A stretch of DNA of 64,000 nt from Longimicrobiaceae bacterium (lineage in GTDB: Bacteria > Gemmatimonadota > Gemmatimonadetes > Longimicrobiales > Longimicrobiaceae): NCBI GenBank assembly GCA_036375715.1, contig DASVBS010000081.1, forward strand, positions 1 through 64,000. The letters run 5' to 3'. Positions 1 to 64,000 of this stretch are shown here, in pieces; within the stretch, counting starts at the first letter, position 1; every line of letters starts with the position of its first letter. Made by a program: the position numbers and the translations under genes. Below the pieces are notes generated by a model. The model saw only the letters and a list, made by a program, of their open reading frames with translations, did no database searches and was not told the DNA's origin.

Positions 1-66
1 CGGCGCCAGGTTTCGGCGCCGGCCCACTTGATTTTCCGGATTTGGTTACTGCCTGCGTCTTCCGAC

Positions 67-163
67 GGATAACGGATAACGGATAACGGATAACGGATAA
101 CGGATAACGGATAACGGATAACGGATAACGGATAACGAATAACGAATAACGAATAACGAATAG
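67..163. repeat. Heptanucleotide tandem repeat
   Basis: Ten perfect GGATAAC units (67-136) are followed by three GAATAAC units (137-157) and a partial GAATAG. The array lies just past the stop of the ABC-F gene on the minus strand. A 7-bp unit is not a multiple of three and no gene covers it, so this is a non-coding microsatellite. The block-wise switch of the second base (G then A) suggests expansion from two variant founders. Function unknown. Confidence 0.95.
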
Positions 164-172
164 CCCACGCCA

Positions 173-1855
<1,683 letters not shown>

Positions 1856-2156
1856 GCTCTGCCCTTCCTGAAGACGGTTCTCGGTCGCGCCGGCACCGCC
1901 GGACGCGAGGAATCCTCAAGATGTCCGCACCCGACTGGCGAAGCAAGCCGACCCCCCCCGCTTGCTCCACCCGCGGCTTAGAGGCATCATCGGTGGAGCG
2001 GTATGCATCTCGCGCCTCGGTACCGACACCAGGGGCCGTCCGCCCGAGTCGGCCCCCGGGGGCGGGCGCGGGCGGGGGAACGACTGCGGTCACTCGGCGT
2101 ACCTAGCTTCTTCCTTACCCGGTGTTCAGACCGGTCACGGTTCTGGAGGACTCTAG
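1856..2156. other. Divergent intergenic region ettA / aguB
   Basis: About 300 bp separate the divergent starts of ettA and the carbamoylputrescine amidase gene, so it should hold both promoters. The only clear element is a Shine-Dalgarno sequence (GGAGG) a few bases before the ATG at 2157. I could not pick a convincing -35/-10 pair, hairpin or RNA gene here. Confidence 0.5.
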
Positions 2157-3059
2157 ATGAGCAAAGGCCCCTTCACCCTGGGCTTGATCCAGGAGGCGGT
2201 GAGCAGTAATCGGCAGGAGCAGCTCGAGGCGTCCATCGCGAACGTGCGCGAGGCGGCTGGGCGGGGTGCACAGATCGTCTGCCTGCAGGAGCTCTTCAAC
2301 TCCCCCTACTTCTGCAAATCCACGCATGCGGACCGCTTCGACCTGGCGGAGCCCATTCCCGGCCCCACCACCACCCGCATGCAGGAGCTGGCGAAGGAGC
2401 TGCAGATCGTCATCATCGTCCCGCTGTTCGAGCGCCAGGGGCCCGGCGTCTATCGGAACTCCGCGGCGATCATCGACGCGGATGGGTCTCTTCTGGGCGT
2501 GTACCGGAAGATGCACATCCCCGACGACCCGCTGTACCACGAGAAGTACTACTTCGTACCCGGCGACGCGAACGACGCCACGGGTGGGTTCAAGGTCTGG
2601 CATACCCGCTATGCCCGTATCGGCGTGCTCATCTGCTGGGACCAGTGGTACCCTGAGGCCGCGCGGATCACCTCGCTCCTCGGGGCGGAGGTGATCTTCT
2701 TCCCCACCGCCATCGGCTGGCACCCTTCCGAGAAGGAGGAGCACGGAACGGCGCAGGTCGAAGCGTGGCGTACCATCCAGCGCAGCCACGCCATCGCCAA
2801 CGGGGTGTTCACGGCGTCGCCCAACCGGGTCGGACACGAGGACGAGCCCGGGACCGATGGGATCGAGTTCTTCGGGCATTCCTTCGTCTGTGACCCGTTC
2901 GGTCGCATTATCGCCGAAGCGGGCACTGAGCCGGAGGTGCTGGTGGTGGAATGCGACCCCGCACTGATCGACGAGACCCGCCGGAACTGGCCGTTCCTCC
3001 GCGACCGTCGCATCGACGCCTACGCCCCGATCCTCAACCGCTACCTGGCACAAACGTGA
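2157..3059 (+). CDS. aguB: N-carbamoylputrescine amidase
   Basis: A nitrilase-superfamily enzyme of 300 residues that hydrolyses N-carbamoylputrescine to putrescine, CO2 and ammonia, the last step of the agmatine route. The catalytic triad is visible: Glu in CLQELFNSPYF, Lys in YRKMHIPDDP, and Cys in VLICWDQWYPEAAR. The product reads colinearly with plant and bacterial AguB. The start has a good GGAGG Shine-Dalgarno. The stop overlaps the GTG start of the agmatine deiminase gene by 4 bp (GTGA), so the two are translationally coupled and their reactions are consecutive. Confidence 0.95.
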   Translation: MSKGPFTLGLIQEAVSSNRQEQLEASIANVREAAGRGAQIVCLQELFNSPYFCKSTHADRFDLAEPIPGPTTTRMQELAKELQIVIIVPLFERQGPGVYRNSAAIIDADGSLLGVYRKMHIPDDPLYHEKYYFVPGDANDATGGFKVWHTRYARIGVLICWDQWYPEAARITSLLGAEVIFFPTAIGWHPSEKEEHGTAQVEAWRTIQRSHAIANGVFTASPNRVGHEDEPGTDGIEFFGHSFVCDPFGRIIAEAGTEPEVLVVECDPALIDETRRNWPFLRDRRIDAYAPILNRYLAQT

Positions 3060-4078
3060 GCATCCGCTGGCCGGCGGAGTGGGAGCCGCACGCCGCCACC
3101 TGGATCGCGTGGCCACACCACGAGCCGGACTGGCCCGGGAAGATAGCCGCGATTCCGTGGGTCTACGCCGAGATCGTGCGCGTGCTGGCGGCGTACGAAC
3201 CGGTCGAGATCCTCTGCCACGACGAGGCAACCTGGGAAAACGCCGCCCGCGCCCTCGCGCTCCACGATGTGCGCGAGAACTTCCGCCTCCACCGGGTGGA
3301 GACCGACCGGGTGTGGACGCGCGACTCCGGCGGAAGCGGGGTGGTCACAGAGGAGGGGGTACGGTGGATTCGCTGGCGCTTCAATGCCTGGGCGAAGTAC
3401 GACAACTATACGCGTGACGAACGGGTGGGCGAACGGATCGCGGAGCTCTCCGGAATTCCGTCGATCGAGGCGCAGCGGCCCGACGGCGCCGGAAGGCTCG
3501 TGCTCGAGGGCGGGGCGATCGACACGAACGGGGCGGGGGTGATGCTCACCACGGAGGAGTGTCTCCTCTCACCGATCCAGGAGCGCAACCCCGGCCTCAC
3601 CCGACAGGGATACGAGGAGGCCTTCGCCCGCTACCTGGGCATCGAGCGCACCATCTGGCTCGGGCGCGGATGCGCTGGCGACGATACGCACGGTCACGTC
3701 GACGACATCGCCCGCTTCGTGTCCGAGGATACGGTTGCCCTGGCGTACGAGCCGAACCCCGCGGACGAGAACCACGCCGCCTCAGTAGAGAACGAGGAGC
3801 GGTTGCTCAGTGCCGGGATCAACGTGGTCCGGCTGCCCTTTCCGCGCGCCGTGATCATGGACGGCACCCGCCTTCCGGCGAGCTACGCTAACTTCTACAT
3901 CGCCAACGGCGTGGTCCTGGTACCCACCTTCAACGACCCGCAGGACCGCCACGCCCTGAACATCATCGCCAGCCTCTTCCCGGAACGGGAGGTCGTAGGC
4001 ATCCACTCCGTGGACCTCGTCTGGGGATTGGGCACGCTGCACTGTCTCACCCAGCAGCAGCCCGCACCGCCGGCCTGA
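3056..4078 (+). CDS. aguA: Agmatine deiminase
   Basis: Converts agmatine to N-carbamoylputrescine and ammonia (guanidino-modifying/PAD fold), feeding the amidase encoded just upstream. I chose the GTG at 3056, which overlaps the upstream stop by 4 bp and gives a 340-residue protein beginning SIRWPAEWEPHAATWIAWPH, the usual family N-terminus. A longer open frame from 2951 only adds residues out of frame with the amidase gene. Catalytic features: DxxWxRDSG-like region (VWTRDSGGSG), the HGHVDD motif (THGHVDDIARF) and the nucleophilic Cys near the end in LGTLHCLTQQQP. Together the pair makes putrescine without ornithine decarboxylase. Confidence 0.95.
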   Translation: MSIRWPAEWEPHAATWIAWPHHEPDWPGKIAAIPWVYAEIVRVLAAYEPVEILCHDEATWENAARALALHDVRENFRLHRVETDRVWTRDSGGSGVVTEEGVRWIRWRFNAWAKYDNYTRDERVGERIAELSGIPSIEAQRPDGAGRLVLEGGAIDTNGAGVMLTTEECLLSPIQERNPGLTRQGYEEAFARYLGIERTIWLGRGCAGDDTHGHVDDIARFVSEDTVALAYEPNPADENHAASVENEERLLSAGINVVRLPFPRAVIMDGTRLPASYANFYIANGVVLVPTFNDPQDRHALNIIASLFPEREVVGIHSVDLVWGLGTLHCLTQQQPAPPA

Positions 4079-4179
4079 CCCGGCCGCCGAGCCGTGCCCT
4101 CCGGAACCATCGCCAAATGAGTCGCCATTGCCTGGGGCGCCAGCGGAGGCGGGTGAGAGGGAGCGCCGCGGGAAAAATG

Positions 4180-4320
4180 TCCATCGCCACGTACCTGCCA
4201 TCATCCATAGATGCCGTCTCGTCGGAGGCCCGCGTCCGGTAGGTGGCTGGCGTCAAGTAGGTGCCATCGTCACGTAGGTGCCCATCGTCGGGAAGATGTC
4301 CATCGTCAATGCCTTCCGAC
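4180..4320. repeat. Degenerate ~18-bp tandem repeat patch
   Basis: The 326-bp gap between aguA and the next gene holds imperfect units of 17-18 bp resembling GTGCCCATCGTCACGTAG, clearest at 4260-4310. On the minus strand the units stay in frame and would read DDGHLP, DDGHLR, DDGTYL, so either a non-coding repeat or the trace of a repeat-bearing peptide. No Shine-Dalgarno or start supports a gene. The rest of the gap shows no convincing feature. Confidence 0.6.
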
Positions 4321-4404
4321 GCCATTAGATTATGACCGCTGGCGCGCCCACTCCTCCCGCCGGAGGCGCTCCATCCGCCGCCGCCCTCACCCCCTGGGGG
4401 TATC

Positions 4405-5793
4405 ATGCCCGCCACCCAGCTCTTCGCCCGCATCCGGGCCACCGAGTTCAGCCGGCTCGTTGAGTCCCACCATGCCTACCTCGATCACACCGGTAGCACG
4501 CTCTATCCCGAGTCGCTGGTCCGGCGCCACGCCGCACGGCTGGGCAGCGGCATTCTCGGAAATCCGCACTCCGAGAATCCCGCCTCCCTCGACAGCACGG
4601 AGGAGATCGAGCTGGCCCGCGACGCCGTCCTCCGTTTCTTCGCCGCGGATCCCACTGAGTACGCCGTCTGCTTCGTCGCGAACGCCACGGCAGCGATCAA
4701 GCTGGTCGGGGAGAGCTTCCCCTTCCGGCCTGACTCTCGCTTCGTGCTGAGCGCCGACAACCACAATTCGGTCAACGGCATCCGCGAGTTCGCGGCGCGG
4801 CGTGGCGCAGACGTGATCTACCTGCCCCTGACACGCGGGCTCCGCCTGGCGAACCCTCTCGCCTACATACCCGATTGCCGCGGTCGGCCAGCCTCGCTTT
4901 TCGCCTATCCCGCCCAGTCGAACTTTTCGGGAGTGGTGCACCCGTTGGAGCTGGTCGACACCGCCCACGCGCGTGGCTACTCGGTCCTGCTCGACGCCGC
5001 CGCCTTCGCTCCCACCCACCCTCTTCACCTGGATCGCGTGAAGGCGGATTTCGTGGCGATCTCGTTCTACAAGATGTTCGGTTACCCGACCGGCGTCGGC
5101 GCGCTGATTGCCCGACGCGATGCCCTGGAAATGCTCGAGCGGCCGTGGTTCTCGGGAGGCGCGGTGGATTTCGTGTCGGTGGGCGCTGGGATGCACCAGC
5201 TGCGCAACGGCGAGCCCGGGTTCGAGGACGGCACGCCGAACTTCCTGGGCCTCGGCGCAGTGGCCGATGGCCTCACTTTCCTATCGGAGATCGGCGTCGA
5301 GGCAATCGAAGCACACGTGCTCGGCCTCTGCGCACGTATGCTGGAGGGTCTCACGGCCATCCGATATCCGAACGGGTCTCCGGCGGTGCGCATCTATGGC
5401 CCGACATCGCTCCAGGCACGAGGGGCGACAGTAGCGTTCAACCTGCTCGATCCCGACGGAGACGTGGTTCCGTACGAGACACTGGTGGAAGCGGCAGGCG
5501 CAGAGGGGATCTCTCTCCGCGGGGGCTGCTTCTGTAACCCAGGCGCATCCGAGGCCGCCTTTGCCTACGACGCGGTGCGGCTGCGGGCGTGCCTCGAGCA
5601 ACTCGGAAAGGCTTTCACCCACCGGGGCCTCTCCGAGTGTATGGGCGGGGCGCCGGTCGGAGCCGTCCGCGCCTCGCTCGGCCTCTCCAGCAACGAGGAG
5701 GATGTCGATCGGCTGCTGATCCTGCTGCGTCGAATCAGCGAAGATCGGATCGCCCGTACGCCCCTACGCCTCAGCGGAGACGCCGTTGCCTGA
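4405..5793 (+). CDS. Class V aminotransferase-fold protein, MOCOS-N/cysteine desulfurase-like
   Basis: A PLP enzyme of 462 residues with fold-type I class V features: SADNHNSVNGIREF near the cofactor site, LLDAAAFAPTH (PLP-ring aspartate) and the Schiff-base lysine at residue 223 in ISFYKMFGYPTGVGAL. A GGCFCNPGA loop (Cys375, Cys377) matches the sulfur-accepting loop of the N-terminal half of molybdenum cofactor sulfurases (MOCOS/ABA3) and SufS/NifS relatives. The C-terminal MOSC domain of true MOCOS is absent, so the acceptor is unknown. No Fe-S or molybdenum genes adjoin it. Family assignment is firm; substrate is inference. Confidence 0.8.
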   Translation: MPATQLFARIRATEFSRLVESHHAYLDHTGSTLYPESLVRRHAARLGSGILGNPHSENPASLDSTEEIELARDAVLRFFAADPTEYAVCFVANATAAIKLVGESFPFRPDSRFVLSADNHNSVNGIREFAARRGADVIYLPLTRGLRLANPLAYIPDCRGRPASLFAYPAQSNFSGVVHPLELVDTAHARGYSVLLDAAAFAPTHPLHLDRVKADFVAISFYKMFGYPTGVGALIARRDALEMLERPWFSGGAVDFVSVGAGMHQLRNGEPGFEDGTPNFLGLGAVADGLTFLSEIGVEAIEAHVLGLCARMLEGLTAIRYPNGSPAVRIYGPTSLQARGATVAFNLLDPDGDVVPYETLVEAAGAEGISLRGGCFCNPGASEAAFAYDAVRLRACLEQLGKAFTHRGLSECMGGAPVGAVRASLGLSSNEEDVDRLLILLRRISEDRIARTPLRLSGDAVA

Positions 5794-5973
5794 CGCCGGC
5801 TTCTCCGCTCACACCATCGATTGTGGCGGTCACCCCGAAGACTCCGACGATTGCCCTCCCTGGCCTGTTGCGTGCAGAGGAGCAGCGCCGCAAATCTCTG
5901 CAGTCGGTCGCCCTACGGAGATCTCCGATCAACAGGGCATCCATCCTCCCGTTCCCTCCGAGGAGCTCAGCGG

Positions 5974-7428
5974 ATGACACCATTAGCGCGTCCGGTACTC
6001 ACCGTCGCACTGGCCTCGCTCACCTGCGCCTGCGCTTCGACAGCGGCGCGTCAGGCCCCCGCTTCGCCCGGGGAGCCGGCAGCACAGGAAGCGCCCACCG
6101 CAGCGCAGCAAGCGCCGACCGCGGCGCCGTTCCAGATCCCGGTCGACTATTACAAGCTCGACAACGGACTCCGGGTTGTCCTGTCGCGGGACACGACTGC
6201 CCCGAAAGTCGTTGTGGGCGTGTACTACAACATCGGATTCCGGATCGAACCCCGGGACCGTACCGGCTTCGCCCATCTCTTCGAGCACCTGATGTTCCAA
6301 GGCTCGGAAAACCTGGGGAAGATGGAGTTCATCCGGCTGGTGCAGAGCAACGGCGGAGTGCTCAACGGATCGACCCGGTTCGATTTCACCAACTACTTCG
6401 AGATCGTCCCCTCGCACACCCTCGAGACTGTGTTGTGGGCGGAAGCGGATCGCATGCGCGGGCTCGACATCACCGAGGAGAACCTGGAGAACCAGAAAGG
6501 GGTGGTGACGAACGAGGTGCTCGTGAACGTCATCAACCAGCCCTACGGCGGATTCCCCTGGCTGGACCTTCCCCAGCACGCCAACACGAACTGGTACAAC
6601 GCCCACAACTTCTACGGTGAGCTGGAAGACCTGCAGGCGGCCACCCTGGAAGACGCCCGCAGCTTCTTCGAGACCTACTACGCCCCCAACAACGCCGCCT
6701 TGGTGGTCGTCGGGAATTTCGATCCCGAGCAGACCCGACGCTGGATCGAGCAGTACTTCGCCGACATCCCGGCCGCGCCCCCGGCGGAAATGCCCGACAT
6801 TTCCGAGCCGCGGCAGACCGAGGAGAAGCGCGCCTCCCGCACTGACGAGAAGGCAACCCGGCCGGCGCTCGCCCTCGGATACCATGCACCTCCGCGCAAC
6901 ACGCCGGAGTACTTCGCCTTCGGGGTCCTGAACGAGATCCTCACCCAGGGACGGGACAGCCGCCTCTACCAGGCGCTCGTCCAGGAGCGCGGTCTGACCG
7001 GTGACGTCAGCGGTGGGATAAACCTCCTGGGCAACATGTTCAACATCAACGGCCCCACGTTGATGACGATCTACCTCTTCCACGACCAGAACGTCGAGGC
7101 GGATTCCATCGTGGCGGTAATCGACGAGGTGATCGACGAGTTGATGACGACTCCGCTCAGCCAGGAGGAACTGGACGAAGCGCTGGTGCAGGTCCGCTCC
7201 GCCCTCTACGACGAGGTGGAATCGATGTTCGGCTTCGGCCGAGCGGATCTGCTCGCCTCCTTCGCCCTCTTCGACGACGATCCGTCGCGCATCAATCGGC
7301 TGGAGGAGGAGTTCCGCAGCGTGACCCCCGAGCTGCTCCAGCGCACCGCACAGGAATACCTGCGACCGACCAATCGAACGATCCTGACCATCGAGCCCGG
7401 GGCTGCTCCCGGCCAGGAGGGACAGTGA
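5974..7428 (+). CDS. M16 zinc metallopeptidase, active subunit (lipoprotein)
   Basis: A 484-residue pitrilysin-family peptidase. I chose the ATG at 5974, which has a GAGGAG Shine-Dalgarno and opens a lipoprotein signal peptide with a lipobox-like LTCAC; an in-frame extension from 5821 looks non-coding. After a Pro/Ala/Gln-rich linker comes the catalytic inverted zinc motif HLFEH within GFAHLFEHLMFQGSENLG, with the downstream Glu in the ENQKGVVTNEV region. It is likely exported and cleaves oligopeptides in the periplasm. Its stop overlaps the start of the second M16 gene, which lacks the metal site; such active/inactive pairs form heterodimers in this family. Confidence 0.9.
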   Translation: MTPLARPVLTVALASLTCACASTAARQAPASPGEPAAQEAPTAAQQAPTAAPFQIPVDYYKLDNGLRVVLSRDTTAPKVVVGVYYNIGFRIEPRDRTGFAHLFEHLMFQGSENLGKMEFIRLVQSNGGVLNGSTRFDFTNYFEIVPSHTLETVLWAEADRMRGLDITEENLENQKGVVTNEVLVNVINQPYGGFPWLDLPQHANTNWYNAHNFYGELEDLQAATLEDARSFFETYYAPNNAALVVVGNFDPEQTRRWIEQYFADIPAAPPAEMPDISEPRQTEEKRASRTDEKATRPALALGYHAPPRNTPEYFAFGVLNEILTQGRDSRLYQALVQERGLTGDVSGGINLLGNMFNINGPTLMTIYLFHDQNVEADSIVAVIDEVIDELMTTPLSQEELDEALVQVRSALYDEVESMFGFGRADLLASFALFDDDPSRINRLEEEFRSVTPELLQRTAQEYLRPTNRTILTIEPGAAPGQEGQ

Positions 7429-8825
7429 TGCGCATCCATTCGGTTCGCCCAGCCCTCGCGCTCGCTGCCGTCGCTTCCATCGCTGTCGTCAGCGTGCCGG
7501 CCAGGGCGCAGCAGGCTCCCCCGACGCCCGGCACCCCGCGACCCTTCTCCGTTCCGGCCGCGCGCGAGTTTTCCCTCTCCAACGGGATGAAGGTGACCCT
7601 GGTGCCGTACGGAGAGGTCCCCAAGGCGCAGGTGCAGCTCATCGTCCGGGTCGGCAACGTGGACGAAGGGGCCGATGAAGTCTGGCTGGCCGACGTCACG
7701 GGCGACCTGATGCAGGAAGGAACCACGAACCGCTCCGCCGAGCAGATCGCCCGCGACGCCGCTTCGATGGGTGGCTCGATCGGGATCGGCGTTTCGTCGG
7801 CGCTCACCAACATCTCGGGCGATGCGCTGTCCGAGTTCGTGCCGCAGATGGTGGAGCTGATTGCCGACATTGCGCAGAACCCCTCCTTCCCGGCCGAGGC
7901 TCTCGAGCGGATTCGGGCCGACCGGCTGCGCCAGCTCTCCATCCAGCTCAGCCAGCCGCAAGCGCAGGCGCTCAGGAAGTTCGTGTCCGTGCTCTACCCG
8001 TCGCACCCGTACGGACGGCCCTTCCCCACTCCGGAGATGCTCCAGGGGTTCACCGCAGAGCAGGTGCGTGCGTTTTACCAGGAGAATTTCTCCGCCGCGC
8101 GCGCGCACCTCTACGTCGCCGGGCGCTTTGACGAGGTGGCTACCGAACAGGCGATTCGGGCCGCCTTCGAGGGATGGGAGGCAGGGAGTGAGTCGATGCC
8201 GAGCATTCCCTCACCGGAGAGCGGTCGCGCGGTCTACCTCGTCGACTCGCCGGGTGCGGTGCAGTCCACCATCTACCTCGGACTGCCGGTGATCGACCCG
8301 TCCAACCCCGATTACATCCCGCTGCAGGTTACGAACGCACTTCTGGGCGGCTCCTTCGCCTCGCGAATCACCAGCAACATTCGCGAGCAGAAGGGCTACA
8401 CCTACTCGCCGTTCAGCACGCTGTCCTCGCGCTACCGGGATGCCTACTGGGCGGAGATCGCCGACGTCACGACCGACGTGACCGGGCCGGCATTGACGGA
8501 GATCTTTTTCGAGATCGACCGGCTGCGGGGAGAGCCTCCATCGGAAGAGGAGCTGCGCGGCATCCAGAACTACCTGGCTGGCACCTTCGTCCTGCAGAAC
8601 TCCTCACGCGGCGGGATCATCTCGCAGCTCTCCTTCATCAACCTGCACGGCCTCGGCCGCGACTGGCTGGAGAGCTACGTGCCGCGGGTCTATGAGGTCA
8701 CACCTGCGGAGGTGATGCACATTGCCCGCACGTACCTCGATCCCTCACGCATGACGATCGTGGTGGTCGGAGACCGGTCAAAGATCGAAGACCAGCTGAG
8801 GGAGTTCGGAGAGATTCGCGAATGA
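7428..8825 (+). CDS. M16 family peptidase-like protein, inactive partner subunit
   Basis: A 465-residue secreted M16 homologue with a signal peptide ending near ARA-QQ. Where the active partner has HxxEH, this protein reads WLADVTGDLMQEGT, so the zinc ligands and catalytic Glu are gone. The R/Y pair used for substrate binding by non-catalytic subunits is suggested by the C-terminal REQKGYTYSPFSTLSSRYRD region. ATG at 7428 follows AGGAGGG at a 7-bp spacing and overlaps the upstream stop by one base; GTG at 7425 is the alternative. Expected role: substrate-capturing half of a heterodimer with the upstream protein. Confidence 0.9.
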   Translation: MRIHSVRPALALAAVASIAVVSVPARAQQAPPTPGTPRPFSVPAAREFSLSNGMKVTLVPYGEVPKAQVQLIVRVGNVDEGADEVWLADVTGDLMQEGTTNRSAEQIARDAASMGGSIGIGVSSALTNISGDALSEFVPQMVELIADIAQNPSFPAEALERIRADRLRQLSIQLSQPQAQALRKFVSVLYPSHPYGRPFPTPEMLQGFTAEQVRAFYQENFSAARAHLYVAGRFDEVATEQAIRAAFEGWEAGSESMPSIPSPESGRAVYLVDSPGAVQSTIYLGLPVIDPSNPDYIPLQVTNALLGGSFASRITSNIREQKGYTYSPFSTLSSRYRDAYWAEIADVTTDVTGPALTEIFFEIDRLRGEPPSEEELRGIQNYLAGTFVLQNSSRGGIISQLSFINLHGLGRDWLESYVPRVYEVTPAEVMHIARTYLDPSRMTIVVVGDRSKIEDQLREFGEIRE

Positions 8826-8982
8826 AGTGAGGAGAAGGAAAGCATCGGACGAGGCCTCGGCTCGGGCTTGCCGCCACAGAACGTCCGGGAGAGCCTCGGG
8901 TTTCCGGCTTCCGCGGGCGGAGTATGCTCCGACCGACGCCTCGTCCGTGCTGGATTCGCGAGTCGCCGATACCGGCGGGCGC

Positions 8983-10227
8983 TCACTCGTAGCGCAGCGC
9001 CTCGACCGGATCCACCGTGGCCGCGCGGCGAGCCGGAAGGACTCCGGCAAAGATGCCGATGGCGGTGAGGATCCCCACCGTCCCCAGGCCAATCCACCAG
9101 GATAGCTGTGGGTTGGCGATGAACGTCATTGCCGTGTTGGCGTCCGGTATGCTGGCCACGGCCACGACCAGCGTCGCCGCCAGCCCTAGTCCAATCAACC
9201 CTCCGGTCATCGCCAGCAGCGTTGCCTCGGCCACGAACTGGGTGACGATGTGCTTCCGCCGGGCACCCAGCGCGCGCTTGATCCCGATTTCCCGAGTGCG
9301 CTCGCGCACCACTACGTACATCACGTTCGCCAGCCCGATCCCCGCTACCGTCAGCGTCAGCGCCCCCACCACGCCAAGGAAGATCTGAATCCCCACCGCG
9401 ATCAGGCGAGACATGCGCAGGTTCTCGATGAAATCCCAGATCCCTAGCGCCCCCTCGTCGTCGGGGTCGAACTGGTAGCGGGCACCCAGCACCTCATAGA
9501 TCCGTCGCTTCACGTACTCCGCCTGGGTCGCGTCACGCGGGCGAACGATCAGCGAGCTCACGGTGGTGCGACCGTACAGCGCCGCCATGGTCGACGAAGG
9601 GATGATGATTCGATCCGCGTCGGGGCCATTGTTCATCGAGGTCTGAAACTTGGGAACCATCGTCCCGACCACGGTGAACGGAACCCCATCCACGAAGAGG
9701 GTCTGCCCCACCGCACTGGTGTCCGGGAAGAGCCGCTTCGCGATGGAGTCCCCGAGGAAAGCGACCCGGCGGCGCTGCAGGACGTCCTGCGCGTTGAGGA
9801 AGCGGCCTCCAGCGGCCGGGTACATGTTCCGCAGGATGCTGAAGCTCGGATCCACCCCCTCCATCATCGTCGTCGTCTGGATCGATCCCGCACGCAGCAC
9901 TGCTCCCCACTTCCCGTAGCTAGGACTGACCAGGTCGATCTCGGGGATGTTGTCCTTCAGCAGCTTCAGATCCTCCTCATGGAGCGGATTGTACCGGCCC
10001 GTAGGCAGCCCCTGATAAGGCCGGGTCGTGGTGCCGCCATAGATGATGAAGATCTGCTCGCCCGCGCCGAGCTGGCCGTTGAGGATCGCGTGCTTCAACC
10101 CCTCCCCGAACGAGAGCAGCAGGACGATCGAGAGGGTACCCCACCCCACGGCGAAGATGGTGAGGAAGGCACGGGTCTTCTGCGTCTTCAGGTCACCGAC
10201 GAAGTCCTGCAGCAGATTCTTCCACAT
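8983..10227 (-). CDS. ABC transporter permease, MacB/FtsX type
   Basis: A 414-residue inner-membrane permease with the MacB layout: an N-terminal membrane segment (RAFLTIFAVGWGTLSIVLLL), a large MacB_PCD periplasmic domain, then an FtsX block with three membrane helices carrying RERTREIGIKRALGARR. It ends in the family signature VDPVEALRYE. It is third in a minus-strand operon: adaptor (11480-12568), permease, permease, with gaps of 6 and 10 bp. No ATP-binding subunit is encoded nearby, so it must be supplied from elsewhere. Probable function: tripartite export of a peptide, lipid or macrolide-like compound; substrate unknown. Confidence 0.9.
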   Translation of the reverse strand: MWKNLLQDFVGDLKTQKTRAFLTIFAVGWGTLSIVLLLSFGEGLKHAILNGQLGAGEQIFIIYGGTTTRPYQGLPTGRYNPLHEEDLKLLKDNIPEIDLVSPSYGKWGAVLRAGSIQTTTMMEGVDPSFSILRNMYPAAGGRFLNAQDVLQRRRVAFLGDSIAKRLFPDTSAVGQTLFVDGVPFTVVGTMVPKFQTSMNNGPDADRIIIPSSTMAALYGRTTVSSLIVRPRDATQAEYVKRRIYEVLGARYQFDPDDEGALGIWDFIENLRMSRLIAVGIQIFLGVVGALTLTVAGIGLANVMYVVVRERTREIGIKRALGARRKHIVTQFVAEATLLAMTGGLIGLGLAATLVVAVASIPDANTAMTFIANPQLSWWIGLGTVGILTAIGIFAGVLPARRAATVDPVEALRYE

Positions 10228-10237
10228 CGGTGAATCC

Positions 10238-11473
10238 TCAGGTCCCGTAACGCAGACTCTCCACGGGGTCCAGGTTCGCCGCGCGGCGAGCCGGGAAGAG
10301 ACCGGAGAAGAAGGCGACGATCGCCAGTAGCGTCAGCGTAACGCCCACCACCATCGGCGACATCTCCGGCGTGCCCACCTCTTCCTGGATGGGTAGCAGG
10401 CCCGCGACCTTGACCATGGCGATGGAGATGATGAGCCCGATGGTGGCGCCGATGGCCACGATCATCGTCGTCTCCAGAAAGATCTGTCCGAGGATGTCGC
10501 TCCGCCGGGCCCCCAGTGCTCGCTTGATACCGATTTCCCGGGTTCGCTCACGCACGACGATGTACATGATGTTGGCGACCCCCACGCCGCCCACGATCAG
10601 GGTGAAGCTCCCCACCACACCCAGAAAGAGATTGAAGCCGAGGAACAGGTAGTTGAACATTTTCATGTTCTCAGCCGTGTCCCAGACGTAAACCGCATCC
10701 CGATCGGCGGGATCGTAGCTGTGGCGGTTCGCGAGCACCTGGGTCGCCGCAGCGCGCACCTCCCCGGCTTGCGTGGGATCCGCGGGCTGGTAGAGGATTC
10801 GCGACACGTACCGGTCGCCGAACATGGAGGTGTAGGTCGTCGACGGAATGAAGAGCCGGTCCTTGTCCTGCGACTGGTAGGACGAGTTCTGCGTCTTAGG
10901 CTGCATCACCCCCACGACGATGAACGGCGTATCGCGGATGTAGATGGTCTCACCGATCGGGTCGGCGCCGGCGAACAGGAGGTTGGCCAGCTCGTCGCCG
11001 ATGAAAGCGACGCGCCGGCGCCGCTCCATGTCTCGCTGGTTGAAGAAGCGCCCACCCGGAGCCGCGAAGACGTTGCGCATCCCGGCGTACTCGGGATAGA
11101 CGCCGGAAACGAACGGGTTTGCGACCTGCCGACCACGACGCACCGGCGTCCAGTCGCCGTATTCAGGGCTCACACGCAGGATCCCCGGTACCTCCGATCG
11201 CAATGCCGCCACGTCCCCCTCGTCGAGGCGTATCTGCCGTCCCTCGGTAAATCCCTGGTAGGGCAGTGTGGTCACCCCTGGCGTCAGGATAACGACGTAC
11301 TCGCCGATCCCACGTGCATTCCGCTTCATCTGCTTCGCCAGCCCCGTCCCGAAGGCGAGGAGGACCACCACCGCCACCGTTCCCCAGGTGATCCCCATGA
11401 TGGTCAGGCTGGTTCTCAGCTTCTGCCGCTGCAGGTCCACGAGGAACTCGCGGACGACGGTGAGCCCGGGCAT
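10238..11473 (-). CDS. ABC transporter permease, MacB/FtsX type
   Basis: A 411-residue paralogue of the downstream permease with the same architecture: N-terminal helix (LRTSLTIMGITWGTVAVVVL), MacB_PCD periplasmic domain, and an FtsX domain with the same RERTREIGIKRALGARR segment, ending LDPVESLRYGT. The two permeases probably form a heterodimer, since MacB-type permeases act as dimers. It lies 6 bp after the adaptor gene and 10 bp before its partner, so all three are one transcript. The cognate ATPase is not in this window. Confidence 0.9.
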   Translation of the reverse strand: MPGLTVVREFLVDLQRQKLRTSLTIMGITWGTVAVVVLLAFGTGLAKQMKRNARGIGEYVVILTPGVTTLPYQGFTEGRQIRLDEGDVAALRSEVPGILRVSPEYGDWTPVRRGRQVANPFVSGVYPEYAGMRNVFAAPGGRFFNQRDMERRRRVAFIGDELANLLFAGADPIGETIYIRDTPFIVVGVMQPKTQNSSYQSQDKDRLFIPSTTYTSMFGDRYVSRILYQPADPTQAGEVRAAATQVLANRHSYDPADRDAVYVWDTAENMKMFNYLFLGFNLFLGVVGSFTLIVGGVGVANIMYIVVRERTREIGIKRALGARRSDILGQIFLETTMIVAIGATIGLIISIAMVKVAGLLPIQEEVGTPEMSPMVVGVTLTLLAIVAFFSGLFPARRAANLDPVESLRYGT

Positions 11474-11479
11474 GGGATA

Positions 11480-12568
11480 TCAGTCGATGGTCTGGGTAGG
11501 CTTCTCCAGCACCTGCTCGCCCTCGCTCAGGCCCTCCAGCACCTCGACCTGCATGGCGTCGCTCAGCCCGGTCCGAATCGCGCGACGCTCCGTCGTGCCA
11601 TCAGGGCGGCGCACCGTCACCCACGCTCCGCCGTCCTCGAAAGTGACGAGCCGCTCGGGAATCGCCAGAACGTTCTTGCGCTCGTTGATGATGACCTCGG
11701 CATTGGCCGACAGTCCGGCACGCAGCTTAACGTCGGGGGCCGCGTCGAGCTCGATCTCCACCGGGAAGCTGGTGGCGTTTTCCTCCTTGGTCGCCTTCAG
11801 AGAGATGCGCGCGACGCGACCGGTCACCTTCGCGTCGGGGAGCGCCCCGATCTTCACCTGAACCGGCATGCCCTCCTTCAGCCGTCCGACGTCGATCTCG
11901 TCCACAGTGCCGCGGAAGACCAGGTGCTCCATGTCTGCCATGGTCATCAGGACCGTCCCCTCCTGGTAGGAGGTAAGGGGGACGACCGGATCGCCCGGCT
12001 CAACGGTGCGATCCAGGATGTAACCGCTGATCGGGGCGCGCACGACTGACTCGACGTTGGAATCCTCGATGCGGCCGCTCTTCAGCAGCTCCAGGCGCTC
12101 ACGCGCGGTGCGCACCTCCAGCTCGGCCTGCTCGAACTGTCGCTGCGCCACCTCGAACTCCTGCTGGGAGATCAAGCCGCGCTCTGCCAGTGCCCGCTGA
12201 CGCTCGGCTTCCCGCCGATAATTCTCGAGCTGCAGCTCCTGCATCTCGAGGGCGCGCTGGGTCTCCACCATCTCGAGCGGAGTCGGATCCGGCCGGATCT
12301 CCAGCAGGGGATCACCGGCGGCCACGAAGTCACCCTCCTCCGCGTAGGCCCTTCCCACCACCCCCGACACCTTCGACTTGACGCTGACCTCCACGTCCGG
12401 CTCGATCGTGCCCACAGCCAGCGCCTTGTCGACGACGTCGGCACGTGACACCACTACCGCCGCGACTCCTTCGTCGTCGGCCCCGCGGGCACTGGACACT
12501 GCCAGACCGCCCGCGACGAGAACAAGGATACCCGCGGTTCCGAGTATGAACCGGTTGCGCTTCTTCAT
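11480..12568 (-). CDS. Periplasmic adaptor (membrane fusion) protein, MacA/HlyD type
   Basis: A 362-residue adaptor with an N-terminal membrane anchor (FILGTAGILVLVAGGLAVSS), a biotinyl-lipoyl half-motif (KVSGVVGRAYAEEGDFVAAG), a coiled-coil hairpin at about residues 95-160 rich in Glu/Gln/Arg, a second lipoyl half (APISGYILDRTVEPGDPV) and a beta-barrel plus membrane-proximal domain. Such proteins bridge an inner-membrane exporter to an outer-membrane duct. It is first in the operon with the two MacB-like permeases. No TolC-like gene adjoins it. Confidence 0.92.
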   Translation of the reverse strand: MKKRNRFILGTAGILVLVAGGLAVSSARGADDEGVAAVVVSRADVVDKALAVGTIEPDVEVSVKSKVSGVVGRAYAEEGDFVAAGDPLLEIRPDPTPLEMVETQRALEMQELQLENYRREAERQRALAERGLISQQEFEVAQRQFEQAELEVRTARERLELLKSGRIEDSNVESVVRAPISGYILDRTVEPGDPVVPLTSYQEGTVLMTMADMEHLVFRGTVDEIDVGRLKEGMPVQVKIGALPDAKVTGRVARISLKATKEENATSFPVEIELDAAPDVKLRAGLSANAEVIINERKNVLAIPERLVTFEDGGAWVTVRRPDGTTERRAIRTGLSDAMQVEVLEGLSEGEQVLEKPTQTID

Positions 12569-12686
12569 GGAAAACTCCGGAATGCCAGGTGCGGAGCTGT
12601 GAGGTAGGTCTGGAGAGCCTCGACGGCTATGTCAGGCGCTTGCCGCCCGGACTACGGGGGGAGAGGAGGGAAAGTTTCGGAAGGAA

Positions 12687-12707
12687 GGGCCCCCGAGAAG
12701 GGGCCCC
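12687..12707 (-). terminator. Intrinsic terminator of the DUF2911 gene
   Basis: A GGGGCCC/GGGCCCC stem with a six-base loop lies about 16 bp beyond the stop at 12723. Read on the minus strand it is followed by TTCCTTCC, a weak U-rich tract. The position suits termination of the lipoprotein gene before the efflux operon. Confidence 0.65.
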
Positions 12708-12722
12708 GATCGTACCGCCGCC

Positions 12723-13352
12723 TCAGGTTCGCTGCACGGGGATCCTCACGCGGGTAGTCTCCCACTCGAGCACGAGGTCCACCGCATCCTCTCCCTGCGG
12801 CTCCGCGCGGATGACGAAGGTCTCCACCGGCGCGTCAATCTGCTCGGAGGGAACGGTCGCCCGACCAACCTCTTGCGCGCGAACTTCTTCCGTGTACTGG
12901 TTCTCGATCCCCCACTGAGACGTGGAGGCGTTGACGATCACCGTCCACTCTTGCTCGCCCGGAACGGTATAGAGCGAATACGAGCCCGGCTCCACCTGGA
13001 TGCCTGCAATGGTCGCGGCGACCGGCAGATGGATGGTGGTCGGCTCGTTGGCACCCGTACGCCATAGCTGGCCATAGGGAACGAGGCCCCCGAAGATCGT
13101 GCGTCCACGCATGGACGGACGTCCGTAGCACACCAGTGACCTTTGCCCGCCCAGCGTGAAGGCAGTGGAATCGTAGGGGCTGGGCCGCCCTTCCACCGGC
13201 ATGTTCGGCGAAGGAGTGCAGGCCACAGCGACCTGCTGAACCGAGTCGGCGTTCGCGGAACTGGACGATCCCTGGCCGTCACTTGCAGGTGAGGGGGCGC
13301 AGGCGACCAGCGTCAGCATGACTCCGGCGACAGTCAACCGGGATTCGAGCAT
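12723..13352 (-). CDS. DUF2911 lipoprotein
   Basis: A 209-residue exported protein. The ATG at 13352 has an AGGAGG Shine-Dalgarno and starts a lipoprotein signal peptide (VAGVMLTLVACAPS), so the longer frame from 13487 is rejected. The DUF2911 core is clear: VCYGRPSMRGRTIFGGLVPY, WRTGANEPTTIHLP and VEPGSYSLYTVPGEQEWTV. DUF2911 proteins are secreted beta-rich proteins of unknown function common in Bacteroidota and related diderms. It follows the Omp85-type gene on the same strand and may be cotranscribed with it across a 98-bp gap. Confidence 0.9.
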   Translation of the reverse strand: MLESRLTVAGVMLTLVACAPSPASDGQGSSSSANADSVQQVAVACTPSPNMPVEGRPSPYDSTAFTLGGQRSLVCYGRPSMRGRTIFGGLVPYGQLWRTGANEPTTIHLPVAATIAGIQVEPGSYSLYTVPGEQEWTVIVNASTSQWGIENQYTEEVRAQEVGRATVPSEQIDAPVETFVIRAEPQGEDAVDLVLEWETTRVRIPVQRT

Positions 13353-13450
13353 CGGTTCCTCCTTTGGGAGATGGCGGCAGGCTGAATTCAGGCTCGACAA
13401 TCTACGTACGAAGCCCCGGAAGTCCAGCGGAATCGCCGCCGAACGCAGCC

Positions 13451-15703
13451 TCAGAGACCCGCGTCCACCTGAACCTCGAATCGCCACCCTTCACTCCCCT
13501 GCACTTCCCGTAGCGCCCGCGCGAGATCGAAGCGCAGGATTCCGTCGAGGAAGCTCACGCCCACGCCGGCGGAGAGGAGGATCGGGTCCAGCTCCACGTC
13601 CGCCGCGTCGCCAGCCCAGCCCGCGTCGCTGAAGAGGACCACGCGCGCACCCGGCGCGGAGGTGGCGATCTCTGCCCGCGCGGTCCAGAACGACTCCCCG
13701 ATGGCCGCGCTGCCCTGGTAGCCCCGGACCGTCCGGCCGCCGCCGAGGAAGTAGTGGCTCTGCACCGGCGCCGTACCGAAGGTCGTGCCCCCGTCCAGCT
13801 CGAGCCCTCCCAGCAGATCGAACGGAAGAGGGGCGGCGCCACGCAGGGTCAGCTGCGGCTGGGCGAAGCTGAAGCTCCCGGTGGAGCCGAGAAGAGAAGC
13901 CGTAGCCTGACCGCGCCATCCGGCCGGATCGGCGCCGATGCTCCCGGTCAGCGCCAGTTGCCCGCCGACCTGTTCCGCCTCCTCCGCCGTGAAGTTGGGA
14001 CGGAAATCCTGCTCTCCGAACGTGTTAGGCAGGTTGAAGTCGGTATGTTTCTCGGCCGGGCGCTGCAGCTCGCCGAAGAGCCGCCATTGCAGACCGTCGG
14101 CCGTGCGCGCCGGCTCGCGGGTCACCTCCACGCCCCAGGATCGGTAGTAATCGCCGTCATCGCGTCCCAGGAAGAAGGCCGCCAGGGAGCTGCCGAAACC
14201 CATCATCCCTTCACCGGGGCCGACCGCGTCCAGCCTCCGGTAGGCGGCGAGCCGCTGTCTCGACAGCGCCGTGTTCCGCGTAGCCGCGACCTCGAAGTTG
14301 GGCGCGAGGTCGGCCAGACCCAGACGAACCGTGGCGTCCAGCGAAGCCACGCCCATCTCCATGTTGGCGGCAGCGCCCAGCGAGAGCCCCTCCACGCGAT
14401 TGTAGCGAACCAGATCGAAGCCCTGCAGCCCTGCGCGCCAGGTGATCGGGGCGAGCGCCAGCGGAGGGCTTGCGATATCCTGCACGCGCGAAAGGAGCTC
14501 CTCCATCTCCCGGTCGGTGACAATCGGATCCTCGGCCGAGAAGATCGAGGGAGGCAGCAAGGCGCTGGCCACCAGCTCCGTGGAGTCGACCGCCGCACGG
14601 GTGACCACCACCTGGCAACGGTCCCCAGCGCACTCACATCCGATCCGGACGATCCCCGGGCCGGACGAGTCCCTATCCTCGCGCCTGACTTCCGCCCGGC
14701 GCCGGCGCTCCTCCCTTTCCCAGGACTCCTCGCCGGCGTCGCCACCACCCCCGCATAGGCTATCGGGTGGCAGCGCGGGCAGCTCTGGCAAAGGCACGTC
14801 CGCAGGCAGGGCTGCGATTTCGTAAGAGTCGTACTTCCGCTCCATCCGCAGACCAACCTTCAAGAGGTTGGCCGCTTCACCCTCCCCTTCGAGCGCAATC
14901 AACCTGGGCAGCCACCACTGTTGGTCCCAGAGCCCGTACTCGATGGTGATGAACCGAAGGTCGCCCCGAAGAGGCCGCAGGATGCGTGGTACCTCGTCAT
15001 CGTCATCATCCGGCTCGTTGTCATCGTCCGCGAGGTGCCGCGCGTCGCGGTCGTAGTCGAAGGGACGGGCCATACGTAGGATCGCCCGTACGACCGCGTA
15101 GTTGCGATCCTCGAGCCAGAGCGAACCGCGCACCAGAAACGGCTCGCTCCGACGCGGAAGCACCTCCAGCTCCAGCAGACGGATCACGGTCCCGTCCGGC
15201 AGGCGCATGGTGGTCGTCTCGCCGGAGCGAAAGCGGTAGTGCCGTTCGCTACCCTGTGCTAGAGGGTGATGGAGGAAGCTGGAGTCCTCGAGACTCATTC
15301 CATCGCCGAGTGCGAGGGCGAGGCGGTCGGCGGTCGGGTCGAAGAAGGTACCGCCGCAGTCGTCGTCGCCTGCGCGTACCTCCCTGCTGAACATCGGAAC
15401 CGCTTCGCGCGCGCCGAGCAGATCGATCCGGATGGTATCGCCGCGGACCCACTCGACGCGGCTGGCGGCCTCGCACCGGTAGAGTGTCCGGTTGCGACGC
15501 AGGGCGTGGAGGCCGATCGAGATCCGGCTACGAGCCACCGTGGTGTACCGCTCGATCCGCCCCTCGACCGCCGAACGACGATTGCGCGCCCTCTCCACCA
15601 GCTGCCGGGCGCCGTCGTCTAGATAGGCGTCGGCCGGAGCGGCCTGGGCGGACGACGTACCGAGCTGGAATGCAAGCAGTGCGATGGAAAGAACGGAAGG
15701 CAT
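13451..15703 (-). CDS. Omp85-type outer-membrane protein with large periplasmic domain
   Basis: 750 residues with a cleavable signal peptide (about 1-21). The N-terminal ~400 residues hold an outer-membrane lipoprotein-sorting-like/DUF5686-like region (ERYTTVARSRISIGLHALRR, LLELEVLPRRSEPFLVRGSL). The C-terminal part is a BamA/FhaC-like barrel: LGGGRTVRGYQGS is the conserved (V)RGY/F barrel motif, and the last strand ends with a beta-signal-like VQVDAGL. A very acidic loop (about residues 225-240, mostly Asp/Glu) and a Cys-rich patch (CECAGDRC) lie between them. Role in outer-membrane insertion or export is inferred; substrate unknown. Confidence 0.75.
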   Translation of the reverse strand: MPSVLSIALLAFQLGTSSAQAAPADAYLDDGARQLVERARNRRSAVEGRIERYTTVARSRISIGLHALRRNRTLYRCEAASRVEWVRGDTIRIDLLGAREAVPMFSREVRAGDDDCGGTFFDPTADRLALALGDGMSLEDSSFLHHPLAQGSERHYRFRSGETTTMRLPDGTVIRLLELEVLPRRSEPFLVRGSLWLEDRNYAVVRAILRMARPFDYDRDARHLADDDNEPDDDDDEVPRILRPLRGDLRFITIEYGLWDQQWWLPRLIALEGEGEAANLLKVGLRMERKYDSYEIAALPADVPLPELPALPPDSLCGGGGDAGEESWEREERRRRAEVRREDRDSSGPGIVRIGCECAGDRCQVVVTRAAVDSTELVASALLPPSIFSAEDPIVTDREMEELLSRVQDIASPPLALAPITWRAGLQGFDLVRYNRVEGLSLGAAANMEMGVASLDATVRLGLADLAPNFEVAATRNTALSRQRLAAYRRLDAVGPGEGMMGFGSSLAAFFLGRDDGDYYRSWGVEVTREPARTADGLQWRLFGELQRPAEKHTDFNLPNTFGEQDFRPNFTAEEAEQVGGQLALTGSIGADPAGWRGQATASLLGSTGSFSFAQPQLTLRGAAPLPFDLLGGLELDGGTTFGTAPVQSHYFLGGGRTVRGYQGSAAIGESFWTARAEIATSAPGARVVLFSDAGWAGDAADVELDPILLSAGVGVSFLDGILRFDLARALREVQGSEGWRFEVQVDAGL

Positions 15704-15780
15704 GCTGGAGGCCCGTTAAGGTTCGATCAAGCCTCTACGCAGCCGGCGACCGGGGGGGTTCCAGCGGTGACCATCAACGC

Positions 15781-15808
15781 AAACGGCACCCCGCCTGGGG
15801 TGCCGTTT
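15781..15808. terminator. Strong bidirectional intrinsic terminator
   Basis: A perfect 12-bp stem AAACGGCACCCC/GGGGTGCCGTTT with a 4-base loop sits between the small membrane protein gene (ends 15862) and the Omp85-type gene (starts 15703), both on the minus strand. The flanking A/T tracts make it usable in either direction. Confidence 0.85.
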
Positions 15809-15861
15809 GCCCTGTCCCGCCGGACACTCGCACGCTAAGCGCCCGCGCTGGTTGTGGCGTA

Positions 15862-16146
15862 TCAAGCCTTGGCCGGCAGTGCAACGCTCTTCCGCGCCCG
15901 AACGTAGGCGTGCGCCCGCTCGTAGAGAGCGAGTATCGAACAGGCAGAAGTCAGCAGAGCATATCGCACCAGCACCCCGGGCAGTGCACGGGGTGTGACC
16001 AGGTGCATCAGACCGTCGGCGCCTCGCTCCAGCATGACCAGCCCGCGCCGGCGAAATCGCATCAGTACCAGATATCCGTTGGTGACCGCCGACCAGCCGA
16101 CCATCGCCGCAACCGCCAGCAACGTCACCGACCAGTAAAGGATCAT
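15862..16146 (-). CDS. Small membrane protein of unknown function
   Basis: 94 residues with an AGGAGG Shine-Dalgarno and a strong terminator downstream, which support a real gene. The N-terminal segment (WSVTLLAVAAMVGWSAV) is a membrane helix; a second hydrophobic segment (VLVRYALLTSACSILALY) follows after a basic stretch, so two passes are likely. I recognise no family. A pair of AAACGTTTCAG repeats lies upstream and may control it. Confidence 0.65.
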   Translation of the reverse strand: MILYWSVTLLAVAAMVGWSAVTNGYLVLMRFRRRGLVMLERGADGLMHLVTPRALPGVLVRYALLTSACSILALYERAHAYVRARKSVALPAKA

Positions 16147-16261
16147 TTGCAGACCTCCTGCTCACGGGATCACCGCTTTCCACGGGACCGCGGGACCCAT
16201 GGTGCCAGAGCCGTGCCGGAAGGTTCACGCGCTCCTGGCAAACGCGTCTCTCCCAGATGAG

Positions 16262-16290
16262 AAACGTTTCAGGAGCGTAAAACGTTTCAG
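16262..16290. promoter_or_regulatory. Twin AAACGTTTCAG operator-like repeat
   Basis: Two copies of AAACGTTTCAG (16262-16272 and 16280-16290), each containing the palindrome AAACGTTT, are spaced 18 bp start to start. They lie about 115 bp upstream of the small membrane protein gene that starts at 16146. The symmetric AT-rich cores stand out from the high-GC surroundings and look like a tandem operator. The regulator is unknown. Confidence 0.4.
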
Positions 16291-16355
16291 TCTCGCGAAG
16301 AGGGCGCGAACCGTGGCGGTCGGCGGGAGGTCGGGTGCCGGTGCCGGCAGCGAGC

Positions 16356-16481
16356 TCAGCGGCGGGCCTGGCTCCTCCTCTCCTGTTTGCGCTCCTCGAC
16401 CCGCACGAACCACATGCAGACGAAATAGACGATCAGGGTGAACAGTGCGAAGACGCCGGCGTGTAGCAGCAGTTTGGCCAT
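16356..16481 (-). CDS. 41-residue single-pass membrane peptide
   Basis: A small open frame translating as a short start, one hydrophobic helix (FALFTLIVYFVCMWFV) and a strongly basic tail (VEERKQERRSQARR), the positive-inside pattern expected of a one-pass inner-membrane microprotein. No good Shine-Dalgarno is visible, so the call rests on hydrophobic pattern and codon structure alone. The size and layout resemble small accessory subunits of membrane complexes but no partner is next to it. Confidence 0.45.
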   Translation of the reverse strand: MAKLLLHAGVFALFTLIVYFVCMWFVRVEERKQERRSQARR

Positions 16482-16671
16482 TTTGGAAGATCTTACTCAG
16501 GTTCAGGTCCGGAGCGACGTATAATATGCCGGGACCGGGGCCGTTGCCAGCGCTCCAGCCCCCGGCATCGGTCTTCTGCCCTTTTCCTGCGAGCGACTAC
16601 TCTGCCTGAAACCGCCGCCTCGAGTTTCCCGTACGAACCGGAAAGCGCGACTCACACCACCGGAGGACTCC

Positions 16672-16899
16672 ATGTCGACGAATGAAGGCGATCGCTCCCT
16701 GCTCGGAACGATCATATCGTGGTTCTTCGTGGCTCTGCTCGTGATCGCAGGGCTGAAGCTCGCATTCTGGGTCTTTGGGGCGGCGCTTGGAATCGGCACC
16801 TGGTTGCTGTTCACCATCGGACCCATCCTGCTGGTCGGCTGGCTGGTGGTGAAGCTGATTCGCTTCCTCAGCCGTCCGCGCGAGTACTCGGACTTCTGA
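16672..16899 (+). CDS. Small two-helix membrane protein of unknown function
   Basis: 75 residues with a good Shine-Dalgarno (GGAGG before the ATG). Two hydrophobic helices (IISWFFVALLVIAGLKLAFW and a second through GTWLLFTIGPILLVGWLVV) fill most of the protein; the tail is short and charged. A strong terminator follows 74 bp downstream. No family recognised. It is monocistronic and converges on the helical-repeat gene. Confidence 0.7.
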   Translation: MSTNEGDRSLLGTIISWFFVALLVIAGLKLAFWVFGAALGIGTWLLFTIGPILLVGWLVVKLIRFLSRPREYSDF

Positions 16900-16972
16900 A
16901 GCGAGCCGGAGCCGGAGCGATTACCGTTCCTGCTGCAGTGCTGTAAGCCACCATCTCGTAGTGAGCCAAAAA

Positions 16973-17002
16973 CAGAGGGGCCGCCGAATGGCGGCCCCTC
17001 TG
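16973..17002. terminator. Bidirectional intrinsic terminator
   Basis: A perfect 13-bp stem CAGAGGGGCCGCC/GGCGGCCCCTCTG with loop GAAT separates two convergent genes (16672 on plus, 17023 on minus). It is preceded by AAAAA on the plus strand, giving a U tract for the minus-strand transcript. Confidence 0.85.
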
Positions 17003-17022
17003 CTGCATAGTGGACCAGGCGT

Positions 17023-17562
17023 TCAGGCCGCGTCCCCGCCGGGACGTCCTCCACCCTCCTCCGAGCCGGGCGCTGCGTCCGACCCACCGCCGGAGGAGGT
17101 GCCACCGGTGCTCCACCCCGCGCCCCCACCGGAGGCCTCGCCTCCTGCCGCTCCGCCCATCCCGCCACTCGCACCGCCGGCTGAAAAGCCTTCACCCGCG
17201 GAGGCCCCTTCCGCGGATCCCGCCTCTCCACCAGCCGCGGCAGATGCGCCTTCCTCAGTCGAACGGCGAGCCCGGCTCTCCAGCTCCGAGCGCAGCTCCT
17301 CCAGCTTCGTCTGCATCCGGCGCAGCACGTTGTCCAGCCGTGGCTGGATCTCGCTGATGAACTCCTCCACCTTGGGCTGTGCCTGCCGCATACGGGCGTC
17401 CACCTTGGGCTTCACGTCGGCCAGGGCCGAATCTACGGTGGCGTCGAGCTCCTCGAGTGCGCGCTTCACCTTCGGTCGGATCTCGTCGATCGCGCGCTCG
17501 ATCCGCGACTGCAGCTCGTCGAACGCGTCGCGCTTCCGTCCCGGTCCGCTTTCGTTCTCCAT
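17023..17562 (-). CDS. Amphipathic 11-mer repeat protein with Gly/Ala-rich tail
   Basis: 179 residues; the ATG at 17562 with a GGGAGGGAG Shine-Dalgarno replaces a longer frame. Residues about 10-95 are a charged amphipathic helix in which P-K-V or P-R-L recurs at exact spacings of 22, 11 and 11 residues (RPKVKRALEELD, KPKVDARMRQA, QPKVEEFISEI, QPRLDNVLRR). This is the proline-punctuated 11/22-mer pattern of apolipoprotein-like lipid-binding helices. The C-terminal ~75 residues are Gly/Ala/Ser/Glu-rich and probably disordered. No signal peptide is visible. Surface or lipid binding is inference. Confidence 0.75.
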   Translation of the reverse strand: MENESGPGRKRDAFDELQSRIERAIDEIRPKVKRALEELDATVDSALADVKPKVDARMRQAQPKVEEFISEIQPRLDNVLRRMQTKLEELRSELESRARRSTEEGASAAAGGEAGSAEGASAGEGFSAGGASGGMGGAAGGEASGGGAGWSTGGTSSGGGSDAAPGSEEGGGRPGGDAA

Positions 17563-17843
17563 CGCTCCCTCCCGAGTGGCGTGCGTGAGCCCGACCGGTC
17601 GGTCGGTGTTTACTCCTACTACGGCCCGAGGTGATTGCGGTTTCGGTGGATCCACCTCGCTCGCAGGGACGTCTGAACGGAGCAGGCGAATTCCCGAACC
17701 GGCACGATCCGATCTGATCCCCCTACCACTTCCCCGCGGAGTGTTGCGGCCCGGGCGAGGCTGCGCGACGAAAGGGCAACAGTACCGAGGAGCGCGGCCC
17801 CGCTCGGGCACATCGCGTTGCACCAGCCCGCCGCAGGCGACAC

Positions 17844-18302
17844 TCACCCACCAGCCTCGATCTTGATCACGATCTTCCTCACCGGATCGCGCGCCCCGGC
17901 CATGCACCCGTTCTTGTGGGCCTCGCCCGGGAAAAGGATGGCGAAATCACCCGGGATCAGGAGCACCGAGCTGCTGGCCGGCGGATCGTGGTAGAACTCC
18001 GCGTCGCGCTCCTCGTCGTACGGCACTTCCACCTCCAGCCCCTCACCCGGAGCCCGCAGGATCCGCTCCCGCCCCGCGACCACGTACTGGAGGTCGATAT
18101 AGCGACGGTGAATCTCGAACCTGCGGTCGGCGGAGGGGCCCGTCTCATAGCTCTGCACCAGCGCGAAGACCCGCTCTCCTTCAATAGGAAAGCGGCCGTC
18201 GGGAGAGTTCGGGTCGAACGCCTCCAGGAAGTCGAACCCCAGACGAAGGCGGGGATGCAGGTGGTCGTAGTGGGCGCGGTTCGCCAGCGTGTCGAAGATC
18301 AT
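17844..18302 (-). CDS. YhcH/YjgK/YiaL (DUF386) family protein
   Basis: 152 residues, the usual size of this cupin-fold family (EbgC, YhcH). Features: EIHRRYIDLQYVVAGRERI holds the conserved metal-site His/Gln segment, and LLIPGDFAILFPGEAHKNGC holds the second His motif. Members act as sugar anomerases or sialic-acid pathway accessory proteins and bind a divalent metal. Here the neighbours (M19 dipeptidase upstream) give no sugar context, so the substrate is open. Confidence 0.9.
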   Translation of the reverse strand: MIFDTLANRAHYDHLHPRLRLGFDFLEAFDPNSPDGRFPIEGERVFALVQSYETGPSADRRFEIHRRYIDLQYVVAGRERILRAPGEGLEVEVPYDEERDAEFYHDPPASSSVLLIPGDFAILFPGEAHKNGCMAGARDPVRKIVIKIEAGG

Positions 18303-18363
18303 CTACACCTCGGAGGGGGTCAGCCACACCTCAAAGAGCGGCTCACGGGCGGAACCGGTGTGC

Positions 18364-19503
18364 TCACGAAGCCATGTCGACAAGGTGCGGATGCTCGACC
18401 TGCCGCAGCCTACGCGCGGTCGCTTCCATCTCGCGCATCGCCCGCAGCAGATTCAACCCGGCGATCTTGCGCAGCTCCTCGACGGTGTATCCGCGGCGGG
18501 CGAGCTCCGCAAAGAGTGCCGGATAGCTGCTCACGTCCTCCAACCCGACCGGCACCGAGCTGATACCGTCGAAATCTCCCCCGATCCCGATGTGGTCGAT
18601 GCCGGCTACCTCGCGGATATGGTCGATGTGATCGGCGACGTCGCCGAGGGTCGCGTGCCCGCTCACGTTGACGAACTCCGGGACGAAGGTGACCATCACC
18701 ACCCCGCCGTTACGGGCGAGCTCCCGCAGAACATCGTCGGGCACGTTGCGCGGGTGGTCCGTCACAGCGCGGGCCGAAGAATGTGAGAAGATGACAGGGG
18801 CGCGGCTCACCCGTAGCGCATCCCGCATGGTCTCCGGACTGGTGTGACTGAGGTCGACGAACATCCCAAGCCGATTCATCTCCCGGACCACGGCCTCTCC
18901 GAACGGAGATAGGCCGCCGTGCCGCGGCTCGTCGGTGCCGGAGTCGGCCCAGTCGGTCGTTCGGCCGTGGGTCAGCGTCATGTACCGCACGCCCAGCGCG
19001 TAGAAGAGGCGAAGCGCCGAGAGCGAGCCCTCGATCGCGTGCCCTCCTTCGACCCCGATGAGAGAGGCAATCCGCCCGTTGCTCTGCGCTGCGACGATGT
19101 CGTCGGCCGTTCGCGCCCATTGTAGGTCGGGATAGCGCTCGACCATCCGGTGGACCATGTCGATCTCGCGCAGGGCGTGGCGTAGCGCTCCATTCTCCAT
19201 TGAATCGGTGCTGACGTACGCCGACCAGAACTGCGCACCCACATGACCCTCTCGCAGCCGCAGCAGGTCGGTGTGCAGAAACGGCTGCGGGCGTGCCAGG
19301 TCCACCACGTCGAGGCTGCCGCCCCGCTCCAGCACCTGCGAAGGGAAGTCGTTGTGGCCGTCGATCACCGGGGTTGCCCAAAGCGCCCTCAGCGCGGTCG
19401 CGACGGGGTCCGCCGGACTGAGTTCCACCTCGCGGCCGGTCGCGCAACCTCCCAGAGCCAGGACGACCAGCAGCGCCGTCGAGCGAACGTGACGTCTTTT
19501 CAT
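18364..19503 (-). CDS. M19 (renal dipeptidase family) membrane dipeptidase, lipoprotein
   Basis: 379 residues with a lipoprotein signal peptide ([10 protein letters not shown]). The binuclear zinc site of the amidohydrolase fold is visible: HxD in VIDGHNDFP, Glu in [10 protein letters not shown], and later His residues in [10 protein letters not shown] and FSHSSARAV, plus [11 protein letters not shown]. Family members hydrolyse dipeptides, often with D-residues, after export. It is probably anchored in the periplasm. YhcH lies downstream on the same strand after a 61-bp gap; the pair may be cotranscribed. Confidence 0.92.
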
Positions 19504-19547
19504 CTTTTCATCGGATCACGGATTCAGCGTTTGATGCGCGCGAGCGC

Positions 19548-20927
19548 TCAGGCGACCTGGTGGGCCACTGCTTCCTTCGGGCGAACGTAGTTCTTCATGC
19601 CCGTCCCGAGAAGAAGGGTGGCGATCACCAGCACCGCTCCGGTCCAGAAGGGTACGCCCACACCGAGGTGATCGTACGCCCAACCGGCCCATAGCGGGCC
19701 GAGCACGCGCGCCACTCCGCCAAATGTCTGCTGAACCCCCATGTAGAGTCCGCGCTCGTGCCGCTCGATGATGCGGGAGAGGAGCGAGGTGATGCAGGGG
19801 AAGGTGAACGCGGTACCCAGCGGCACCAGCGCCACCGCGAGAGCAAGCGGGACGTACCCATAGGTCAGGGGAATCGTGGCCAGGCCGGTCGCCAGCAAGA
19901 CGATGCCGATCCGGGAGAGACGCGCCTCCCCCACCCTGTCCACCAGCGGGCCGAGAATGCCGGCCCGCGTGAGGACGGAGATCGTGCCGATGTACATGAA
20001 GAAGTACCCGATCGTCTGCTCCGTGACCTCGAAGCGATACGCCAGGAAGAGGGCCAGTATGGCCGTCATCGCCTGGAACGAGCCCATGGCGATCGCGTAG
20101 ATCCAGATCAGGCGGGAGGCGGGCTCCCGGCTGTTCCGGATGACCCCCCAGATGGCCTCGACGGAGCGACGCTGGCGCGTCCCCTCCGGGCGGGAGCGGA
20201 CATCGTGGGACTCCCGGAGGAAGCGCCAGGCGAAGCCGATGTTGAACAGGCAGAGAGCTGCTGCCACCAGACCGGGTGCCTCGCGGCCCCAGGCATAGGT
20301 GGCGGACCCCAGCACGGGGCCGATGGCCACGCCGAGGTTGGTTGCGGCTGAGATCCAGCCGAGGCTGCGCGCCCGGTGCTCGGGCTCGCTTGCGTCCGCC
20401 ACGTACGCCTGGATCACCCCCACCGTCCCTCCTCCCGCACCCTGCACCACACGCGAGAGGAGCAGCAGCCACAGCGATGTCGCGTAGCTGAAGATCACAT
20501 ACGCCAGTACGGAGAAGGTCAGGCCGATCAGCAGGGCGGGACGCCGCCCGCGCCGGTCCGAGACCCGCCCCCAGAAAGGGGCGCTCAGGAGCTGCGCGAC
20601 GGAATACGCGGAGACGAGCACCCCGACGATCATCCCGCTACCGCCGAGCTCCACGGCGTAGAACGGAAGCAGTGGGATGACCATCAACAATCCCACCATG
20701 TCCATGAACGCCGTGATCATCAAAACGAAGAGCTTGCCCAGCGTATTCCCCGTTTGGCTGGTGACGAAGGTGCGAGCCGACGTGCGGACCGGACGTATCG
20801 GCCGGTAGCTCGTGCGCCAGAATGCCGCGCGGTCCCTGACGAGGACGGCGGCCGCGGAGTTTCGATCAGAGCCCCACACTCGCGAGAGCCGGCAGCGAGC
20901 AGCGCCGCGATTGCGGTCACCCGGCAT
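19548..20927 (-). CDS. Major facilitator superfamily transporter (TetA/DHA1-like)
   Basis: 459 residues with about 12 membrane helices beginning near LFVLMITAFMDMVGLLMVIP. MFS motif A is present between helices 2 and 3 (WGRVSDRRGRRPALL), and the motif C-like proton-antiporter segment follows. The closest recognisable group is DHA1 drug/metabolite efflux, as in TetA. The first ~60 residues before helix 1 are Arg-rich and atypical, so the true start may be the internal GTG at codon 17; no strong Shine-Dalgarno settles it. Substrate unknown. Confidence 0.85.
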   Translation of the reverse strand: MPGDRNRGAARCRLSRVWGSDRNSAAAVLVRDRAAFWRTSYRPIRPVRTSARTFVTSQTGNTLGKLFVLMITAFMDMVGLLMVIPLLPFYAVELGGSGMIVGVLVSAYSVAQLLSAPFWGRVSDRRGRRPALLIGLTFSVLAYVIFSYATSLWLLLLSRVVQGAGGGTVGVIQAYVADASEPEHRARSLGWISAATNLGVAIGPVLGSATYAWGREAPGLVAAALCLFNIGFAWRFLRESHDVRSRPEGTRQRRSVEAIWGVIRNSREPASRLIWIYAIAMGSFQAMTAILALFLAYRFEVTEQTIGYFFMYIGTISVLTRAGILGPLVDRVGEARLSRIGIVLLATGLATIPLTYGYVPLALAVALVPLGTAFTFPCITSLLSRIIERHERGLYMGVQQTFGGVARVLGPLWAGWAYDHLGVGVPFWTGAVLVIATLLLGTGMKNYVRPKEAVAHQVA

Positions 20928-21082
20928 CCTGGCGGATGCAATCTAAATGTCGAAAGAACGGGGGCACAGCGCGCGAGGACCCGCCGCGGCGGAAGGGCCT
21001 GACCTCCCTGACCGGGCCGGTTGCCGCAGCTGCGCGCTGCGGAGCGACGGCGTGACCGAGTGCTGGGGAGACGGGGACCGCC

Positions 21083-21271
21083 GTGCTCAACCTTCCCGAA
21101 CCACCGACCGGGATCGTGGCGACGGCGGTTTCACCGACCCGAATCGACGTCACCTGGGAGGACACGAGCGACACCGAGTGGTCGTTCCGCGTGAACCGCC
21201 AGGTCCTCCGGGACGACGGGTTCAGGGACTGGCAGTACCTCGGGGCGACGTCCGACGGAGGGCTAGCTTGA
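21083..21271 (+). pseudogene. Fibronectin type III domain fragment
   Basis: A 62-codon frame reads PPTGIVATAVSPTRIDVTWE followed by DTEWSFRVNRQ, which matches the first strands of secreted bacterial FnIII domains (PPxxLTATAVSxTxIDLSW, then FRIER). It breaks off after about two thirds of one domain and has no signal peptide. The flanks carry no continuation in any frame that I could find. It is best read as the remnant of a larger surface protein, perhaps left by a deletion. Confidence 0.5.
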
Positions 21272-21346
21272 AGGCCAGCGTCCAATCGCCCGTGCCTCGG
21301 GGCGCCCGAGGTAAGCCGCCGAGGCCCTGCCCGGCAGACGCACCGT

Positions 21347-22807
21347 TTATTTCGGCGAAGCGAGCACGACCTGGATGGGCCGGGAGCTGGAAGCGGACCC
21401 GGCGAGCAGGTGCGCAATCGAGTTCGCGTAGTACCTCAGCAGCGGAAGTTCGGTGGGACGGGCCTGCAGGAAGCCCTCGTTCTCGTCCACCAGATGGCGG
21501 AGGCGCAGCATGCGCAGGCCAACCTCCACCGCGTATTCCCGGTCTCGGCGGGGGATGTAAACGTGCGCCCCCGACGCCTCCAGCTCGCTGAACAGCGACT
21601 GAACCTGCGATTTCAGCTCCATGGACGTCAGGGGACACCCCGCGTTGCGCAGCAGAACCGTCGCGAGCACCGGCACCGGTAGCACGGGTATCACCGCGCC
21701 TACCGCTCTCATCAGCGTCCGGCCCAATGCCTCCATGTGGGGCGCGCGCTCGTCTCGAGTCATGCGACGGAAGTCGAGTCCTCGCTGGAGCATGAACTCC
21801 CTTGCCGAGATCGGCGCGCCGAAGTTGACGCAAGCGTAGCCGAAGCGGTGCCAGCGGTTGCGCGCCATCAGGGCGAGGTTGTGGAGGATGAAGCGGACGG
21901 TGCGAGCGACCGCGGTCACGCGGGAGGGGCGAGGTGCGCCGGGATCGAGCTCGGCCAGAAGCGTCCGGTCCTCGAGGGTGCGATCGTAATTGATGCCAAC
22001 CGGGATGAAGACCACGTCCTTCACCCCTTGCGGGTCGAAGGAGCGCAGCATGTAGTCGAGCAGGCCCAGCTTGGGCTCGCGCAAGAGCCCGTCGCGGGTG
22101 AGGCCTCCCTCCGGATAGACCGCCTGCGTGACGCCCCCCACGGTGGCCATGTGCACATACACCTCGAGCACGCGGCGATATAGCTCGTCGCCCGACTTCC
22201 GCCGTACGAAATAGGCGCCCATGGAACGGATCAGGCTACGGAGCGGCCAGATGCGCGCCCATTCGCCGACCGCGTAGCTCAGAGCGGCACGTTTGGCGGC
22301 GAGGTAACCCACCAGGATGTAATCCATGTTGCTGCGGTGGTTCATGACGAAAACCACCGTCGCCCCCGGCGCCATGCGCGCCAGCCCCGCTTCGTCCGAG
22401 TAACCGAGCCGAACCCGATAGAGCATCCGGGCGATCTTGCGAGCGATCGCGTACCCCACCCGGAAGTAGAGATAGGCGTTGAAGGCCGGAACGATCTCCT
22501 GTGCGTAGCGCCGGACTCGGGCGACCACCACATCGCGCGGCATGCCCTGCGCGCGGGCATACTCTTCCGCCGTCTCCATGACGCGCGGATGATAGATGAC
22601 GCGCTCGATCAGCACCTCGCGCCGGGTGAGCTCGAAGGGAGGAATACGGATGCGCAGGCGGGTGTTCACCCGATCGATGATGCGGTTGGTCCGCTGCCGC
22701 ACGAACCAGCGGACCCCGGGCACGAAGAGCCCGTCGAAGAGAGCCCAGAGCGACAGCAGGACCAGCAGGAGGAAGAGCCAGACGGGGAGGGAAATCGAGG
22801 AGTTCAT
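21347..22807 (-). CDS. Glycerol-3-phosphate/1-acyl acyltransferase, PlsB/PlsC-like
   Basis: 486 residues from the ATG at 22807, which overlaps the DinB stop by 4 bp. An N-terminal membrane helix (LFLLLVLLSLWALFDGLF) precedes the acyltransferase core: NHRSNMD is the catalytic HX4D motif, followed by FVRRKSGD and VYPEGGLTRDG (glycerol-3-phosphate binding/EGGR-like motif). The long region before and after the core resembles GPAT/PlsB rather than short PlsC. It should acylate glycerol-phosphate or a related alcohol at the inner membrane. Fusion with the 698-residue frame is rejected because that N-terminus is antisense to DinB-coding sequence. Confidence 0.8.
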   Translation of the reverse strand: MNSSISLPVWLFLLLVLLSLWALFDGLFVPGVRWFVRQRTNRIIDRVNTRLRIRIPPFELTRREVLIERVIYHPRVMETAEEYARAQGMPRDVVVARVRRYAQEIVPAFNAYLYFRVGYAIARKIARMLYRVRLGYSDEAGLARMAPGATVVFVMNHRSNMDYILVGYLAAKRAALSYAVGEWARIWPLRSLIRSMGAYFVRRKSGDELYRRVLEVYVHMATVGGVTQAVYPEGGLTRDGLLREPKLGLLDYMLRSFDPQGVKDVVFIPVGINYDRTLEDRTLLAELDPGAPRPSRVTAVARTVRFILHNLALMARNRWHRFGYACVNFGAPISAREFMLQRGLDFRRMTRDERAPHMEALGRTLMRAVGAVIPVLPVPVLATVLLRNAGCPLTSMELKSQVQSLFSELEASGAHVYIPRRDREYAVEVGLRMLRLRHLVDENEGFLQARPTELPLLRYYANSIAHLLAGSASSSRPIQVVLASPK

Positions 22808-24135
22808 GGCGACGATTTCGGTGGATCGTTCCCCCTGCCCTCCCTTTTCGGCCGCCCCCCACTCGCCCCTCCACGAGACCCGCCGGGCCGCTCGCTCCGT
22901 TGGCGGTAGAGCAGCCGCGCGGGACGCAGGGCATCCGCCCCGAATCGGCTGCGCAGGCGATCGGCCGCGCTGGCCAGCGCGCGATCCCGCGCGCTCTCCG
23001 GAGGAGGAATCAGGTCCACCAGGCGGCCCTGCGCGTTCTCTCCGTGCGTGTCCAGGTTGGTAAGGCCAACGCCGATCAGCCGCACCGGATCGTCCCGCCG
23101 GGCTCGCAAGCTGTGCAGGAGCTCGCGGGCGACGGTGAAGATCGCTCGCTCGGTCTGTATCGGCGCATCGAGCGTCCGGCTCCGAGAGCGGTCCTGGAAG
23201 TCGGCGTAGCGCAGCTTGACCGTGACGGTCCGGGTAAACAATCCCTTCCTCCTCAGCGACGAGGAGACGTCTATCACCAGCGCGAGCAGCGCCTCCTCGA
23301 GCTCCACCACGGAGCTCAGATCCCGGCCGAAGGTCCTCTCGCTGGAGATGCTGCGCGAGCCAACCCCGCGCCCGCCGATCGAAGCCTCGTCTATGCCGCG
23401 GCAGCGCCGCCACAGCCACTCCGCCCGCTCGCGTCCCCACCAACCCGCCATCGTGGCGATGTCCAGGGCGCGAAGCGCCTCCATCGAGGTCACTCCGCGC
23501 CGACGGAGCTCCGCCTCGAAGGAAGGACCGATCCCGATGAGATCACCGATTTGCAGCCGCGCGACGAAGCTCTCCTCCTCGCCGGGAGGCACGACGAACA
23601 CCCCGCGCGGCTTCGCAAACCCGGTAGCGAGCTTCGCTACCAGGCGATTGGTCCCTCCGCCGATGGAGACGTCCAACCCCGTGCGCTCCTTCACCTGTCG
23701 CTGCAGCGCACGGGCAATCGCCTCGAGGGACTCGTGGCGGTAGAGCTCTTCCGTGCCCGTCAGGTCCAGGTAGGCTTCGTCGACCGAGGCGACGGCCATC
23801 ACCGGGGTCCAGTCCGCCAGCACCTCGCGCAGCTCGTGGCTCTTCTGTCGAATCATGGCTCCCGGGACCCGAACCACAACCGCCTTCGGGCAGAGCCGGA
23901 GCGCGGTCGCCATCGGCATCGCGCTCCGCACGCCGAACGCGCGACAGCCGTAGCTCGCCGAGGTGACCACGCCGCGGCCGGTCGGGCTGCCGCCGACCAG
24001 GATGAGCGGCTCATTCGCGAGTCGCTCCGGATCCTCCAGGCTCGCGCACTGGACGAACATCGCGTCCACGTCGACGTGGAGGATCCGGCGCGGCCGTCTG
24101 GAGGTCGGCAGCGACGAGGGAGCCAGAGCATCCAT
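22804..24135 (-). CDS. dinB: DNA polymerase IV (Y-family translesion polymerase)
   Basis: 443 residues. Y-family signatures: HVDVDAMFVQCASLEDP (first metal-binding aspartate), GVVTSASYGCRAFGVRSAMP, and ASVDEAYLDLTG (SxDE catalytic pair). A helix-hairpin-helix thumb (IGDLIGIGPSFEAELRRRGV) and the little-finger domain follow; the last ~40 residues are Arg/Gly/Pro-rich. Compared with E. coli Pol IV (351 aa) it carries a longer tail. No LexA box is evident upstream. It lies 6 bp after the sugar dehydrogenase gene and is coupled to the acyltransferase gene, an arrangement without obvious functional logic. Confidence 0.93.
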   Translation of the reverse strand: MDALAPSSLPTSRRPRRILHVDVDAMFVQCASLEDPERLANEPLILVGGSPTGRGVVTSASYGCRAFGVRSAMPMATALRLCPKAVVVRVPGAMIRQKSHELREVLADWTPVMAVASVDEAYLDLTGTEELYRHESLEAIARALQRQVKERTGLDVSIGGGTNRLVAKLATGFAKPRGVFVVPPGEEESFVARLQIGDLIGIGPSFEAELRRRGVTSMEALRALDIATMAGWWGRERAEWLWRRCRGIDEASIGGRGVGSRSISSERTFGRDLSSVVELEEALLALVIDVSSSLRRKGLFTRTVTVKLRYADFQDRSRSRTLDAPIQTERAIFTVARELLHSLRARRDDPVRLIGVGLTNLDTHGENAQGRLVDLIPPPESARDRALASAADRLRSRFGADALRPARLLYRQRSERPGGSRGGASGGRPKREGRGNDPPKSSP

Positions 24136-24141
24136 CAGGGT

Positions 24142-25320
24142 TCAGGCGTCGGGCACCAGCTTGTAGACGCTGCCGGAGAGACTCACCACGTACACCTCAC
24201 CCTCGTTGTCCACCCCGAAGGAGGAGATGTTCGACACGCCGTCGAGGTCGAGCGGAGCGTCGCCGCGCGCCTCACCGTCTTCGTAGCGGAAAGAGCGGAT
24301 CCAGTCGCGCCCGAAGTCGGCGTACAGGTACCGCCCCTGCAGCTCCGGAATGGCCTCTCCGCGATAGACGACACCCCCGGTGATGGAAATTCCCTGGGAG
24401 TGGGGGTACTCCACGACCGGCAGGACGAGGCCCTCCTGATCGCAGTTGGTTTCAGGCTCGAAGCAGTGCGTTCCCTCCATCCGGTCCCAGCCGAAGTTCA
24501 GGCCCCCTTCGTCGGCCGGTACCACCGATACCTCCTCCCAGGCGTTCTGCCCCACGTCGGCGACGTAGAGCAGGTTCTCCTCGGGGTCGAAGGCGACCCT
24601 CCAGGGATTGCGGAGCCCCAGGGCCCAGATCTCGGGGCGCGCGTCCGAGCGGTTGGCGAAGGGGTTATCCTGCGGGACCGCGTAAGGATCTCCTCCGTCG
24701 ACGTCGATGCGCAGGATCTTGCCCAGCAGCGTGTTGAGATTCTGACCGTTCCCTTGCGGGTCGCCCCCGCTGCCGCCGTCACCGGTGGGGATGTAGAGCC
24801 TCCCGTCCGGACCGAAGAGGAGGTGCCCACCGTTGTGGTTTCGGAAGGGCTGATCGAAGCCGATTACGAGCTTCGCTGAGGATGGGTCGGCGCGATTCGG
24901 ATCGCTGGAGCTCACCGAGTACCGCTCGACCCGCGTGTCCCCGTTGGAGTCGGTATAGTTTACAAAGAAGTACCCGTTGGTCGCGTAGTCCGGGTGGAAG
25001 GCTACGCTGAGCAGCCCTTGTTCGTTGCCGCCGCTCTCTACCTTCGAGTCGATGTCGAGAAAGGGCTCGGGCAGGAGCTGTCCATCCTGGACGATGCGAA
25101 TCCGCCCCGGCTGTTCCACGATGAAGAGGCGGTCGTCTCCCGGGGGCGAAGCAATGTGCACGGGCCGGGTCAGGCCATCCACCACTTCCTGCAGACGAAC
25201 ACCCACCTCGGTCGGCGGGGTGTTGTCTGGCGGGTTGTTTGGGCTACCAGGATCGTCGTCGGCATCCAGCGCACCGGAGCAACCGGCAGTAAGCAGTAGG
25301 ATCAGGGCGCAGCGAAGCAT
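24142..25320 (-). CDS. PQQ-type soluble aldose/sorbosone dehydrogenase (lipoprotein)
   Basis: 392 residues from the ATG at 25320, which opens a lipoprotein signal peptide (LILLLTAGCSG). The rest is the six-bladed propeller of the glucose/sorbosone dehydrogenase family: GLTRPVHIASPPGDDRLFIV, NEQGLLSVAFHPDY (with the catalytic His region), RNHNGGHLLFGPDGRLYIPT with GDGGSGGDP, and LRNPWRVAFDP. These exported enzymes oxidise aldoses with PQQ, or in some relatives bind sugars without activity. No PQQ biosynthesis genes are in the window. Confidence 0.88.
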   Translation of the reverse strand: MLRCALILLLTAGCSGALDADDDPGSPNNPPDNTPPTEVGVRLQEVVDGLTRPVHIASPPGDDRLFIVEQPGRIRIVQDGQLLPEPFLDIDSKVESGGNEQGLLSVAFHPDYATNGYFFVNYTDSNGDTRVERYSVSSSDPNRADPSSAKLVIGFDQPFRNHNGGHLLFGPDGRLYIPTGDGGSGGDPQGNGQNLNTLLGKILRIDVDGGDPYAVPQDNPFANRSDARPEIWALGLRNPWRVAFDPEENLLYVADVGQNAWEEVSVVPADEGGLNFGWDRMEGTHCFEPETNCDQEGLVLPVVEYPHSQGISITGGVVYRGEAIPELQGRYLYADFGRDWIRSFRYEDGEARGDAPLDLDGVSNISSFGVDNEGEVYVVSLSGSVYKLVPDA

Positions 25321-25427
25321 GTGTCTACGGGCCAGAGGTTTGCGAGCAATGCGGTCGCCATCGCCAATGTGCGGGCGGGCTCGGATCGACGGCAATAGCG
25401 ACCCCCGAATCCGTTCGTGCGAGCGTC

Positions 25428-28277
25428 TTAGAGGTCGCGTCCGCGCCAGGGCTCGTTCGCGTCGAGACAGTCGGCGAGCTCTATGTACACCCGTCGGGCA
25501 GCTTCGGTGAACGCGTCGTCATCGTGGGTCAGGGGGAGCAGGGCATCACGAATGCGTTCGGAAAGGCTCCCGCTGGCGATGATTCGTTCGGCCAGGTCCA
25601 GGTATTCCCCCTCGTCTCTACGGGCGTCGCGGCGCGCGCGCTCCAGCAGGCCACGGAGCACGTCGCGCACGGAGGCCTTCCCCTCGTTGTCGCGATCCGA
25701 GGTTCCCGCCAGGTGCATCGCCCATACCCGCGCCTCGCTGCCGGCACCGATGGTGGCGTGAAAGTCGTCCACCAGCAGCGCATGCGGAGGCAGCTCGAGC
25801 CGTCCAGCCCGCAGCGCCCTGGTGACCGCGCGAAGGACTGCCCGGGCGAACACGGCGATGGCGACGTCCATGCGTACACATTCCTGCGTATCCAGCACGC
25901 GGAGCTCCATCGACCGGCGGGAGAACTTGAACACGGCGCCACGGGCATTGAAGAACTCGTGGCGCAGCGCGCCGGCATCCTCGAGAGCATCGAGCGCCCG
26001 GTACATGGGACCGAGTACGTTACGGCGATAATCGGCCAGGCTGGAAGCGAACTCGGGAACGATCCACCCCTGCGATTCAGGAATCCGCGCCTGGTGCTTC
26101 AGGATCCAGGCAAGACGATTGTCTACCGCTTCCTGCAGCTCCCCGTCGTACATGGGGGAGCTGGCGGCCAGCGCCGGCAGATAGGGGATGACCAGAGCCA
26201 CGGCGTTCAGCATCGCCACCGCCTCCTCGCTCCGGCCCATTGGCAGGTTGAGGTGAGTGGAGTGGACGTTGAGCCAGCCGTGGGTGTGGACGTCGAACAG
26301 GCGGGCGTAGGTCCCGTAGATTCGCGTGTTGGAGCGGGACCAGAGCCGGGCGCGGCGAGGATTCAGCCAGGGGTGCATGCCGGTGGGCAGGAGTCGCGCT
26401 CCGAACCGATCGCGCAGCACCGCCGTGAACCTCTGCACGCCCTCCACCAGCCGCTGCTCTGCATCGCGCAGGCTGCGGGTGGGTTGCGGCGTCTTCACCT
26501 CGAAGACGTGATCGGCGATCTCGTTGGAGAACGCCACGTGCCCCAGATCCACGTCAGAAGTGGGACGACCGGCGAGCTCGCGCAGCGCCGGCGCCACCAT
26601 GGAGACGACGTTCAGGTCCCGGTCCACCACCGCGTACTCGATCTCCAGCCCGGCGACTTCGAAGGGCCGGAAATGCCGACGGTCGTCCGCGCGGACCGAT
26701 GCCGCGTGGGCGAGTAAGGCAGGGGCAGGCTCGGAAGAAAGAGGTGCGGGAGCGGTTCCTGAAGGCTCCTCGATACGATGCAGGAAGTATTTTACGATAT
26801 CCTCATAGATCTGCTCTCCGTCAGCGGCGTCGTCGTAGCCGATGTCCAGATTCGGGTTGTCGTTGATCTCGATCACGACCGGGCCACGCGACGTCTCTTT
26901 GATGTCGACCCCGTAGAGGCCCGCGCCTATGAGGGCCGCTGCGCGGATCGCGAGATCGCAGACCGCGGGAGGCGCATCCTGCCGTCGGACCGCCTCCACC
27001 TTTCCGAACCGCTCGTGACCCTCGTGCTCGCTTCGGATTTGCCAGTGACCCCGCGCCATGAAGTAGCGCGCCACGAAAAGGACGCGGCCGCCCAGGACCG
27101 TCACCCGCCAGTCGAAGTCGGTGGGAAGGTACTCCTGCGCGATCAGGAGGGGAGAGCGCCTGAACAGATCCGCGGTCACCTGTTCGAACTCCCGCGGAGT
27201 GGAGCAGCGGTACACCGCCGCCGAGAAGGAGCCGTCAGGGAGCTTGATCACCACCGGGCTGCCGAGCGATTCCAGACCGTTCCAACCGGTCCGCGGCGTG
27301 ATCACCTGGGTTCGCGGGGTGGGGATCTCCTCGCGCCGCAGCAGCTCCTCGAGAAAGACCTTGTTGCTGCAGCGGATGATCGATTGCGGATCGTCGATCA
27401 CCGGCATGTCGAGCATCTCCGCCCGCAGCGCGAACTGGAAGGAAGGCTCACGCACGCCGGTGAGGGTGCGGATGAACAGGGCGTCGTACTCGCCCAGCCG
27501 ATCGAGCTCGTCGATGCCGATGCGGTGGGCGTGCACTCTCAAGCGGCCGGCCACGCGCTCGAGTCGCTCGAGGGTCTCGGGCGTCGAGGGGCTGAAGGGA
27601 TCGTCAGGATCGAAAAGGATGGCCATCGATGCCCGCTTGAGCTCGGGCGCGACGACGGCGCCGCGGCGACGCACGCGACGCTCGTCCTCCAGCGCCTTGA
27701 TGAGCGGCGGGCGCTCCGCCTGGTCGAGCTGGGACAGCGGTACCGCGACCACGCGGTCGACCAGCCAGGAGTTGCCGTCCTCCACCAGGGTGAGACGCAG
27801 GACCGGGGTAGGCCACTCGCGATAGATCGCCTGGGCGGCCGCCCTCGCACGGGGGTCTGCGCAGCGGCCGAAGTAGGCGAGCACCTCGAGCTCGTTCCGC
27901 GCGCCGTTCTGTTCCTTCGCGCGCTTTCCCGAGGGACCGCTCCCCCCGTTCGGTGCGCGACGCCGGGCGAGACCTTCGCTCGTTTCCACAGTGGGCACGC
28001 CGGCCTCGTGCAGGATGCGCAGCACGCCGAAGCGCTCGGAGAGTCCTTCCAGGCCCTCCGCGGTGGGAAGCGCCTGCTGCCCGCGGGCATCCGCGATCAG
28101 CGACACGTAGTAACCCTTGGAGCGGTAGCGGTAGGAGCGGCAGAGGTTCACCACCGTGGCTCCTCGCGCGATCCCTTCCACGCCCGCGAGGTAGCGGTCG
28201 GCGGTGAGCAAGCGTTCAGCCGGAAGCTCCGGGAGGTCGTCGAGGGATGAGACGACGATCACAACTGTGTCGCTCAC
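25428..28277 (-). CDS. RLAN/RimK-like ATP-grasp fused to a GCS2 glutamate-cysteine ligase-like domain
   Basis: A 949-residue two-ligase fusion. The start GTG at 28277 overlaps the upstream stop by 4 bp (GTGA). Residues about 1-230 match the RimK-like ATP-grasp N-terminal domain (VVNLCRSYRYRSKGYYVSL). The ATP-grasp core follows, with VVIKLPDGSFS near residue 342 and the magnesium-binding EINDNPNLD at about 470. From about 535 comes a GCS2 domain (GLEIEYAVVD, TGMHPWLNPRR, NVHSTHLNLPMGR). Both halves form carboxylate-amine bonds with ATP. It should build or extend a peptide-like metabolite together with the C39-type peptidase encoded immediately upstream. Product unknown. Confidence 0.88.
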   Translation of the reverse strand: MSDTVVIVVSSLDDLPELPAERLLTADRYLAGVEGIARGATVVNLCRSYRYRSKGYYVSLIADARGQQALPTAEGLEGLSERFGVLRILHEAGVPTVETSEGLARRRAPNGGSGPSGKRAKEQNGARNELEVLAYFGRCADPRARAAAQAIYREWPTPVLRLTLVEDGNSWLVDRVVAVPLSQLDQAERPPLIKALEDERRVRRRGAVVAPELKRASMAILFDPDDPFSPSTPETLERLERVAGRLRVHAHRIGIDELDRLGEYDALFIRTLTGVREPSFQFALRAEMLDMPVIDDPQSIIRCSNKVFLEELLRREEIPTPRTQVITPRTGWNGLESLGSPVVIKLPDGSFSAAVYRCSTPREFEQVTADLFRRSPLLIAQEYLPTDFDWRVTVLGGRVLFVARYFMARGHWQIRSEHEGHERFGKVEAVRRQDAPPAVCDLAIRAAALIGAGLYGVDIKETSRGPVVIEINDNPNLDIGYDDAADGEQIYEDIVKYFLHRIEEPSGTAPAPLSSEPAPALLAHAASVRADDRRHFRPFEVAGLEIEYAVVDRDLNVVSMVAPALRELAGRPTSDVDLGHVAFSNEIADHVFEVKTPQPTRSLRDAEQRLVEGVQRFTAVLRDRFGARLLPTGMHPWLNPRRARLWSRSNTRIYGTYARLFDVHTHGWLNVHSTHLNLPMGRSEEAVAMLNAVALVIPYLPALAASSPMYDGELQEAVDNRLAWILKHQARIPESQGWIVPEFASSLADYRRNVLGPMYRALDALEDAGALRHEFFNARGAVFKFSRRSMELRVLDTQECVRMDVAIAVFARAVLRAVTRALRAGRLELPPHALLVDDFHATIGAGSEARVWAMHLAGTSDRDNEGKASVRDVLRGLLERARRDARRDEGEYLDLAERIIASGSLSERIRDALLPLTHDDDAFTEAARRVYIELADCLDANEPWRGRDL

Positions 28278-29056
28278 TCGGCTCCCGCGAGCTCGGGTCC
28301 CGGCCACAGCTCCAGGAGGACTGCGTCGTAGGTGAGGTCCCCCAGCAGGATCGCGTTGATGAGACGCTGGGCCTCCACCACCAGCCGGCCGTCAGGGCTT
28401 ACGGGCACATGCTCAGACGGGTCCCGGACGATGAAGCGCCTTCCCCAGCGTTCGTAACCGGAGACGACGATGAAGTGGCCGACCGGATCGCCAGCGACGT
28501 CGTCTTCCACCATCTCGTGCGTTCCGGGCAGATGGCGCTCCCGCGGCATGCGGTAGAGGTAAGTCGCGGAAAGTCCCGCGAGGATGGGGTGATCGCGGTC
28601 GAGGATCTGCTTCAGCAGGCGGGGGGTAAGCTCGTTGAAGCCGAGCGAGCCACCGAGCCGCAGGTACTCGAGATAGGCCTCGCCCGCCCGCCGCGCCTTC
28701 GCCTGACGGAGATAGGGCAGACGGGCGTCGATCTTCGCCCGAAGCTCCCTGCGTCCGAGTCCCTTCCAGGTGGGATCGAAGATTCGCAGGTCGTAGGAGA
28801 AGATCCGGGCACGAAATCCGCGACGCAATGCCGAGATGGCGAGGTAGACGGCGAGCGTTCCGCCATCCTCGTTGCGGTCGATCTCGCGCAGGATCTCTTC
28901 GAGCCCGGGGTCGATTCCGTAGAAATTGTAGACCTTGCGGAGGCAGGTCGGGCCGCAGGTCACATCGTCCGGCTGCAGGAAGCGCTGCAACGGAAGGTCA
29001 TGCGCGACCCGACTTCGTTGCGCGCGTCGGTCGTCAGGAGAAGCCGTGGTTCCCAT
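28274..29056 (-). CDS. C39-like papain-fold peptidase associated with amidoligase
   Basis: 260 residues from ATG 29056 (a GTG at 29110 is an alternative). The papain-like triad is visible: Cys34 in DDVTCGPTCLRKVYNFYG, His in DPVGHFIVVSGYERWG and Asp in FIVRDPSEHVPV. It lacks the ABC-transporter domains of bacteriocin C39 exporters and has no signal peptide, so it acts in the cytoplasm. Its stop overlaps the start of the ATP-grasp/GCS2 gene by 4 bp. Such peptidase-amidoligase pairs are known from comparative genomics of ATP-grasp peptide ligases; cleaving or trimming the ligase substrate or product is inference. Confidence 0.85.
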   Translation of the reverse strand: MGTTASPDDRRAQRSRVAHDLPLQRFLQPDDVTCGPTCLRKVYNFYGIDPGLEEILREIDRNEDGGTLAVYLAISALRRGFRARIFSYDLRIFDPTWKGLGRRELRAKIDARLPYLRQAKARRAGEAYLEYLRLGGSLGFNELTPRLLKQILDRDHPILAGLSATYLYRMPRERHLPGTHEMVEDDVAGDPVGHFIVVSGYERWGRRFIVRDPSEHVPVSPDGRLVVEAQRLINAILLGDLTYDAVLLELWPGPELAGAE

Positions 29057-29293
29057 CCGGTTTGTTGACCGCCCGTGGGCGGGTGAGGATCCGGCACGAG
29101 AGGCTTGCACGCTCCATACCCGGGTGCACCCTTCTCCTGCTCAAGCGTTGCGCCACCCTTGCCGATACTCTGGCCACGGGCGAGTACGGACCGAGAGACG
29201 GGGAGTGTGGCGTTTTTCGGCTTTTCGCCGTAAACTACAGTACACCAGGCTGTCCACCTTCCAGGCCCATCACGAGAACCGCAGGGAAGAGCC

Positions 29294-30580
29294 ATGACCC
29301 CATCGCACGCCGTTCCGGCGCCCGGCCGTACACGAAGGTGGCGGGTCCCCCCGCCGCTCACCAGGGGAGCGGAGCTCCTCGAAGGAGCCGACATTCTGCG
29401 TGAGATGAGCGGGGAGGTGGCGGTGCTGCTATGGAAGTCCCTACGCAGCATCACCTTGTGGGCGTCGGCGAATCCGCGGGAGCTGGGCGAGCTGTTCACG
29501 GAGGGTGCGGAACAGCGCCGCATCGCCGAGATCCTGGTGACGGAGATGGACGAGGAGCTGGTGGAGCCGCTACGCACCTTTGCGGCGGTACTCGGCCAGG
29601 CGAGCACGATGCGGCGGGAGCCGGTGGCTCTCGCCTGTCGCCAGGTGGCGCAGTGGGCGATGGCGCACGATTACAGCGGAACCGCGCTGGCGTTCACGCA
29701 AGCGGCTGCGCTCGTCTGCCCCGCGGACGCGGAGCTGGCCCACGAGGTGGGCCGGCTCGCCCGCGCCGAGGGCGAGTACGCTCGGGCCGAGAGCTGGCAC
29801 CGCCGGGCGATCATGCTCGGACGGCAGACCGGCGCCTGGGAACCGTACGCGCGCTCCTACGTCAGCCTGGGCAACCTCGCCAGCCACCGCGGTAACTTCC
29901 CGCTGGCCCGGCGTTGCCAGATCAAGGCATACCGTGCCGCCAAGCGCCACGCCCTCGGCGAGGTGATGGGGATGGCGCTGCACGACCTCTTCCTGATTGC
30001 TCTCGACAGCGGTGAAGCTGCAACGGCCCAGCGCTACGCCCGGCAGGCTTTCCGAGCCTATGGCCCGACCCACGACCGGATACCCTACCTGGCTCACGAC
30101 CTTGCGGTCCTCTGGATGCGCGAAGGCCAGTTCCAGCAGGCGTTGCCGGTACTCCAGGCGTTGATGCCACGCTTTACTTCGGTGGACGAGCAGTTGCTCG
30201 TCCAGGCCAACGTTGCCCGTGCGGCCGGCGGTCTCGGTCAGATGGAGCTGTTCGAGCAGGCCTGGAACAATGCTCACAATCTCATGCTTCTTCCTCAAAC
30301 CGCACCGCGTCGAGCCCAGGCGTTGCTCAACCTGGCTCGAGGAGCCACGGGGCTGGGCTTGTGGGATCGCGCGGAAAGCGCCGCGCGCGCTGCCCTCGAG
30401 CAGGCAACGATGCGTGGAGAAGCGCAGATCGTCTTCGAGGCCGAAGCCGTTCTCTCCTGCGCTCAGACTCACCATCATGCAGCCGCGTCCGTTAGTGCTC
30501 CGGACAATCAGTTGCCAGAAGATGCAGAGATTGTTGAGGAGTTTCTGCAGGCACTTACAGCTGTGGGGGCGGAGGCCTAG
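29294..30580 (+). CDS. TPR-repeat protein of unknown function
   Basis: 428 residues, predicted all-alpha. TPR-like units run through most of the protein, for example GRLARAEGEYARAESWHRRA, LGNLASHRGNFPLARRCQIK and LARGATGLGLWDRAESAARA. No DNA-binding domain, signal peptide or membrane helix is visible. Architecture recalls stand-alone TPR peptide sensors of the Rap kind, but there is no direct sequence evidence for that. It is divergent from the peptidase/amidoligase operon (237-bp gap) and convergent with the small lipopeptide gene, separated by a shared terminator whose loop contains its TAG stop. Confidence 0.8.
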   Translation: MTPSHAVPAPGRTRRWRVPPPLTRGAELLEGADILREMSGEVAVLLWKSLRSITLWASANPRELGELFTEGAEQRRIAEILVTEMDEELVEPLRTFAAVLGQASTMRREPVALACRQVAQWAMAHDYSGTALAFTQAAALVCPADAELAHEVGRLARAEGEYARAESWHRRAIMLGRQTGAWEPYARSYVSLGNLASHRGNFPLARRCQIKAYRAAKRHALGEVMGMALHDLFLIALDSGEAATAQRYARQAFRAYGPTHDRIPYLAHDLAVLWMREGQFQQALPVLQALMPRFTSVDEQLLVQANVARAAGGLGQMELFEQAWNNAHNLMLLPQTAPRRAQALLNLARGATGLGLWDRAESAARAALEQATMRGEAQIVFEAEAVLSCAQTHHHAAASVSAPDNQLPEDAEIVEEFLQALTAVGAEA

Positions 30581-30601
30581 TAGTTGGCCTTCCGCCCCCA
30601 C
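30563..30601. terminator. Bidirectional intrinsic terminator containing the TPR stop codon
   Basis: A stem GTGGGGGCGGAGGCC paired with GGCCTTCCGCCCCCAC (one bulged T) encloses loop TAGTAGTT, whose first TAG is the stop of the TPR gene. It serves the convergent TPR and lipopeptide genes. Confidence 0.8.
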
Positions 30602-30626
30602 CGGGCGCTTCCTCAGCTAAGCTGAT

Positions 30627-30779
30627 TCAGCCGCCGGAGCCAAAGCCGCCCTGGCCGGTCGGCCCCTGAACCGCGTCGTAGCTCGGCGCGCTCGGATCGG
30701 GACCAACCAGGTCCGACGAGCAGGCAGTGGTCACGAGGCCAACAAGGGCAGCGGCGATGAGCAGGCGGAAGCGCTTCAT
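30627..30779 (-). CDS. 50-residue lipopeptide-like secreted small protein
   Basis: The ATG at 30779 follows AGGA and starts a classic lipoprotein signal peptide: basic MKRFR, hydrophobic LLIAAALVGLVTTA, then Cys. The predicted mature part is only about 27 residues, Cys-SSDLVGPDPSAPSYDA and a Gly-rich end GQGGFGSGG. A longer frame from 30944 is rejected. It is convergent with the TPR gene and divergent from the AraC-type regulator. No known lipoprotein family fits. Role as a secreted signal or modified peptide is speculation based on size and neighbours. Confidence 0.7.
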   Translation of the reverse strand: MKRFRLLIAAALVGLVTTACSSDLVGPDPSAPSYDAVQGPTGQGGFGSGG

Positions 30780-30908
30780 AGATCGTCCTGGGTCTGTGCA
30801 GGAGTGCAGTGAACCGATTATGTCGGGGGATCTGCTCTCAATTTGAAACCTTTCCACCAAGCCGGCCACGGCGCGAGCGGAACGTAACCACATATTTCCC
30901 GCTGATTT

Positions 30909-31736
30909 ATGCGCCAGGTTCTCCGACCTCTCCTGGTCCTGCATCCTGATGCGCGCTTTCGCGATCAGGTGCGGAGGGCGGGAGGCAAGCGTTTTGAGTA
31001 CGTGGAAGTGAAGGACTGGAACGAGCTTAGAGAGCTCGTCCGGACTTCACCCCCTGCTGCCCTGATTGTCGTCGACCCCTACGAGTCGCGCGACGAGCTG
31101 GCTTCGCCGCTGCGCGCGCTACTCCTGGAGTTTCCGTCCATCACGGTGGTGGCGGCGCTCGATCTGCACCCCGATCGCTATCGCGATCTGCGCACCCTGG
31201 GCGCCTGGGGGGTGGCAGAGATCATCGTGCGCGGCGAGGACGACACGACAGAGGCGATCGGCCGCCGCATCCGCAGCATTCAAGGTCGCCCTCTGCAGAG
31301 CCTGCTCGAGCGTTCCCTCCCCGCCAACACCTCCGGGCAGGCTCGCGCACTGCTGATGGCCGCCGCAGAAGTCGTCTCCACCGGCGGCCAGGCGCGCGAG
31401 CTCGCCCGCATGCTCTACCTCTCCCCCCGCACGCTCCTCCGCTGGTGCGAACGAGCGGAGCTCCCGCCCCCGCGTCGCATCCTGGTCTGGATGCGCGTGC
31501 TGATGGCGGCCGAGTTGCTCGATGACCCCGGCCGCACGGTATCGAGCGTGGCACACGCATGCGGGTACTCGTCCGACAACAGCCTGCGGCGCGCACTACA
31601 GGACTTCCTCGATACCACCCCCACGACCCTGCGCCGTGAGGGGGCCTTCGCCACGGCGGCGCGCGCCTTCCTCCGCGACCTTGCCCGCACCCGCGAGCAC
31701 CACACCTACACGCTGACCGGCTCGCGGGCAGGGTAA
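30909..31736 (+). CDS. AraC-type HTH regulator with receiver-like N-terminal domain
   Basis: 275 residues. The N-terminal ~115 residues have a flavodoxin-like receiver pattern (LLVLHPDARFRDQVRRAG, then AALIVVDPYESRDEL with an Asp at the end of strand 3, then SITVVAALD) but lack the full acidic pocket and conserved Lys, so phosphorylation is uncertain. The C-terminal ~110 residues are an AraC double HTH (ARELARMLYLSPRTLLRWCE and SVAHACGYSSDNSLRRALQD). It starts 129 bp from the divergent lipopeptide gene, whose promoter it is well placed to control. Confidence 0.85.
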   Translation: MRQVLRPLLVLHPDARFRDQVRRAGGKRFEYVEVKDWNELRELVRTSPPAALIVVDPYESRDELASPLRALLLEFPSITVVAALDLHPDRYRDLRTLGAWGVAEIIVRGEDDTTEAIGRRIRSIQGRPLQSLLERSLPANTSGQARALLMAAAEVVSTGGQARELARMLYLSPRTLLRWCERAELPPPRRILVWMRVLMAAELLDDPGRTVSSVAHACGYSSDNSLRRALQDFLDTTPTTLRREGAFATAARAFLRDLARTREHHTYTLTGSRAG

Positions 31737-31974
31737 CGGGTCAAGCCGCTGGTTACAAGCATCGCATGAGGAGAACCCGACCGCGGTAGCAGACCTCGCG
31801 CTCGAAGCGGCGCACCGTCTCCGGCACACGACATCCCCGCCCACTCCTCTCGTTTGTCGCCGGGAGGAAGGCATAGCCACGCGGGGGCATCGCAGCCGCG
31901 TCCGGACGCGGCGCGAGCCATCGGCCTCCGAGGCCTCGGAGACCGTACCGACAGATTGTAGATCCGAAAAAAAA

Positions 31975-32721
31975 TCAGCGAGGGATCAGGATTACCTGCC
32001 CCGCCAGAATGCGAGACGAAGTGAGACCGTTGAAGACCTGGAGGTCCTCCATACTGACCTGCATGCGGCGCGCGATGGACCAGATGGAGTCGCCTTTGCG
32101 GACCACATAGCGCTCCGGCTCTGCTCCCCCTGCTGAGCTCGCAGCGCTGGCGAGGCGGGTGTCGCCGCCGTTCACGTACGTGCGGTACTCGGCAGGAAAG
32201 ACCGCCACGTGAAAATGGGGCGGGTTGCGCTCTTCCGTGGCCTCCAGCACCCCCTTGCGCTCGAGGAAGAGCAGCGTGGAACGCAGCCACTCGAGGCACC
32301 GGGACGAGCGGGGACGTCGCAGATCAATGGCCATGCCGGTGGGGTGCACCGACCGATCGACGCTGTTGATGAGCCGCTGGGACTTGGGGCGGACGGCACT
32401 GGTCACGACGAGCCGCTCGCCGCATGCGCGACGATACTGGGCGGCGAGCCGCTCCACGAACGTGCGCGTAGCGGGAAGCACATACGGATGGCTCACCGCG
32501 GCGAGCTGGTAGTTGTCGTTCCCGGTGAGCCGCACGAAGGTGCCGCGATCTGCGGCGCGGCGCACTCCGCTGGACGTCTGGTAGAAGTAGAGGTTCTGCC
32601 GCTGGGCGGTCTCGTACATCCGGTCGACGCTGGAGCGCGAGCCGCGAAGCGACTGTGCTCCGCTCGCAGTCGGGAAGGTGAGGGTGAACCCGAGCACCAG
32701 CGCCGCGACGAATCTGGACAT
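31975..32721 (-). CDS. DUF5715/M15-like peptidase with C-terminal LysM domain
   Basis: 248 residues from ATG 32721, which gives a signal peptide ending TASGAQS. The core (VVTSAVRPKSQRLINSVDRS, HPTGMAIDLRRP, PPHFHVAVFP) has the His/Asp/His zinc pattern of VanY/M15 D,D-carboxypeptidase-like folds, as in DUF5715 proteins. The last ~45 residues form a LysM module (YVVRKGDSIWSIARRMQVSM) that would hold it on peptidoglycan. It follows the lytic transglycosylase gene on the same strand, which fits a cell-wall role. Activity untested. Confidence 0.85.
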   Translation of the reverse strand: MSRFVAALVLGFTLTFPTASGAQSLRGSRSSVDRMYETAQRQNLYFYQTSSGVRRAADRGTFVRLTGNDNYQLAAVSHPYVLPATRTFVERLAAQYRRACGERLVVTSAVRPKSQRLINSVDRSVHPTGMAIDLRRPRSSRCLEWLRSTLLFLERKGVLEATEERNPPHFHVAVFPAEYRTYVNGGDTRLASAASSAGGAEPERYVVRKGDSIWSIARRMQVSMEDLQVFNGLTSSRILAGQVILIPR

Positions 32722-32774
32722 CTGTCTGCTGTACGGAAAACGCGCCGGCGGGGAGCCGGCGAGGATTGGAAACG

Positions 32775-32804
32775 CCCCGGGAGACACCTAAAGTACTCCC
32801 GGGG
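32775..32804 (-). terminator. Hairpin between slt and the LysM peptidase gene
   Basis: A 9-bp perfect stem CCCCGGGAG/CTCCCGGGG with a 12-base loop lies 44 bp past the slt stop on the minus strand. The following minus-strand sequence is only weakly T-rich, so it may be an attenuating or 3'-protecting hairpin rather than a full terminator. Confidence 0.4.
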
Positions 32805-32847
32805 TCGGGCCAGATCAAGATTTTTTTAACTTCTGACTTCGACGCGG

Positions 32848-35295
32848 TCAGCGATTCTCGTCAAGAACCAGGCCGACCGGGCGCTCTTCCGCGTACAGTC
32901 GCGAGTAAATCGCGGCGTTTCGGAGCACCAGTTTGATGTAGTTCCGGGTCTCGTCAAAGGGAATCGCCTCGCGGAACTCGTCGGTGTCGCCTCCGTAGCC
33001 CAGCGTCCGCCTCCAGCGATTCGCGCGGCCCGGTCCGGCGTTGTATGCCGCAAGCGCCAGATCTCTGGCGCCGTCGTAGGCGCGGAGTTGGTCGCCGAGA
33101 TAGCGAGCGCCCAGTCGGAGGTTGATTTCCGGAACCTCCAGCAGCCGCTCTTCGAAGTCGCCAATGCCGAGCCGCGAAGCGAGCCATTGGCCGGTGCCCG
33201 GCATGATCTGGGTCAATCCGGTGGCTCCCACCCAGGAGCGGATCTTCGGCCGGAAGGTCGACTCCTGACGGATCAGCCCCGCCAGCAGCATCGGGTCGAC
33301 GCCGGCGCGCTGAGCCTCGGCCTCCACCAGCTTGCGATAGGGGAACGGGAAGACCACGCGCAGCAGACGCGGATCCCACTCCCCGTTGCGCTTCTGCAGC
33401 AGGGTGTAGCCCAGGCGGATCGCCTCCACTGAATGCCCGCGGTCGCGGAGCCCCTCGGCGACCGCAAGCAGAGCGGCGGGCCGATTGTCCAGCACCCGTA
33501 CCGCCGACTCCAGCTCCTGTTCCCACGCGCGCTCCAGGCCCGCCTCTTCCAGCGCGTCCAGTCGGCGGAGGACCTCCGTTCCCGCCGTGGGGTCCGAGGC
33601 AAGGCCCACCCAGGGCCGCGGCTCCGCCAGAATCACGTCCACCGGATGGGTGCCCAGCCGACTTCCCGCGCGCAGGGCGTAGTAGGAGACCGGGTCCGCC
33701 GCGAGGGCGGCGCGATACATGGCCTTCGCCTTTTCCGTGCGACCGGCCTTCTCGTACAGCTTCCCGGTCTCGTACGCCACACGGACCGTCGCCTCCCCCC
33801 GCGGATAGCGGCTGACGTAGCGCTCCCACGCCTCGATGGCGCCGGCCGGATCCTTCAGCTTCAGGCTCCGATCGCCCACCCGATACAGCGCCTCGCGCGC
33901 ATCGGGAGAGTGCTCGACCGCGGCCGCGCGACGGTAATAGGAGAGTGCTTCCCGCAACGAGGGAGCGTCGTCCCCGAGCAGGAACAACGCGGTGCCCGCC
34001 GCGGCGGTGCGGGGATATCGCTCCGCCACCTGCTTCAGCTCCCGAACGGCGGCGCTGCGCGAGCCGGTACGGTAGAGCGAGCGAGCCGCGTACAGGTGAG
34101 CTTCGGCAACCTGCTCGTCATCCCTGAGCTCCGCGGCGGCTCGCTGGAAAGCTTCCCGTGCCTGCGGATAGTCTCGCTCCAGGTAGAGAAGGCGGGCCAG
34201 CTTGAGCCGCAGTGCCGGGACGTCCGCGGCGCCGCGCGCAATCGCGTCCCGGAGCGCGCGAGCGGCGAGCCCGGGTCGGGCGGCCGCCTCGTAAGCAGAG
34301 GCGCGAGCCAGCGCGTCGGCCGGCTCAGAGGAGTCGATGCGACCGAGCAGGTCTGCCGCCTCGGTGCGGGTGGAAGCGAGGGCGCGCACCTCCCACGCTA
34401 CGGTGCGCAGGCGCTCGCGCGCCTCGCCTTCCCGTCCTTGCTCCAGCAGCAGGCGAGCCGCATCGAGGCGCAGCACCGAGGCCTCCGCGACCGCCCCCTG
34501 CGCCCGCAGCACGCGCTCCTCCCACTCCAGCTTGCGGAGGGCGCCGGCCAGGTCGCCCGCCGTGCGCCGTGCGGTCACCTCCGCCTGCACCCGGCGAAGG
34601 CGCACCGGCGCGCTCCGGGGCGGGCTCGCCGCGGTCAGCGACACCGGCAGCGTTTCGCCGGCGGCGGCGAGCTGCTCGATCTGCAGAGTGCGCAGCCAGT
34701 CCGCGATCTCCGGCGCGGCCGCGGCGGCCCGGCCGAACGCTTCCGCCGCTTCGGCGTGCTGCCCCTCTTCGGCCAGCACTTCCCCGAGACGGGCCAGCGC
34801 CGAGGCGACGTGTCGCGCGGCGGGCAGCTCTGCGTAGCGGGCGTACGCCTCCGCCGCCTCCTTGTCGCGTCCGAGCTCCTCGCTCGCCCGCGCCAACAGG
34901 TAGAGCCCCTCGCCACCCTCGGCCGTCTCCAGCCACTCCCGACCCTCCAGAGCCTCACGGACGTGGTCCCACCCTCCCCACTCCGCCGCGGCGCGGGCGG
35001 TGAGCAGAACATAGCTCGAGGTGACCTCTGCCTCGTCCAGGAGGCCACGGAGCATGCGCCACGCGGCCCAGGGCCTGCCAGCCTCCAACACGCTGCGGGC
35101 CTCAAGGGCCACCGCGGCCGCCTCCAGGTGCGGGAGAACGCGGATCGGCTCTAGGCGGGTGAGCTGCTGCATCTCTGTGAAGAGCGATCCGGGCCAATGC
35201 GGCCGCTCCTCCGAGAGGAGCGTGCTCGCCAGCGCGCCGGTGAGCATGCCCGCCGCGGCGAAAAGGTACAACGAGGCCGGAACTCTCTTTTTCAT
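32848..35295 (-). CDS. Soluble lytic murein transglycosylase with TPR-like superhelix
   Basis: 815 residues. An N-terminal hydrophobic segment (LYLFAAAGMLTGALASTLL) is a signal or anchor. A long alpha-helical, Ala-rich TPR-like region (about 50-640) resembles the ring of Slt70. The C-terminal SLT domain has the catalytic Glu at about 678 in LLAGLIRQESTFRPK, then GATGLTQIMPGTGQWLA and LALAAYNAGPGR. The enzyme cleaves MurNAc-GlcNAc bonds to 1,6-anhydro products in the periplasm. It is larger than E. coli Slt (645 aa) because of extra helical repeats. Confidence 0.92.
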   Translation of the reverse strand: MKKRVPASLYLFAAAGMLTGALASTLLSEERPHWPGSLFTEMQQLTRLEPIRVLPHLEAAAVALEARSVLEAGRPWAAWRMLRGLLDEAEVTSSYVLLTARAAAEWGGWDHVREALEGREWLETAEGGEGLYLLARASEELGRDKEAAEAYARYAELPAARHVASALARLGEVLAEEGQHAEAAEAFGRAAAAAPEIADWLRTLQIEQLAAAGETLPVSLTAASPPRSAPVRLRRVQAEVTARRTAGDLAGALRKLEWEERVLRAQGAVAEASVLRLDAARLLLEQGREGEARERLRTVAWEVRALASTRTEAADLLGRIDSSEPADALARASAYEAAARPGLAARALRDAIARGAADVPALRLKLARLLYLERDYPQAREAFQRAAAELRDDEQVAEAHLYAARSLYRTGSRSAAVRELKQVAERYPRTAAAGTALFLLGDDAPSLREALSYYRRAAAVEHSPDAREALYRVGDRSLKLKDPAGAIEAWERYVSRYPRGEATVRVAYETGKLYEKAGRTEKAKAMYRAALAADPVSYYALRAGSRLGTHPVDVILAEPRPWVGLASDPTAGTEVLRRLDALEEAGLERAWEQELESAVRVLDNRPAALLAVAEGLRDRGHSVEAIRLGYTLLQKRNGEWDPRLLRVVFPFPYRKLVEAEAQRAGVDPMLLAGLIRQESTFRPKIRSWVGATGLTQIMPGTGQWLASRLGIGDFEERLLEVPEINLRLGARYLGDQLRAYDGARDLALAAYNAGPGRANRWRRTLGYGGDTDEFREAIPFDETRNYIKLVLRNAAIYSRLYAEERPVGLVLDENR

Positions 35296-35420
35296 GTCGA
35301 AGCGGTGTACTGCGGAATGGCTGGAGACTGCCCAACCTCAGGGGAGGATTGCACCTACGTCTACTCGAAATCACCCCGCTTGTTCCTTCCGGCCGGTAAA
35401 CAGATGGCGCGGAAACGGGC

Positions 35421-35450
35421 TTGACAGCGCGGTCGCGTAGCGGTTAGTCT
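35421..35450 (+). promoter_or_regulatory. Sigma70-like promoter of tRNA-Asn
   Basis: A consensus -35 TTGACA at 35421-35426 is followed after 18 bp by TAGTCT at 35445-35450. Transcription would start a few bases before the mature tRNA at 35465. Confidence 0.7.
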
Positions 35451-35464
35451 TATTGTCTACGCCT

Positions 35465-35538
35465 GCCCGCTTAGCTCAGTTGGTTAGAGCATCTGACTGT
35501 TAATCAGAGGGTCCCAGGTTCGAGTCCTGGAGCGGGCG
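35465..35538 (+). tRNA. tRNA-Asn (anticodon GTT)
   Basis: The cloverleaf is complete: acceptor GCCCGCT/AGCGGGC, D arm GCTC-loop-GAGC, anticodon stem TCTGA/TCAGA with loop CTGTTAA (anticodon GTT), and T arm with GGTTCGAGTCC. The discriminator is G and CCA is not encoded. A promoter and a strong terminator flank it, so it is a single-gene unit. Confidence 0.97.
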
Positions 35539-35552
35539 CTTGGTGGTGATTG

Positions 35553-35590
35553 GAAGCTCCGGGAGCGGGAACGCTCCCGGGGCTTCTCTT
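35553..35590 (+). terminator. Intrinsic terminator of tRNA-Asn
   Basis: A 15-bp stem GAAGCTCCGGGAGCG/CGCTCCCGGGGCTTC (one G-U pair) with loop GGAA is followed by TCTTATTTATAA, 14 bp after the tRNA. Confidence 0.88.
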
Positions 35591-35855
35591 ATTTATAATG
35601 TCGGCGGCCCGGAGGGAGTCTGAATCGGTTCGCGGGAATGGCGCCTTGTATCGGTTCGCAACCGAGGTGCTCTGTGAGCCATCTTTGGGCGCGACACCCG
35701 CAGCTGATGACTACGAGGACCTACAAGCCGGCAGCGCTCCCCCCTGCGGAGCCGATCTCGACACCCGGGGTACAGCAACTACGATGGGAGGGACAATCCG
35801 AACCGTTTCGCAAACTGTCCCATCGCTCGGATCCGCTCAACCCTGGAAGGACCTC

Positions 35856-36332
35856 ATGACTTCGGATACGGCACTTCGCAGCATCCCCGACCTGACCCTT
35901 CCCCGCGGGAGCGACGGCGTCCCGACTCGGCTTCGAACGACGGGCCGGGAGAATACCGTGCTCATCCTCCTGCATTCGGCCGATTGCCGAGGGTGCATCG
36001 ACTATCTGCGCTCCCTTGTCGCGGCGCGCGAGGGACTTCAGGACTGGGACGGACGCGTGGTCGCGGTCGTACCCGCGGGAGTCTCGGAAGCGGGCCGCGT
36101 GCGCGAGGCGGTCGAGCCCTCGTTCCTGGTGCTCGCCGACCCCGACGGCCGTTGCCGGGAGGCGTGCGGCGTGGGTGGGGGATCGATAATCATCGCCGAT
36201 CAGTGGGGCGAGGTCTTCCACGTCTACGCCGGAGAACCGGATTCGCACGACTTCCCCGCGCCGGACGAGGTGGTCGAGTGGCTCCGCTTCCTGGCCATCC
36301 AGTGCCCGGAGTGCCAGGGAGAGGCACTCTGA
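35856..36332 (+). CDS. Thioredoxin-fold protein with CxxC
   Basis: 158 residues from the ATG at 35856, preceded by GGAAGGA; the in-frame extension back to 35550 overlaps the tRNA terminator and is rejected. TVLILLHSADCRGCIDYLRS has the thioredoxin-like strand-CxxC-helix pattern (CRGC), and the remainder (FLVLADPDGRCREACGVGGG) follows a peroxiredoxin/AhpC-TSA-like scaffold. The tail has a CPEC pair. Cytoplasmic, no signal peptide. Probably a redox or peroxide-handling protein; it lies upstream of EboE in the same direction. Confidence 0.7.
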   Translation: MTSDTALRSIPDLTLPRGSDGVPTRLRTTGRENTVLILLHSADCRGCIDYLRSLVAAREGLQDWDGRVVAVVPAGVSEAGRVREAVEPSFLVLADPDGRCREACGVGGGSIIIADQWGEVFHVYAGEPDSHDFPAPDEVVEWLRFLAIQCPECQGEAL

Positions 36333-36438
36333 AGCGGACCGCCAGCGGCCATCCCCCATCTGCCGAATTTGCGCCTCCGCCCGCGGCTGCCGTAGCTTTC
36401 CCGGCCTGACCAGAGGTTCCCCCCGACCACGGAGAGCA

Positions 36439-37668
36439 ATGCAGCCGGACGGAGTCGCAGGCCCCCACCTCACCTACTGCACCAACATCCACCCCGGACA
36501 GACCTGGGCAACGGTTCGCGAAAACTTCGACCGCTATGTGCTTCCGGTTCGTGAGCAGGTCGCTCCCGGTCAACGCTTCGGGGTGGGGCTGCGTCTCTCC
36601 GCCGAGGCCACCGAGACCCTGCGGGAGCCGGAACAGCTCGCCGCCTTCCGCGACTTCCTGCGCCAGCACGACCTCTACGTCTTCACCATCAACGGTTTCC
36701 CCTACGGTCATTTCCACGGGCAGCCGGTAAAGGAAGACGTTTATCTTCCCAACTGGATGCAGCCGGAGCGCCTCACTTACACCGATGCCCTGGCGACCCT
36801 GCTGGAGACCCTCCTGCCCGACGGCGTGAAGGGAACCATCAGTACCGTACCCGGCGCCTACGCTCCGCTCGTCGCGTCGGACGAAGACATAGAGCGGATG
36901 GTGGTGCAGCTCGCGCGGCACGCCGGCCACCTCTACGGAATTCGGGAACGCTCGGGGAAAGAGATCTCGCTGGCTCTGGAACCGGAGCCATGCTGCTACC
37001 TGGAAACGGTCGCCCAGACGGTCCGCTTCTTCGAGCGCTACCTCTTCGGGGACCGCGCAGTGGAGACGTTGGTCAACGAGGTCGGCGTGCGGCGCGAGGA
37101 CGCGGAGGCCATTCTCCGCCGGCACCTGACCGTCTGCTTCGACGCCTGTCACATGGCCGTGGAGTTCGAGGAGCCCCGCGAGGCGCTGGCCGCCTTTCGC
37201 CAGGCGGGGATCGGCATCGGCAAGTTCCAGATCAGCGCGGGGTTGCATGTAGAGTTCAGCGGCGACCGTGCAGGCGACGCCGAGCTCCGAGGTCACCTGG
37301 AGAGATTCGCCGACCCGGTCTACCTGCACCAGGTGGTGGAGCGGCGACCCGACGGGCAGGTCCGGCGCTACGTCGACCTGCCGGAAGCGTTGCACGCCAC
37401 CGCGGACGAGCACGGCCCGCGCGAGTGGCGAATCCACTTCCACGTCCCTCTCTTCCGCGAGGAGCTCGGCGTCTTCCAGAGCACCCAGCCCTATCTGCGC
37501 GAGCTCATCGGGTTGCTCAAGGGGGGCTCCGCGGGGCAGCACTGGGAGGTGGAGACGTATACTTGGGACGTGCTTCCCGAAGAATTCCGCGCCGGTGGCG
37601 TCGTCACTGCGGTCGCGAGAGAGATGCAGTGGGTGATCGATCAGATGCGCGAAGCACGAACCGCATGA
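36439..37668 (+). CDS. eboE: EboE-like xylose-isomerase-type TIM-barrel protein
   Basis: 409 residues with the features of EboE from the ebo (eustigmatophyte/bacterial operon) cluster: LTYCTNIHPGQTWATVREN, VFTINGFPYGHFHGQPVKE, ALEPEPCCYLETVAQTV, CFDACHMAVEFEEP and a C-terminal ETYTWDVLPEEF. The His/Glu/Asp residues suit a metal-binding isomerase barrel. In cyanobacteria and Bacteroidota ebo genes move a metabolite precursor to the periplasm. Here the other ebo genes (A, B, C, D, F) are absent from the window, so this is an orphan copy. Confidence 0.85.
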   Translation: MQPDGVAGPHLTYCTNIHPGQTWATVRENFDRYVLPVREQVAPGQRFGVGLRLSAEATETLREPEQLAAFRDFLRQHDLYVFTINGFPYGHFHGQPVKEDVYLPNWMQPERLTYTDALATLLETLLPDGVKGTISTVPGAYAPLVASDEDIERMVVQLARHAGHLYGIRERSGKEISLALEPEPCCYLETVAQTVRFFERYLFGDRAVETLVNEVGVRREDAEAILRRHLTVCFDACHMAVEFEEPREALAAFRQAGIGIGKFQISAGLHVEFSGDRAGDAELRGHLERFADPVYLHQVVERRPDGQVRRYVDLPEALHATADEHGPREWRIHFHVPLFREELGVFQSTQPYLRELIGLLKGGSAGQHWEVETYTWDVLPEEFRAGGVVTAVAREMQWVIDQMREARTA

Positions 37669-37705
37669 CCGGGAGATCGGTCGACCCCAACCTCCGAGAG
37701 TTGCG

Positions 37706-37948
37706 ATGACGGAACCTGCGCCCTGCCGACGCTCGCGTGAGGGATTGACCGAGTACCTGGAAGGCGCCCTGTCGCCGGCACGGCGGCAGGGCCTGGAACG
37801 ACACCTCGCCGAATGCGCGTCCTGCCGAGCCCACCTGGATCAGTTGCGGCTGATCATCGCCGCCGCGGCTGACATTCCCCCCGAACCCATGCCACCAGAT
37901 ACCAAAGCAACACTCTTACGAGCCCTGCGAGAGGGGAAGAAGGCCTGA
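37706..37948 (+). CDS. Small zinc-finger (anti-sigma type) protein
   Basis: 80 residues with a ZAS-type zinc site: CRRSREGLTEYLEGALSPAR then HLAECASCRAHL (HxxxCxxC). No membrane segment follows, so it is a soluble, short anti-sigma-like protein. It starts 37 bp after eboE, possibly in the same transcript, and its last 33 bp overlap tail to tail with the minus-strand zinc-finger gene. Confidence 0.8.
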   Translation: MTEPAPCRRSREGLTEYLEGALSPARRQGLERHLAECASCRAHLDQLRLIIAAAADIPPEPMPPDTKATLLRALREGKKA

Positions 37949-38206
37949 TCCGACTTGGAGCGATCGAGTAGAGCGGTCGTTTCGATGGGCGCGGAGGAGA
38001 GATTCCTTCAGGTACTGCGGCATCCGGCGGCGGGGGAGGTCGGCCAGGTAGGTGACGGTGTGGCGCAGCTTCTGGACCTCCCGCCAGCATTCGGGGCAGG
38101 CGGCCAGGTGCGATTCCACTCGCATTCGGAGCTGCGGTGGAAGATCCCCTTCGAGATAATCTCCCAGCGCGATCTCGACGCGCTCGCAGCAGAGCGGCTC
38201 TATCAT
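37916..38206 (-). CDS. Zinc-finger anti-sigma factor
   Basis: 96 residues from the ATG at 38206 (a TTG at 38230 is also in frame). CCERVEIALGDYLEGDL and HLAACPECWREVQ form the ZAS HxxxCxxC site. It has no membrane helix. It is divergent from the ECF sigma gene at 38581 and probably its antagonist; the neighbouring plus-strand zinc-finger gene is a second candidate. The overlap of the two 3' ends could give antisense control. Confidence 0.75.
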   Translation of the reverse strand: MIEPLCCERVEIALGDYLEGDLPPQLRMRVESHLAACPECWREVQKLRHTVTYLADLPRRRMPQYLKESLLRAHRNDRSTRSLQVGSGLLPLSQGS

Positions 38207-38580
38207 CCGATCATCGTCGACCCGGGTCAACTCAGGAGGAGGCGCTCCAAAAGCCCTCCGTTCAGCGCACAGGTCTCTGTCTCCGAACCTCCGCTCGCGT
38301 TACACTCGTCACATTCGTCCGGCCCACGCCGCGCCGTAACGAAATTGCCGCTGACAATACCGTACTTTATCCGCCCATTCGTTTCGTCTCCTCCGGGATC
38401 GTTCGCAAACTCCCTCCAGCCTGCCCACCGGTCCGGTTCCTGCTATCGCTGCTTCGGAGCCGGCGGGGTCGGTGCTGCGTGGCACCGGCCCGTTGCAGCC
38501 GGTCGATGGAGGATCGTGGAACCGCCCAGCGGGACCACGATTCGTTTGCTTCATGCGCCCTCTTCCCTGGAGATCGGGTC
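38207..38580. other. Divergent intergenic region anti-sigma / ECF sigma
   Basis: About 370 bp separate the divergent anti-sigma and ECF sigma genes. A weak plus-strand promoter candidate is TTGCCG (38345-38350), 17 bp, TATCCG (38368-38373). Nothing else stands out; open frames here lack Shine-Dalgarno sequences. Confidence 0.35.
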
Positions 38581-39306
38581 GTGAGCTCGAACAACCGCAA
38601 GTGGCTCCGCAGCCCCAGTGAACGGGTCGGTACGCTTTCTCATGCCGATCTACCTCCCCCCGCCCTCGGTTCGACGCCGGACAACGAGGAGCACCTCCTC
38701 ATTCGCGCTCTTCGCGAGCGCGACGAGCGGGCGTTCGAGTTGCTCCTCGACCGCTGGTATTCCCCCATGCTGCGTCTTGCCCGGAGCTACGTCCGCAGCC
38801 GGGCCGACGCCGAAGAGGTGGTGCAGGACACGTGGCTTGCCGTGCTTTCGGGCATCGAGCGATTCGAGGCCCGATCCTCTCTCCGAACGTGGATCTTCCG
38901 CATCCTGGTCAACCGGGCGCGCACGCGCGCGCGGCGCGAAGCCCGGACGGTCCCGCTCTCGTCGCTGCCCGCGCCCGAACTATCGGGGGGAGGCGGCACG
39001 TCGGCCGGACAGGGCGACTGGTTGGTGGACCTGGAGCGCGTGGAACCGCTGGCGTGGCACGGCTCCTCACTGGACGGGGCGGACCCGCACACCCGGCTCG
39101 CCACCAACGAGCTACGCGAACGCATCGAGGAAGCGATTCGGGCGCTCCCCGCGCGTCAGCAGCAGGTGATCACATTGCGGGACCTGGAAGGGTGGAGCGC
39201 CGAGGAGGTGTGCGAAGCGCTGGACCTCACCCCCGCGAACCAGCGCGTGCTACTGCACCGCGCCCGCATGAAGGTGCGCGACGCCCTCTTCACCGCACAC
39301 GCTTGA
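38581..39306 (+). CDS. ECF-family RNA polymerase sigma factor
   Basis: 241 residues from GTG 38581, preceded by GGAGA; the frame is open upstream to 38137 but with no better start. Region 2 is clear (FELLLDRWYSPMLRLARSYV, then DAEEVVQDTWLAVL), as is region 4 (LPARQQQVITLRDLEGWSAE, then LDLTPANQRVLLHRARMKVR). Linker between them is longer than usual and Gly-rich. Divergent zinc-finger gene is the likely anti-sigma. Signal unknown. Confidence 0.88.
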   Translation: MSSNNRKWLRSPSERVGTLSHADLPPPALGSTPDNEEHLLIRALRERDERAFELLLDRWYSPMLRLARSYVRSRADAEEVVQDTWLAVLSGIERFEARSSLRTWIFRILVNRARTRARREARTVPLSSLPAPELSGGGGTSAGQGDWLVDLERVEPLAWHGSSLDGADPHTRLATNELRERIEEAIRALPARQQQVITLRDLEGWSAEEVCEALDLTPANQRVLLHRARMKVRDALFTAHA

Positions 39307-39332
39307 ATCGTAGGAAACCTGTGGCCGGTGAA

Positions 39333-39353
39333 CGGGCCGGATCCTCCGGCCCG
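39333..39353. terminator. Hairpin between convergent sigma and cupin genes
   Basis: A 9-bp stem CGGGCCGGA/TCCGGCCCG with a 3-base loop lies between the ends of two convergent genes (39306 and 39397). No clear U tract follows on either strand. Confidence 0.5.
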
Positions 39354-39396
39354 GCCGAAGCCGAGCCGGGGTGGCGCCTCGGTGCCTGACCTGTTA

Positions 39397-39708
39397 TCAG
39401 CCCGGACGAGGGGTGATGATCGCGAGGAAGCGGAGCCGCCCCGCATTTGCGCGGATCCCGTGCAGTTCCTCGCGGTCGTAAGCCACGGCGTCTCCCGCCA
39501 CCACGCGCTGGATCCCATTGGCGCCGGAGAACTCCCCCTCCCCCTCGATCACCTGGAGCAGGACGGCAGAGGTGCTGCGGTGCGGCCTCACCTCCTGGCC
39601 GGGCTCGAGGGCGAAGGCGACGACGCGCAGGTCTTCCGAATCGTGAAGGAGCTGGGTAGAGGGACGGTCGGTCCGGAACGGCGCCGCGCGCCCGGAAAGC
39701 TGATTCAT
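39397..39708 (-). CDS. Cupin-domain protein
   Basis: 103 residues, a single cupin barrel: LEPGQEVRPHRSTSAVLLQV for motif 1 and GDAVAYDREELHGIRANAG for motif 2, with some of the usual metal ligands (His, Glu/Asp, His) retained. It overlaps the ScdA_N gene by 4 bp (ATGA) and closes the Crp-associated operon. A redox or small-molecule sensor role is plausible but not shown. Confidence 0.85.
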   Translation of the reverse strand: MNQLSGRAAPFRTDRPSTQLLHDSEDLRVVAFALEPGQEVRPHRSTSAVLLQVIEGEGEFSGANGIQRVVAGDAVAYDREELHGIRANAGRLRFLAIITPRPG

Positions 39709-39920
39709 CGGCCGTTGCGAATGAGTTCTGCAAGGGCAGCCAGCAGCGCGTCGGGGTCCGCACCGTCGCGCTCCGCCGCCTCACGGACCGGGACGCCTCC
39801 TCCGCAACAGGCGTCGATGCCGAAGCGATTGAAGATTTCCACCGACTCGGGCACGGCTCGGATCACTTCGTTTACCGTCAGCGATGCCGGTAGGTCGGCG
39901 GGGGAAATTGTCGAGCTCAT
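39705..39920 (-). CDS. DUF542/ScdA_N (RIC N-terminal) domain protein
   Basis: 71 residues consisting only of the ScdA_N domain: LTVNEVIRAVPESVEIFNRF then GIDACCGGG, the CCGGG-like motif of RIC/YtfE iron-sulfur repair proteins. The haemerythrin di-iron half is absent. The domain is typical of nitric-oxide and low-oxygen regulons and fits its Crp-type/haem-copper neighbours. Start has no clear Shine-Dalgarno; it is expected to be translated from the operon mRNA. Confidence 0.9.
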   Translation of the reverse strand: MSSTISPADLPASLTVNEVIRAVPESVEIFNRFGIDACCGGGVPVREAAERDGADPDALLAALAELIRNGR

Positions 39921-39968
39921 GGATCAGTATGGTTGAAACGGTATTGGCGTGATCGAAATGGTGGCGCC

Positions 39969-40430
39969 TCAACTGTGAACGGCCGGAGGCTGCGCGACAG
40001 CCGGCACCGGTGCGCGCCGTCCGGTTCCGGCCACGGACGGTCCCAGCGTGCGCCACAGGTTATGGATGAAGAGGAGGATTCCGAGCGCGCTCACCGCGGC
40101 GCCCGCGCGCAGCGCCACGTCCCCCGCCGGCCAGGTCCAGACGCGGGTGATCCAGCCACCCACCAGAAGCACGAGGCCCAGGTTCGCCAACCAGAGGTGA
40201 ACCGCGGCCTCGCGCCGCGAGTGCAGCGGGTTGCCGGTAAAGCGCGGCATCACGTGGTAGGCGACACCGAAGATCATCATGCTCACGAAGCCAAGCAGGT
40301 TGGCGTGTATGTGAGCCGTGCGGTAGACGAGTGCTCCTTGGGGCCAGAAGGCCATCGAGACACCGATCGTCACCCCGACCGCGAGCCAGATCAGGCTGGC
40401 TCGAATGAAGCCTCTTACGAACGGCTCCAT
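39969..40430 (-). CDS. Stand-alone haem-copper oxidase subunit I-like membrane protein
   Basis: 153 residues, about four membrane helices. AHIHANLLGFVSMMIFGVAY followed by HVMPRF carries His residues spaced like haem ligands of NorB/cbb3 subunit I, but the protein is only a third of the size of a real subunit I. ATG 40430 overlaps the Crp-type stop (TGATG), so the longer frame from 40784 is antisense noise. A paralogue of nearly identical layout is at 41788. Probably a haem or NO-binding membrane protein in the nitrosative module; function inferred. Confidence 0.8.
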   Translation of the reverse strand: MEPFVRGFIRASLIWLAVGVTIGVSMAFWPQGALVYRTAHIHANLLGFVSMMIFGVAYHVMPRFTGNPLHSRREAAVHLWLANLGLVLLVGGWITRVWTWPAGDVALRAGAAVSALGILLFIHNLWRTLGPSVAGTGRRAPVPAVAQPPAVHS

Positions 40431-41125
40431 CACTCTCTCCCTCCGGAAAAGGCCACTGACTCGAGCCGGCGCAGGTCCAACACGCGGACATGCGAGCCCT
40501 TCTGCGCGATCGCTCCTGACTTCCTGAGCTGCGAGAGGGCGCGGGCGACGCTCTCCCGGGTGGTGGCGAGCTCGGCCGCCAGCTCCTCCTGGGTACGCGG
40601 CAGCTCGAACTCCAGCTCCCCAGATCCCCCCTGCCTCTCCGCGTACTCCAGCAGCGTCATGGCCACGCGCGACGGCACATCGCGCAGCGAGATCTTCTCC
40701 ACCAGACGCACCATCCTGCGCAACCGCCTGCCCAGCTCCTGGATCACGGAGTCGGCGATCTCCGGGTGGTGCCGGTAGAGCCATTGGAAGTCGTTCAGCG
40801 GCAGGAAGAGGATGCGCGAGTCCACGTCGGCCCGCGCCGAGGCGGGGTAGGGGCCACCGTCGAACAGGGGCACCTCGGCAATGGATTGCCCCGGCCCCTG
40901 CACGTGCAGCGTCTGCTCCTTCCCGTCCTGGTTGGAGCGGTAGACCCGCACCATTCCGGACACCACGACGTACAGGCCCTGGCAGGGATCCCCACGCCGG
41001 AAGAGCTGGCGCCCGCGCGGGAGCGAGCGGATCACCGTCCGGCGGGCGACCGCTCCCAGCGCGTCGTCGCTCAGTCGGCTGAAGATCGACAGCTGACGGA
41101 GCAGGGCGACCGCTTCAGAACTCAT
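40430..41125 (-). CDS. Crp/Fnr-family transcription regulator (Dnr-like)
   Basis: 231 residues: cyclic-nucleotide-type beta-roll (RQLFRRGDPCQGLYVVVSGM), dimer helix, and winged HTH with PRTQEELAAELATTRESVAR. Only one Cys (in PCQG) is near the N-terminus, so the four-Cys Fe-S cluster of FNR is lacking; a Dnr/NnrR-type haem/NO or a cNMP sensor is more likely. It sits within an operon with NO-associated genes, and a perfect TGTGA-N6-TCACA palindrome lies in the upstream divergent region, so autoregulation is expected. Confidence 0.92.
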   Translation of the reverse strand: MSSEAVALLRQLSIFSRLSDDALGAVARRTVIRSLPRGRQLFRRGDPCQGLYVVVSGMVRVYRSNQDGKEQTLHVQGPGQSIAEVPLFDGGPYPASARADVDSRILFLPLNDFQWLYRHHPEIADSVIQELGRRLRRMVRLVEKISLRDVPSRVAMTLLEYAERQGGSGELEFELPRTQEELAAELATTRESVARALSQLRKSGAIAQKGSHVRVLDLRRLESVAFSGGRE

Positions 41126-41126
41126 C

Positions 41127-41624
41127 TCAGCCTCCTCGAGCGAGCCTAACCGCCGCGACCACCACCACCAGCCCCACCAGCGCGTTGATGCGAGCCAGCC
41201 AGGCTGCCCGACGACGGGCAGTCAGCGCGGCCGGCGTGCCCGGTCGCAGGCGAGACGCCACCGGACCTGTCACGAAATCGTGAATGCCGCTGATCAGCAG
41301 CATGGTTGCGACGGCACCGAGCTTCCAGGCGAGCGCCTGGCCCAAAGACGTGCTCCAGAAGTCGGCATTCCCCCATACCTGCCGGGTCAACAGCCCCCGG
41401 TAGTGAAGGTTGACGATCCCCGTCACCAGCAGGACCGCGATCGCCGCCCACCCCACACTGCGGAACCGCTCTCCGAGCCGGCGGAAAAGCTCGCTGCGCA
41501 GCTGGGGAGGGTCCACCGTACGGAGCACCGGCGCCCCGACCACGGCGAGAAAGAACATCCCGCCCAACCAGAGGAGAGCGGCCAGTACGTGCACGGTGAC
41601 GCTGACATAATAGAGTAGTGGCAT
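41127..41624 (-). CDS. CopD-like integral membrane protein
   Basis: 165 residues with four membrane helices. YVSVTVHVLAALLWLGGMFF contains the His and WLGG typical of CopD/DUF4149-type domains; GWAAIAVLLVTGIVNLHYRG follows. It heads the minus-strand operon, one base before the Crp-type gene. Copper or haem-related membrane function is suggested by the family; not demonstrated. Confidence 0.82.
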   Translation of the reverse strand: MPLLYYVSVTVHVLAALLWLGGMFFLAVVGAPVLRTVDPPQLRSELFRRLGERFRSVGWAAIAVLLVTGIVNLHYRGLLTRQVWGNADFWSTSLGQALAWKLGAVATMLLISGIHDFVTGPVASRLRPGTPAALTARRRAAWLARINALVGLVVVVAAVRLARGG

Positions 41625-41704
41625 TCCGTTTCGCGTTCGGGCCGCGGACCAAGGCGTCTCGCTGCTTCCGCAGGCGGAAGCTGCACCAGCAATCCGCGTG
41701 TTGC

Positions 41705-41720
41705 TGTGACGGACGTCACA
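41705..41720. promoter_or_regulatory. Perfect Crp/Fnr-type palindrome
   Basis: TGTGACGGACGTCACA is an exact TGTGA-N6-TCACA inverted repeat. Its centre is about 32 bp upstream of a CATTGT -10-like hexamer (41742-41747), so for the rightward gene it would lie near -41.5, the usual activating position. It lies between the divergent Crp operon and the second haem-copper-like gene. Confidence 0.75.
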
Positions 41721-41787
41721 TCAGTCCTGCGAAGAGCTTCGCATTGTCGGTGTGCCGACGCCACCTCTTCCTGAAACCACCGGAGGA

Positions 41788-42243
41788 ATGTACACTCTCG
41801 TCCGCCGCTTCATAAAAACCGGCATCGCCTTCCTCATGGTCGGGCTGACCCTGGGGGTCTACATGCTCGCCCGCCGTGAGCTGGCCGGCGTGTGGCCCAA
41901 CCCCTATCTGGTTTCCGCCCACGCGCACGCGGTGCTGGTCGGGTTCGTCATGTTTCTGATCCTGGGTGTGGGGCTCTGGCTCTTCCCCCGGCCGGAGAAG
42001 GGCGACGAGCGCTATCGCCCGGAGAGGGCGGAAGCGGCGTACTGGATCCTCATGCCCTCCACCGCCGGCCGATTCCTGGGCGAAGTCGCTCGCGCCAGCA
42101 GTGACGCCGGTTGGCTGGGGTGGGTGGTGCTGGCGGGTGGAATTGGACAGGCGGTCGGCCTCGCCGTCTATTTCTGGACCATGTGGAGCCGGATCCGGCC
42201 GGTCGGCAGCCAGATCCGGGAGGCAAAGGGGGAGCGGTTCTGA
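41788..42243 (+). CDS. Stand-alone haem-copper oxidase subunit I-like membrane protein (paralogue)
   Basis: 151 residues. I chose the ATG at 41788 because MYTLVRRFIKTGIAFLMVGL aligns residue by residue with the N-terminus of the 153-residue protein encoded at 39969; a GTG at 41752 is the alternative. Four membrane helices; SAHAHAVLVGFVMFLILGVG followed by LFPRP carries the His pair. It lies directly downstream of the palindromic Crp-type box and probably shares regulation with its paralogue. Precise cofactor unknown. Confidence 0.8.
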   Translation: MYTLVRRFIKTGIAFLMVGLTLGVYMLARRELAGVWPNPYLVSAHAHAVLVGFVMFLILGVGLWLFPRPEKGDERYRPERAEAAYWILMPSTAGRFLGEVARASSDAGWLGWVVLAGGIGQAVGLAVYFWTMWSRIRPVGSQIREAKGERF

Positions 42244-42304
42244 TTCGATAGTTCAACGTCGCCGCGCTCACGGCGGATGCACGCACATGTGCCGACGTCC
42301 GTAG

Positions 42305-43681
<1,377 letters not shown>

Positions 43682-43742
43682 AGGTGTAGTCTAGAGGTCG
43701 ACCTGCCGGGCGCGGCCTTCGTGGTCGCGCCCGATTCCCTCC

Positions 43743-43758
43743 CGTGATCTCTGTCACA
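43743..43758 (+). promoter_or_regulatory. Degenerate Crp/Fnr-type site upstream of NnrS-like gene
   Basis: CGTGATCTCTGTCACA keeps one exact half (GTCACA) and one partial half (CGTGAT) with the same 6-4-6 spacing as the box at 41705. Its centre is 42 bp before the ATG at 43793, which would be the -41.5 position if the transcript is leaderless or nearly so. Confidence 0.5.
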
Positions 43759-43792
43759 GCGGCACCCTCTCCCGCCGCGCACCTTTCCTCTC

Positions 43793-45130
43793 ATGAAGCA
43801 GAAAGTCTCCCCCGGATCGGGTGCGACGCCTTCGCTGCGCCCCCAGACGACGGCTCCTCCCAGCGTGCCGCCTGCGCCTTCGCTGGCGACGCGTATGGCG
43901 CCGCCGCTGCGCCTGCCGGGAGCGCACTTCGCCGTCGCGGGAGGGTTCCTGCTGGCCGGCACGCTGGGACTGGTGTGGGCCGCACCCGATCTAGCGCGTG
44001 GGAGCTTCGGTATGCCGCGCGTCGTGGCGATCACCCACCTGTTCACGCTCGGCTGGATCACCACGAGCATCAAGGGCGCACTCTACCAGTTCCTTCCCGT
44101 CGCGCTGCAGACGCCGATCCGCTCCACCCGGCTGGCGGCCGCGGGTCTCCTGCTCTATGCACCGGGGCTCGCGCTGTTCGTCATCGGGCTCATACTCGGC
44201 CGCGTGCCGTTGGCGCTGGTGGGCGCGGCACTCTTCGGCACCGCCCTGCTTGCGTTTGTCGGCAACCTGGCCGCGACGTTGAAGCGCGCGACACAGCGGA
44301 ACCTCACCTGGTGGTGCCTGGTCGGCTCGGCCACCGCGCTCGCCAGCACCGTCATCCTGGGCATCTCGCTCGCCGGCAACCTTCGCTGGGGCTACCTGGG
44401 AGCTGACCGCTATCTCGCGGTCGCCGTGCACCTGCACGTCGCGATCGCCGGCTGGGTGCTGCTCACGATCGTCGGCGTCGCGCACCGGCTGCTGCCGATG
44501 TTCCTGCTCGCGCACGGTGCCTCCGAGGTGCCCGGGAAGATCGCCGCAATCCTGCTGAGCACCGGCGTAGCGGTGCTGCTGGCCGGCCACCACGCGCTGC
44601 ATCCCTGGCTGGTATGGACGATTGCGGCGCTGCTCGGGGGAGGGTTGGTGGCGTTGCTTCTCCAGGGCGCGCTCTTCTTCCGTCATCGCCGCAAGCCGCA
44701 GTTGGATCCCGGGATGCGCCTGGCCGCGTGCGGCCTCTCACTGCTCGGGGTGGCGCTCCTCATCGCCCCGGTTCACCTGGCGAGCGGCCTGGCTGCCCCT
44801 CGGATCGCAACCGCGTACGTGGTCGCGTTGCTGGGCGGGATCACGCTCTTCGTCTGCGGCCACTATTACAAGATCCTCCCCTTCCTGATCTGGTTCCACC
44901 GCTTCGGCCCGCTGGTCGGGAAGCAGCAGGTCCCCCGTGTGGCAGAGCTGTATGCGCATCGCCCAGCGGAGGTGGTGGTCGTGGCGGCCACCGCGGGGAT
45001 CCTGGCCATGGGGCTGGGGATCCTGCTGGCGGCGCAGGCGGTGGTGCGGACCGGTGCAGCCCTGCTGCTGCTCGGCGTGAGCGTTTTGCTCATCCAGATG
45101 ATCCACATCTCACGAAAGAGACCCCTATGA
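43793..45130 (+). CDS. NnrS-like/haem-copper-related polytopic membrane protein
   Basis: 445 residues with about 12 membrane helices after a ~40-residue Pro/Ser-rich head. His-bearing segments [40 protein letters not shown] and [17 protein letters not shown] resemble NnrS and subunit-I-like haem proteins of nitric-oxide response. First gene of a six-gene operon (DUF59, DUF1858-DUF2249, DUF2249, TIM barrel, DUF2249) closed by a strong terminator at 47820. Expected to bind haem/copper and protect against NO or signal it; NnrS versus another haem-copper-like family is not settled. Confidence 0.78.
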
Positions 45131-45531
45131 GCGGACGAAACGCGTTCCTCCGGGCCGCGGCCGCCCTCGATTCACCGCCCACGGGAGCAAGTGACCCGCC
45201 GCCGGTCGCGGGGGAAAGCTCGGAGGCGAGCTCGGAGGCTAGAGAAGAGAAGGTCGATCGTGGGGCGGTGTGGGACGCCCTCTCCACGGTGATCGATCCC
45301 GAGATCGGTCTCGACATCGTGACCCTCGGGCTCGTGTACAGCCTCGAAATCGAGGGCTCGACCGTGAAGGTCACCTTCACCCTCACCACGCCGGGGTGTC
45401 CGATGGAAGAGGCGATCACCAGCGGTGTGCTGAATGCCGTCTCGTACGTGGAGGGGGTGGAGGAAGTAATTCCGCAACTCGTCTGGGAGCCTCGCTGGCA
45501 TCCAGGCATGATCCAGGAGGGTGCGTGGTGA
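45127..45531 (+). CDS. MIP18/DUF59 (PaaD-like) protein
   Basis: 134 residues; ATG 45127 overlaps the NnrS-like stop by 4 bp. After a ~45-residue acidic, disordered head the DUF59 core follows: [20 protein letters not shown] and [20 protein letters not shown] with the conserved Cys. DUF59 proteins assist Fe-S or metal-cofactor maturation. In this operon it may service cofactors damaged by nitric oxide. Confidence 0.9.
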
Positions 45532-46463
45532 TCAAGGCATCGGACCGGCTGATCGAGGTTCTGGCTCGGGACGAGCGCGTCCTGGAGGTGATCCTCGCCA
45601 CCACTCCGAGCCTGAAGGGGCTTCGTAACCCTGTAACCCGCAAAGTGATGGGGAGGCTCGCGACGGTGGAGCAAGTGGCCAGAATGGCCGGGCTCGAGCC
45701 CGACCTGTTGGTGCGACGGATCAACGCCGCCCTCGCGGGAGAGGGCTCGGGTACGAGAGAACCGAAACCAGCGACCGCCGCGGCCGCGCCGGACCGGGAG
45801 CCCGAACCGCCAGAGATAAGCAAACAGGAAAGCGAAATGATCGATACCGGCGCCTCCCTTCCGGCGCACCTCGCCGGCCTCGCACCGGAGCGGCTCTTCG
45901 ACCTCGACGTGCGGGAGGATCTTCGCAACGGACGCGAACCCTTCAGCCGCATCATGGCCGCGAAGGCCGCGTTGCCGGAGGGTGGCGTGCTGCGGCTACG
46001 GGCGACCTTCGAGCCCGTGCCGCTCTATGCGGTCCTCGGCAAGCAGGGCTTCGATCACTGGACCGAGCGGCTCGCCGAGGACGATTGGCGGGTGTGGTTT
46101 TACCCGCGAGGCATGGCCGACGTGGCGGACGCCGCGTCGACCGCCTCCGCCCCAGGCGGAGCCGACGCGGCCGGGAGTGCCCCGCCCCGGTCGGCTTCGG
46201 CGGGCGAGGCCACCCCAACCTCGGCGGAAGCCGACAACGACCTCGTGATCCTGGACGTCCGCGGCCTCGAACCGCCGGAGCCCATGGTGCGGACGCTGGC
46301 GGCCCTCGAGACCCTCGGCGCGGGCCAGACACTCCTCCAGATCAACGAGCGGATTCCGCACTTCCTGCTGCCGCGCCTCGACGAGCTCGGCTACGCCTAC
46401 GACATCAGGGAGCAGGCTGAAGGCATCGTGCGGGTCTTCATCCGCAGACGTGACGCAGAATGA
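45528..46463 (+). CDS. DUF1858-DUF2249-DUF2249 fusion protein
   Basis: 311 residues from GTG 45528 (AGGAGGG upstream, 4-bp overlap with the DUF59 stop). Residues ~1-70 are DUF1858 ([20 protein letters not shown], then [20 protein letters not shown]). A linker leads to DUF2249 copy 1 ([20 protein letters not shown], ending WRVWFYP), an Ala/Ser-rich linker, and DUF2249 copy 2 ([20 protein letters not shown], ending RVFIRRR). DUF2249 is a TusA/SirA-like small fold found in NO/nitrite response clusters. A ligand or sulfur-carrier role is possible; none is shown. Confidence 0.9.
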
Positions 46464-46545
46464 CGTAACGGGCGGCGGGATGCGGAGTGGCACGGCCGCT
46501 CGACGCCGGAAACAACAACACCAGACCAACACAGGTAGACAGACC

Positions 46546-46788
46546 ATGGCGCAGTCAGAACGGACTCCGATGCAGCTCGACGTGCGGGTCATTCCACCGC
46601 GGGAGAAGCATCCGACGATCTTCCAGACCTTCGAGGCACTCGCCTCTGGCGAGTCGTTCATCCTGGTGAACGACCACGATCCCTTCCCGCTGCGCTACCA
46701 GTTCGAGGCGGAGCGGCCGGGGCAGTTCGGTTGGGAGTACCTGGAGAAGGGCCCGCAGGTCTGGCGAGTCGAGATCTCGAAGCTCTGA
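46546..46788 (+). CDS. DUF2249 protein
   Basis: 80 residues, a single DUF2249 domain: LDVRVIPPREKHPTIFQTFE, NDHDPFPLRYQFEAERPGQF and the closing WEYLEKGPQVWRVEISK. ATG 46546 is preferred to 46450, which adds a basic stretch overlapping the previous gene. Its stop shares bases with the next start (TGATG). The HDP..LRYQFEAE pattern is the metal/haem-ligand-like motif of this family. Confidence 0.88.
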   Translation: MAQSERTPMQLDVRVIPPREKHPTIFQTFEALASGESFILVNDHDPFPLRYQFEAERPGQFGWEYLEKGPQVWRVEISKL

Positions 46789-47555
46789 TGCGTCTTGCCC
46801 TCAGCTCCGCAGCAGTTCGCGACGCCTCGCTCCGGGAGCTGCTCGCCGGCTGCGTGCGGCGTGGCCTCTCCGGCCTGGAACTGGTGCGAACCGACGGGCC
46901 CGGGCTGCACCTTGCTCACGGCTTCTCGGCGGCGGAGGCAAACTCCGCCGCCACATCGGTCGGCCTCGCGGTGACCGGGCTCTACTGCCCGCGACTGGAG
47001 CCGGAGCTCCTGGAGGACGCCGCGCGCCTGAGCGGCCTCGCGAATATTCCGGTGGTGGTCCCGATCGGCGGGCTCGACCGGCCGGTGGTTCCCCGCGCGG
47101 CGGAGTTATTCCAGTCCGCGGGCGGACGACTCTACCTGGCACACGGGTCCGACGCACGGGTGGTCGAGGCGATTCGCTACCTGCTGACCCCGTTGCCGCA
47201 CACCGAGGTCATCGGGCTCGCCTGGGAAATCCGCCCTGGCGTGGACGAAGTTGCAAAGCTGGCTGATGTGATCGATGCGGCGGGTGATGCGCTGCGGTAC
47301 GTGCGGCTGCACGGCGGAGGGCCCGAGTCCCACGCCCAATCAGGGATGGGGATCGGAGCGGTGATGGCAAGGCTCACGCTCGCGCGCTACGAAGGTCCGA
47401 TCGTGCTCACGCCCAGTACCCCCAGCTACCACTATGCCTGGAGCGCCTGGCTAGGCCGGGCCGGCGGCTGGGGATGTGGAAGCAAGCAGTCCGACCCGGG
47501 GCTGACGACCTTACCGGCGAGCGGCGTCCCAACCACGACCGAGAACCTCTCATGA
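46788..47555 (+). CDS. Xylose-isomerase-like TIM-barrel protein
   Basis: 255 residues from ATG 46788 (overlaps upstream TGA). Pattern of short strands and helices (GLSGLELVRTDG, VTGLYCPRLEPELLED, NIPVVVPIGG, LRYVRLHGGGPESH, GPIVLTPSTPSYHY) fits an AP-endonuclease/xylose-isomerase-type barrel, though the usual metal-ligand set is incomplete. It is embedded between two DUF2249 genes, with a 4-bp overlap to the next, so it belongs to the module. Substrate unknown. Confidence 0.65.
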   Translation: MRLALSSAAVRDASLRELLAGCVRRGLSGLELVRTDGPGLHLAHGFSAAEANSAATSVGLAVTGLYCPRLEPELLEDAARLSGLANIPVVVPIGGLDRPVVPRAAELFQSAGGRLYLAHGSDARVVEAIRYLLTPLPHTEVIGLAWEIRPGVDEVAKLADVIDAAGDALRYVRLHGGGPESHAQSGMGIGAVMARLTLARYEGPIVLTPSTPSYHYAWSAWLGRAGGWGCGSKQSDPGLTTLPASGVPTTTENLS

Positions 47556-47809
47556 CGAACTCGTTGCACCGTACCCTGGATGTGCGTCCAGTGGAGCCCA
47601 AGGACCGCTTCACCACCATCATGGCGGCGTACGAGGAACTGCCGCTGGACGGGGTGTTGGATCTGACCGTCGACCACGAACCCTCCTGCATGTACTACAC
47701 GCTCCGAGCACTGCACGGAGAGGAAACGTTCACCTTCGAGTACCTGGAGAACGGTCCGGAAGTCTGGCGGGTGAAAGTGAAGCGACTGAAGCCCCCCGCG
47801 GCAGCCTGA
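47552..47809 (+). CDS. DUF2249 protein
   Basis: 85 residues; ATG 47552 overlaps the TIM-barrel stop by 4 bp. Single DUF2249 domain: LDVRPVEPKDRFTTIMAAYE, DHEPSCMYYTLRALHGEETF and FEYLENGPEVWRVKVKRL. The DHEPSCMYY site replaces the DHDPFPLRY of the other copy, bringing a Cys into the putative ligand position. Last gene of the operon, followed at once by a terminator. Confidence 0.88.
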   Translation: MTNSLHRTLDVRPVEPKDRFTTIMAAYEELPLDGVLDLTVDHEPSCMYYTLRALHGEETFTFEYLENGPEVWRVKVKRLKPPAAA

Positions 47810-47819
47810 GGCACATTCA

Positions 47820-47856
47820 CCAGGCCAGCGACGATCCGTCGCTGGCCTGGTTTTTT
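47820..47856 (+). terminator. Strong intrinsic terminator of the NnrS/DUF2249 operon
   Basis: A perfect 14-bp stem CCAGGCCAGCGACG/CGTCGCTGGCCTGG with a 3-base loop is followed by TTTTTT. It ends the 43793-47809 operon. Confidence 0.95.
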
Positions 47857-47909
47857 CGAAGGGGTCAGTCGCCGCTTCGCGCGACGACGACCAACCCCTG
47901 CGAACCATC

Positions 47910-50450
47910 GTGAGCACCCACCTGACCGGCCGCCGTACCCTTTCCTGCCTCGCCACCTCCCTGGCAGCGGCGTTCGGTGCGACCCCTCTCCATTCACAGG
48001 ACTCGGTTACCGTGGTGCCCGGCCCACAGTACGAGGCGGGCAAATTCCAGCGATGGTTACTGGGAGACGGGTACCGCGAGCTGTGGACGCAGCCCATCCG
48101 CGTGGAGGTGTTCGACTTTCGCCGAGTGCACGGCGGCCTCGTCCCGGTGGAGCGTGGCGGCAATATCCAGACAAAGGCGCTGCGCTTTCGCGCGCCAGAC
48201 GGTACGGAGTACAACTTCCGCTCCGTCGACAAGGAGCTGACCCCCGCCCTTCCTGAGTACGCGCGCGAAACGGTGGCGGATTGGGTGCGCCAGGACATCA
48301 CCAGCGCGCAGATGCCCCTCGCCCCCATCATAGCTACCCCGCTGCTGGACGCAGTGGGCGTGCTGAACCCTGCCCCGAAGCTCGTGGTCCTCGCCGACGT
48401 CCCGGAGCTGGGCGAGTTCCGCGAGGAATATGGAGGGATGCTCGGCACATTCGAGGCTCACCCGGACGAGGTGGACGAGGGCAAGGGCTTCGCCGGCTCC
48501 GTCGAGGTCGAGGACACGGAAGGAATGCTCGAGGAGATTGAGGACGATCCGTCGAACCGCGTCGATGCCCGCACGTTCCTCACGGCCCGCCTGGTCGACA
48601 TGCTGATCGGCGACTGGGATCGGCACGACGGCCAATGGAGGTGGGCCCGCTACGATCGCGACGGCCAGCGGTGGTGGGTGCCGATCCCGGAGGATCGCGA
48701 TTACGCGTTCGTGGACTATGGTGGTTTCGTGGCACGCGGCGCACGCATGATCGGCGTCGACCGCCTCATCAGCTTCGATCCGGAGTACCCTTCCGTCGAG
48801 GCACTGATGGCGAACTCGGTCGATCTCAACCGGAGGATTCTGGCTGAGCTGCCGCGTTCCGCCTGGGATTCCGTCGCCGCATTCGTGCAGGGATGCATTA
48901 CCGACAAAGTGATCGACGATGCGCTGACACGCCTTCCGTCGGGATATGGCGAGGAAACCGCCGAAGCCATGCGGAGCCATCTGCGAGCCCGACGCGACCG
49001 CCTGCACGAGCTCGCCGACGCCTTCTATGCCTCCATGACCGAAATGGTGGAGATCCACGCCACCGACGCGGACGAGGTTGCTCACATCGAGCGTCGAGCC
49101 GATGGATCAGTGGAGGTGGACATTCAGACCCGCGAGGGCACGGCGGTGTACCGACGCCGATTCCATCCCACGGAAACAGCAGAGCTCCGGATCGACCTTC
49201 ACGGGGGAGACGACCAGGCAGTGATCGACGGCCCCGGCCGTGAGGTGGTGGTGCGGGTGATGGGAGGAGGAGGGGATGACCATCTGGCGGACAAGGGGCG
49301 CGGGCGATCAGCGTTCTACGATGATCGCGGTGAGAACCGGTTCGAGGGTGGGCGGCGCACGCGCGTCGACACGCGATCGTACGAGCCGCCGGAAGAGGTC
49401 GGTGGGTCCCTCGGGCTGCTCCCGTCCCGCGACGAGGACTGGGGGTCGAGCCTCTCCATCGGGCCGACGGGGGACTGGCGCTCCCATGTAGGGGTTGTCG
49501 TGGGGGCAGAGCTGAGCCGCACTCGCTACGCCTTCCGGCACCGACCGTACGAAGCGAAACACAGCCTGACCGCGCTCGTCTCGCCGCTCAGCGGCCGGGG
49601 AGCCCTCGAATACCGGGCAGCCCTGCCCCGCGAGGGAAGTGCTCGCTGGCTGGAGCTGCGCGGCGACCTCACAACCATGAACGCGGTGCGCTTCAACGGC
49701 TTTGGGAACAACAGCGAGGGCGCGGGCTCGGTGTCGCGAGTGTGGCTCCGGGAGCTCTCCTTCGGGCCCGTGTGGCACGTTCCACTCAGCCCCGCGACGG
49801 AGCTCGTTACGGGTCTCCTGCTGCTGCATACCGATCCGCGCTATATGCCAGGCTCACCCGTGGCGGCCGCGCGCCCCTTCGGCTCAGAGTCACTGGGCAG
49901 GGCGCACGCCACAGCCGGACTGGAGGTGGACAGCCGGGACTCGCGGTGGTTCCCCACGCGCGGCTTCGACGCGGAGGTGATCGCCACCTTCGCTCCACCC
50001 GTGTGGGACATCACCAGCCCGTACAGCCGGCTGGAGGCCAGCGCAGCCACCTATCTCCCCCTGCCGCTTGGCTCGGGTCCGGTGCTCGCGCTGCGTGGCG
50101 GTGGCGCACGCGCCTGGGGCGACTTCCCCTTCCAGGAATCCGCCTTTCTCGGTGGCTCGCACTCCCTGCGCGGCTTCGAGCGGGAGCGTTTTGCGGGGGA
50201 GGCGATGGTCTTCGGGAACGCGGAGCTGCGGGTCCCCCTGGTGGAGCTGGAGCTGCTGCTCCGCGGGGATCTGGGGATATCCGGGCTGGTGGACGCGGGA
50301 CGGGTCTTCGTCGACGGTGAATCCCCGGGCGGCTGGCACCACGCCCAGGGAGGGTCCATCTGGTTCATGACGCCGGCAGTCTCCGTCTCCTTCACCTACG
50401 CCCGCGGTGAGGACCACGAGTTCTATGTCGACTTCGGCCTTCCCTTCTGA
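47910..50450 (+). CDS. Omp85-type outer-membrane barrel with kinase-like central region
   Basis: 846 residues, GTG start, weak signal peptide (LATSLAAAFGATPLHSQ). Residues ~50-400 form a soluble domain containing LIGDWDRHDGQWRWARYDRD (about 232-251) and PIPEDRDYAF (about 258-267): a spaced DWDRH...ED-R-D pair like the catalytic and metal-binding loops of CotH/FAM20C/PI4K-like atypical kinases. Residues ~480-846 form an Omp85/BamA-like barrel with FLGGSHSLRGFERERF (the RGF barrel motif) and a C-terminal VDFGLPF. The barrel assignment is solid; the kinase-like reading is inference from motifs only. Confidence 0.7.
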   Translation: MSTHLTGRRTLSCLATSLAAAFGATPLHSQDSVTVVPGPQYEAGKFQRWLLGDGYRELWTQPIRVEVFDFRRVHGGLVPVERGGNIQTKALRFRAPDGTEYNFRSVDKELTPALPEYARETVADWVRQDITSAQMPLAPIIATPLLDAVGVLNPAPKLVVLADVPELGEFREEYGGMLGTFEAHPDEVDEGKGFAGSVEVEDTEGMLEEIEDDPSNRVDARTFLTARLVDMLIGDWDRHDGQWRWARYDRDGQRWWVPIPEDRDYAFVDYGGFVARGARMIGVDRLISFDPEYPSVEALMANSVDLNRRILAELPRSAWDSVAAFVQGCITDKVIDDALTRLPSGYGEETAEAMRSHLRARRDRLHELADAFYASMTEMVEIHATDADEVAHIERRADGSVEVDIQTREGTAVYRRRFHPTETAELRIDLHGGDDQAVIDGPGREVVVRVMGGGGDDHLADKGRGRSAFYDDRGENRFEGGRRTRVDTRSYEPPEEVGGSLGLLPSRDEDWGSSLSIGPTGDWRSHVGVVVGAELSRTRYAFRHRPYEAKHSLTALVSPLSGRGALEYRAALPREGSARWLELRGDLTTMNAVRFNGFGNNSEGAGSVSRVWLRELSFGPVWHVPLSPATELVTGLLLLHTDPRYMPGSPVAAARPFGSESLGRAHATAGLEVDSRDSRWFPTRGFDAEVIATFAPPVWDITSPYSRLEASAATYLPLPLGSGPVLALRGGGARAWGDFPFQESAFLGGSHSLRGFERERFAGEAMVFGNAELRVPLVELELLLRGDLGISGLVDAGRVFVDGESPGGWHHAQGGSIWFMTPAVSVSFTYARGEDHEFYVDFGLPF

Positions 50451-50597
50451 GCCCTCGCGGGAACCACGCCCCTTTGGAAGGGTACGCTGATATCCAAGAT
50501 CGACAATCAGTTACGCCGCCGGGCGAAGCTGTCTTCCCAGAGGGTGGCTGGTCGTTCGGTGTGCTCTCTTTCGTCCGCTGGCTACCGGGGAGGGAGT

Positions 50598-51662
50598 ATG
50601 ACGCCACCGAGAAGCTTCGGACGCCTGGCGCGCGGAGCCGCGGTGTTTGCCGCCGCCGTTCCGTTCGCGATGTGCGCTCCGGCCCCCGCCTACCTCATGC
50701 AGGCGCCGGCGAGCGGCCCCTCCTATGTGTCGCTCACTTCCACCGCGCCGGAAGTACAGAACCGCGCGGTATCCGAACACGTCATCGTGATCTCGATCGA
50801 CGGCCTACGTGCCGACGCCATCGAGAGGGCAGACGCCGAGACGCTCCAGCGGTTGATGCGCGAAGGCGCCTATTCGCTGGAGGCTCGCACGATCCTGCCG
50901 AGCATCACCCTGCCCTCCCACACCTCCATGCTCACCGGTGCGACGCCGGCGATGCACGGCGTGGACTGGAACGATGAGCGGGTGGAGGAGGAGGGCGTGA
51001 TCCAGACGCCCACGATGTTCGCGATCGCCCGGAAGGCAGGTTACCACACCGCCGCCTTCTTCTCCAAGCCGAAGTTCCAGCACCTGATGGCTCCGGGGAC
51101 CCTGGACTACGGTCAGGCGCCGGAGGGCAACGGTCGCTGGTACGCGGGCTACACCGCCGAATCGGTCGAGCGCTACCTCGAGGATCACCGACCGAACCTG
51201 CTGTTCGTCCATTTCGGTGAACCGGACTACGCCGGCCATACCATTGGTTGGGGAACCTTCGTCTACCGTTGGGCCGTACGGCGCGCGGACGGCGCCGCGG
51301 AGCGCGTGCTGCGCAAGGCCGACGAGGCCTTCGGTGAGGGGAACTACACCGTGATCGTCACCGCCGATCATGGAGGCCATGGCCGCACGCACGGGACGGA
51401 TGCCGAATCGGATGTTACCATTCCCTGGATTGCTTGGGGGAAGGGCGTGAAGCCCGGTGTGGAGCTGCCCGAGGGCATCCGAACCTTCGACACCGCGGCG
51501 ACCGCCCTCGGCCTCCTGGGGCTGAGCCTTCCCCCCGAACATGCGGGGACCCCGGTTCGCGCGGCGTTCACGGAGCCGATCGCGACGCCGGCGTACGCCG
51601 GTGCAGCGCAGGAAATTCCGGTGGTCCTGCCCGAATCGACTGCGGTGGCCGCTTCCGAGTGA
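50598..51662 (+). CDS. Alkaline-phosphatase-superfamily phosphodiesterase/pyrophosphatase
   Basis: 354 residues from ATG 50598 (GGGAGGGAG upstream), with an export signal (AVFAAAVPFAMCAPAPA). The two-zinc fold of nucleotide pyrophosphatase/phosphodiesterases is visible: VIVISIDGLRADAIE (first Asp), LPSITLPSHTSMLTG (Thr nucleophile), FGEPDYAGHTIGW (Asp/His) and IVTADHGGHGRTHG (Asp-His). Likely a periplasmic phosphodiesterase or phosphonate/nucleotide hydrolase. Substrate unknown. Confidence 0.88.
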   Translation: MTPPRSFGRLARGAAVFAAAVPFAMCAPAPAYLMQAPASGPSYVSLTSTAPEVQNRAVSEHVIVISIDGLRADAIERADAETLQRLMREGAYSLEARTILPSITLPSHTSMLTGATPAMHGVDWNDERVEEEGVIQTPTMFAIARKAGYHTAAFFSKPKFQHLMAPGTLDYGQAPEGNGRWYAGYTAESVERYLEDHRPNLLFVHFGEPDYAGHTIGWGTFVYRWAVRRADGAAERVLRKADEAFGEGNYTVIVTADHGGHGRTHGTDAESDVTIPWIAWGKGVKPGVELPEGIRTFDTAATALGLLGLSLPPEHAGTPVRAAFTEPIATPAYAGAAQEIPVVLPESTAVAASE

Positions 51663-51761
51663 CCCCGCGGGGGCTCCCGCGCCTGAGGTCGCCAGAGCTT
51701 GCCACCTCAGCACGACAGGCTCGATGAAGATCTGGTAGAATTCAAGCGGTGCCGTCCTGTG

Positions 51762-51806
51762 CGCCCGCCCGCCCATCCGGCCGCGTGCCGGTGCGGCGGG
51801 CGGGCG
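51762..51806 (+). terminator. GC-rich hairpin between phosphodiesterase and tesB genes
   Basis: A perfect 12-bp stem CGCCCGCCCGCC/GGCGGGCGGGCG with a 21-base loop is followed by ATTTGC. It lies 100 bp past the phosphodiesterase stop. The short T tract makes it a moderate terminator candidate. Confidence 0.55.
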
Positions 51807-51878
51807 ATTTGCATGGCGGAGGGCGCACTCGCGCCGCTTTCGGCGAACTCATCGACCCACTCTCGTCTACGTCGATCC

Positions 51879-52739
51879 ATGTCCGATCCGCTGAAGGAGC
51901 TGCTGGACCTGCTCGATCTCGAGCCCCTGGAGCACAACATCTATCGCGGCTACAACCACGAAATCGGCTCCGGACGTGTATTCGGCGGACAGGTCCTGGC
52001 ACAGGCGCTGGTAGCGGCGCGCAGGACGGTCGACGAACCGCGCGAGGCGCACTCGCTCCACGGCTATTTCATCCTTCCTGGCGACGTGAGCACGCCCATC
52101 GTCTACTTCGTCGACCGGTTGCGGGATGGGAAGAGCTTCACCACGCGCCGGGTGACCGGTATACAGCACGGGCAGGCGATCTTCAGCATGACTGCCTCCT
52201 TCCATCGCAGTGAGGAGGGGGAGAGTCACCAGGCACCCATGCCCGAGGCGCCACCGCCCGAATCGCTGGTGAGCGAGCTGGACATGATCCGCGACATTGC
52301 CGATCGCCTGTCGCCGCGCCTGCGCGAGGTGCTCACGCAGGATCGGCCCATCGATTTCCGCCCCGTCGACCCCACCGACTTCTTCCTACCGGAGCCACGC
52401 CCGCCCCGGCAGATGATGTGGCTGCGCGCCCAGGGCGAGGTCCCGGGGGCGCAGCTCGAGCACCAGGCGGTGCTCGCCTACGCCTCGGACTACGGCCTCC
52501 TGGCTACCGCCCTCCTGCCGCACGGCCTTTCCATCCGCATGGCCCACCTGCAGGTGGCCTCGCTCGATCACTCCATCTGGTTCCACCGTCCCTTCCGGGC
52601 GGACGAGTGGTTGCTCTACGTGATGGACAGTCCCAGTGCTGCGGGAGCGCGCGGCTATGCCCGTGGATTGGTCTACACACGTGACGGAGAGCTGGTGGCA
52701 TCCGTCGCTCAGGAAGGGCTCATGCGCATCCGCGGGTGA
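51879..52739 (+). CDS. tesB: Acyl-CoA thioesterase II
   Basis: 286 residues, the TesB length, from ATG 51879. Double hotdog signatures: VFGGQVLAQALVAARRTV, SLHGYFILPGDVSTPIVYFV and, in the second half, ASDYGLLATALLPHG with LDHSIWFHRPFRADEWLLYV; the catalytic Asp/Thr/Gln set is plausible. It hydrolyses acyl-CoA to free acid and CoA in the cytoplasm. Single gene with no fatty-acid genes nearby. Confidence 0.93.
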   Translation: MSDPLKELLDLLDLEPLEHNIYRGYNHEIGSGRVFGGQVLAQALVAARRTVDEPREAHSLHGYFILPGDVSTPIVYFVDRLRDGKSFTTRRVTGIQHGQAIFSMTASFHRSEEGESHQAPMPEAPPPESLVSELDMIRDIADRLSPRLREVLTQDRPIDFRPVDPTDFFLPEPRPPRQMMWLRAQGEVPGAQLEHQAVLAYASDYGLLATALLPHGLSIRMAHLQVASLDHSIWFHRPFRADEWLLYVMDSPSAAGARGYARGLVYTRDGELVASVAQEGLMRIRG

Positions 52740-53055
52740 CCGCTGGGTCGCGATCCGCAAGGAAGGAATGGGATCGGAGGCAGCGCCAAGACCGCGTCCG
52801 CAGTGTCTTCGCACCCGGCAGGACCGCAGGGGTCCGAACGGCCGATGCCTGTCGTGGGCAGCAGGCGCTTCTCACGCCCCCACAGCCCCCTCGTGGCTAG
52901 TCCCAGCATAACCAAGCGCCTGTGTGACCGTGCGTTGCCCCCGCTACGGCCCACCACCTAGAGTGGGGCTAGAGCGAGCGGGCGCCGCGTACAATGGGCG
53001 CACCGCTCGAGCCCTGAGAAGGAATCAGCCGGCCGGCTTGCCCCGGAGGTGCATC
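52740..53055. other. Intergenic region before the methyltransferase-like gene
   Basis: A 316-bp gap. It ends in a good Shine-Dalgarno (GGAGG) for the gene starting at 53056. I find no hairpin, repeat, tRNA or convincing promoter in the rest. An in-frame open extension to 52924 exists but has no Shine-Dalgarno and untypical composition. Confidence 0.5.
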
Positions 53056-54441
53056 ATGCTCCAGTCCGCGGCCGTGCAATCGACGAGCGCGCCATCCGAC
53101 GGAACGTCTGTCGCCGCAGCCGTGCGGCTCCCTCGGCACGGACGCGCTCTGGCGGAGGCGCTGCTCGGCCGGCCCGGGTGGGAGCCGCTGATCGGCGACG
53201 AGATCCGGCTGCGCGTGAGGGGGAGGGATTATCGCCTGACCCCCCTGGCGCGAGGCGAAGGGCGATCGGTGTTCCTGGCGGAGCCGGTCGGACCCGCCCG
53301 CGGGACGGGTCCTCCCGAGTGGCAGGCGCGGCAAGCCATCGGATCACGGATGGCGGAGCGGGCGCCGTGGTCGGCGATCGTCTGCACCGACGCGGCGGGC
53401 GCGAGGGAGGTCTGGAGCTGGCGCCGAGCTTCGCCTCTGGCTCCGCCGATTCAGGTCGAGGAGTATCGCGCCGGAGGGCTGGCGGATCGGCTCCCGGTTC
53501 CCTGGCGGGACGGTAGCCAGCGCGAACCGCCTGAGCCCGTTGCGCAGGCGATTGCTGGTGCGGAGGAGGTCTCCGTGGTGATGCTCCGGCGCCTGCAGAC
53601 GCGAGGTCGGTGGTTGCCCGGCCCGGAGCGGCGGCGGGGAGAGTCGGCGTGCGGGGCCCTGTTGCGTGCGGTCACTACCTCCGAGGATCCCGAGCGGGTG
53701 AGATCCTGCTGGCGCGAGCTCGGCCGGCTGTCAGTGCTCGACCCGCGGTGCGGTCGTGGTGAGTGGCTGGTCGGGTGTCTCGAGGCTCTGGCTACACTGG
53801 CGCTTGCGTGCCTGGAGCGTATGCAGGCGTGGTTGGAGTGGGAGATCGACCGGGCAGGTGGCAGAGGCAGGCGCTGCTGCCCCGATTTTCGCCGGCTGCT
53901 CGCCCGGCGCGACGAGCTGCGATCGGAAGGGGGACGCGAGCGGCTGGCCTACGAGACCGTGCTCCTGCGGTGCCTGCACGGGGTGGCTGCAACCGAAGAC
54001 GAGGCGCGGGTGTGCCGCACACGCCTGGCGGCCTGCGTGCCTTCCCGAGGCGGAGCCGATGCCTCCTGGATCAGTAGCGCGCTCATCGATGTGCGGGTTG
54101 GAAGCGGAGCGCCGTTCCTGACAAGGCCGCGGGTGCCAGCGGGCCGCAATGGGCGTCACCGAGAGCGGCAGCAAGCCCTCCGGGAGGCTGGGGGACGGGC
54201 GAGCGACCTGGCGAGAGCCGAGAACGAGCTGACGCGCCTCCGGCTGGAGCTGGGGGGCACCCTGGAGGAAGTCGCGGAGGGTAAGCAGGAGATCCAGGCA
54301 CGTCGGCTTCGCCTCCGGGCCGAGCTGGGAACGGGCCTTGGTGACGGGGACGGGCGCCGGACGCACCCGTGGCTGGAGTATCTTCAGATCGCTCGGCGCG
54401 GAGGGTTCGACCTGGTGCGGGCCGAGCCCGCGGCAAGGTGA
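53056..54441 (+). CDS. Truncated, degenerate adenine-DNA-methyltransferase-like protein (type IIG/PglX lineage)
   Basis: 461 residues, ATG with GGAGG. From about 226 it follows the core of Eco57I/type IIG-style N6-adenine methyltransferases: LSVLDPRCGRGEWLVGCLEA (motif I, normally DPTCGSGAF), ACLERMQAWLE, FRRLLARRDEL, then HGVAATEDEARVCRTRL where the family reads YGVDIMEEAVEICKLRL, and finally ARRGGFDLVRAEPAAR where the family has GGFDVIIGNPPY. The GVD aspartate is Ala311, NPPY is EPAA, and the protein stops there, so the target-recognition half is missing. The frame is intact with a proper Shine-Dalgarno and an overlapping or close partner gene. Probably catalytically dead but maintained. 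Confidence 0.65.
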   Translation: MLQSAAVQSTSAPSDGTSVAAAVRLPRHGRALAEALLGRPGWEPLIGDEIRLRVRGRDYRLTPLARGEGRSVFLAEPVGPARGTGPPEWQARQAIGSRMAERAPWSAIVCTDAAGAREVWSWRRASPLAPPIQVEEYRAGGLADRLPVPWRDGSQREPPEPVAQAIAGAEEVSVVMLRRLQTRGRWLPGPERRRGESACGALLRAVTTSEDPERVRSCWRELGRLSVLDPRCGRGEWLVGCLEALATLALACLERMQAWLEWEIDRAGGRGRRCCPDFRRLLARRDELRSEGGRERLAYETVLLRCLHGVAATEDEARVCRTRLAACVPSRGGADASWISSALIDVRVGSGAPFLTRPRVPAGRNGRHRERQQALREAGGRASDLARAENELTRLRLELGGTLEEVAEGKQEIQARRLRLRAELGTGLGDGDGRRTHPWLEYLQIARRGGFDLVRAEPAAR

Positions 54442-54452
54442 GGGGCGGATCG

Positions 54453-55139
54453 ATGCGTCGCGTCGAGGCGGTGCGGCGGCTGAGCCCTGGCGATCCCGGC
54501 TGGCCGGCGGGGCTCCAGCGGCTCGGTGCGGAGGCGCCCGTCGGGCTCGAGGTCGTCGGGGCGGAGCAGCTGATGTTGAAGCCGGCGCTCGGGCTGTTCT
54601 GCTCACAACGCGCGCCCGGGAGAATCATCGTCGAGAGCTACGACGTTGCCAGGGCGCTGGCCAGCTCGGGTGAGGTGGTGGTGGGAGGCTTCCACTCCCC
54701 CATGGAGCGAGAGCTCTTGAGTTACCTGCTGCAGGGATCTGCCAGTGTGATCATCTGTCCCGCGCGTCGATCGACACCGACGGCAGTGCCGAGGAGCTGG
54801 CGCCGGGCGCTGGGCGCTGGTCGGCTGTTGATCGTCTCGCCCTTCCCACCAGGCACAATCCGCCCTACCTCGGCCACCGCCGAGCTGCGCAACCGTTTCG
54901 CGGCGGCGCTCTCTGCTCGCCTGCTGATCCTGCACGCGACGGTCGGGGGTCGGCTCGCGCGCCTCGCGCGGGAATGCGCCTCCTGGAAAATCCCCGTGCA
55001 CTGCCTGGATCACCCGGCGAACGAGGACCTGCGTCTTCTGGGCGCCACGCCGCTTGCGGGATTCACCCGACACCCGGAGTGGGCCGCTGCAGTGGATCGC
55101 GCATCGGAATCCCGACCGACTCAGCCGATACTTCAATGA
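54453..55139 (+). CDS. DprA/Smf-like Rossmann-fold protein
   Basis: 228 residues (ATG 54453; a GTG at 54438 overlapping the upstream stop is equally possible). Order of elements follows DprA: a strand-helix start (GLFCSQRAPGRIIVESYDVA), VVVGGFHSPMERELLSYLLQ in place of the canonical SGxAxGID segment, VIICPARRSTP, LLIVSPFPPGT (as in SEFPPG), RNRFAAALSARLLILHATVG (as in RNRIIAGLS) and WKIPVHCLDHP. The SAM and winged-helix domains of competence DprA are absent. It belongs to a divergent DprA-like group, and forms a two-gene unit with the methyltransferase-like gene. Confidence 0.75.
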   Translation: MRRVEAVRRLSPGDPGWPAGLQRLGAEAPVGLEVVGAEQLMLKPALGLFCSQRAPGRIIVESYDVARALASSGEVVVGGFHSPMERELLSYLLQGSASVIICPARRSTPTAVPRSWRRALGAGRLLIVSPFPPGTIRPTSATAELRNRFAAALSARLLILHATVGGRLARLARECASWKIPVHCLDHPANEDLRLLGATPLAGFTRHPEWAAAVDRASESRPTQPILQ

Positions 55140-55398
55140 CGAGTCATCCTCGCGCGCCTTTCCGCCGGAATGGGGGGCATGCGGATTGCCCACTCCCGGG
55201 CGGATTCCGGCCACGTCCGGGGTTTCGCGAGCGGCCCCCGGTGCTGCACATGCGATCGCGGCCGCCCGAGCATGTAGCCGCCGCGCAACGCCTGCACCCT
55301 CCCCGCAACGAACGGCATTCCACGAACGATCCTGCGCAGCTGCCTGGATTGGAGCGGGGAGGCGCTCTGATTGCCGACTCCTCTGACGCTAGGCTCAC

Positions 55399-56037
55399 GT
55401 GGGATTCGCTGACATCTTCGGACGCAGTGTCATCGAGGTCTCACTCCTCGGCGGGGTCGTGGTGGTGATGGGGGCCGCGCTCGTGGGGGTGGCGATTCGT
55501 CGCCGGAACCGGAGCCAACGATCGGCCGAGCCGGAACCACTACTGGTCTTCCCCGACAGCAAAGTGCGTCGCCCGAACACCCCGGCGCCGATCGAACCCG
55601 GTCTCTGGAAGCGGCAGCCGTTGGACGGAGGGAACGGCTCGAGGGGGGTGGACGAGGCCAGCGAGACGATCCGTCTGCCGACTGCGGCAGACGGCACGAT
55701 CCAGTTGCTGCCCGGTCGGCTGGTGATGCTGGAAGGCCCGGAGGTAGGCCGGGAATTTCGCTTTCTGCGGGTCGGTAACCAACCCGTCCCCGAGGTGACC
55801 ATCGGGCGTGCGAGCGGGCCCCCGTACCGGCACATCCAGCTAACGGCTGCGACGGTGAGCCGGATGCATGCCCGCATCCGATATCAGGACGGGAGGTGGC
55901 TCCTCGCCAACCTCTCCACGACGAACCCGCTCCGCTTGAACGGTCGCGAGCTTCCGCCGATGCAGGATGCACCGCTGGCGAACGGAGATCGCATTCAGCT
56001 CGGTGAGGTGGAGCTGAGCTACCTGCAGGGGTCGTGA
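55399..56037 (+). CDS. FHA-domain membrane protein
   Basis: 212 residues from GTG 55399. One N-terminal membrane helix (VIEVSLLGGVVVVMGAALVG), a basic stop-transfer RRRNRSQR, a flexible linker, then a C-terminal FHA domain: VTIGRASG, TVSRMHARIRYQDGRWLLAN and LSTTNPLRLNG, with the phospho-Thr-binding Arg/Ser/His-like residues. It faces the cytoplasm and should dock phosphothreonine from the kinase encoded two genes on. Overlaps the phosphatase gene by 1-4 bp. Confidence 0.85.
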   Translation: MGFADIFGRSVIEVSLLGGVVVVMGAALVGVAIRRRNRSQRSAEPEPLLVFPDSKVRRPNTPAPIEPGLWKRQPLDGGNGSRGVDEASETIRLPTAADGTIQLLPGRLVMLEGPEVGREFRFLRVGNQPVPEVTIGRASGPPYRHIQLTAATVSRMHARIRYQDGRWLLANLSTTNPLRLNGRELPPMQDAPLANGDRIQLGEVELSYLQGS

Positions 56038-57017
56038 TGAATTTCTTCCACTGCCGCAGCGCGGCCACCACAGTGCAGGGCCGTCGACTCAGAAACGAGG
56101 ATGCGGTGCTCGACCTGAAGCTCCCCGATGGGCGGCACGTGGTGGCGGTCGCGGACGGCATGGGAGGCCACCAATCGGGAGAGATCGCGAGTGCACTGGC
56201 GCTGGAGGTCCTTACGCGTGAGCTGCGCGCCGGTGCACGGCTGAAAGAAGCGGTGATCGCGTCCAACCAGGCCGTATACGAGGAGGCCCTGCGGGACCCC
56301 ACGCGGGCCGGAATGGGAACCACGCTGGTGGCCCTGCTGCGAACGGACGCGGTGTACGAGATCGCCAACGTCGGCGACAGCCGCGCTTATCGCATCGACA
56401 CGCACGGCATCAAGCGGATCTCGCGCGATCACTCCTTTGCCGAGGAAGCGGCAAGCAAATCGCTCATGGGCCCCGAAGAGATCGCGCGCTCGCCCTGGCG
56501 CAACGCGCTCACCCGCTCGATCGGCACGCAGGAGTCGGTGGAGGTCGATCTCTTCGGGCCGTTCGAGATCTCCGGCAGTGCCCACACCGTGCTCCTGTGC
56601 AGCGACGGGCTCTATCGGGCGCTGAGCGATGACGCGGCCTGGCACCACCTGATCGCCGCGCCTGATCCGGCCTCGGGAGCTCGCATCCTCATCGACCAGG
56701 CGTTGCGGCTCGGTAGCGACGACAACGTGTCGGTCGCCGTGGTGCAGTTTTCGGGCACTGCCTCCCCGCTTCAACCCGGATGGATCGGGAGCACGATGGG
56801 ACAGATGCGAGGGCGTGCACAGGCGCCGCGGGTGCTTCCCTCCGCATCACTGACCGCCGGTCCGGAGAGCCAGATCGTGGCCGGGAGTCGGCGCAGCTCG
56901 AGTCGCCGTACCGACCTGCGGCGAATCATGAAGTTCATCCTGAGCGAGAATGTGCTGTTCGGCCTGTGCACCGGAATCCTGGTGATGTGGTTAGCCCTCC
57001 GGCTACTCGCCAGTTGA
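56034..57017 (+). CDS. PP2C-type Ser/Thr protein phosphatase with C-terminal membrane anchor
   Basis: 327 residues. PPM-family motifs: RRLRNEDAVLDL, VADGMGGHQSGEIAS, GMGTTLVALL, IANVGDSRAYRID, LLCSDGLYRALSDD and GSDDNVSVAVV supply the metal-binding aspartates. After a ~60-residue linker rich in Arg/Ser comes a single C-terminal helix (FGLCTGILVMWLALRLLA). It should reverse the phosphorylation done by the kinase encoded downstream. FHA, PP2C and kinase genes form one operon. Confidence 0.93.
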   Translation: MMNFFHCRSAATTVQGRRLRNEDAVLDLKLPDGRHVVAVADGMGGHQSGEIASALALEVLTRELRAGARLKEAVIASNQAVYEEALRDPTRAGMGTTLVALLRTDAVYEIANVGDSRAYRIDTHGIKRISRDHSFAEEAASKSLMGPEEIARSPWRNALTRSIGTQESVEVDLFGPFEISGSAHTVLLCSDGLYRALSDDAAWHHLIAAPDPASGARILIDQALRLGSDDNVSVAVVQFSGTASPLQPGWIGSTMGQMRGRAQAPRVLPSASLTAGPESQIVAGSRRSSSRRTDLRRIMKFILSENVLFGLCTGILVMWLALRLLAS

Positions 57018-57058
57018 GCCCCCGCTGATTGCGCCCCTGTCCGTCTGCTGGTGAAACG

Positions 57059-58861
57059 ATGAGCATCGAACACTCCGTCCGCGATGACGTCGCGCTGGCT
57101 CTCGGCTCCGACTATGAGATCGTGCGGGAGCTGGGCCGCGGGGGTGCGTCCGTGGTTTACCTCGGGCGTGATCGCGTTCTGGGTCGAGAAGTCGCCATCA
57201 AGGTCATCCGGGATTCGCACGCGGGGGACGCCGAGGCGGTTGCTCGTTTCGAGCGAGAGGCGCGTATGCTGGCCTCGCTGCAGCATCCGAACATCGTGAT
57301 GCTCTACGCTGCAAAGCAGCTCCCTGGCGGTACGCTTGCCCTGGTGATGCAGCACGGCGGGTGGGCCACGCTCAAGTCGGTCATTCTCGAGAAGGGGGCT
57401 CTTCCCCTCGAGCTGGTGGAGCGGGTACTGAGGGACGTTGCCTCGGCGCTGGACTACCTCCACCGGCACAACGTCATCCACCGTGACGTCAAGCCGGAGA
57501 ACATCTTCATCGATGGCGACAGCGGGCGTGCCCTGCTCTCCGACTTCAGCATTGCGAAATCGGGAGATGCGGCCACGAGCGTGACCCTGACGGGCGTGGT
57601 GATCGGCACGCCCGCCTACATGTCGCCCGAGCAGATCGACGGTGGGGAGCTGACGGGTCGAAGCGACCTGTACAGCCTGGGGATGGTGGGCTACGAGATG
57701 CTCACGGGCGAGCGCCCCTGGGAGGGAGAGAATCTCTTCAACGTCATCTACAAACAGAAGACGGAGAGGCTTCCTTCTCTGCTCGCGCGACGGCCAGACA
57801 CGCCGGAGAAGCTCCGGCGCCTGATCGAGAAGGCGACGGAGAAGGACCCGGCTCTGCGCTGGTCCGACGCATCCGAGTTCCTCGCGGCGCTCGGGGGTTC
57901 CGCTCCGTCCTCGCTACCGATCCCCGTGCCGCCTCAACCGGTGGCGCCCGCGCCGGCGTCCTCGCTCCCGCTCTCGGAGTATCCGACTCTCGAGATCGAG
58001 CAGATCGTGGTGGAGGAGGCTCTGGCCCAGCGGGCTCGCAAGCCACGTCGGCGGCGCCGGTTCATGGCGGCCGCCGTGGTGGTCCTCCTGTTCAGCGGCG
58101 GCGCCGGAGCGCTGGCTTTCTCCGGAAGGAGTCTGGACGGAGAGACGGTTTTCGATCTGAGAACCCTTCGGGATGCTGCAGACGAGACGAGCTCGCTCTC
58201 GCTGCCGCCGGCCACCCGCGAGGCGCAGCCAGCCGCCGTCGACACTCCGAGCTTCGCCCTGGTCGAGCCGATCGTCGATTCCGATCCGCCACCGCCCGAC
58301 ACTGCGACCCAGCGCGTCACCCAGCCGGAGGAGCCGCCGGCGCGTCCTCGAAACGTTGCTCAGGGGCAAGAGGAACCCGCAAGGTCCCCATCGTCGGCAC
58401 GGCCCCCGCCGACCGCCGAGAACTCGGCCGTGCCCGCGGGTGAGGAGGGCGAGGCTGAGCTTCCTACCACGCCGCCGGCCCTGCTCCCGTCACTCAACGT
58501 GACCGTTCCGACCGATACGGCGCCGTCGGTAACGCCGTCGCGGGTGTTGCAGCCCCTCGAGGCGAGAACCAGCGAGTCGCCTGCGCCGCAACTGCAGAAC
58601 CGCGACCTCGTAGGCCAGCTTCTCAGGGAGCGGTATCCGACCGATTTGCGACGTCGGGGCGTAGGCGGAACGACGGTATTGACCGTGCTGGTCTCTCCCG
58701 AGGGAAGCGTGGAGCGGAGTAACGTCGTAAGCAGCAGCGGTAACGAGCGCCTCGACGAAGCGGCGCAACGGGTCGCCGAACGGATGGTGTTCCGCTTTCC
58801 CGAAGGGACGACGCCGAAGGCGGTGTGGGTGGCGGTCCCGCTCACCTTCGACCCACGCTGA
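57059..58861 (+). CDS. Transmembrane Ser/Thr protein kinase with C-terminal TonB-like domain
   Basis: 600 residues from ATG 57059. Hanks-type kinase domain at ~20-280: GRGGASVVYLG loop, VAIKVI lysine, HRDVKPENIF catalytic loop, ALLSDFSIAKS (DFS replaces DFG), GTPAYMSPEQ. One membrane helix (MAAAVVVLLFSGGAGALAF) follows a basic RKPRRRRR, then a long Pro-rich extracytoplasmic stretch and a terminal TonB_C domain (RGVGGTTVLTVLVSPEGSVE, ERMVFRFPEG). PASTA repeats are absent. It could sense or contact an outer-membrane partner through the TonB-like domain and signal to FHA/PP2C partners inside. Confidence 0.9.
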   Translation: MSIEHSVRDDVALALGSDYEIVRELGRGGASVVYLGRDRVLGREVAIKVIRDSHAGDAEAVARFEREARMLASLQHPNIVMLYAAKQLPGGTLALVMQHGGWATLKSVILEKGALPLELVERVLRDVASALDYLHRHNVIHRDVKPENIFIDGDSGRALLSDFSIAKSGDAATSVTLTGVVIGTPAYMSPEQIDGGELTGRSDLYSLGMVGYEMLTGERPWEGENLFNVIYKQKTERLPSLLARRPDTPEKLRRLIEKATEKDPALRWSDASEFLAALGGSAPSSLPIPVPPQPVAPAPASSLPLSEYPTLEIEQIVVEEALAQRARKPRRRRRFMAAAVVVLLFSGGAGALAFSGRSLDGETVFDLRTLRDAADETSSLSLPPATREAQPAAVDTPSFALVEPIVDSDPPPPDTATQRVTQPEEPPARPRNVAQGQEEPARSPSSARPPPTAENSAVPAGEEGEAELPTTPPALLPSLNVTVPTDTAPSVTPSRVLQPLEARTSESPAPQLQNRDLVGQLLRERYPTDLRRRGVGGTTVLTVLVSPEGSVERSNVVSSSGNERLDEAAQRVAERMVFRFPEGTTPKAVWVAVPLTFDPR

Positions 58862-58910
58862 ACGGCGACCCGCATTGGTCGGCGACTCGCCCTGATCGGC
58901 GCCCTCCGGC

Positions 58911-59792
58911 TCAGCCGCTCTCGATCTCCCAGGTGACGGGCTGCCTCTGCTGAGGCGCCGGGCGCAGCCGACGCACCCGCCGTAGCTGGTCCTCGAGGAA
59001 GCGCTCCAGCCGCGCCGCCAGCTCGGGATCGGTACGCAGATCCTCGTCGCGATAGCTCAGACGCACCGTCCACGCGCCCGTCTTCTTCGACACCCCCGCC
59101 CGCACCTGGGCAATCCCCTTCAGCTCGCGCTTCGTCGCCGGGCCGGCCTCGTAGAGAAGCGAGCGCAGCGCCTCCGCCCGCTCCTCCACAGTCTTGAGGG
59201 GAGCAATGCGCTGAAAGCGCGGCACGGTCGCCTCGGGCGTGCGATAGAGCGCCGCCCGCTCCTCGTCGGTCAAGGCCAGGATCGCCTCCCCGACCGCGCG
59301 CATGTAGGAGACATGGGCGGGAGATCTCCCCGCTATTCGCGCCACCTCCGCCTGGCTCATGCCTCCTTCCTGCACCAGCATCTGGTAGCTCACCGCGGTG
59401 TCGACGGGGTGAGGATCCACGCGTGCCTCGTTCTCGGCGACCTGCAGCGCAAGGGCCTCCACCACCGAGATCCGCCCGTGATCCCGCACCGGGATCCGGT
59501 CCAGCCCGGCGCGCTTGGAGGCGAGCCACCGGCGCATGCCGTAAACGAGCACGTAGCTGGGGGCTTCTTCGGGGCCCTCCACCCGCACGCCGATCGCCTG
59601 CTTGATCTCTCCTCCGGCCAGGATCGACTCGGTCAGGGACGCCAGCTCCTCCTCGTCCACGTGCTGGCGCACGTAGGGGCCGGAGAGCACGATGTCGTCC
59701 GGGTGGAGGAGGCGGTGGTCCTCGGTGAGCGGCGCTGCCCCCGGTGCGCGGGTGGGGTCAGGCGATGAATCCGGCTTCGAGTCTCTGGACAT
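58911..59792 (-). CDS. ParB/Spo0J-family protein with HTH
   Basis: 293 residues. The ParB N-terminal core appears as LHPDDIVLSGPYVRQHVDEE, GGEIKQAIGVRV and VYGMRRWLASKRAGLDRIPV with ENEARVDPHPVDTAVSY, followed by a KorB-like HTH (MSQAEVARIAGRSPAHVSYM). No parA partner lies nearby and no parS-like sequence is visible, so this may be a regulator rather than the chromosome-partition ParB. The C-terminal ~70 residues are basic and charged. Confidence 0.85.
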   Translation of the reverse strand: MSRDSKPDSSPDPTRAPGAAPLTEDHRLLHPDDIVLSGPYVRQHVDEEELASLTESILAGGEIKQAIGVRVEGPEEAPSYVLVYGMRRWLASKRAGLDRIPVRDHGRISVVEALALQVAENEARVDPHPVDTAVSYQMLVQEGGMSQAEVARIAGRSPAHVSYMRAVGEAILALTDEERAALYRTPEATVPRFQRIAPLKTVEERAEALRSLLYEAGPATKRELKGIAQVRAGVSKKTGAWTVRLSYRDEDLRTDPELAARLERFLEDQLRRVRRLRPAPQQRQPVTWEIESG

Positions 59793-59822
59793 CGCTGGTC
59801 GGCAGAATGACGGGTGCCAAGC

Positions 59823-59860
59823 GAACGGGCCGCCCCGATTTCGCTCGGGGCGGCCCGTTC
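59823..59860 (-). terminator. Intrinsic terminator of cspA
   Basis: A perfect 16-bp stem GAACGGGCCGCCCCGA/TCGGGGCGGCCCGTTC with a 6-base loop lies 32 bp past the cspA stop on the minus strand. The U tract is weak but the stem is very stable. Confidence 0.85.
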
Positions 59861-59891
59861 GTCTCGGGATGCGGAGAGGATGACCGCCCGG

Positions 59892-60101
59892 TCAGCCGAG
59901 CCGGACCACGTTCTCGGCGGCGGGTCCCTTGGGGCCCTCCACCAAGTCGAACTCGACCCGCTCTCCCTCGGTGAGGGACTTGAATCCCTGCATCTGGATC
60001 GCGGAGTGGTGAACGAAACAGTCGCGGGTTCCCCCTTCAGGAGTGATGAAGCCGAAACCCTTGGCGTCGTTGAACCACTTGACCGTACCGATGTTGCGCA
60101 T
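59892..60101 (-). CDS. cspA: Cold-shock-domain RNA chaperone
   Basis: 69 residues, a single cold-shock domain with RNP1 (KGFGFITPE) and RNP2-type DCFVHHSAI segments and an intact TVKWFND start. GAGGG Shine-Dalgarno. Binds single-stranded RNA/DNA in the cytoplasm. A sigma70-like promoter lies about 160 bp upstream, giving a leader of roughly 150 nt, the layout used for thermosensing leaders of cspA genes. Confidence 0.96.
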
Positions 60102-60260
60102 GCTGCCCTCGGCGAGAAAAGAAAGTCGGGTTCCGGGTCTCCGTACATCCCGACTCGATGGCGCGGCGGAGGCGCCGCGCGGGGAACTCGGAGTCGCAAC
60201 GAATGGAGACGCCTGGGGAAGAACCCGGTACCTCGCCTTCGGTGACGCTCGCAGCGGCGC

Positions 60261-60289
60261 AGAGTAAGCGGGGCCCCCGGTCCTGTCAA
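60261..60289 (-). promoter_or_regulatory. Sigma70-like promoter of cspA
   Basis: On the minus strand, TTGACA (60289-60284) is separated by 17 bp from TACTCT (60266-60261). Start near 60254 would leave a leader of about 150 nt before the cspA ATG, as is usual for cold-shock genes. Confidence 0.65.
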
Positions 60290-60368
60290 GGAAAGTGGCC
60301 CGGGGCGCGGGTTCTCGCCCGAGGCAGCGGGGAGCGATGATCGGGAGCGACGGTCGGGGCCGCGGGGG

Positions 60369-60773
60369 TCAGCGCTGGCTGGCGGCGATCATGAGAAGCT
60401 CGTCGGCATCGCGATCCGCGACCAGCAGCCGAAATTCCTGGTCGGACACGTCCGAGAGCAGAGCTTCCTGGATGGAAACCGGGGTGGCGACGGCAACCGG
60501 AGTCGACGCGGGCAGCGAGGAATCCTCTCGACCGATCCCCAACCAGAAGACGGTGGCGAGCCCCGCCGCCGCGGCCAGGGGGATCAAGGGCTTCACCCAG
60601 CGGGGTGAAGCAACCTGCAGCGCGCGCCGGCGCGCCAGAGGAAGCGATGCTCGCTGCCGGATGTTCGAGCGCATCTCCGCCCAGTCCACCTCCTCCAGCG
60701 GGACCTCCCCCTCCACCCAGCGCAACGCGGCTCCGATCAAGGGATCCGGCTTCAGCTCCTCGTGGTGATTCAT
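60369..60773 (-). CDS. Single-pass transmembrane anti-sigma factor-like protein
   Basis: 134 residues. The N-terminal cytoplasmic ~60 residues (EGEVPLEEVDWAEMRSNIRQ) are followed by one membrane helix (PLIPLAAAAGLATVFWLGIG) and a short periplasmic tail with DQEFRLLVADRDADELLMIA. No ZAS cysteines. It lies one base after the ECF sigma stop, the classic sigma/anti-sigma order, and so most likely sequesters that sigma factor. Confidence 0.75.
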   Translation of the reverse strand: MNHHEELKPDPLIGAALRWVEGEVPLEEVDWAEMRSNIRQRASLPLARRRALQVASPRWVKPLIPLAAAAGLATVFWLGIGREDSSLPASTPVAVATPVSIQEALLSDVSDQEFRLLVADRDADELLMIAASQR

Positions 60774-60774
60774 C

Positions 60775-61410
60775 TCATGCCTCTCTGTTACTCCGGACGA
60801 AAGGCCCCAGCGCCTCCCTCAACTTCGCCCGCGCCTGATGCAGGTGCCACCGCACGGTACCATCCGAGAGCCCGAGGATTTCCGCGATCTCGAGGCTGCT
60901 GAACCCCTCCAGCTCGAACAGCTCCACGATCGACTTCTGCCGGGGCGGGAGTGTTCGGAGAACCTCCGCGAGCCGTTCCTTCAGCTCGGCTCGTTCGGTA
61001 TCCCGCAGCGGAGACCGACTGGCGTCGGAGATCTCCGGCGGGAGTGCGTCCATCCTGCGCAATGACCGCGATTTGCGGGAATTCAGCCCGCGATTGACCA
61101 GAATCCGATAAAACCAGGGAGCAAAGCTGCGTCCCTGCTTGAAGGTGTCGATCTTCTCGAGCGCGGCCAGAAAGGCGTCCTGGACCAGATCCTCAGCGTC
61201 TTCTCTCTGCCCGAGCAAACGATACGCGACCGAGTAGGCGCGCTTCATGTGCCGCACGACGAGCAGGTCGTAGGCCTCCACGTCGCCGGCACGCACGCGC
61301 TCGACCAGCTCGGTGTCGTCGAGCTCGACGACCGGAGCCGCGCGTCCGTCCTCACTCGCGACGGACAGCACCGCGGGGCCGCGCCCCACCTCAGTCGCGA
61401 GCGCCCTCAC
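60775..61410 (-). CDS. ECF-family RNA polymerase sigma factor
   Basis: 211 residues from GTG 61410, which overlaps the end of the upstream Spy-like gene by 20 bp; GTG 61389 and a longer frame to 61506 are alternatives. Region 2: YDLLVVRHMKRAYSVAYRLL and DAEDLVQDAFLAAL; region 4: LPPRQKSIVELFELEGFSSL and ILGLSDGTVRWHLHQARAKL. Divides an operon with a Spy-like periplasmic protein upstream and a membrane anti-sigma downstream, an envelope-stress arrangement. Confidence 0.9.
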   Translation of the reverse strand: MRALATEVGRGPAVLSVASEDGRAAPVVELDDTELVERVRAGDVEAYDLLVVRHMKRAYSVAYRLLGQREDAEDLVQDAFLAALEKIDTFKQGRSFAPWFYRILVNRGLNSRKSRSLRRMDALPPEISDASRSPLRDTERAELKERLAEVLRTLPPRQKSIVELFELEGFSSLEIAEILGLSDGTVRWHLHQARAKLREALGPFVRSNREA

Positions 61411-61882
61411 GCCTCCGTCTTTCTTCGGAGTGGTCGCGATCGCGTCGGTCCCTCGACACCATGTCGCGGATCTTCTCCTTCTGCGCGTCGGTGAGCACAT
61501 CGCCAACCTCTCGCATGGCGGCGTGATCGATCGCGCGCACCTGATTCAGGAGGCTTTCGATCTGCTCACCGCTGCGCCGGAGGAGAGCCTCCTTCTCCGC
61601 CTCCGCCATGTTGGGCTCGGCCCTGCGACGCTCCTTCAGCTCGCGCCGGATGGCCATGATCTGCTGCCAGAGCGGCTGCTTGCGCGCATCCGCGGTGTCT
61701 TTGATCTCCTGTACCCGGGCGAGCTGCGCGTCGGTCATTCCGAGCTCCTGACGGTGCTCGATGAGCTTCTCGACCGCTCCGTTCAGCCCCCGGTGTGGCT
61801 CGCTGTGGCCCCTCTGTGCCTCCGCCTCTATGGGAAGCACCACGAGCAGCGCGATACCGAGCCACCACCAGGCTTGTCGCAT
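61391..61882 (-). CDS. Spy/CpxP-like periplasmic helical protein
   Basis: 163 residues from ATG 61882 (GGGAGGAG upstream) with a signal peptide (WWWLGIALLVVLPIEAEA-QRG). Mature part is one charged alpha-helical bundle with LTxxQ-type repeats: LGMTDAQLARVQEIKD and VGDVLTDAQKEKIRDMVSRD, typical of LTXXQ/Spy-CpxP chaperone-like and metal-responsive sensors such as ZraP. It is the first gene of the ECF sigma operon and may monitor periplasmic stress. Confidence 0.85.
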   Translation of the reverse strand: MRQAWWWLGIALLVVLPIEAEAQRGHSEPHRGLNGAVEKLIEHRQELGMTDAQLARVQEIKDTADARKQPLWQQIMAIRRELKERRRAEPNMAEAEKEALLRRSGEQIESLLNQVRAIDHAAMREVGDVLTDAQKEKIRDMVSRDRRDRDHSEERRRREGARD

Positions 61883-62075
61883 CTCCTCCCTCGAATCGTC
61901 AGATCGCACATTGCCGCGAGGGCGTTCCGCTAGTGGTACACGCAACGCATGGCTAATGTTGGCAGGAGGGAGGGAGCCGGCAACCGGTGCGGGCGCTTAC
62001 TCGCGCCCCGCACCAGCGACGGTCGAGAAGTGTCGGACCAGAATCGATGGCCGAATCAGGGTCAGCCCCGCGGCA

Positions 62076-63029
62076 TCAGCGCCACCCCGCGTCGTACCCG
62101 CGCCGCATCAACCCGCGCGCCTCGCGCCGCAACGCCTGCCAACCACTTCGCACCCGACCGGGAAGATCCACGTCGATCGTGTGCCTCAGGCGTCGTCCGA
62201 CGCGGCGGTCGTCGGGCGCACCCTCTCGTCCCCACCGCGGACGCGCCGGCTCGGAGATCCGCTCGATCACCTCTTCGACTTCGGTCTCGCGCTGCAGATC
62301 GAGACCGGCGTAGTTCACGGCCAGATCGGCCTGTGAGATGATGCCCACCAGCGACCCGTCCCTGCCGGTGACCGGAACGCGACGCACGCGCTCGCGCTTC
62401 ATCAGCGCGAAGACATCCCGCACATGATCGTTCTCGAAGACGGTGTGCGGATCCTTCGACATGATCTCGCGGACCGCCGTCTTCTTCAGGTCCTTCCCTT
62501 CCGCGGCGGCCCGGATGGCAATGTCCCGGTCGGTGACGATTCCCTCGAGGCGCTGCGATTCTTCGCTCTCGATCACCGGCATCACCCCCACGTCGAGGTC
62601 GCGCATGCGCTGGGCAACCTCCTGAACCGGAGTGTCCGCTGTGACCGCCTCCGGATTGCGCGTCATGATTTCAGCGGCACGAACCGTGTCCGCCGTTTCG
62701 CCCCGGACAGGCTCCTCCAGCTTCCGACGCCATCCTCCCCCTCCATACCACTCCATCCTTCCGGGCTCGGGTTCGAACGCCTGATCGCGGACCGGTCCAT
62801 GTGACCGCGCCTCGTAGCGCGATCGGCTGCCCGTCCGGAAGGGCGCATCGTAGCTGGCGGCGTAGCCGAACCTCTCTCGCCGCAGGGCGCCCCGGAACGG
62901 CCGATCGTACTCCTGCCAACGCCGATGGTACTCCTGCCACGGCCCCGCTTCACGGCTCCGTCCGAACCGAGCGCGGCCGCTGAAAGACTCGTCGTACCGA
63001 CCGCGATAGTCTCTCGCATAGCGCTGCAT
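62076..63029 (-). CDS. Tandem CBS-domain protein with Arg/Tyr-rich N-terminal region
   Basis: 317 residues from ATG 63029 (GGAGG upstream). The first ~110 residues are Arg/Tyr/Phe/Gly-rich and low-complexity (YHRRWQEYDRPFRG and similar), probably disordered and basic. A CBS pair follows: AAEIMTRNPEAVTADTPVQE through GIVTDRDIAIRAAAEG, then VREIMSKDPHTVFENDHVRD through VGIISQADLAVNYAG. The basic C-terminus has RVGRRLRHTID. CBS pairs bind adenine nucleotides. The basic head suggests nucleic-acid or envelope association, which is inference. Confidence 0.85.
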   Translation of the reverse strand: MQRYARDYRGRYDESFSGRARFGRSREAGPWQEYHRRWQEYDRPFRGALRRERFGYAASYDAPFRTGSRSRYEARSHGPVRDQAFEPEPGRMEWYGGGGWRRKLEEPVRGETADTVRAAEIMTRNPEAVTADTPVQEVAQRMRDLDVGVMPVIESEESQRLEGIVTDRDIAIRAAAEGKDLKKTAVREIMSKDPHTVFENDHVRDVFALMKRERVRRVPVTGRDGSLVGIISQADLAVNYAGLDLQRETEVEEVIERISEPARPRWGREGAPDDRRVGRRLRHTIDVDLPGRVRSGWQALRREARGLMRRGYDAGWR

Positions 63030-63211
63030 CGCCACCTCCGAAGCCTCGATTTCGTCCGACTTCGCCCGACTTCGCGCGGCCGCAACTTCTCGGCCATCCA
63101 CGGCGAACGTCCGGCGTCCCTTTATCGTGGCGAGGTGGCGGAATATCTTGGTACTTTCACAATCGACGAGAGAGGTGGATGGCTACGCTCGCAAAACCCG
63201 GAGGATCCGCC

Positions 63212-63871
63212 GTGGATCGCAAGCTGGTAAAACGGTGGATCCAGTTGATGGCCGGGCTATTCGGGTGTGGCCTCGCCGTCGCGCTCATGATTCGGAGCCG
63301 CCTGGGGCTCGGTCCCTGGGACGCGTTCCACGTCGGGCTGCATCGGATCACTGGCCTTACCGTCGGCACGGTCAGCATCCTGGTCGGGGTGGCCATCCTC
63401 TTCGGAACCTGGTTTCTGGGAGTACGGCCCGGGTTGGGGACGCTGGTGAACATGGTGATGATCGGCGTCTTCATGGACCTGCTGCTGCTGGTCACCCCTG
63501 AGGCCGGAGGCATCCTGACGGCTTTCGTTTACTACGGGGCGGGGATCATCGTCTTCGGGCTCGCCACGGGGATGTATCTCGGCGCGGGGCTCGGAAGCGG
63601 CCCCCGGGACGGGCTCATGATCGCCGTCAGCGAGATCAGAGGGCTGAGCGTCCGTCGGGTGCGCACCTTCATCGAGCTGGCCGTTCTGGTCGCGGGCTGG
63701 TTGATGGGCGCTCAGGTTGGTATCGGAACCATCGTGTTCGCGCTGACAATCGGGCCCGCCACACAATGGGGAATGCAGCTCGCGGGCGTGACGGTCCACC
63801 CGCGGGCGGCGTCGTCTGCTGCCATTGCCGAAGCAGCGCGTAACTCGACTGGAGATCGCCGCGTCGCCTGA
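63212..63871 (+). CDS. YczE/YitT-family integral membrane protein
   Basis: 219 residues from GTG 63212, which has GGAGG at the right distance; ATG 63179 is an alternative. About five membrane helices with the family pattern RSRLGLGPWDAFHVGLHRIT, LTVGTVSILVGVAILFGTWF, GLGTLVNMVMIGVFMDLLLL and LGAGLGSGPRDGLMIAVSEI. Members are putative transporters or regulators of unknown substrate. It is divergent from the CBS gene. Confidence 0.82.
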   Translation: MDRKLVKRWIQLMAGLFGCGLAVALMIRSRLGLGPWDAFHVGLHRITGLTVGTVSILVGVAILFGTWFLGVRPGLGTLVNMVMIGVFMDLLLLVTPEAGGILTAFVYYGAGIIVFGLATGMYLGAGLGSGPRDGLMIAVSEIRGLSVRRVRTFIELAVLVAGWLMGAQVGIGTIVFALTIGPATQWGMQLAGVTVHPRAASSAAIAEAARNSTGDRRVA

Positions 63872-63926
63872 TCTCCCTCGCCGTCCCCCCGCGATTCCCA
63901 TCACCGACTGGGCACGGAGGCAATCG

Positions 63927-64000
63927 ATGAGTGAGACATCGCTGGTGGCCCTTCCCGCCGCGAGCACGAAAGCCATCCGCACCACCACGGCCTTCCTCAA
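63927..64000 (+). CDS. Partial CDS cut by the window edge
   Basis: ATG 63927 with GGAGG upstream opens a frame reading MSETSLVALPAASTKAIRTT and on to the last base. Only 24 codons are visible, so I cannot identify it. Start call is supported by the Shine-Dalgarno and by the 55-bp gap after the membrane protein gene. Confidence 0.6.
   Translation, partial: MSETSLVALPAASTKAIRTTTAFL

Follow-up and report, generated by a model that had tools for sequence, protein, structure and literature searches.

A C39-like papain-fold peptidase beside a fused RLAN/ATP-grasp and GCS2 ligase in a Longimicrobiaceae genome, and the exchange of partner genes in related operons

The peptidase and ligase gene pair

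We analyzed a window of 64,000 nucleotides of DNA from a Longimicrobiaceae bacterium (the whole stretch under study, contig DASVBS010000081.1), in which two overlapping genes on the minus strand encode a cysteine peptidase and a large ligase fusion. The features of this locus are as follows:

28274-29056, minus strand: gene for a C39-like papain-fold cysteine peptidase, 260 amino acids, ATG start (Pfam hit, AlphaFold and Foldseek)
28274-28277, minus strand: 4-bp stop/start overlap GTGA, in which the ligase starts at GTG and the peptidase stops at TGA
25428-28277, minus strand: gene for an RLAN / RimK-type ATP-grasp / GCS2 fusion, 949 amino acids, GTG start
27708-28196, minus strand: RLAN domain, about residues 28-190 (Pfam PF14401, E=1.1e-27, 96.9 bits against a cut-off of 25)
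26844-27368, minus strand: RimK-type ATP-grasp domain, residues 304-478 (E=1.5e-11, 44.7 bits against 21)
26682-26759, minus strand: low-confidence linker between the ligase halves, residues 507-532 (pLDDT below 50)
25824-26651, minus strand: GCS2 domain, residues 543-818 (PF04107, E=4.2e-21, 76 bits against 21)

Gene order and the 4-bp overlap are as the original prediction had them, and the domain identities that it proposed were confirmed, with Pfam RLAN, RimK ATP-grasp, GCS2 and Peptidase_C39_2 all above their curated cut-offs. The earliest available start of the peptidase reading frame is a GTG at 29110, and the ligase frame offers a longer alternative GTG start at 28307; the ligase start at 28277 is backed by alignment with relatives. 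At the shared GTGA, translation of peptidase and ligase would be coupled. The source genome carries a single copy of the peptidase and a single copy of RLAN, and it encodes an additional, distinct GCS2 protein elsewhere. Among named genomes, the closest relatives of the window belong to Gemmatimonadota. A chance pairing of the two genes is ruled out, because the ligase recurs, whole or in pieces, in 16 of 20 other genomes of the family and the peptidase/ligase arrangement is seen again in other phyla.

Downstream of the ligase, across a gap of 33 bp and on the same strand, lies a glucose/sorbosone dehydrogenase-like (GSDH) gene (24142-25395, minus strand). It was considered as a member of the operon and is absent beside the loci of relatives, so that we take it as unrelated. 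A TPR-repeat gene (29294-30580, plus strand) diverges upstream of the peptidase; a relative of this gene adjoins the system in locus L113 and lies about 3 kb off in L019, and local synteny may exist.

The ligase combines two different carboxylate-amine ligase folds, RimK-type ATP-grasp and GCS2, in one chain, as had been claimed, and the catalytic positions are kept in both. Residues K306, K345, D458, E470 and N472 of the ATP-grasp domain are invariant in 27/27 homologues, as are E545, E547, N585, E586, H590, E593, K595, R779, E791, D796 and E799 of the GCS2 domain in 26/26. With RLAN above its cut-off and followed by an ATP-grasp domain, the protein belongs to the RLAN (PF14401) RimK-like ligases. 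Its AlphaFold model has a pLDDT of 88.1 and a pTM of 0.55, and given the latter value the relative placement of the two halves is not fixed by the model. Foldseek finds a likeness to YbdK for the GCS2 half (TMt 0.83) and to RimK, LysX and ArgX for the ATP-grasp half (TMt about 0.73-0.83). Note that the fusion stays below the NCBIfam cut-off for the YbdK family of carboxylate-amine ligases (TIGR02050, 53.4 bits against 176.4). Residues 507-532 show the greatest length variation among relatives in the alignment and, in the model, look like a flexible linker.

The peptidase is recognized by Pfam Peptidase_C39_2 (PF13529) with E=9.4e-10 and 39.7 bits against a cut-off of 24. Cys34, His194 and Asp212 form a candidate catalytic triad that is invariant in 25/25 homologues, and Gln28 is a further invariant candidate catalytic residue. 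As no hydrophobic stretch is found at its N-terminus the enzyme is probably cytoplasmic, in agreement with the original prediction. In the AlphaFold model (pLDDT 90.5) the protein exceeds the C39 core in length, with a helical insertion at about residues 100-155. Foldseek searches with this model return first C39 domains (TMt about 0.8 on the core), then the pseudomurein endoisopeptidase PeiR (E=8e-6) and the phytochelatin synthase Alr0975 (E=4e-4). Both are papain-fold cysteine enzymes like the window peptidase and act on isopeptide or gamma-glutamyl bonds, but they share 11-13% identity with it, superpose loosely and lack a family-level sequence match. For phytochelatin synthase, whole-model superposition gives a TMt of about 0.5 at 11-12% identity, and the peptidase has no Pfam match to the phytochelatin synthase family model, the likeness being one of fold alone. 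The earlier designation as a C39-type peptidase holds for the fold, whereas the family, with its extra helical insertion, is far from the leader peptidases of ABC transporters: the gene stands alone, no ABC transporter is among the commonest neighbour families of the GCS2 loci, and no conserved candidate for a precursor was found beside it in 22 related loci.

Linkage to RLAN and exchange of partner genes

The linkage of peptidase and ligase, which the original prediction had presumed, is conserved in two phyla. In one sample of 200 Gemmatimonadota genomes, searched for RLAN and for the peptidase profile, RLAN was found in 15 genomes and the peptidase at 12 strong places, and 12/12 of these copies adjoin RLAN. 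The three RLAN genomes that lack the peptidase are all of the GNAT type. Among 246 Planctomycetota genomes, RLAN is no more than 1.5 kb away at 42/46 strong peptidase places, and 44/45 genomes with the peptidase also contain RLAN. RLAN domains occur in 65 of these 246 genomes, about a quarter, with strong matches in 56, and are found in many further phyla. The corresponding hypergeometric values of 7e-17 (Gemmatimonadota) and 2e-36 (Planctomycetota) refer to related and hence non-independent genomes. Of eight inspected Planctomycetota RLAN loci that have no adjoining peptidase, five are of the GNAT type, one has a peptidase about 1.6 kb off, and two are GCS2 fusions without peptidase. The peptidase is dispensable, as the fused loci L039, L142 and L143 do not have it. 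An open reading frame upstream of the L039 fused gene was considered as the missing peptidase and rejected; its translation contains no C39 motif, and it looks like a spurious frame. In searches of plasmids, 22 records match the ligase and none matches the peptidase. At L145 (genome G352, Planctomycetota; 2241-8627, minus strand) a distance of about 1.6 kb separates peptidase and RLAN, with GCS2 retained.

The window fusion is one lineage's variant of a three-gene operon that runs peptidase, RLAN/ATP-grasp, GCS2 where the genes are unfused; RLAN and GCS2 overlap by 4 bp in at least 15 loci with separate genes. We further surveyed 91 distinct loci, the best 80 of at least 575 in named genomes together with 12 from related genomes, a query-biased set. 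In this set of the best 80 of at least 575 plus 12, GCS2 adjoins or is fused to RLAN at 34/91 loci, a GNAT acetyltransferase accompanies RLAN instead at 51/91, neither is present at 6/91, and the two occur together at 0/91. In 32 of those 51 GNAT loci the GNAT gene is joined to another kind of C39-like domain, DUF3335. Cultured carriers include Roseivirga, Chryseolinea and Blastopirellula for the GCS2 type and Thalassospira for the GNAT type. Fusions with RLAN exist for both partners, GCS2 at the C-terminus and GNAT at the N-terminus of RLAN. On an unrooted RLAN tree the three partner labels require 7 changes, against a mean of 33 after shuffling, and since partner exchange follows the tree in so few steps the locus counts are not independent. 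The fused GCS2 proteins form a single branch with strong support, which also takes in two Gemmatimonadota loci without the fusion. The term 'double amidoligase', which the original prediction had used, does not capture the essence of the system, because the same RLAN ligase pairs with GNAT elsewhere and the fusion is limited to one lineage.

A census of neighbour families around the GCS2 loci is scattered apart from one gene, an FGase-family hydrolase (PF05013, N-formylglutamate-amidohydrolase-like), that stands out. Among the same 91 loci (best 80 of at least 575, plus 12) it is found in 18/34 GCS2 loci, often immediately after GCS2, and in 0/51 GNAT loci. In an annotated Legionella record a RimK family protein, a glutamate-cysteine ligase family protein and an N-formylglutamate amidohydrolase follow each other consecutively. 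As FGase is absent from the source genome and from nearly all of its family, it is an accessory component.

Amidoligase neighbourhoods were reportedly covered by Iyer, Abhiman, Burroughs and Aravind in 2009, in Mol Biosyst 5:1636, a paper cited in PMC12239564; the name of the RLAN domain reportedly stems from that work. The neighbourhoods reported there resemble the window in that predicted operons for peptide synthesis bring ATP-grasp or other amidoligases together with peptidases of unrelated kinds, and related arrangements have probably been described before. All constituent families were already known; new here are the recognition of the fusion as an operon variant, the exchange of GCS2 and GNAT, the FGase gene in about half of the GCS2 loci and the fold matches of the peptidase. 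Searches of the literature on RLAN, on RimK together with GCS2, on FGase together with ATP-grasp, on DUF3335 and on NAGGN turned up no product that has been characterised.

Possible function and competing explanations

The best-supported reading is that the pair would synthesize or remodel a small gamma-glutamyl peptide. More specifically, we propose a cytoplasmic module that builds and trims a small gamma-glutamyl-type peptide or amide, an assignment to which we give an even chance. In the reactions, order, substrates and product that we infer for this module, the GCS2 domain would activate the side-chain carboxylate of glutamate with ATP and join it to an amine, yielding a gamma-glutamyl cap. 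The RLAN/RimK-type ATP-grasp part would couple an amino acid to a carboxylate that is free on that molecule, thereby forming the second amide bond, with the substrate perhaps held by the RLAN domain. Via an acyl-enzyme on Cys34 the papain-fold enzyme could catalyze cleavage or transpeptidation and thereby trim, recycle or polymerise the product. Where an FGase-family hydrolase is present it might take apart a glutamyl amide, and in GNAT loci N-acetylation by the acetyltransferase would stand in place of the GCS2 step. It is by analogy that we give GCS2 a capping role and place one ligation before the other. A GNAT acetylates an amine, a GCS2 enzyme ligates glutamate to one, and the two are mutually exclusive beside the same ATP-grasp ligase, which suggests that they are interchangeable amine-capping steps on a small peptide made by that ligase. 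The match of the peptidase model to enzymes of isopeptide or gamma-glutamyl bonds, PeiR and phytochelatin synthase, counts in favor of such a module, as do the domain identities, the kept catalytic positions, the gene linkage and the confinement of FGase to GCS2 loci. The absence of FGase from the source genome, the fused loci that have no peptidase and the loose superposition on phytochelatin synthase weigh against it.

In their logic, the two versions of the operon may be likened to known pathways, the GNAT version to that of N-acetylglutaminylglutamine and the GCS2 version to glutathione synthesis. The N-acetylglutaminylglutamine synthetase Ngg (TIGR03103) resembles the GNAT-type RLAN locus in combining GNAT with ATP-grasp and yielding a capped dipeptide. 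However, its family model is matched neither by the window fusion protein nor by a GNAT-type RLAN protein; GNAT domains alone match, and weakly. The bifunctional glutathione synthetase GshF likewise unites a GCS-type glutamate ligase with an ATP-grasp ligase in a single chain, but its order is GCS, then ATP-grasp, whereas the window protein has RLAN and ATP-grasp before GCS2, belongs to another GCS family (GCS2) and possesses the RLAN domain.

The main rival to the small-peptide reading is a reversible tagging of proteins: the ligases would extend a protein with a glutamyl tail or cap, in the way that RimK modifies ribosomal protein S6, and the peptidase would remove it in the manner of RimB. 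We regard it as unlikely, while granting it some weight: the ATP-grasp domain is RimK-like, peptidase and ligase genes overlap, and RimK/RimB, with its glutamylation and reversal, is a precedent for a ligase with a counteracting peptidase (PMC12239564). The window locus shares with that system a RimK-type ATP-grasp ligase and a partner peptidase, but differs in its RLAN extension and GCS2 half and in a peptidase of papain fold that is not retropepsin-like. With the NCBIfam model of RimK family alpha-L-glutamate ligases (TIGR00768) the fusion moreover scores 80 bits, short of the cut-off of 143.4, the characterised enzymes of the GCS2 and FGase families use small molecules, and the census of GCS2 loci revealed no conserved neighbouring target protein.

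Less probable still is a glutathione-like thiol system, a specific version of the small-peptide reading in which a reversed GshF would make gamma-Glu-Cys-X and the papain-fold enzyme would be a transpeptidase resembling phytochelatin synthase. Joining an ATP-grasp ligase to one of GCS type does follow the logic of GshF, the GCS2 profile matches plant glutamate-cysteine ligase weakly (E=2e-4), and the likeness in fold between the peptidase and phytochelatin synthase points the same way. Against this stand the missing Pfam family match and the GNAT-type loci, which are entirely devoid of GCS2.

Two further readings are very improbable. Maturation of a RiPP or graspetide, with the C39-like peptidase cutting a leader and the ATP-grasp enzyme macrocyclising a ribosomal precursor, would fit the occurrence of both enzyme types in RiPP pathways (PMC8939145). 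Speaking against it, 22 loci of relatives, which include duplicates, show no conserved short precursor-like open reading frame next to the operon, ABC transporter families are missing from the commonest neighbours of the GCS2 loci, and PMC8939145 describes C39 as not typically encoded within ATP-grasp loci. An amino-group carrier protein system, where a LysX/ArgX-like ATP-grasp enzyme would load an amino acid on the glutamate that ends a LysW-like carrier and the product would be released by the peptidase, is brought to mind by the structural likeness of the ATP-grasp half to LysX/ArgX and by a score for LysX about as good as for RimK (TIGR02144, E=3.8e-22), but that score of 78.7 bits is below the cut-off of 275.6, and the operon has no conserved small carrier gene.

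Beyond the window, the small-peptide reading extends to a more tentative idea, which we hold to be somewhat below an even chance: that at least 10 bacterial phyla contain a so far unrecognised family of small peptides, made by RLAN/ATP-grasp ligases and capped interchangeably with gamma-glutamyl or N-acetyl groups, which a papain-fold enzyme trims or polymerises. The GCS2/GNAT exchange and the restriction of FGase to GCS2 loci raise the concrete questions of which amine is capped and whether the peptidase cuts that very bond. If true, such a widespread gamma-glutamyl metabolite would be important both to bacterial physiology and to the discovery of enzymes.

Further variants of the locus

Several individual loci depart from the common arrangement. 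In six Thalassospira loci (L068, L072, L088, L092, L095 and L106) GNAT is fused N-terminally to RLAN, and the neighbour on the opposite strand is a second GNAT fused to a DUF3335-like C39 domain. L042 has an additional weak RimK/ATP-grasp-like stretch (11881-12597, plus strand) immediately after GCS2, and in L020 a dimethylargininase (DDAH)-like gene (6408-7232, minus strand) lies directly downstream of the fused ligase with a gap of 4 bp. L131 (G247:C315:6733-9402) is a diverged homologue over both halves, with 37% identity and one apparent in-frame TGA, which may reflect a frameshift, an error or two separate genes. The Legionella adelaidensis record of L150 (NZ_LR134436.1) is labelled 'plasmid 27', but as it carries fur, bamE and dapF it looks like a piece of a chromosome.

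An RLAN/ATP-grasp gene is also found in a Pseudomonas aeruginosa record, and by synteny it may be PA1345, which we take as a lead at most. In a table of predicted Cpx-regulator sites within PMC12802237, PA1345 is given as a hypothetical ATP-binding protein.
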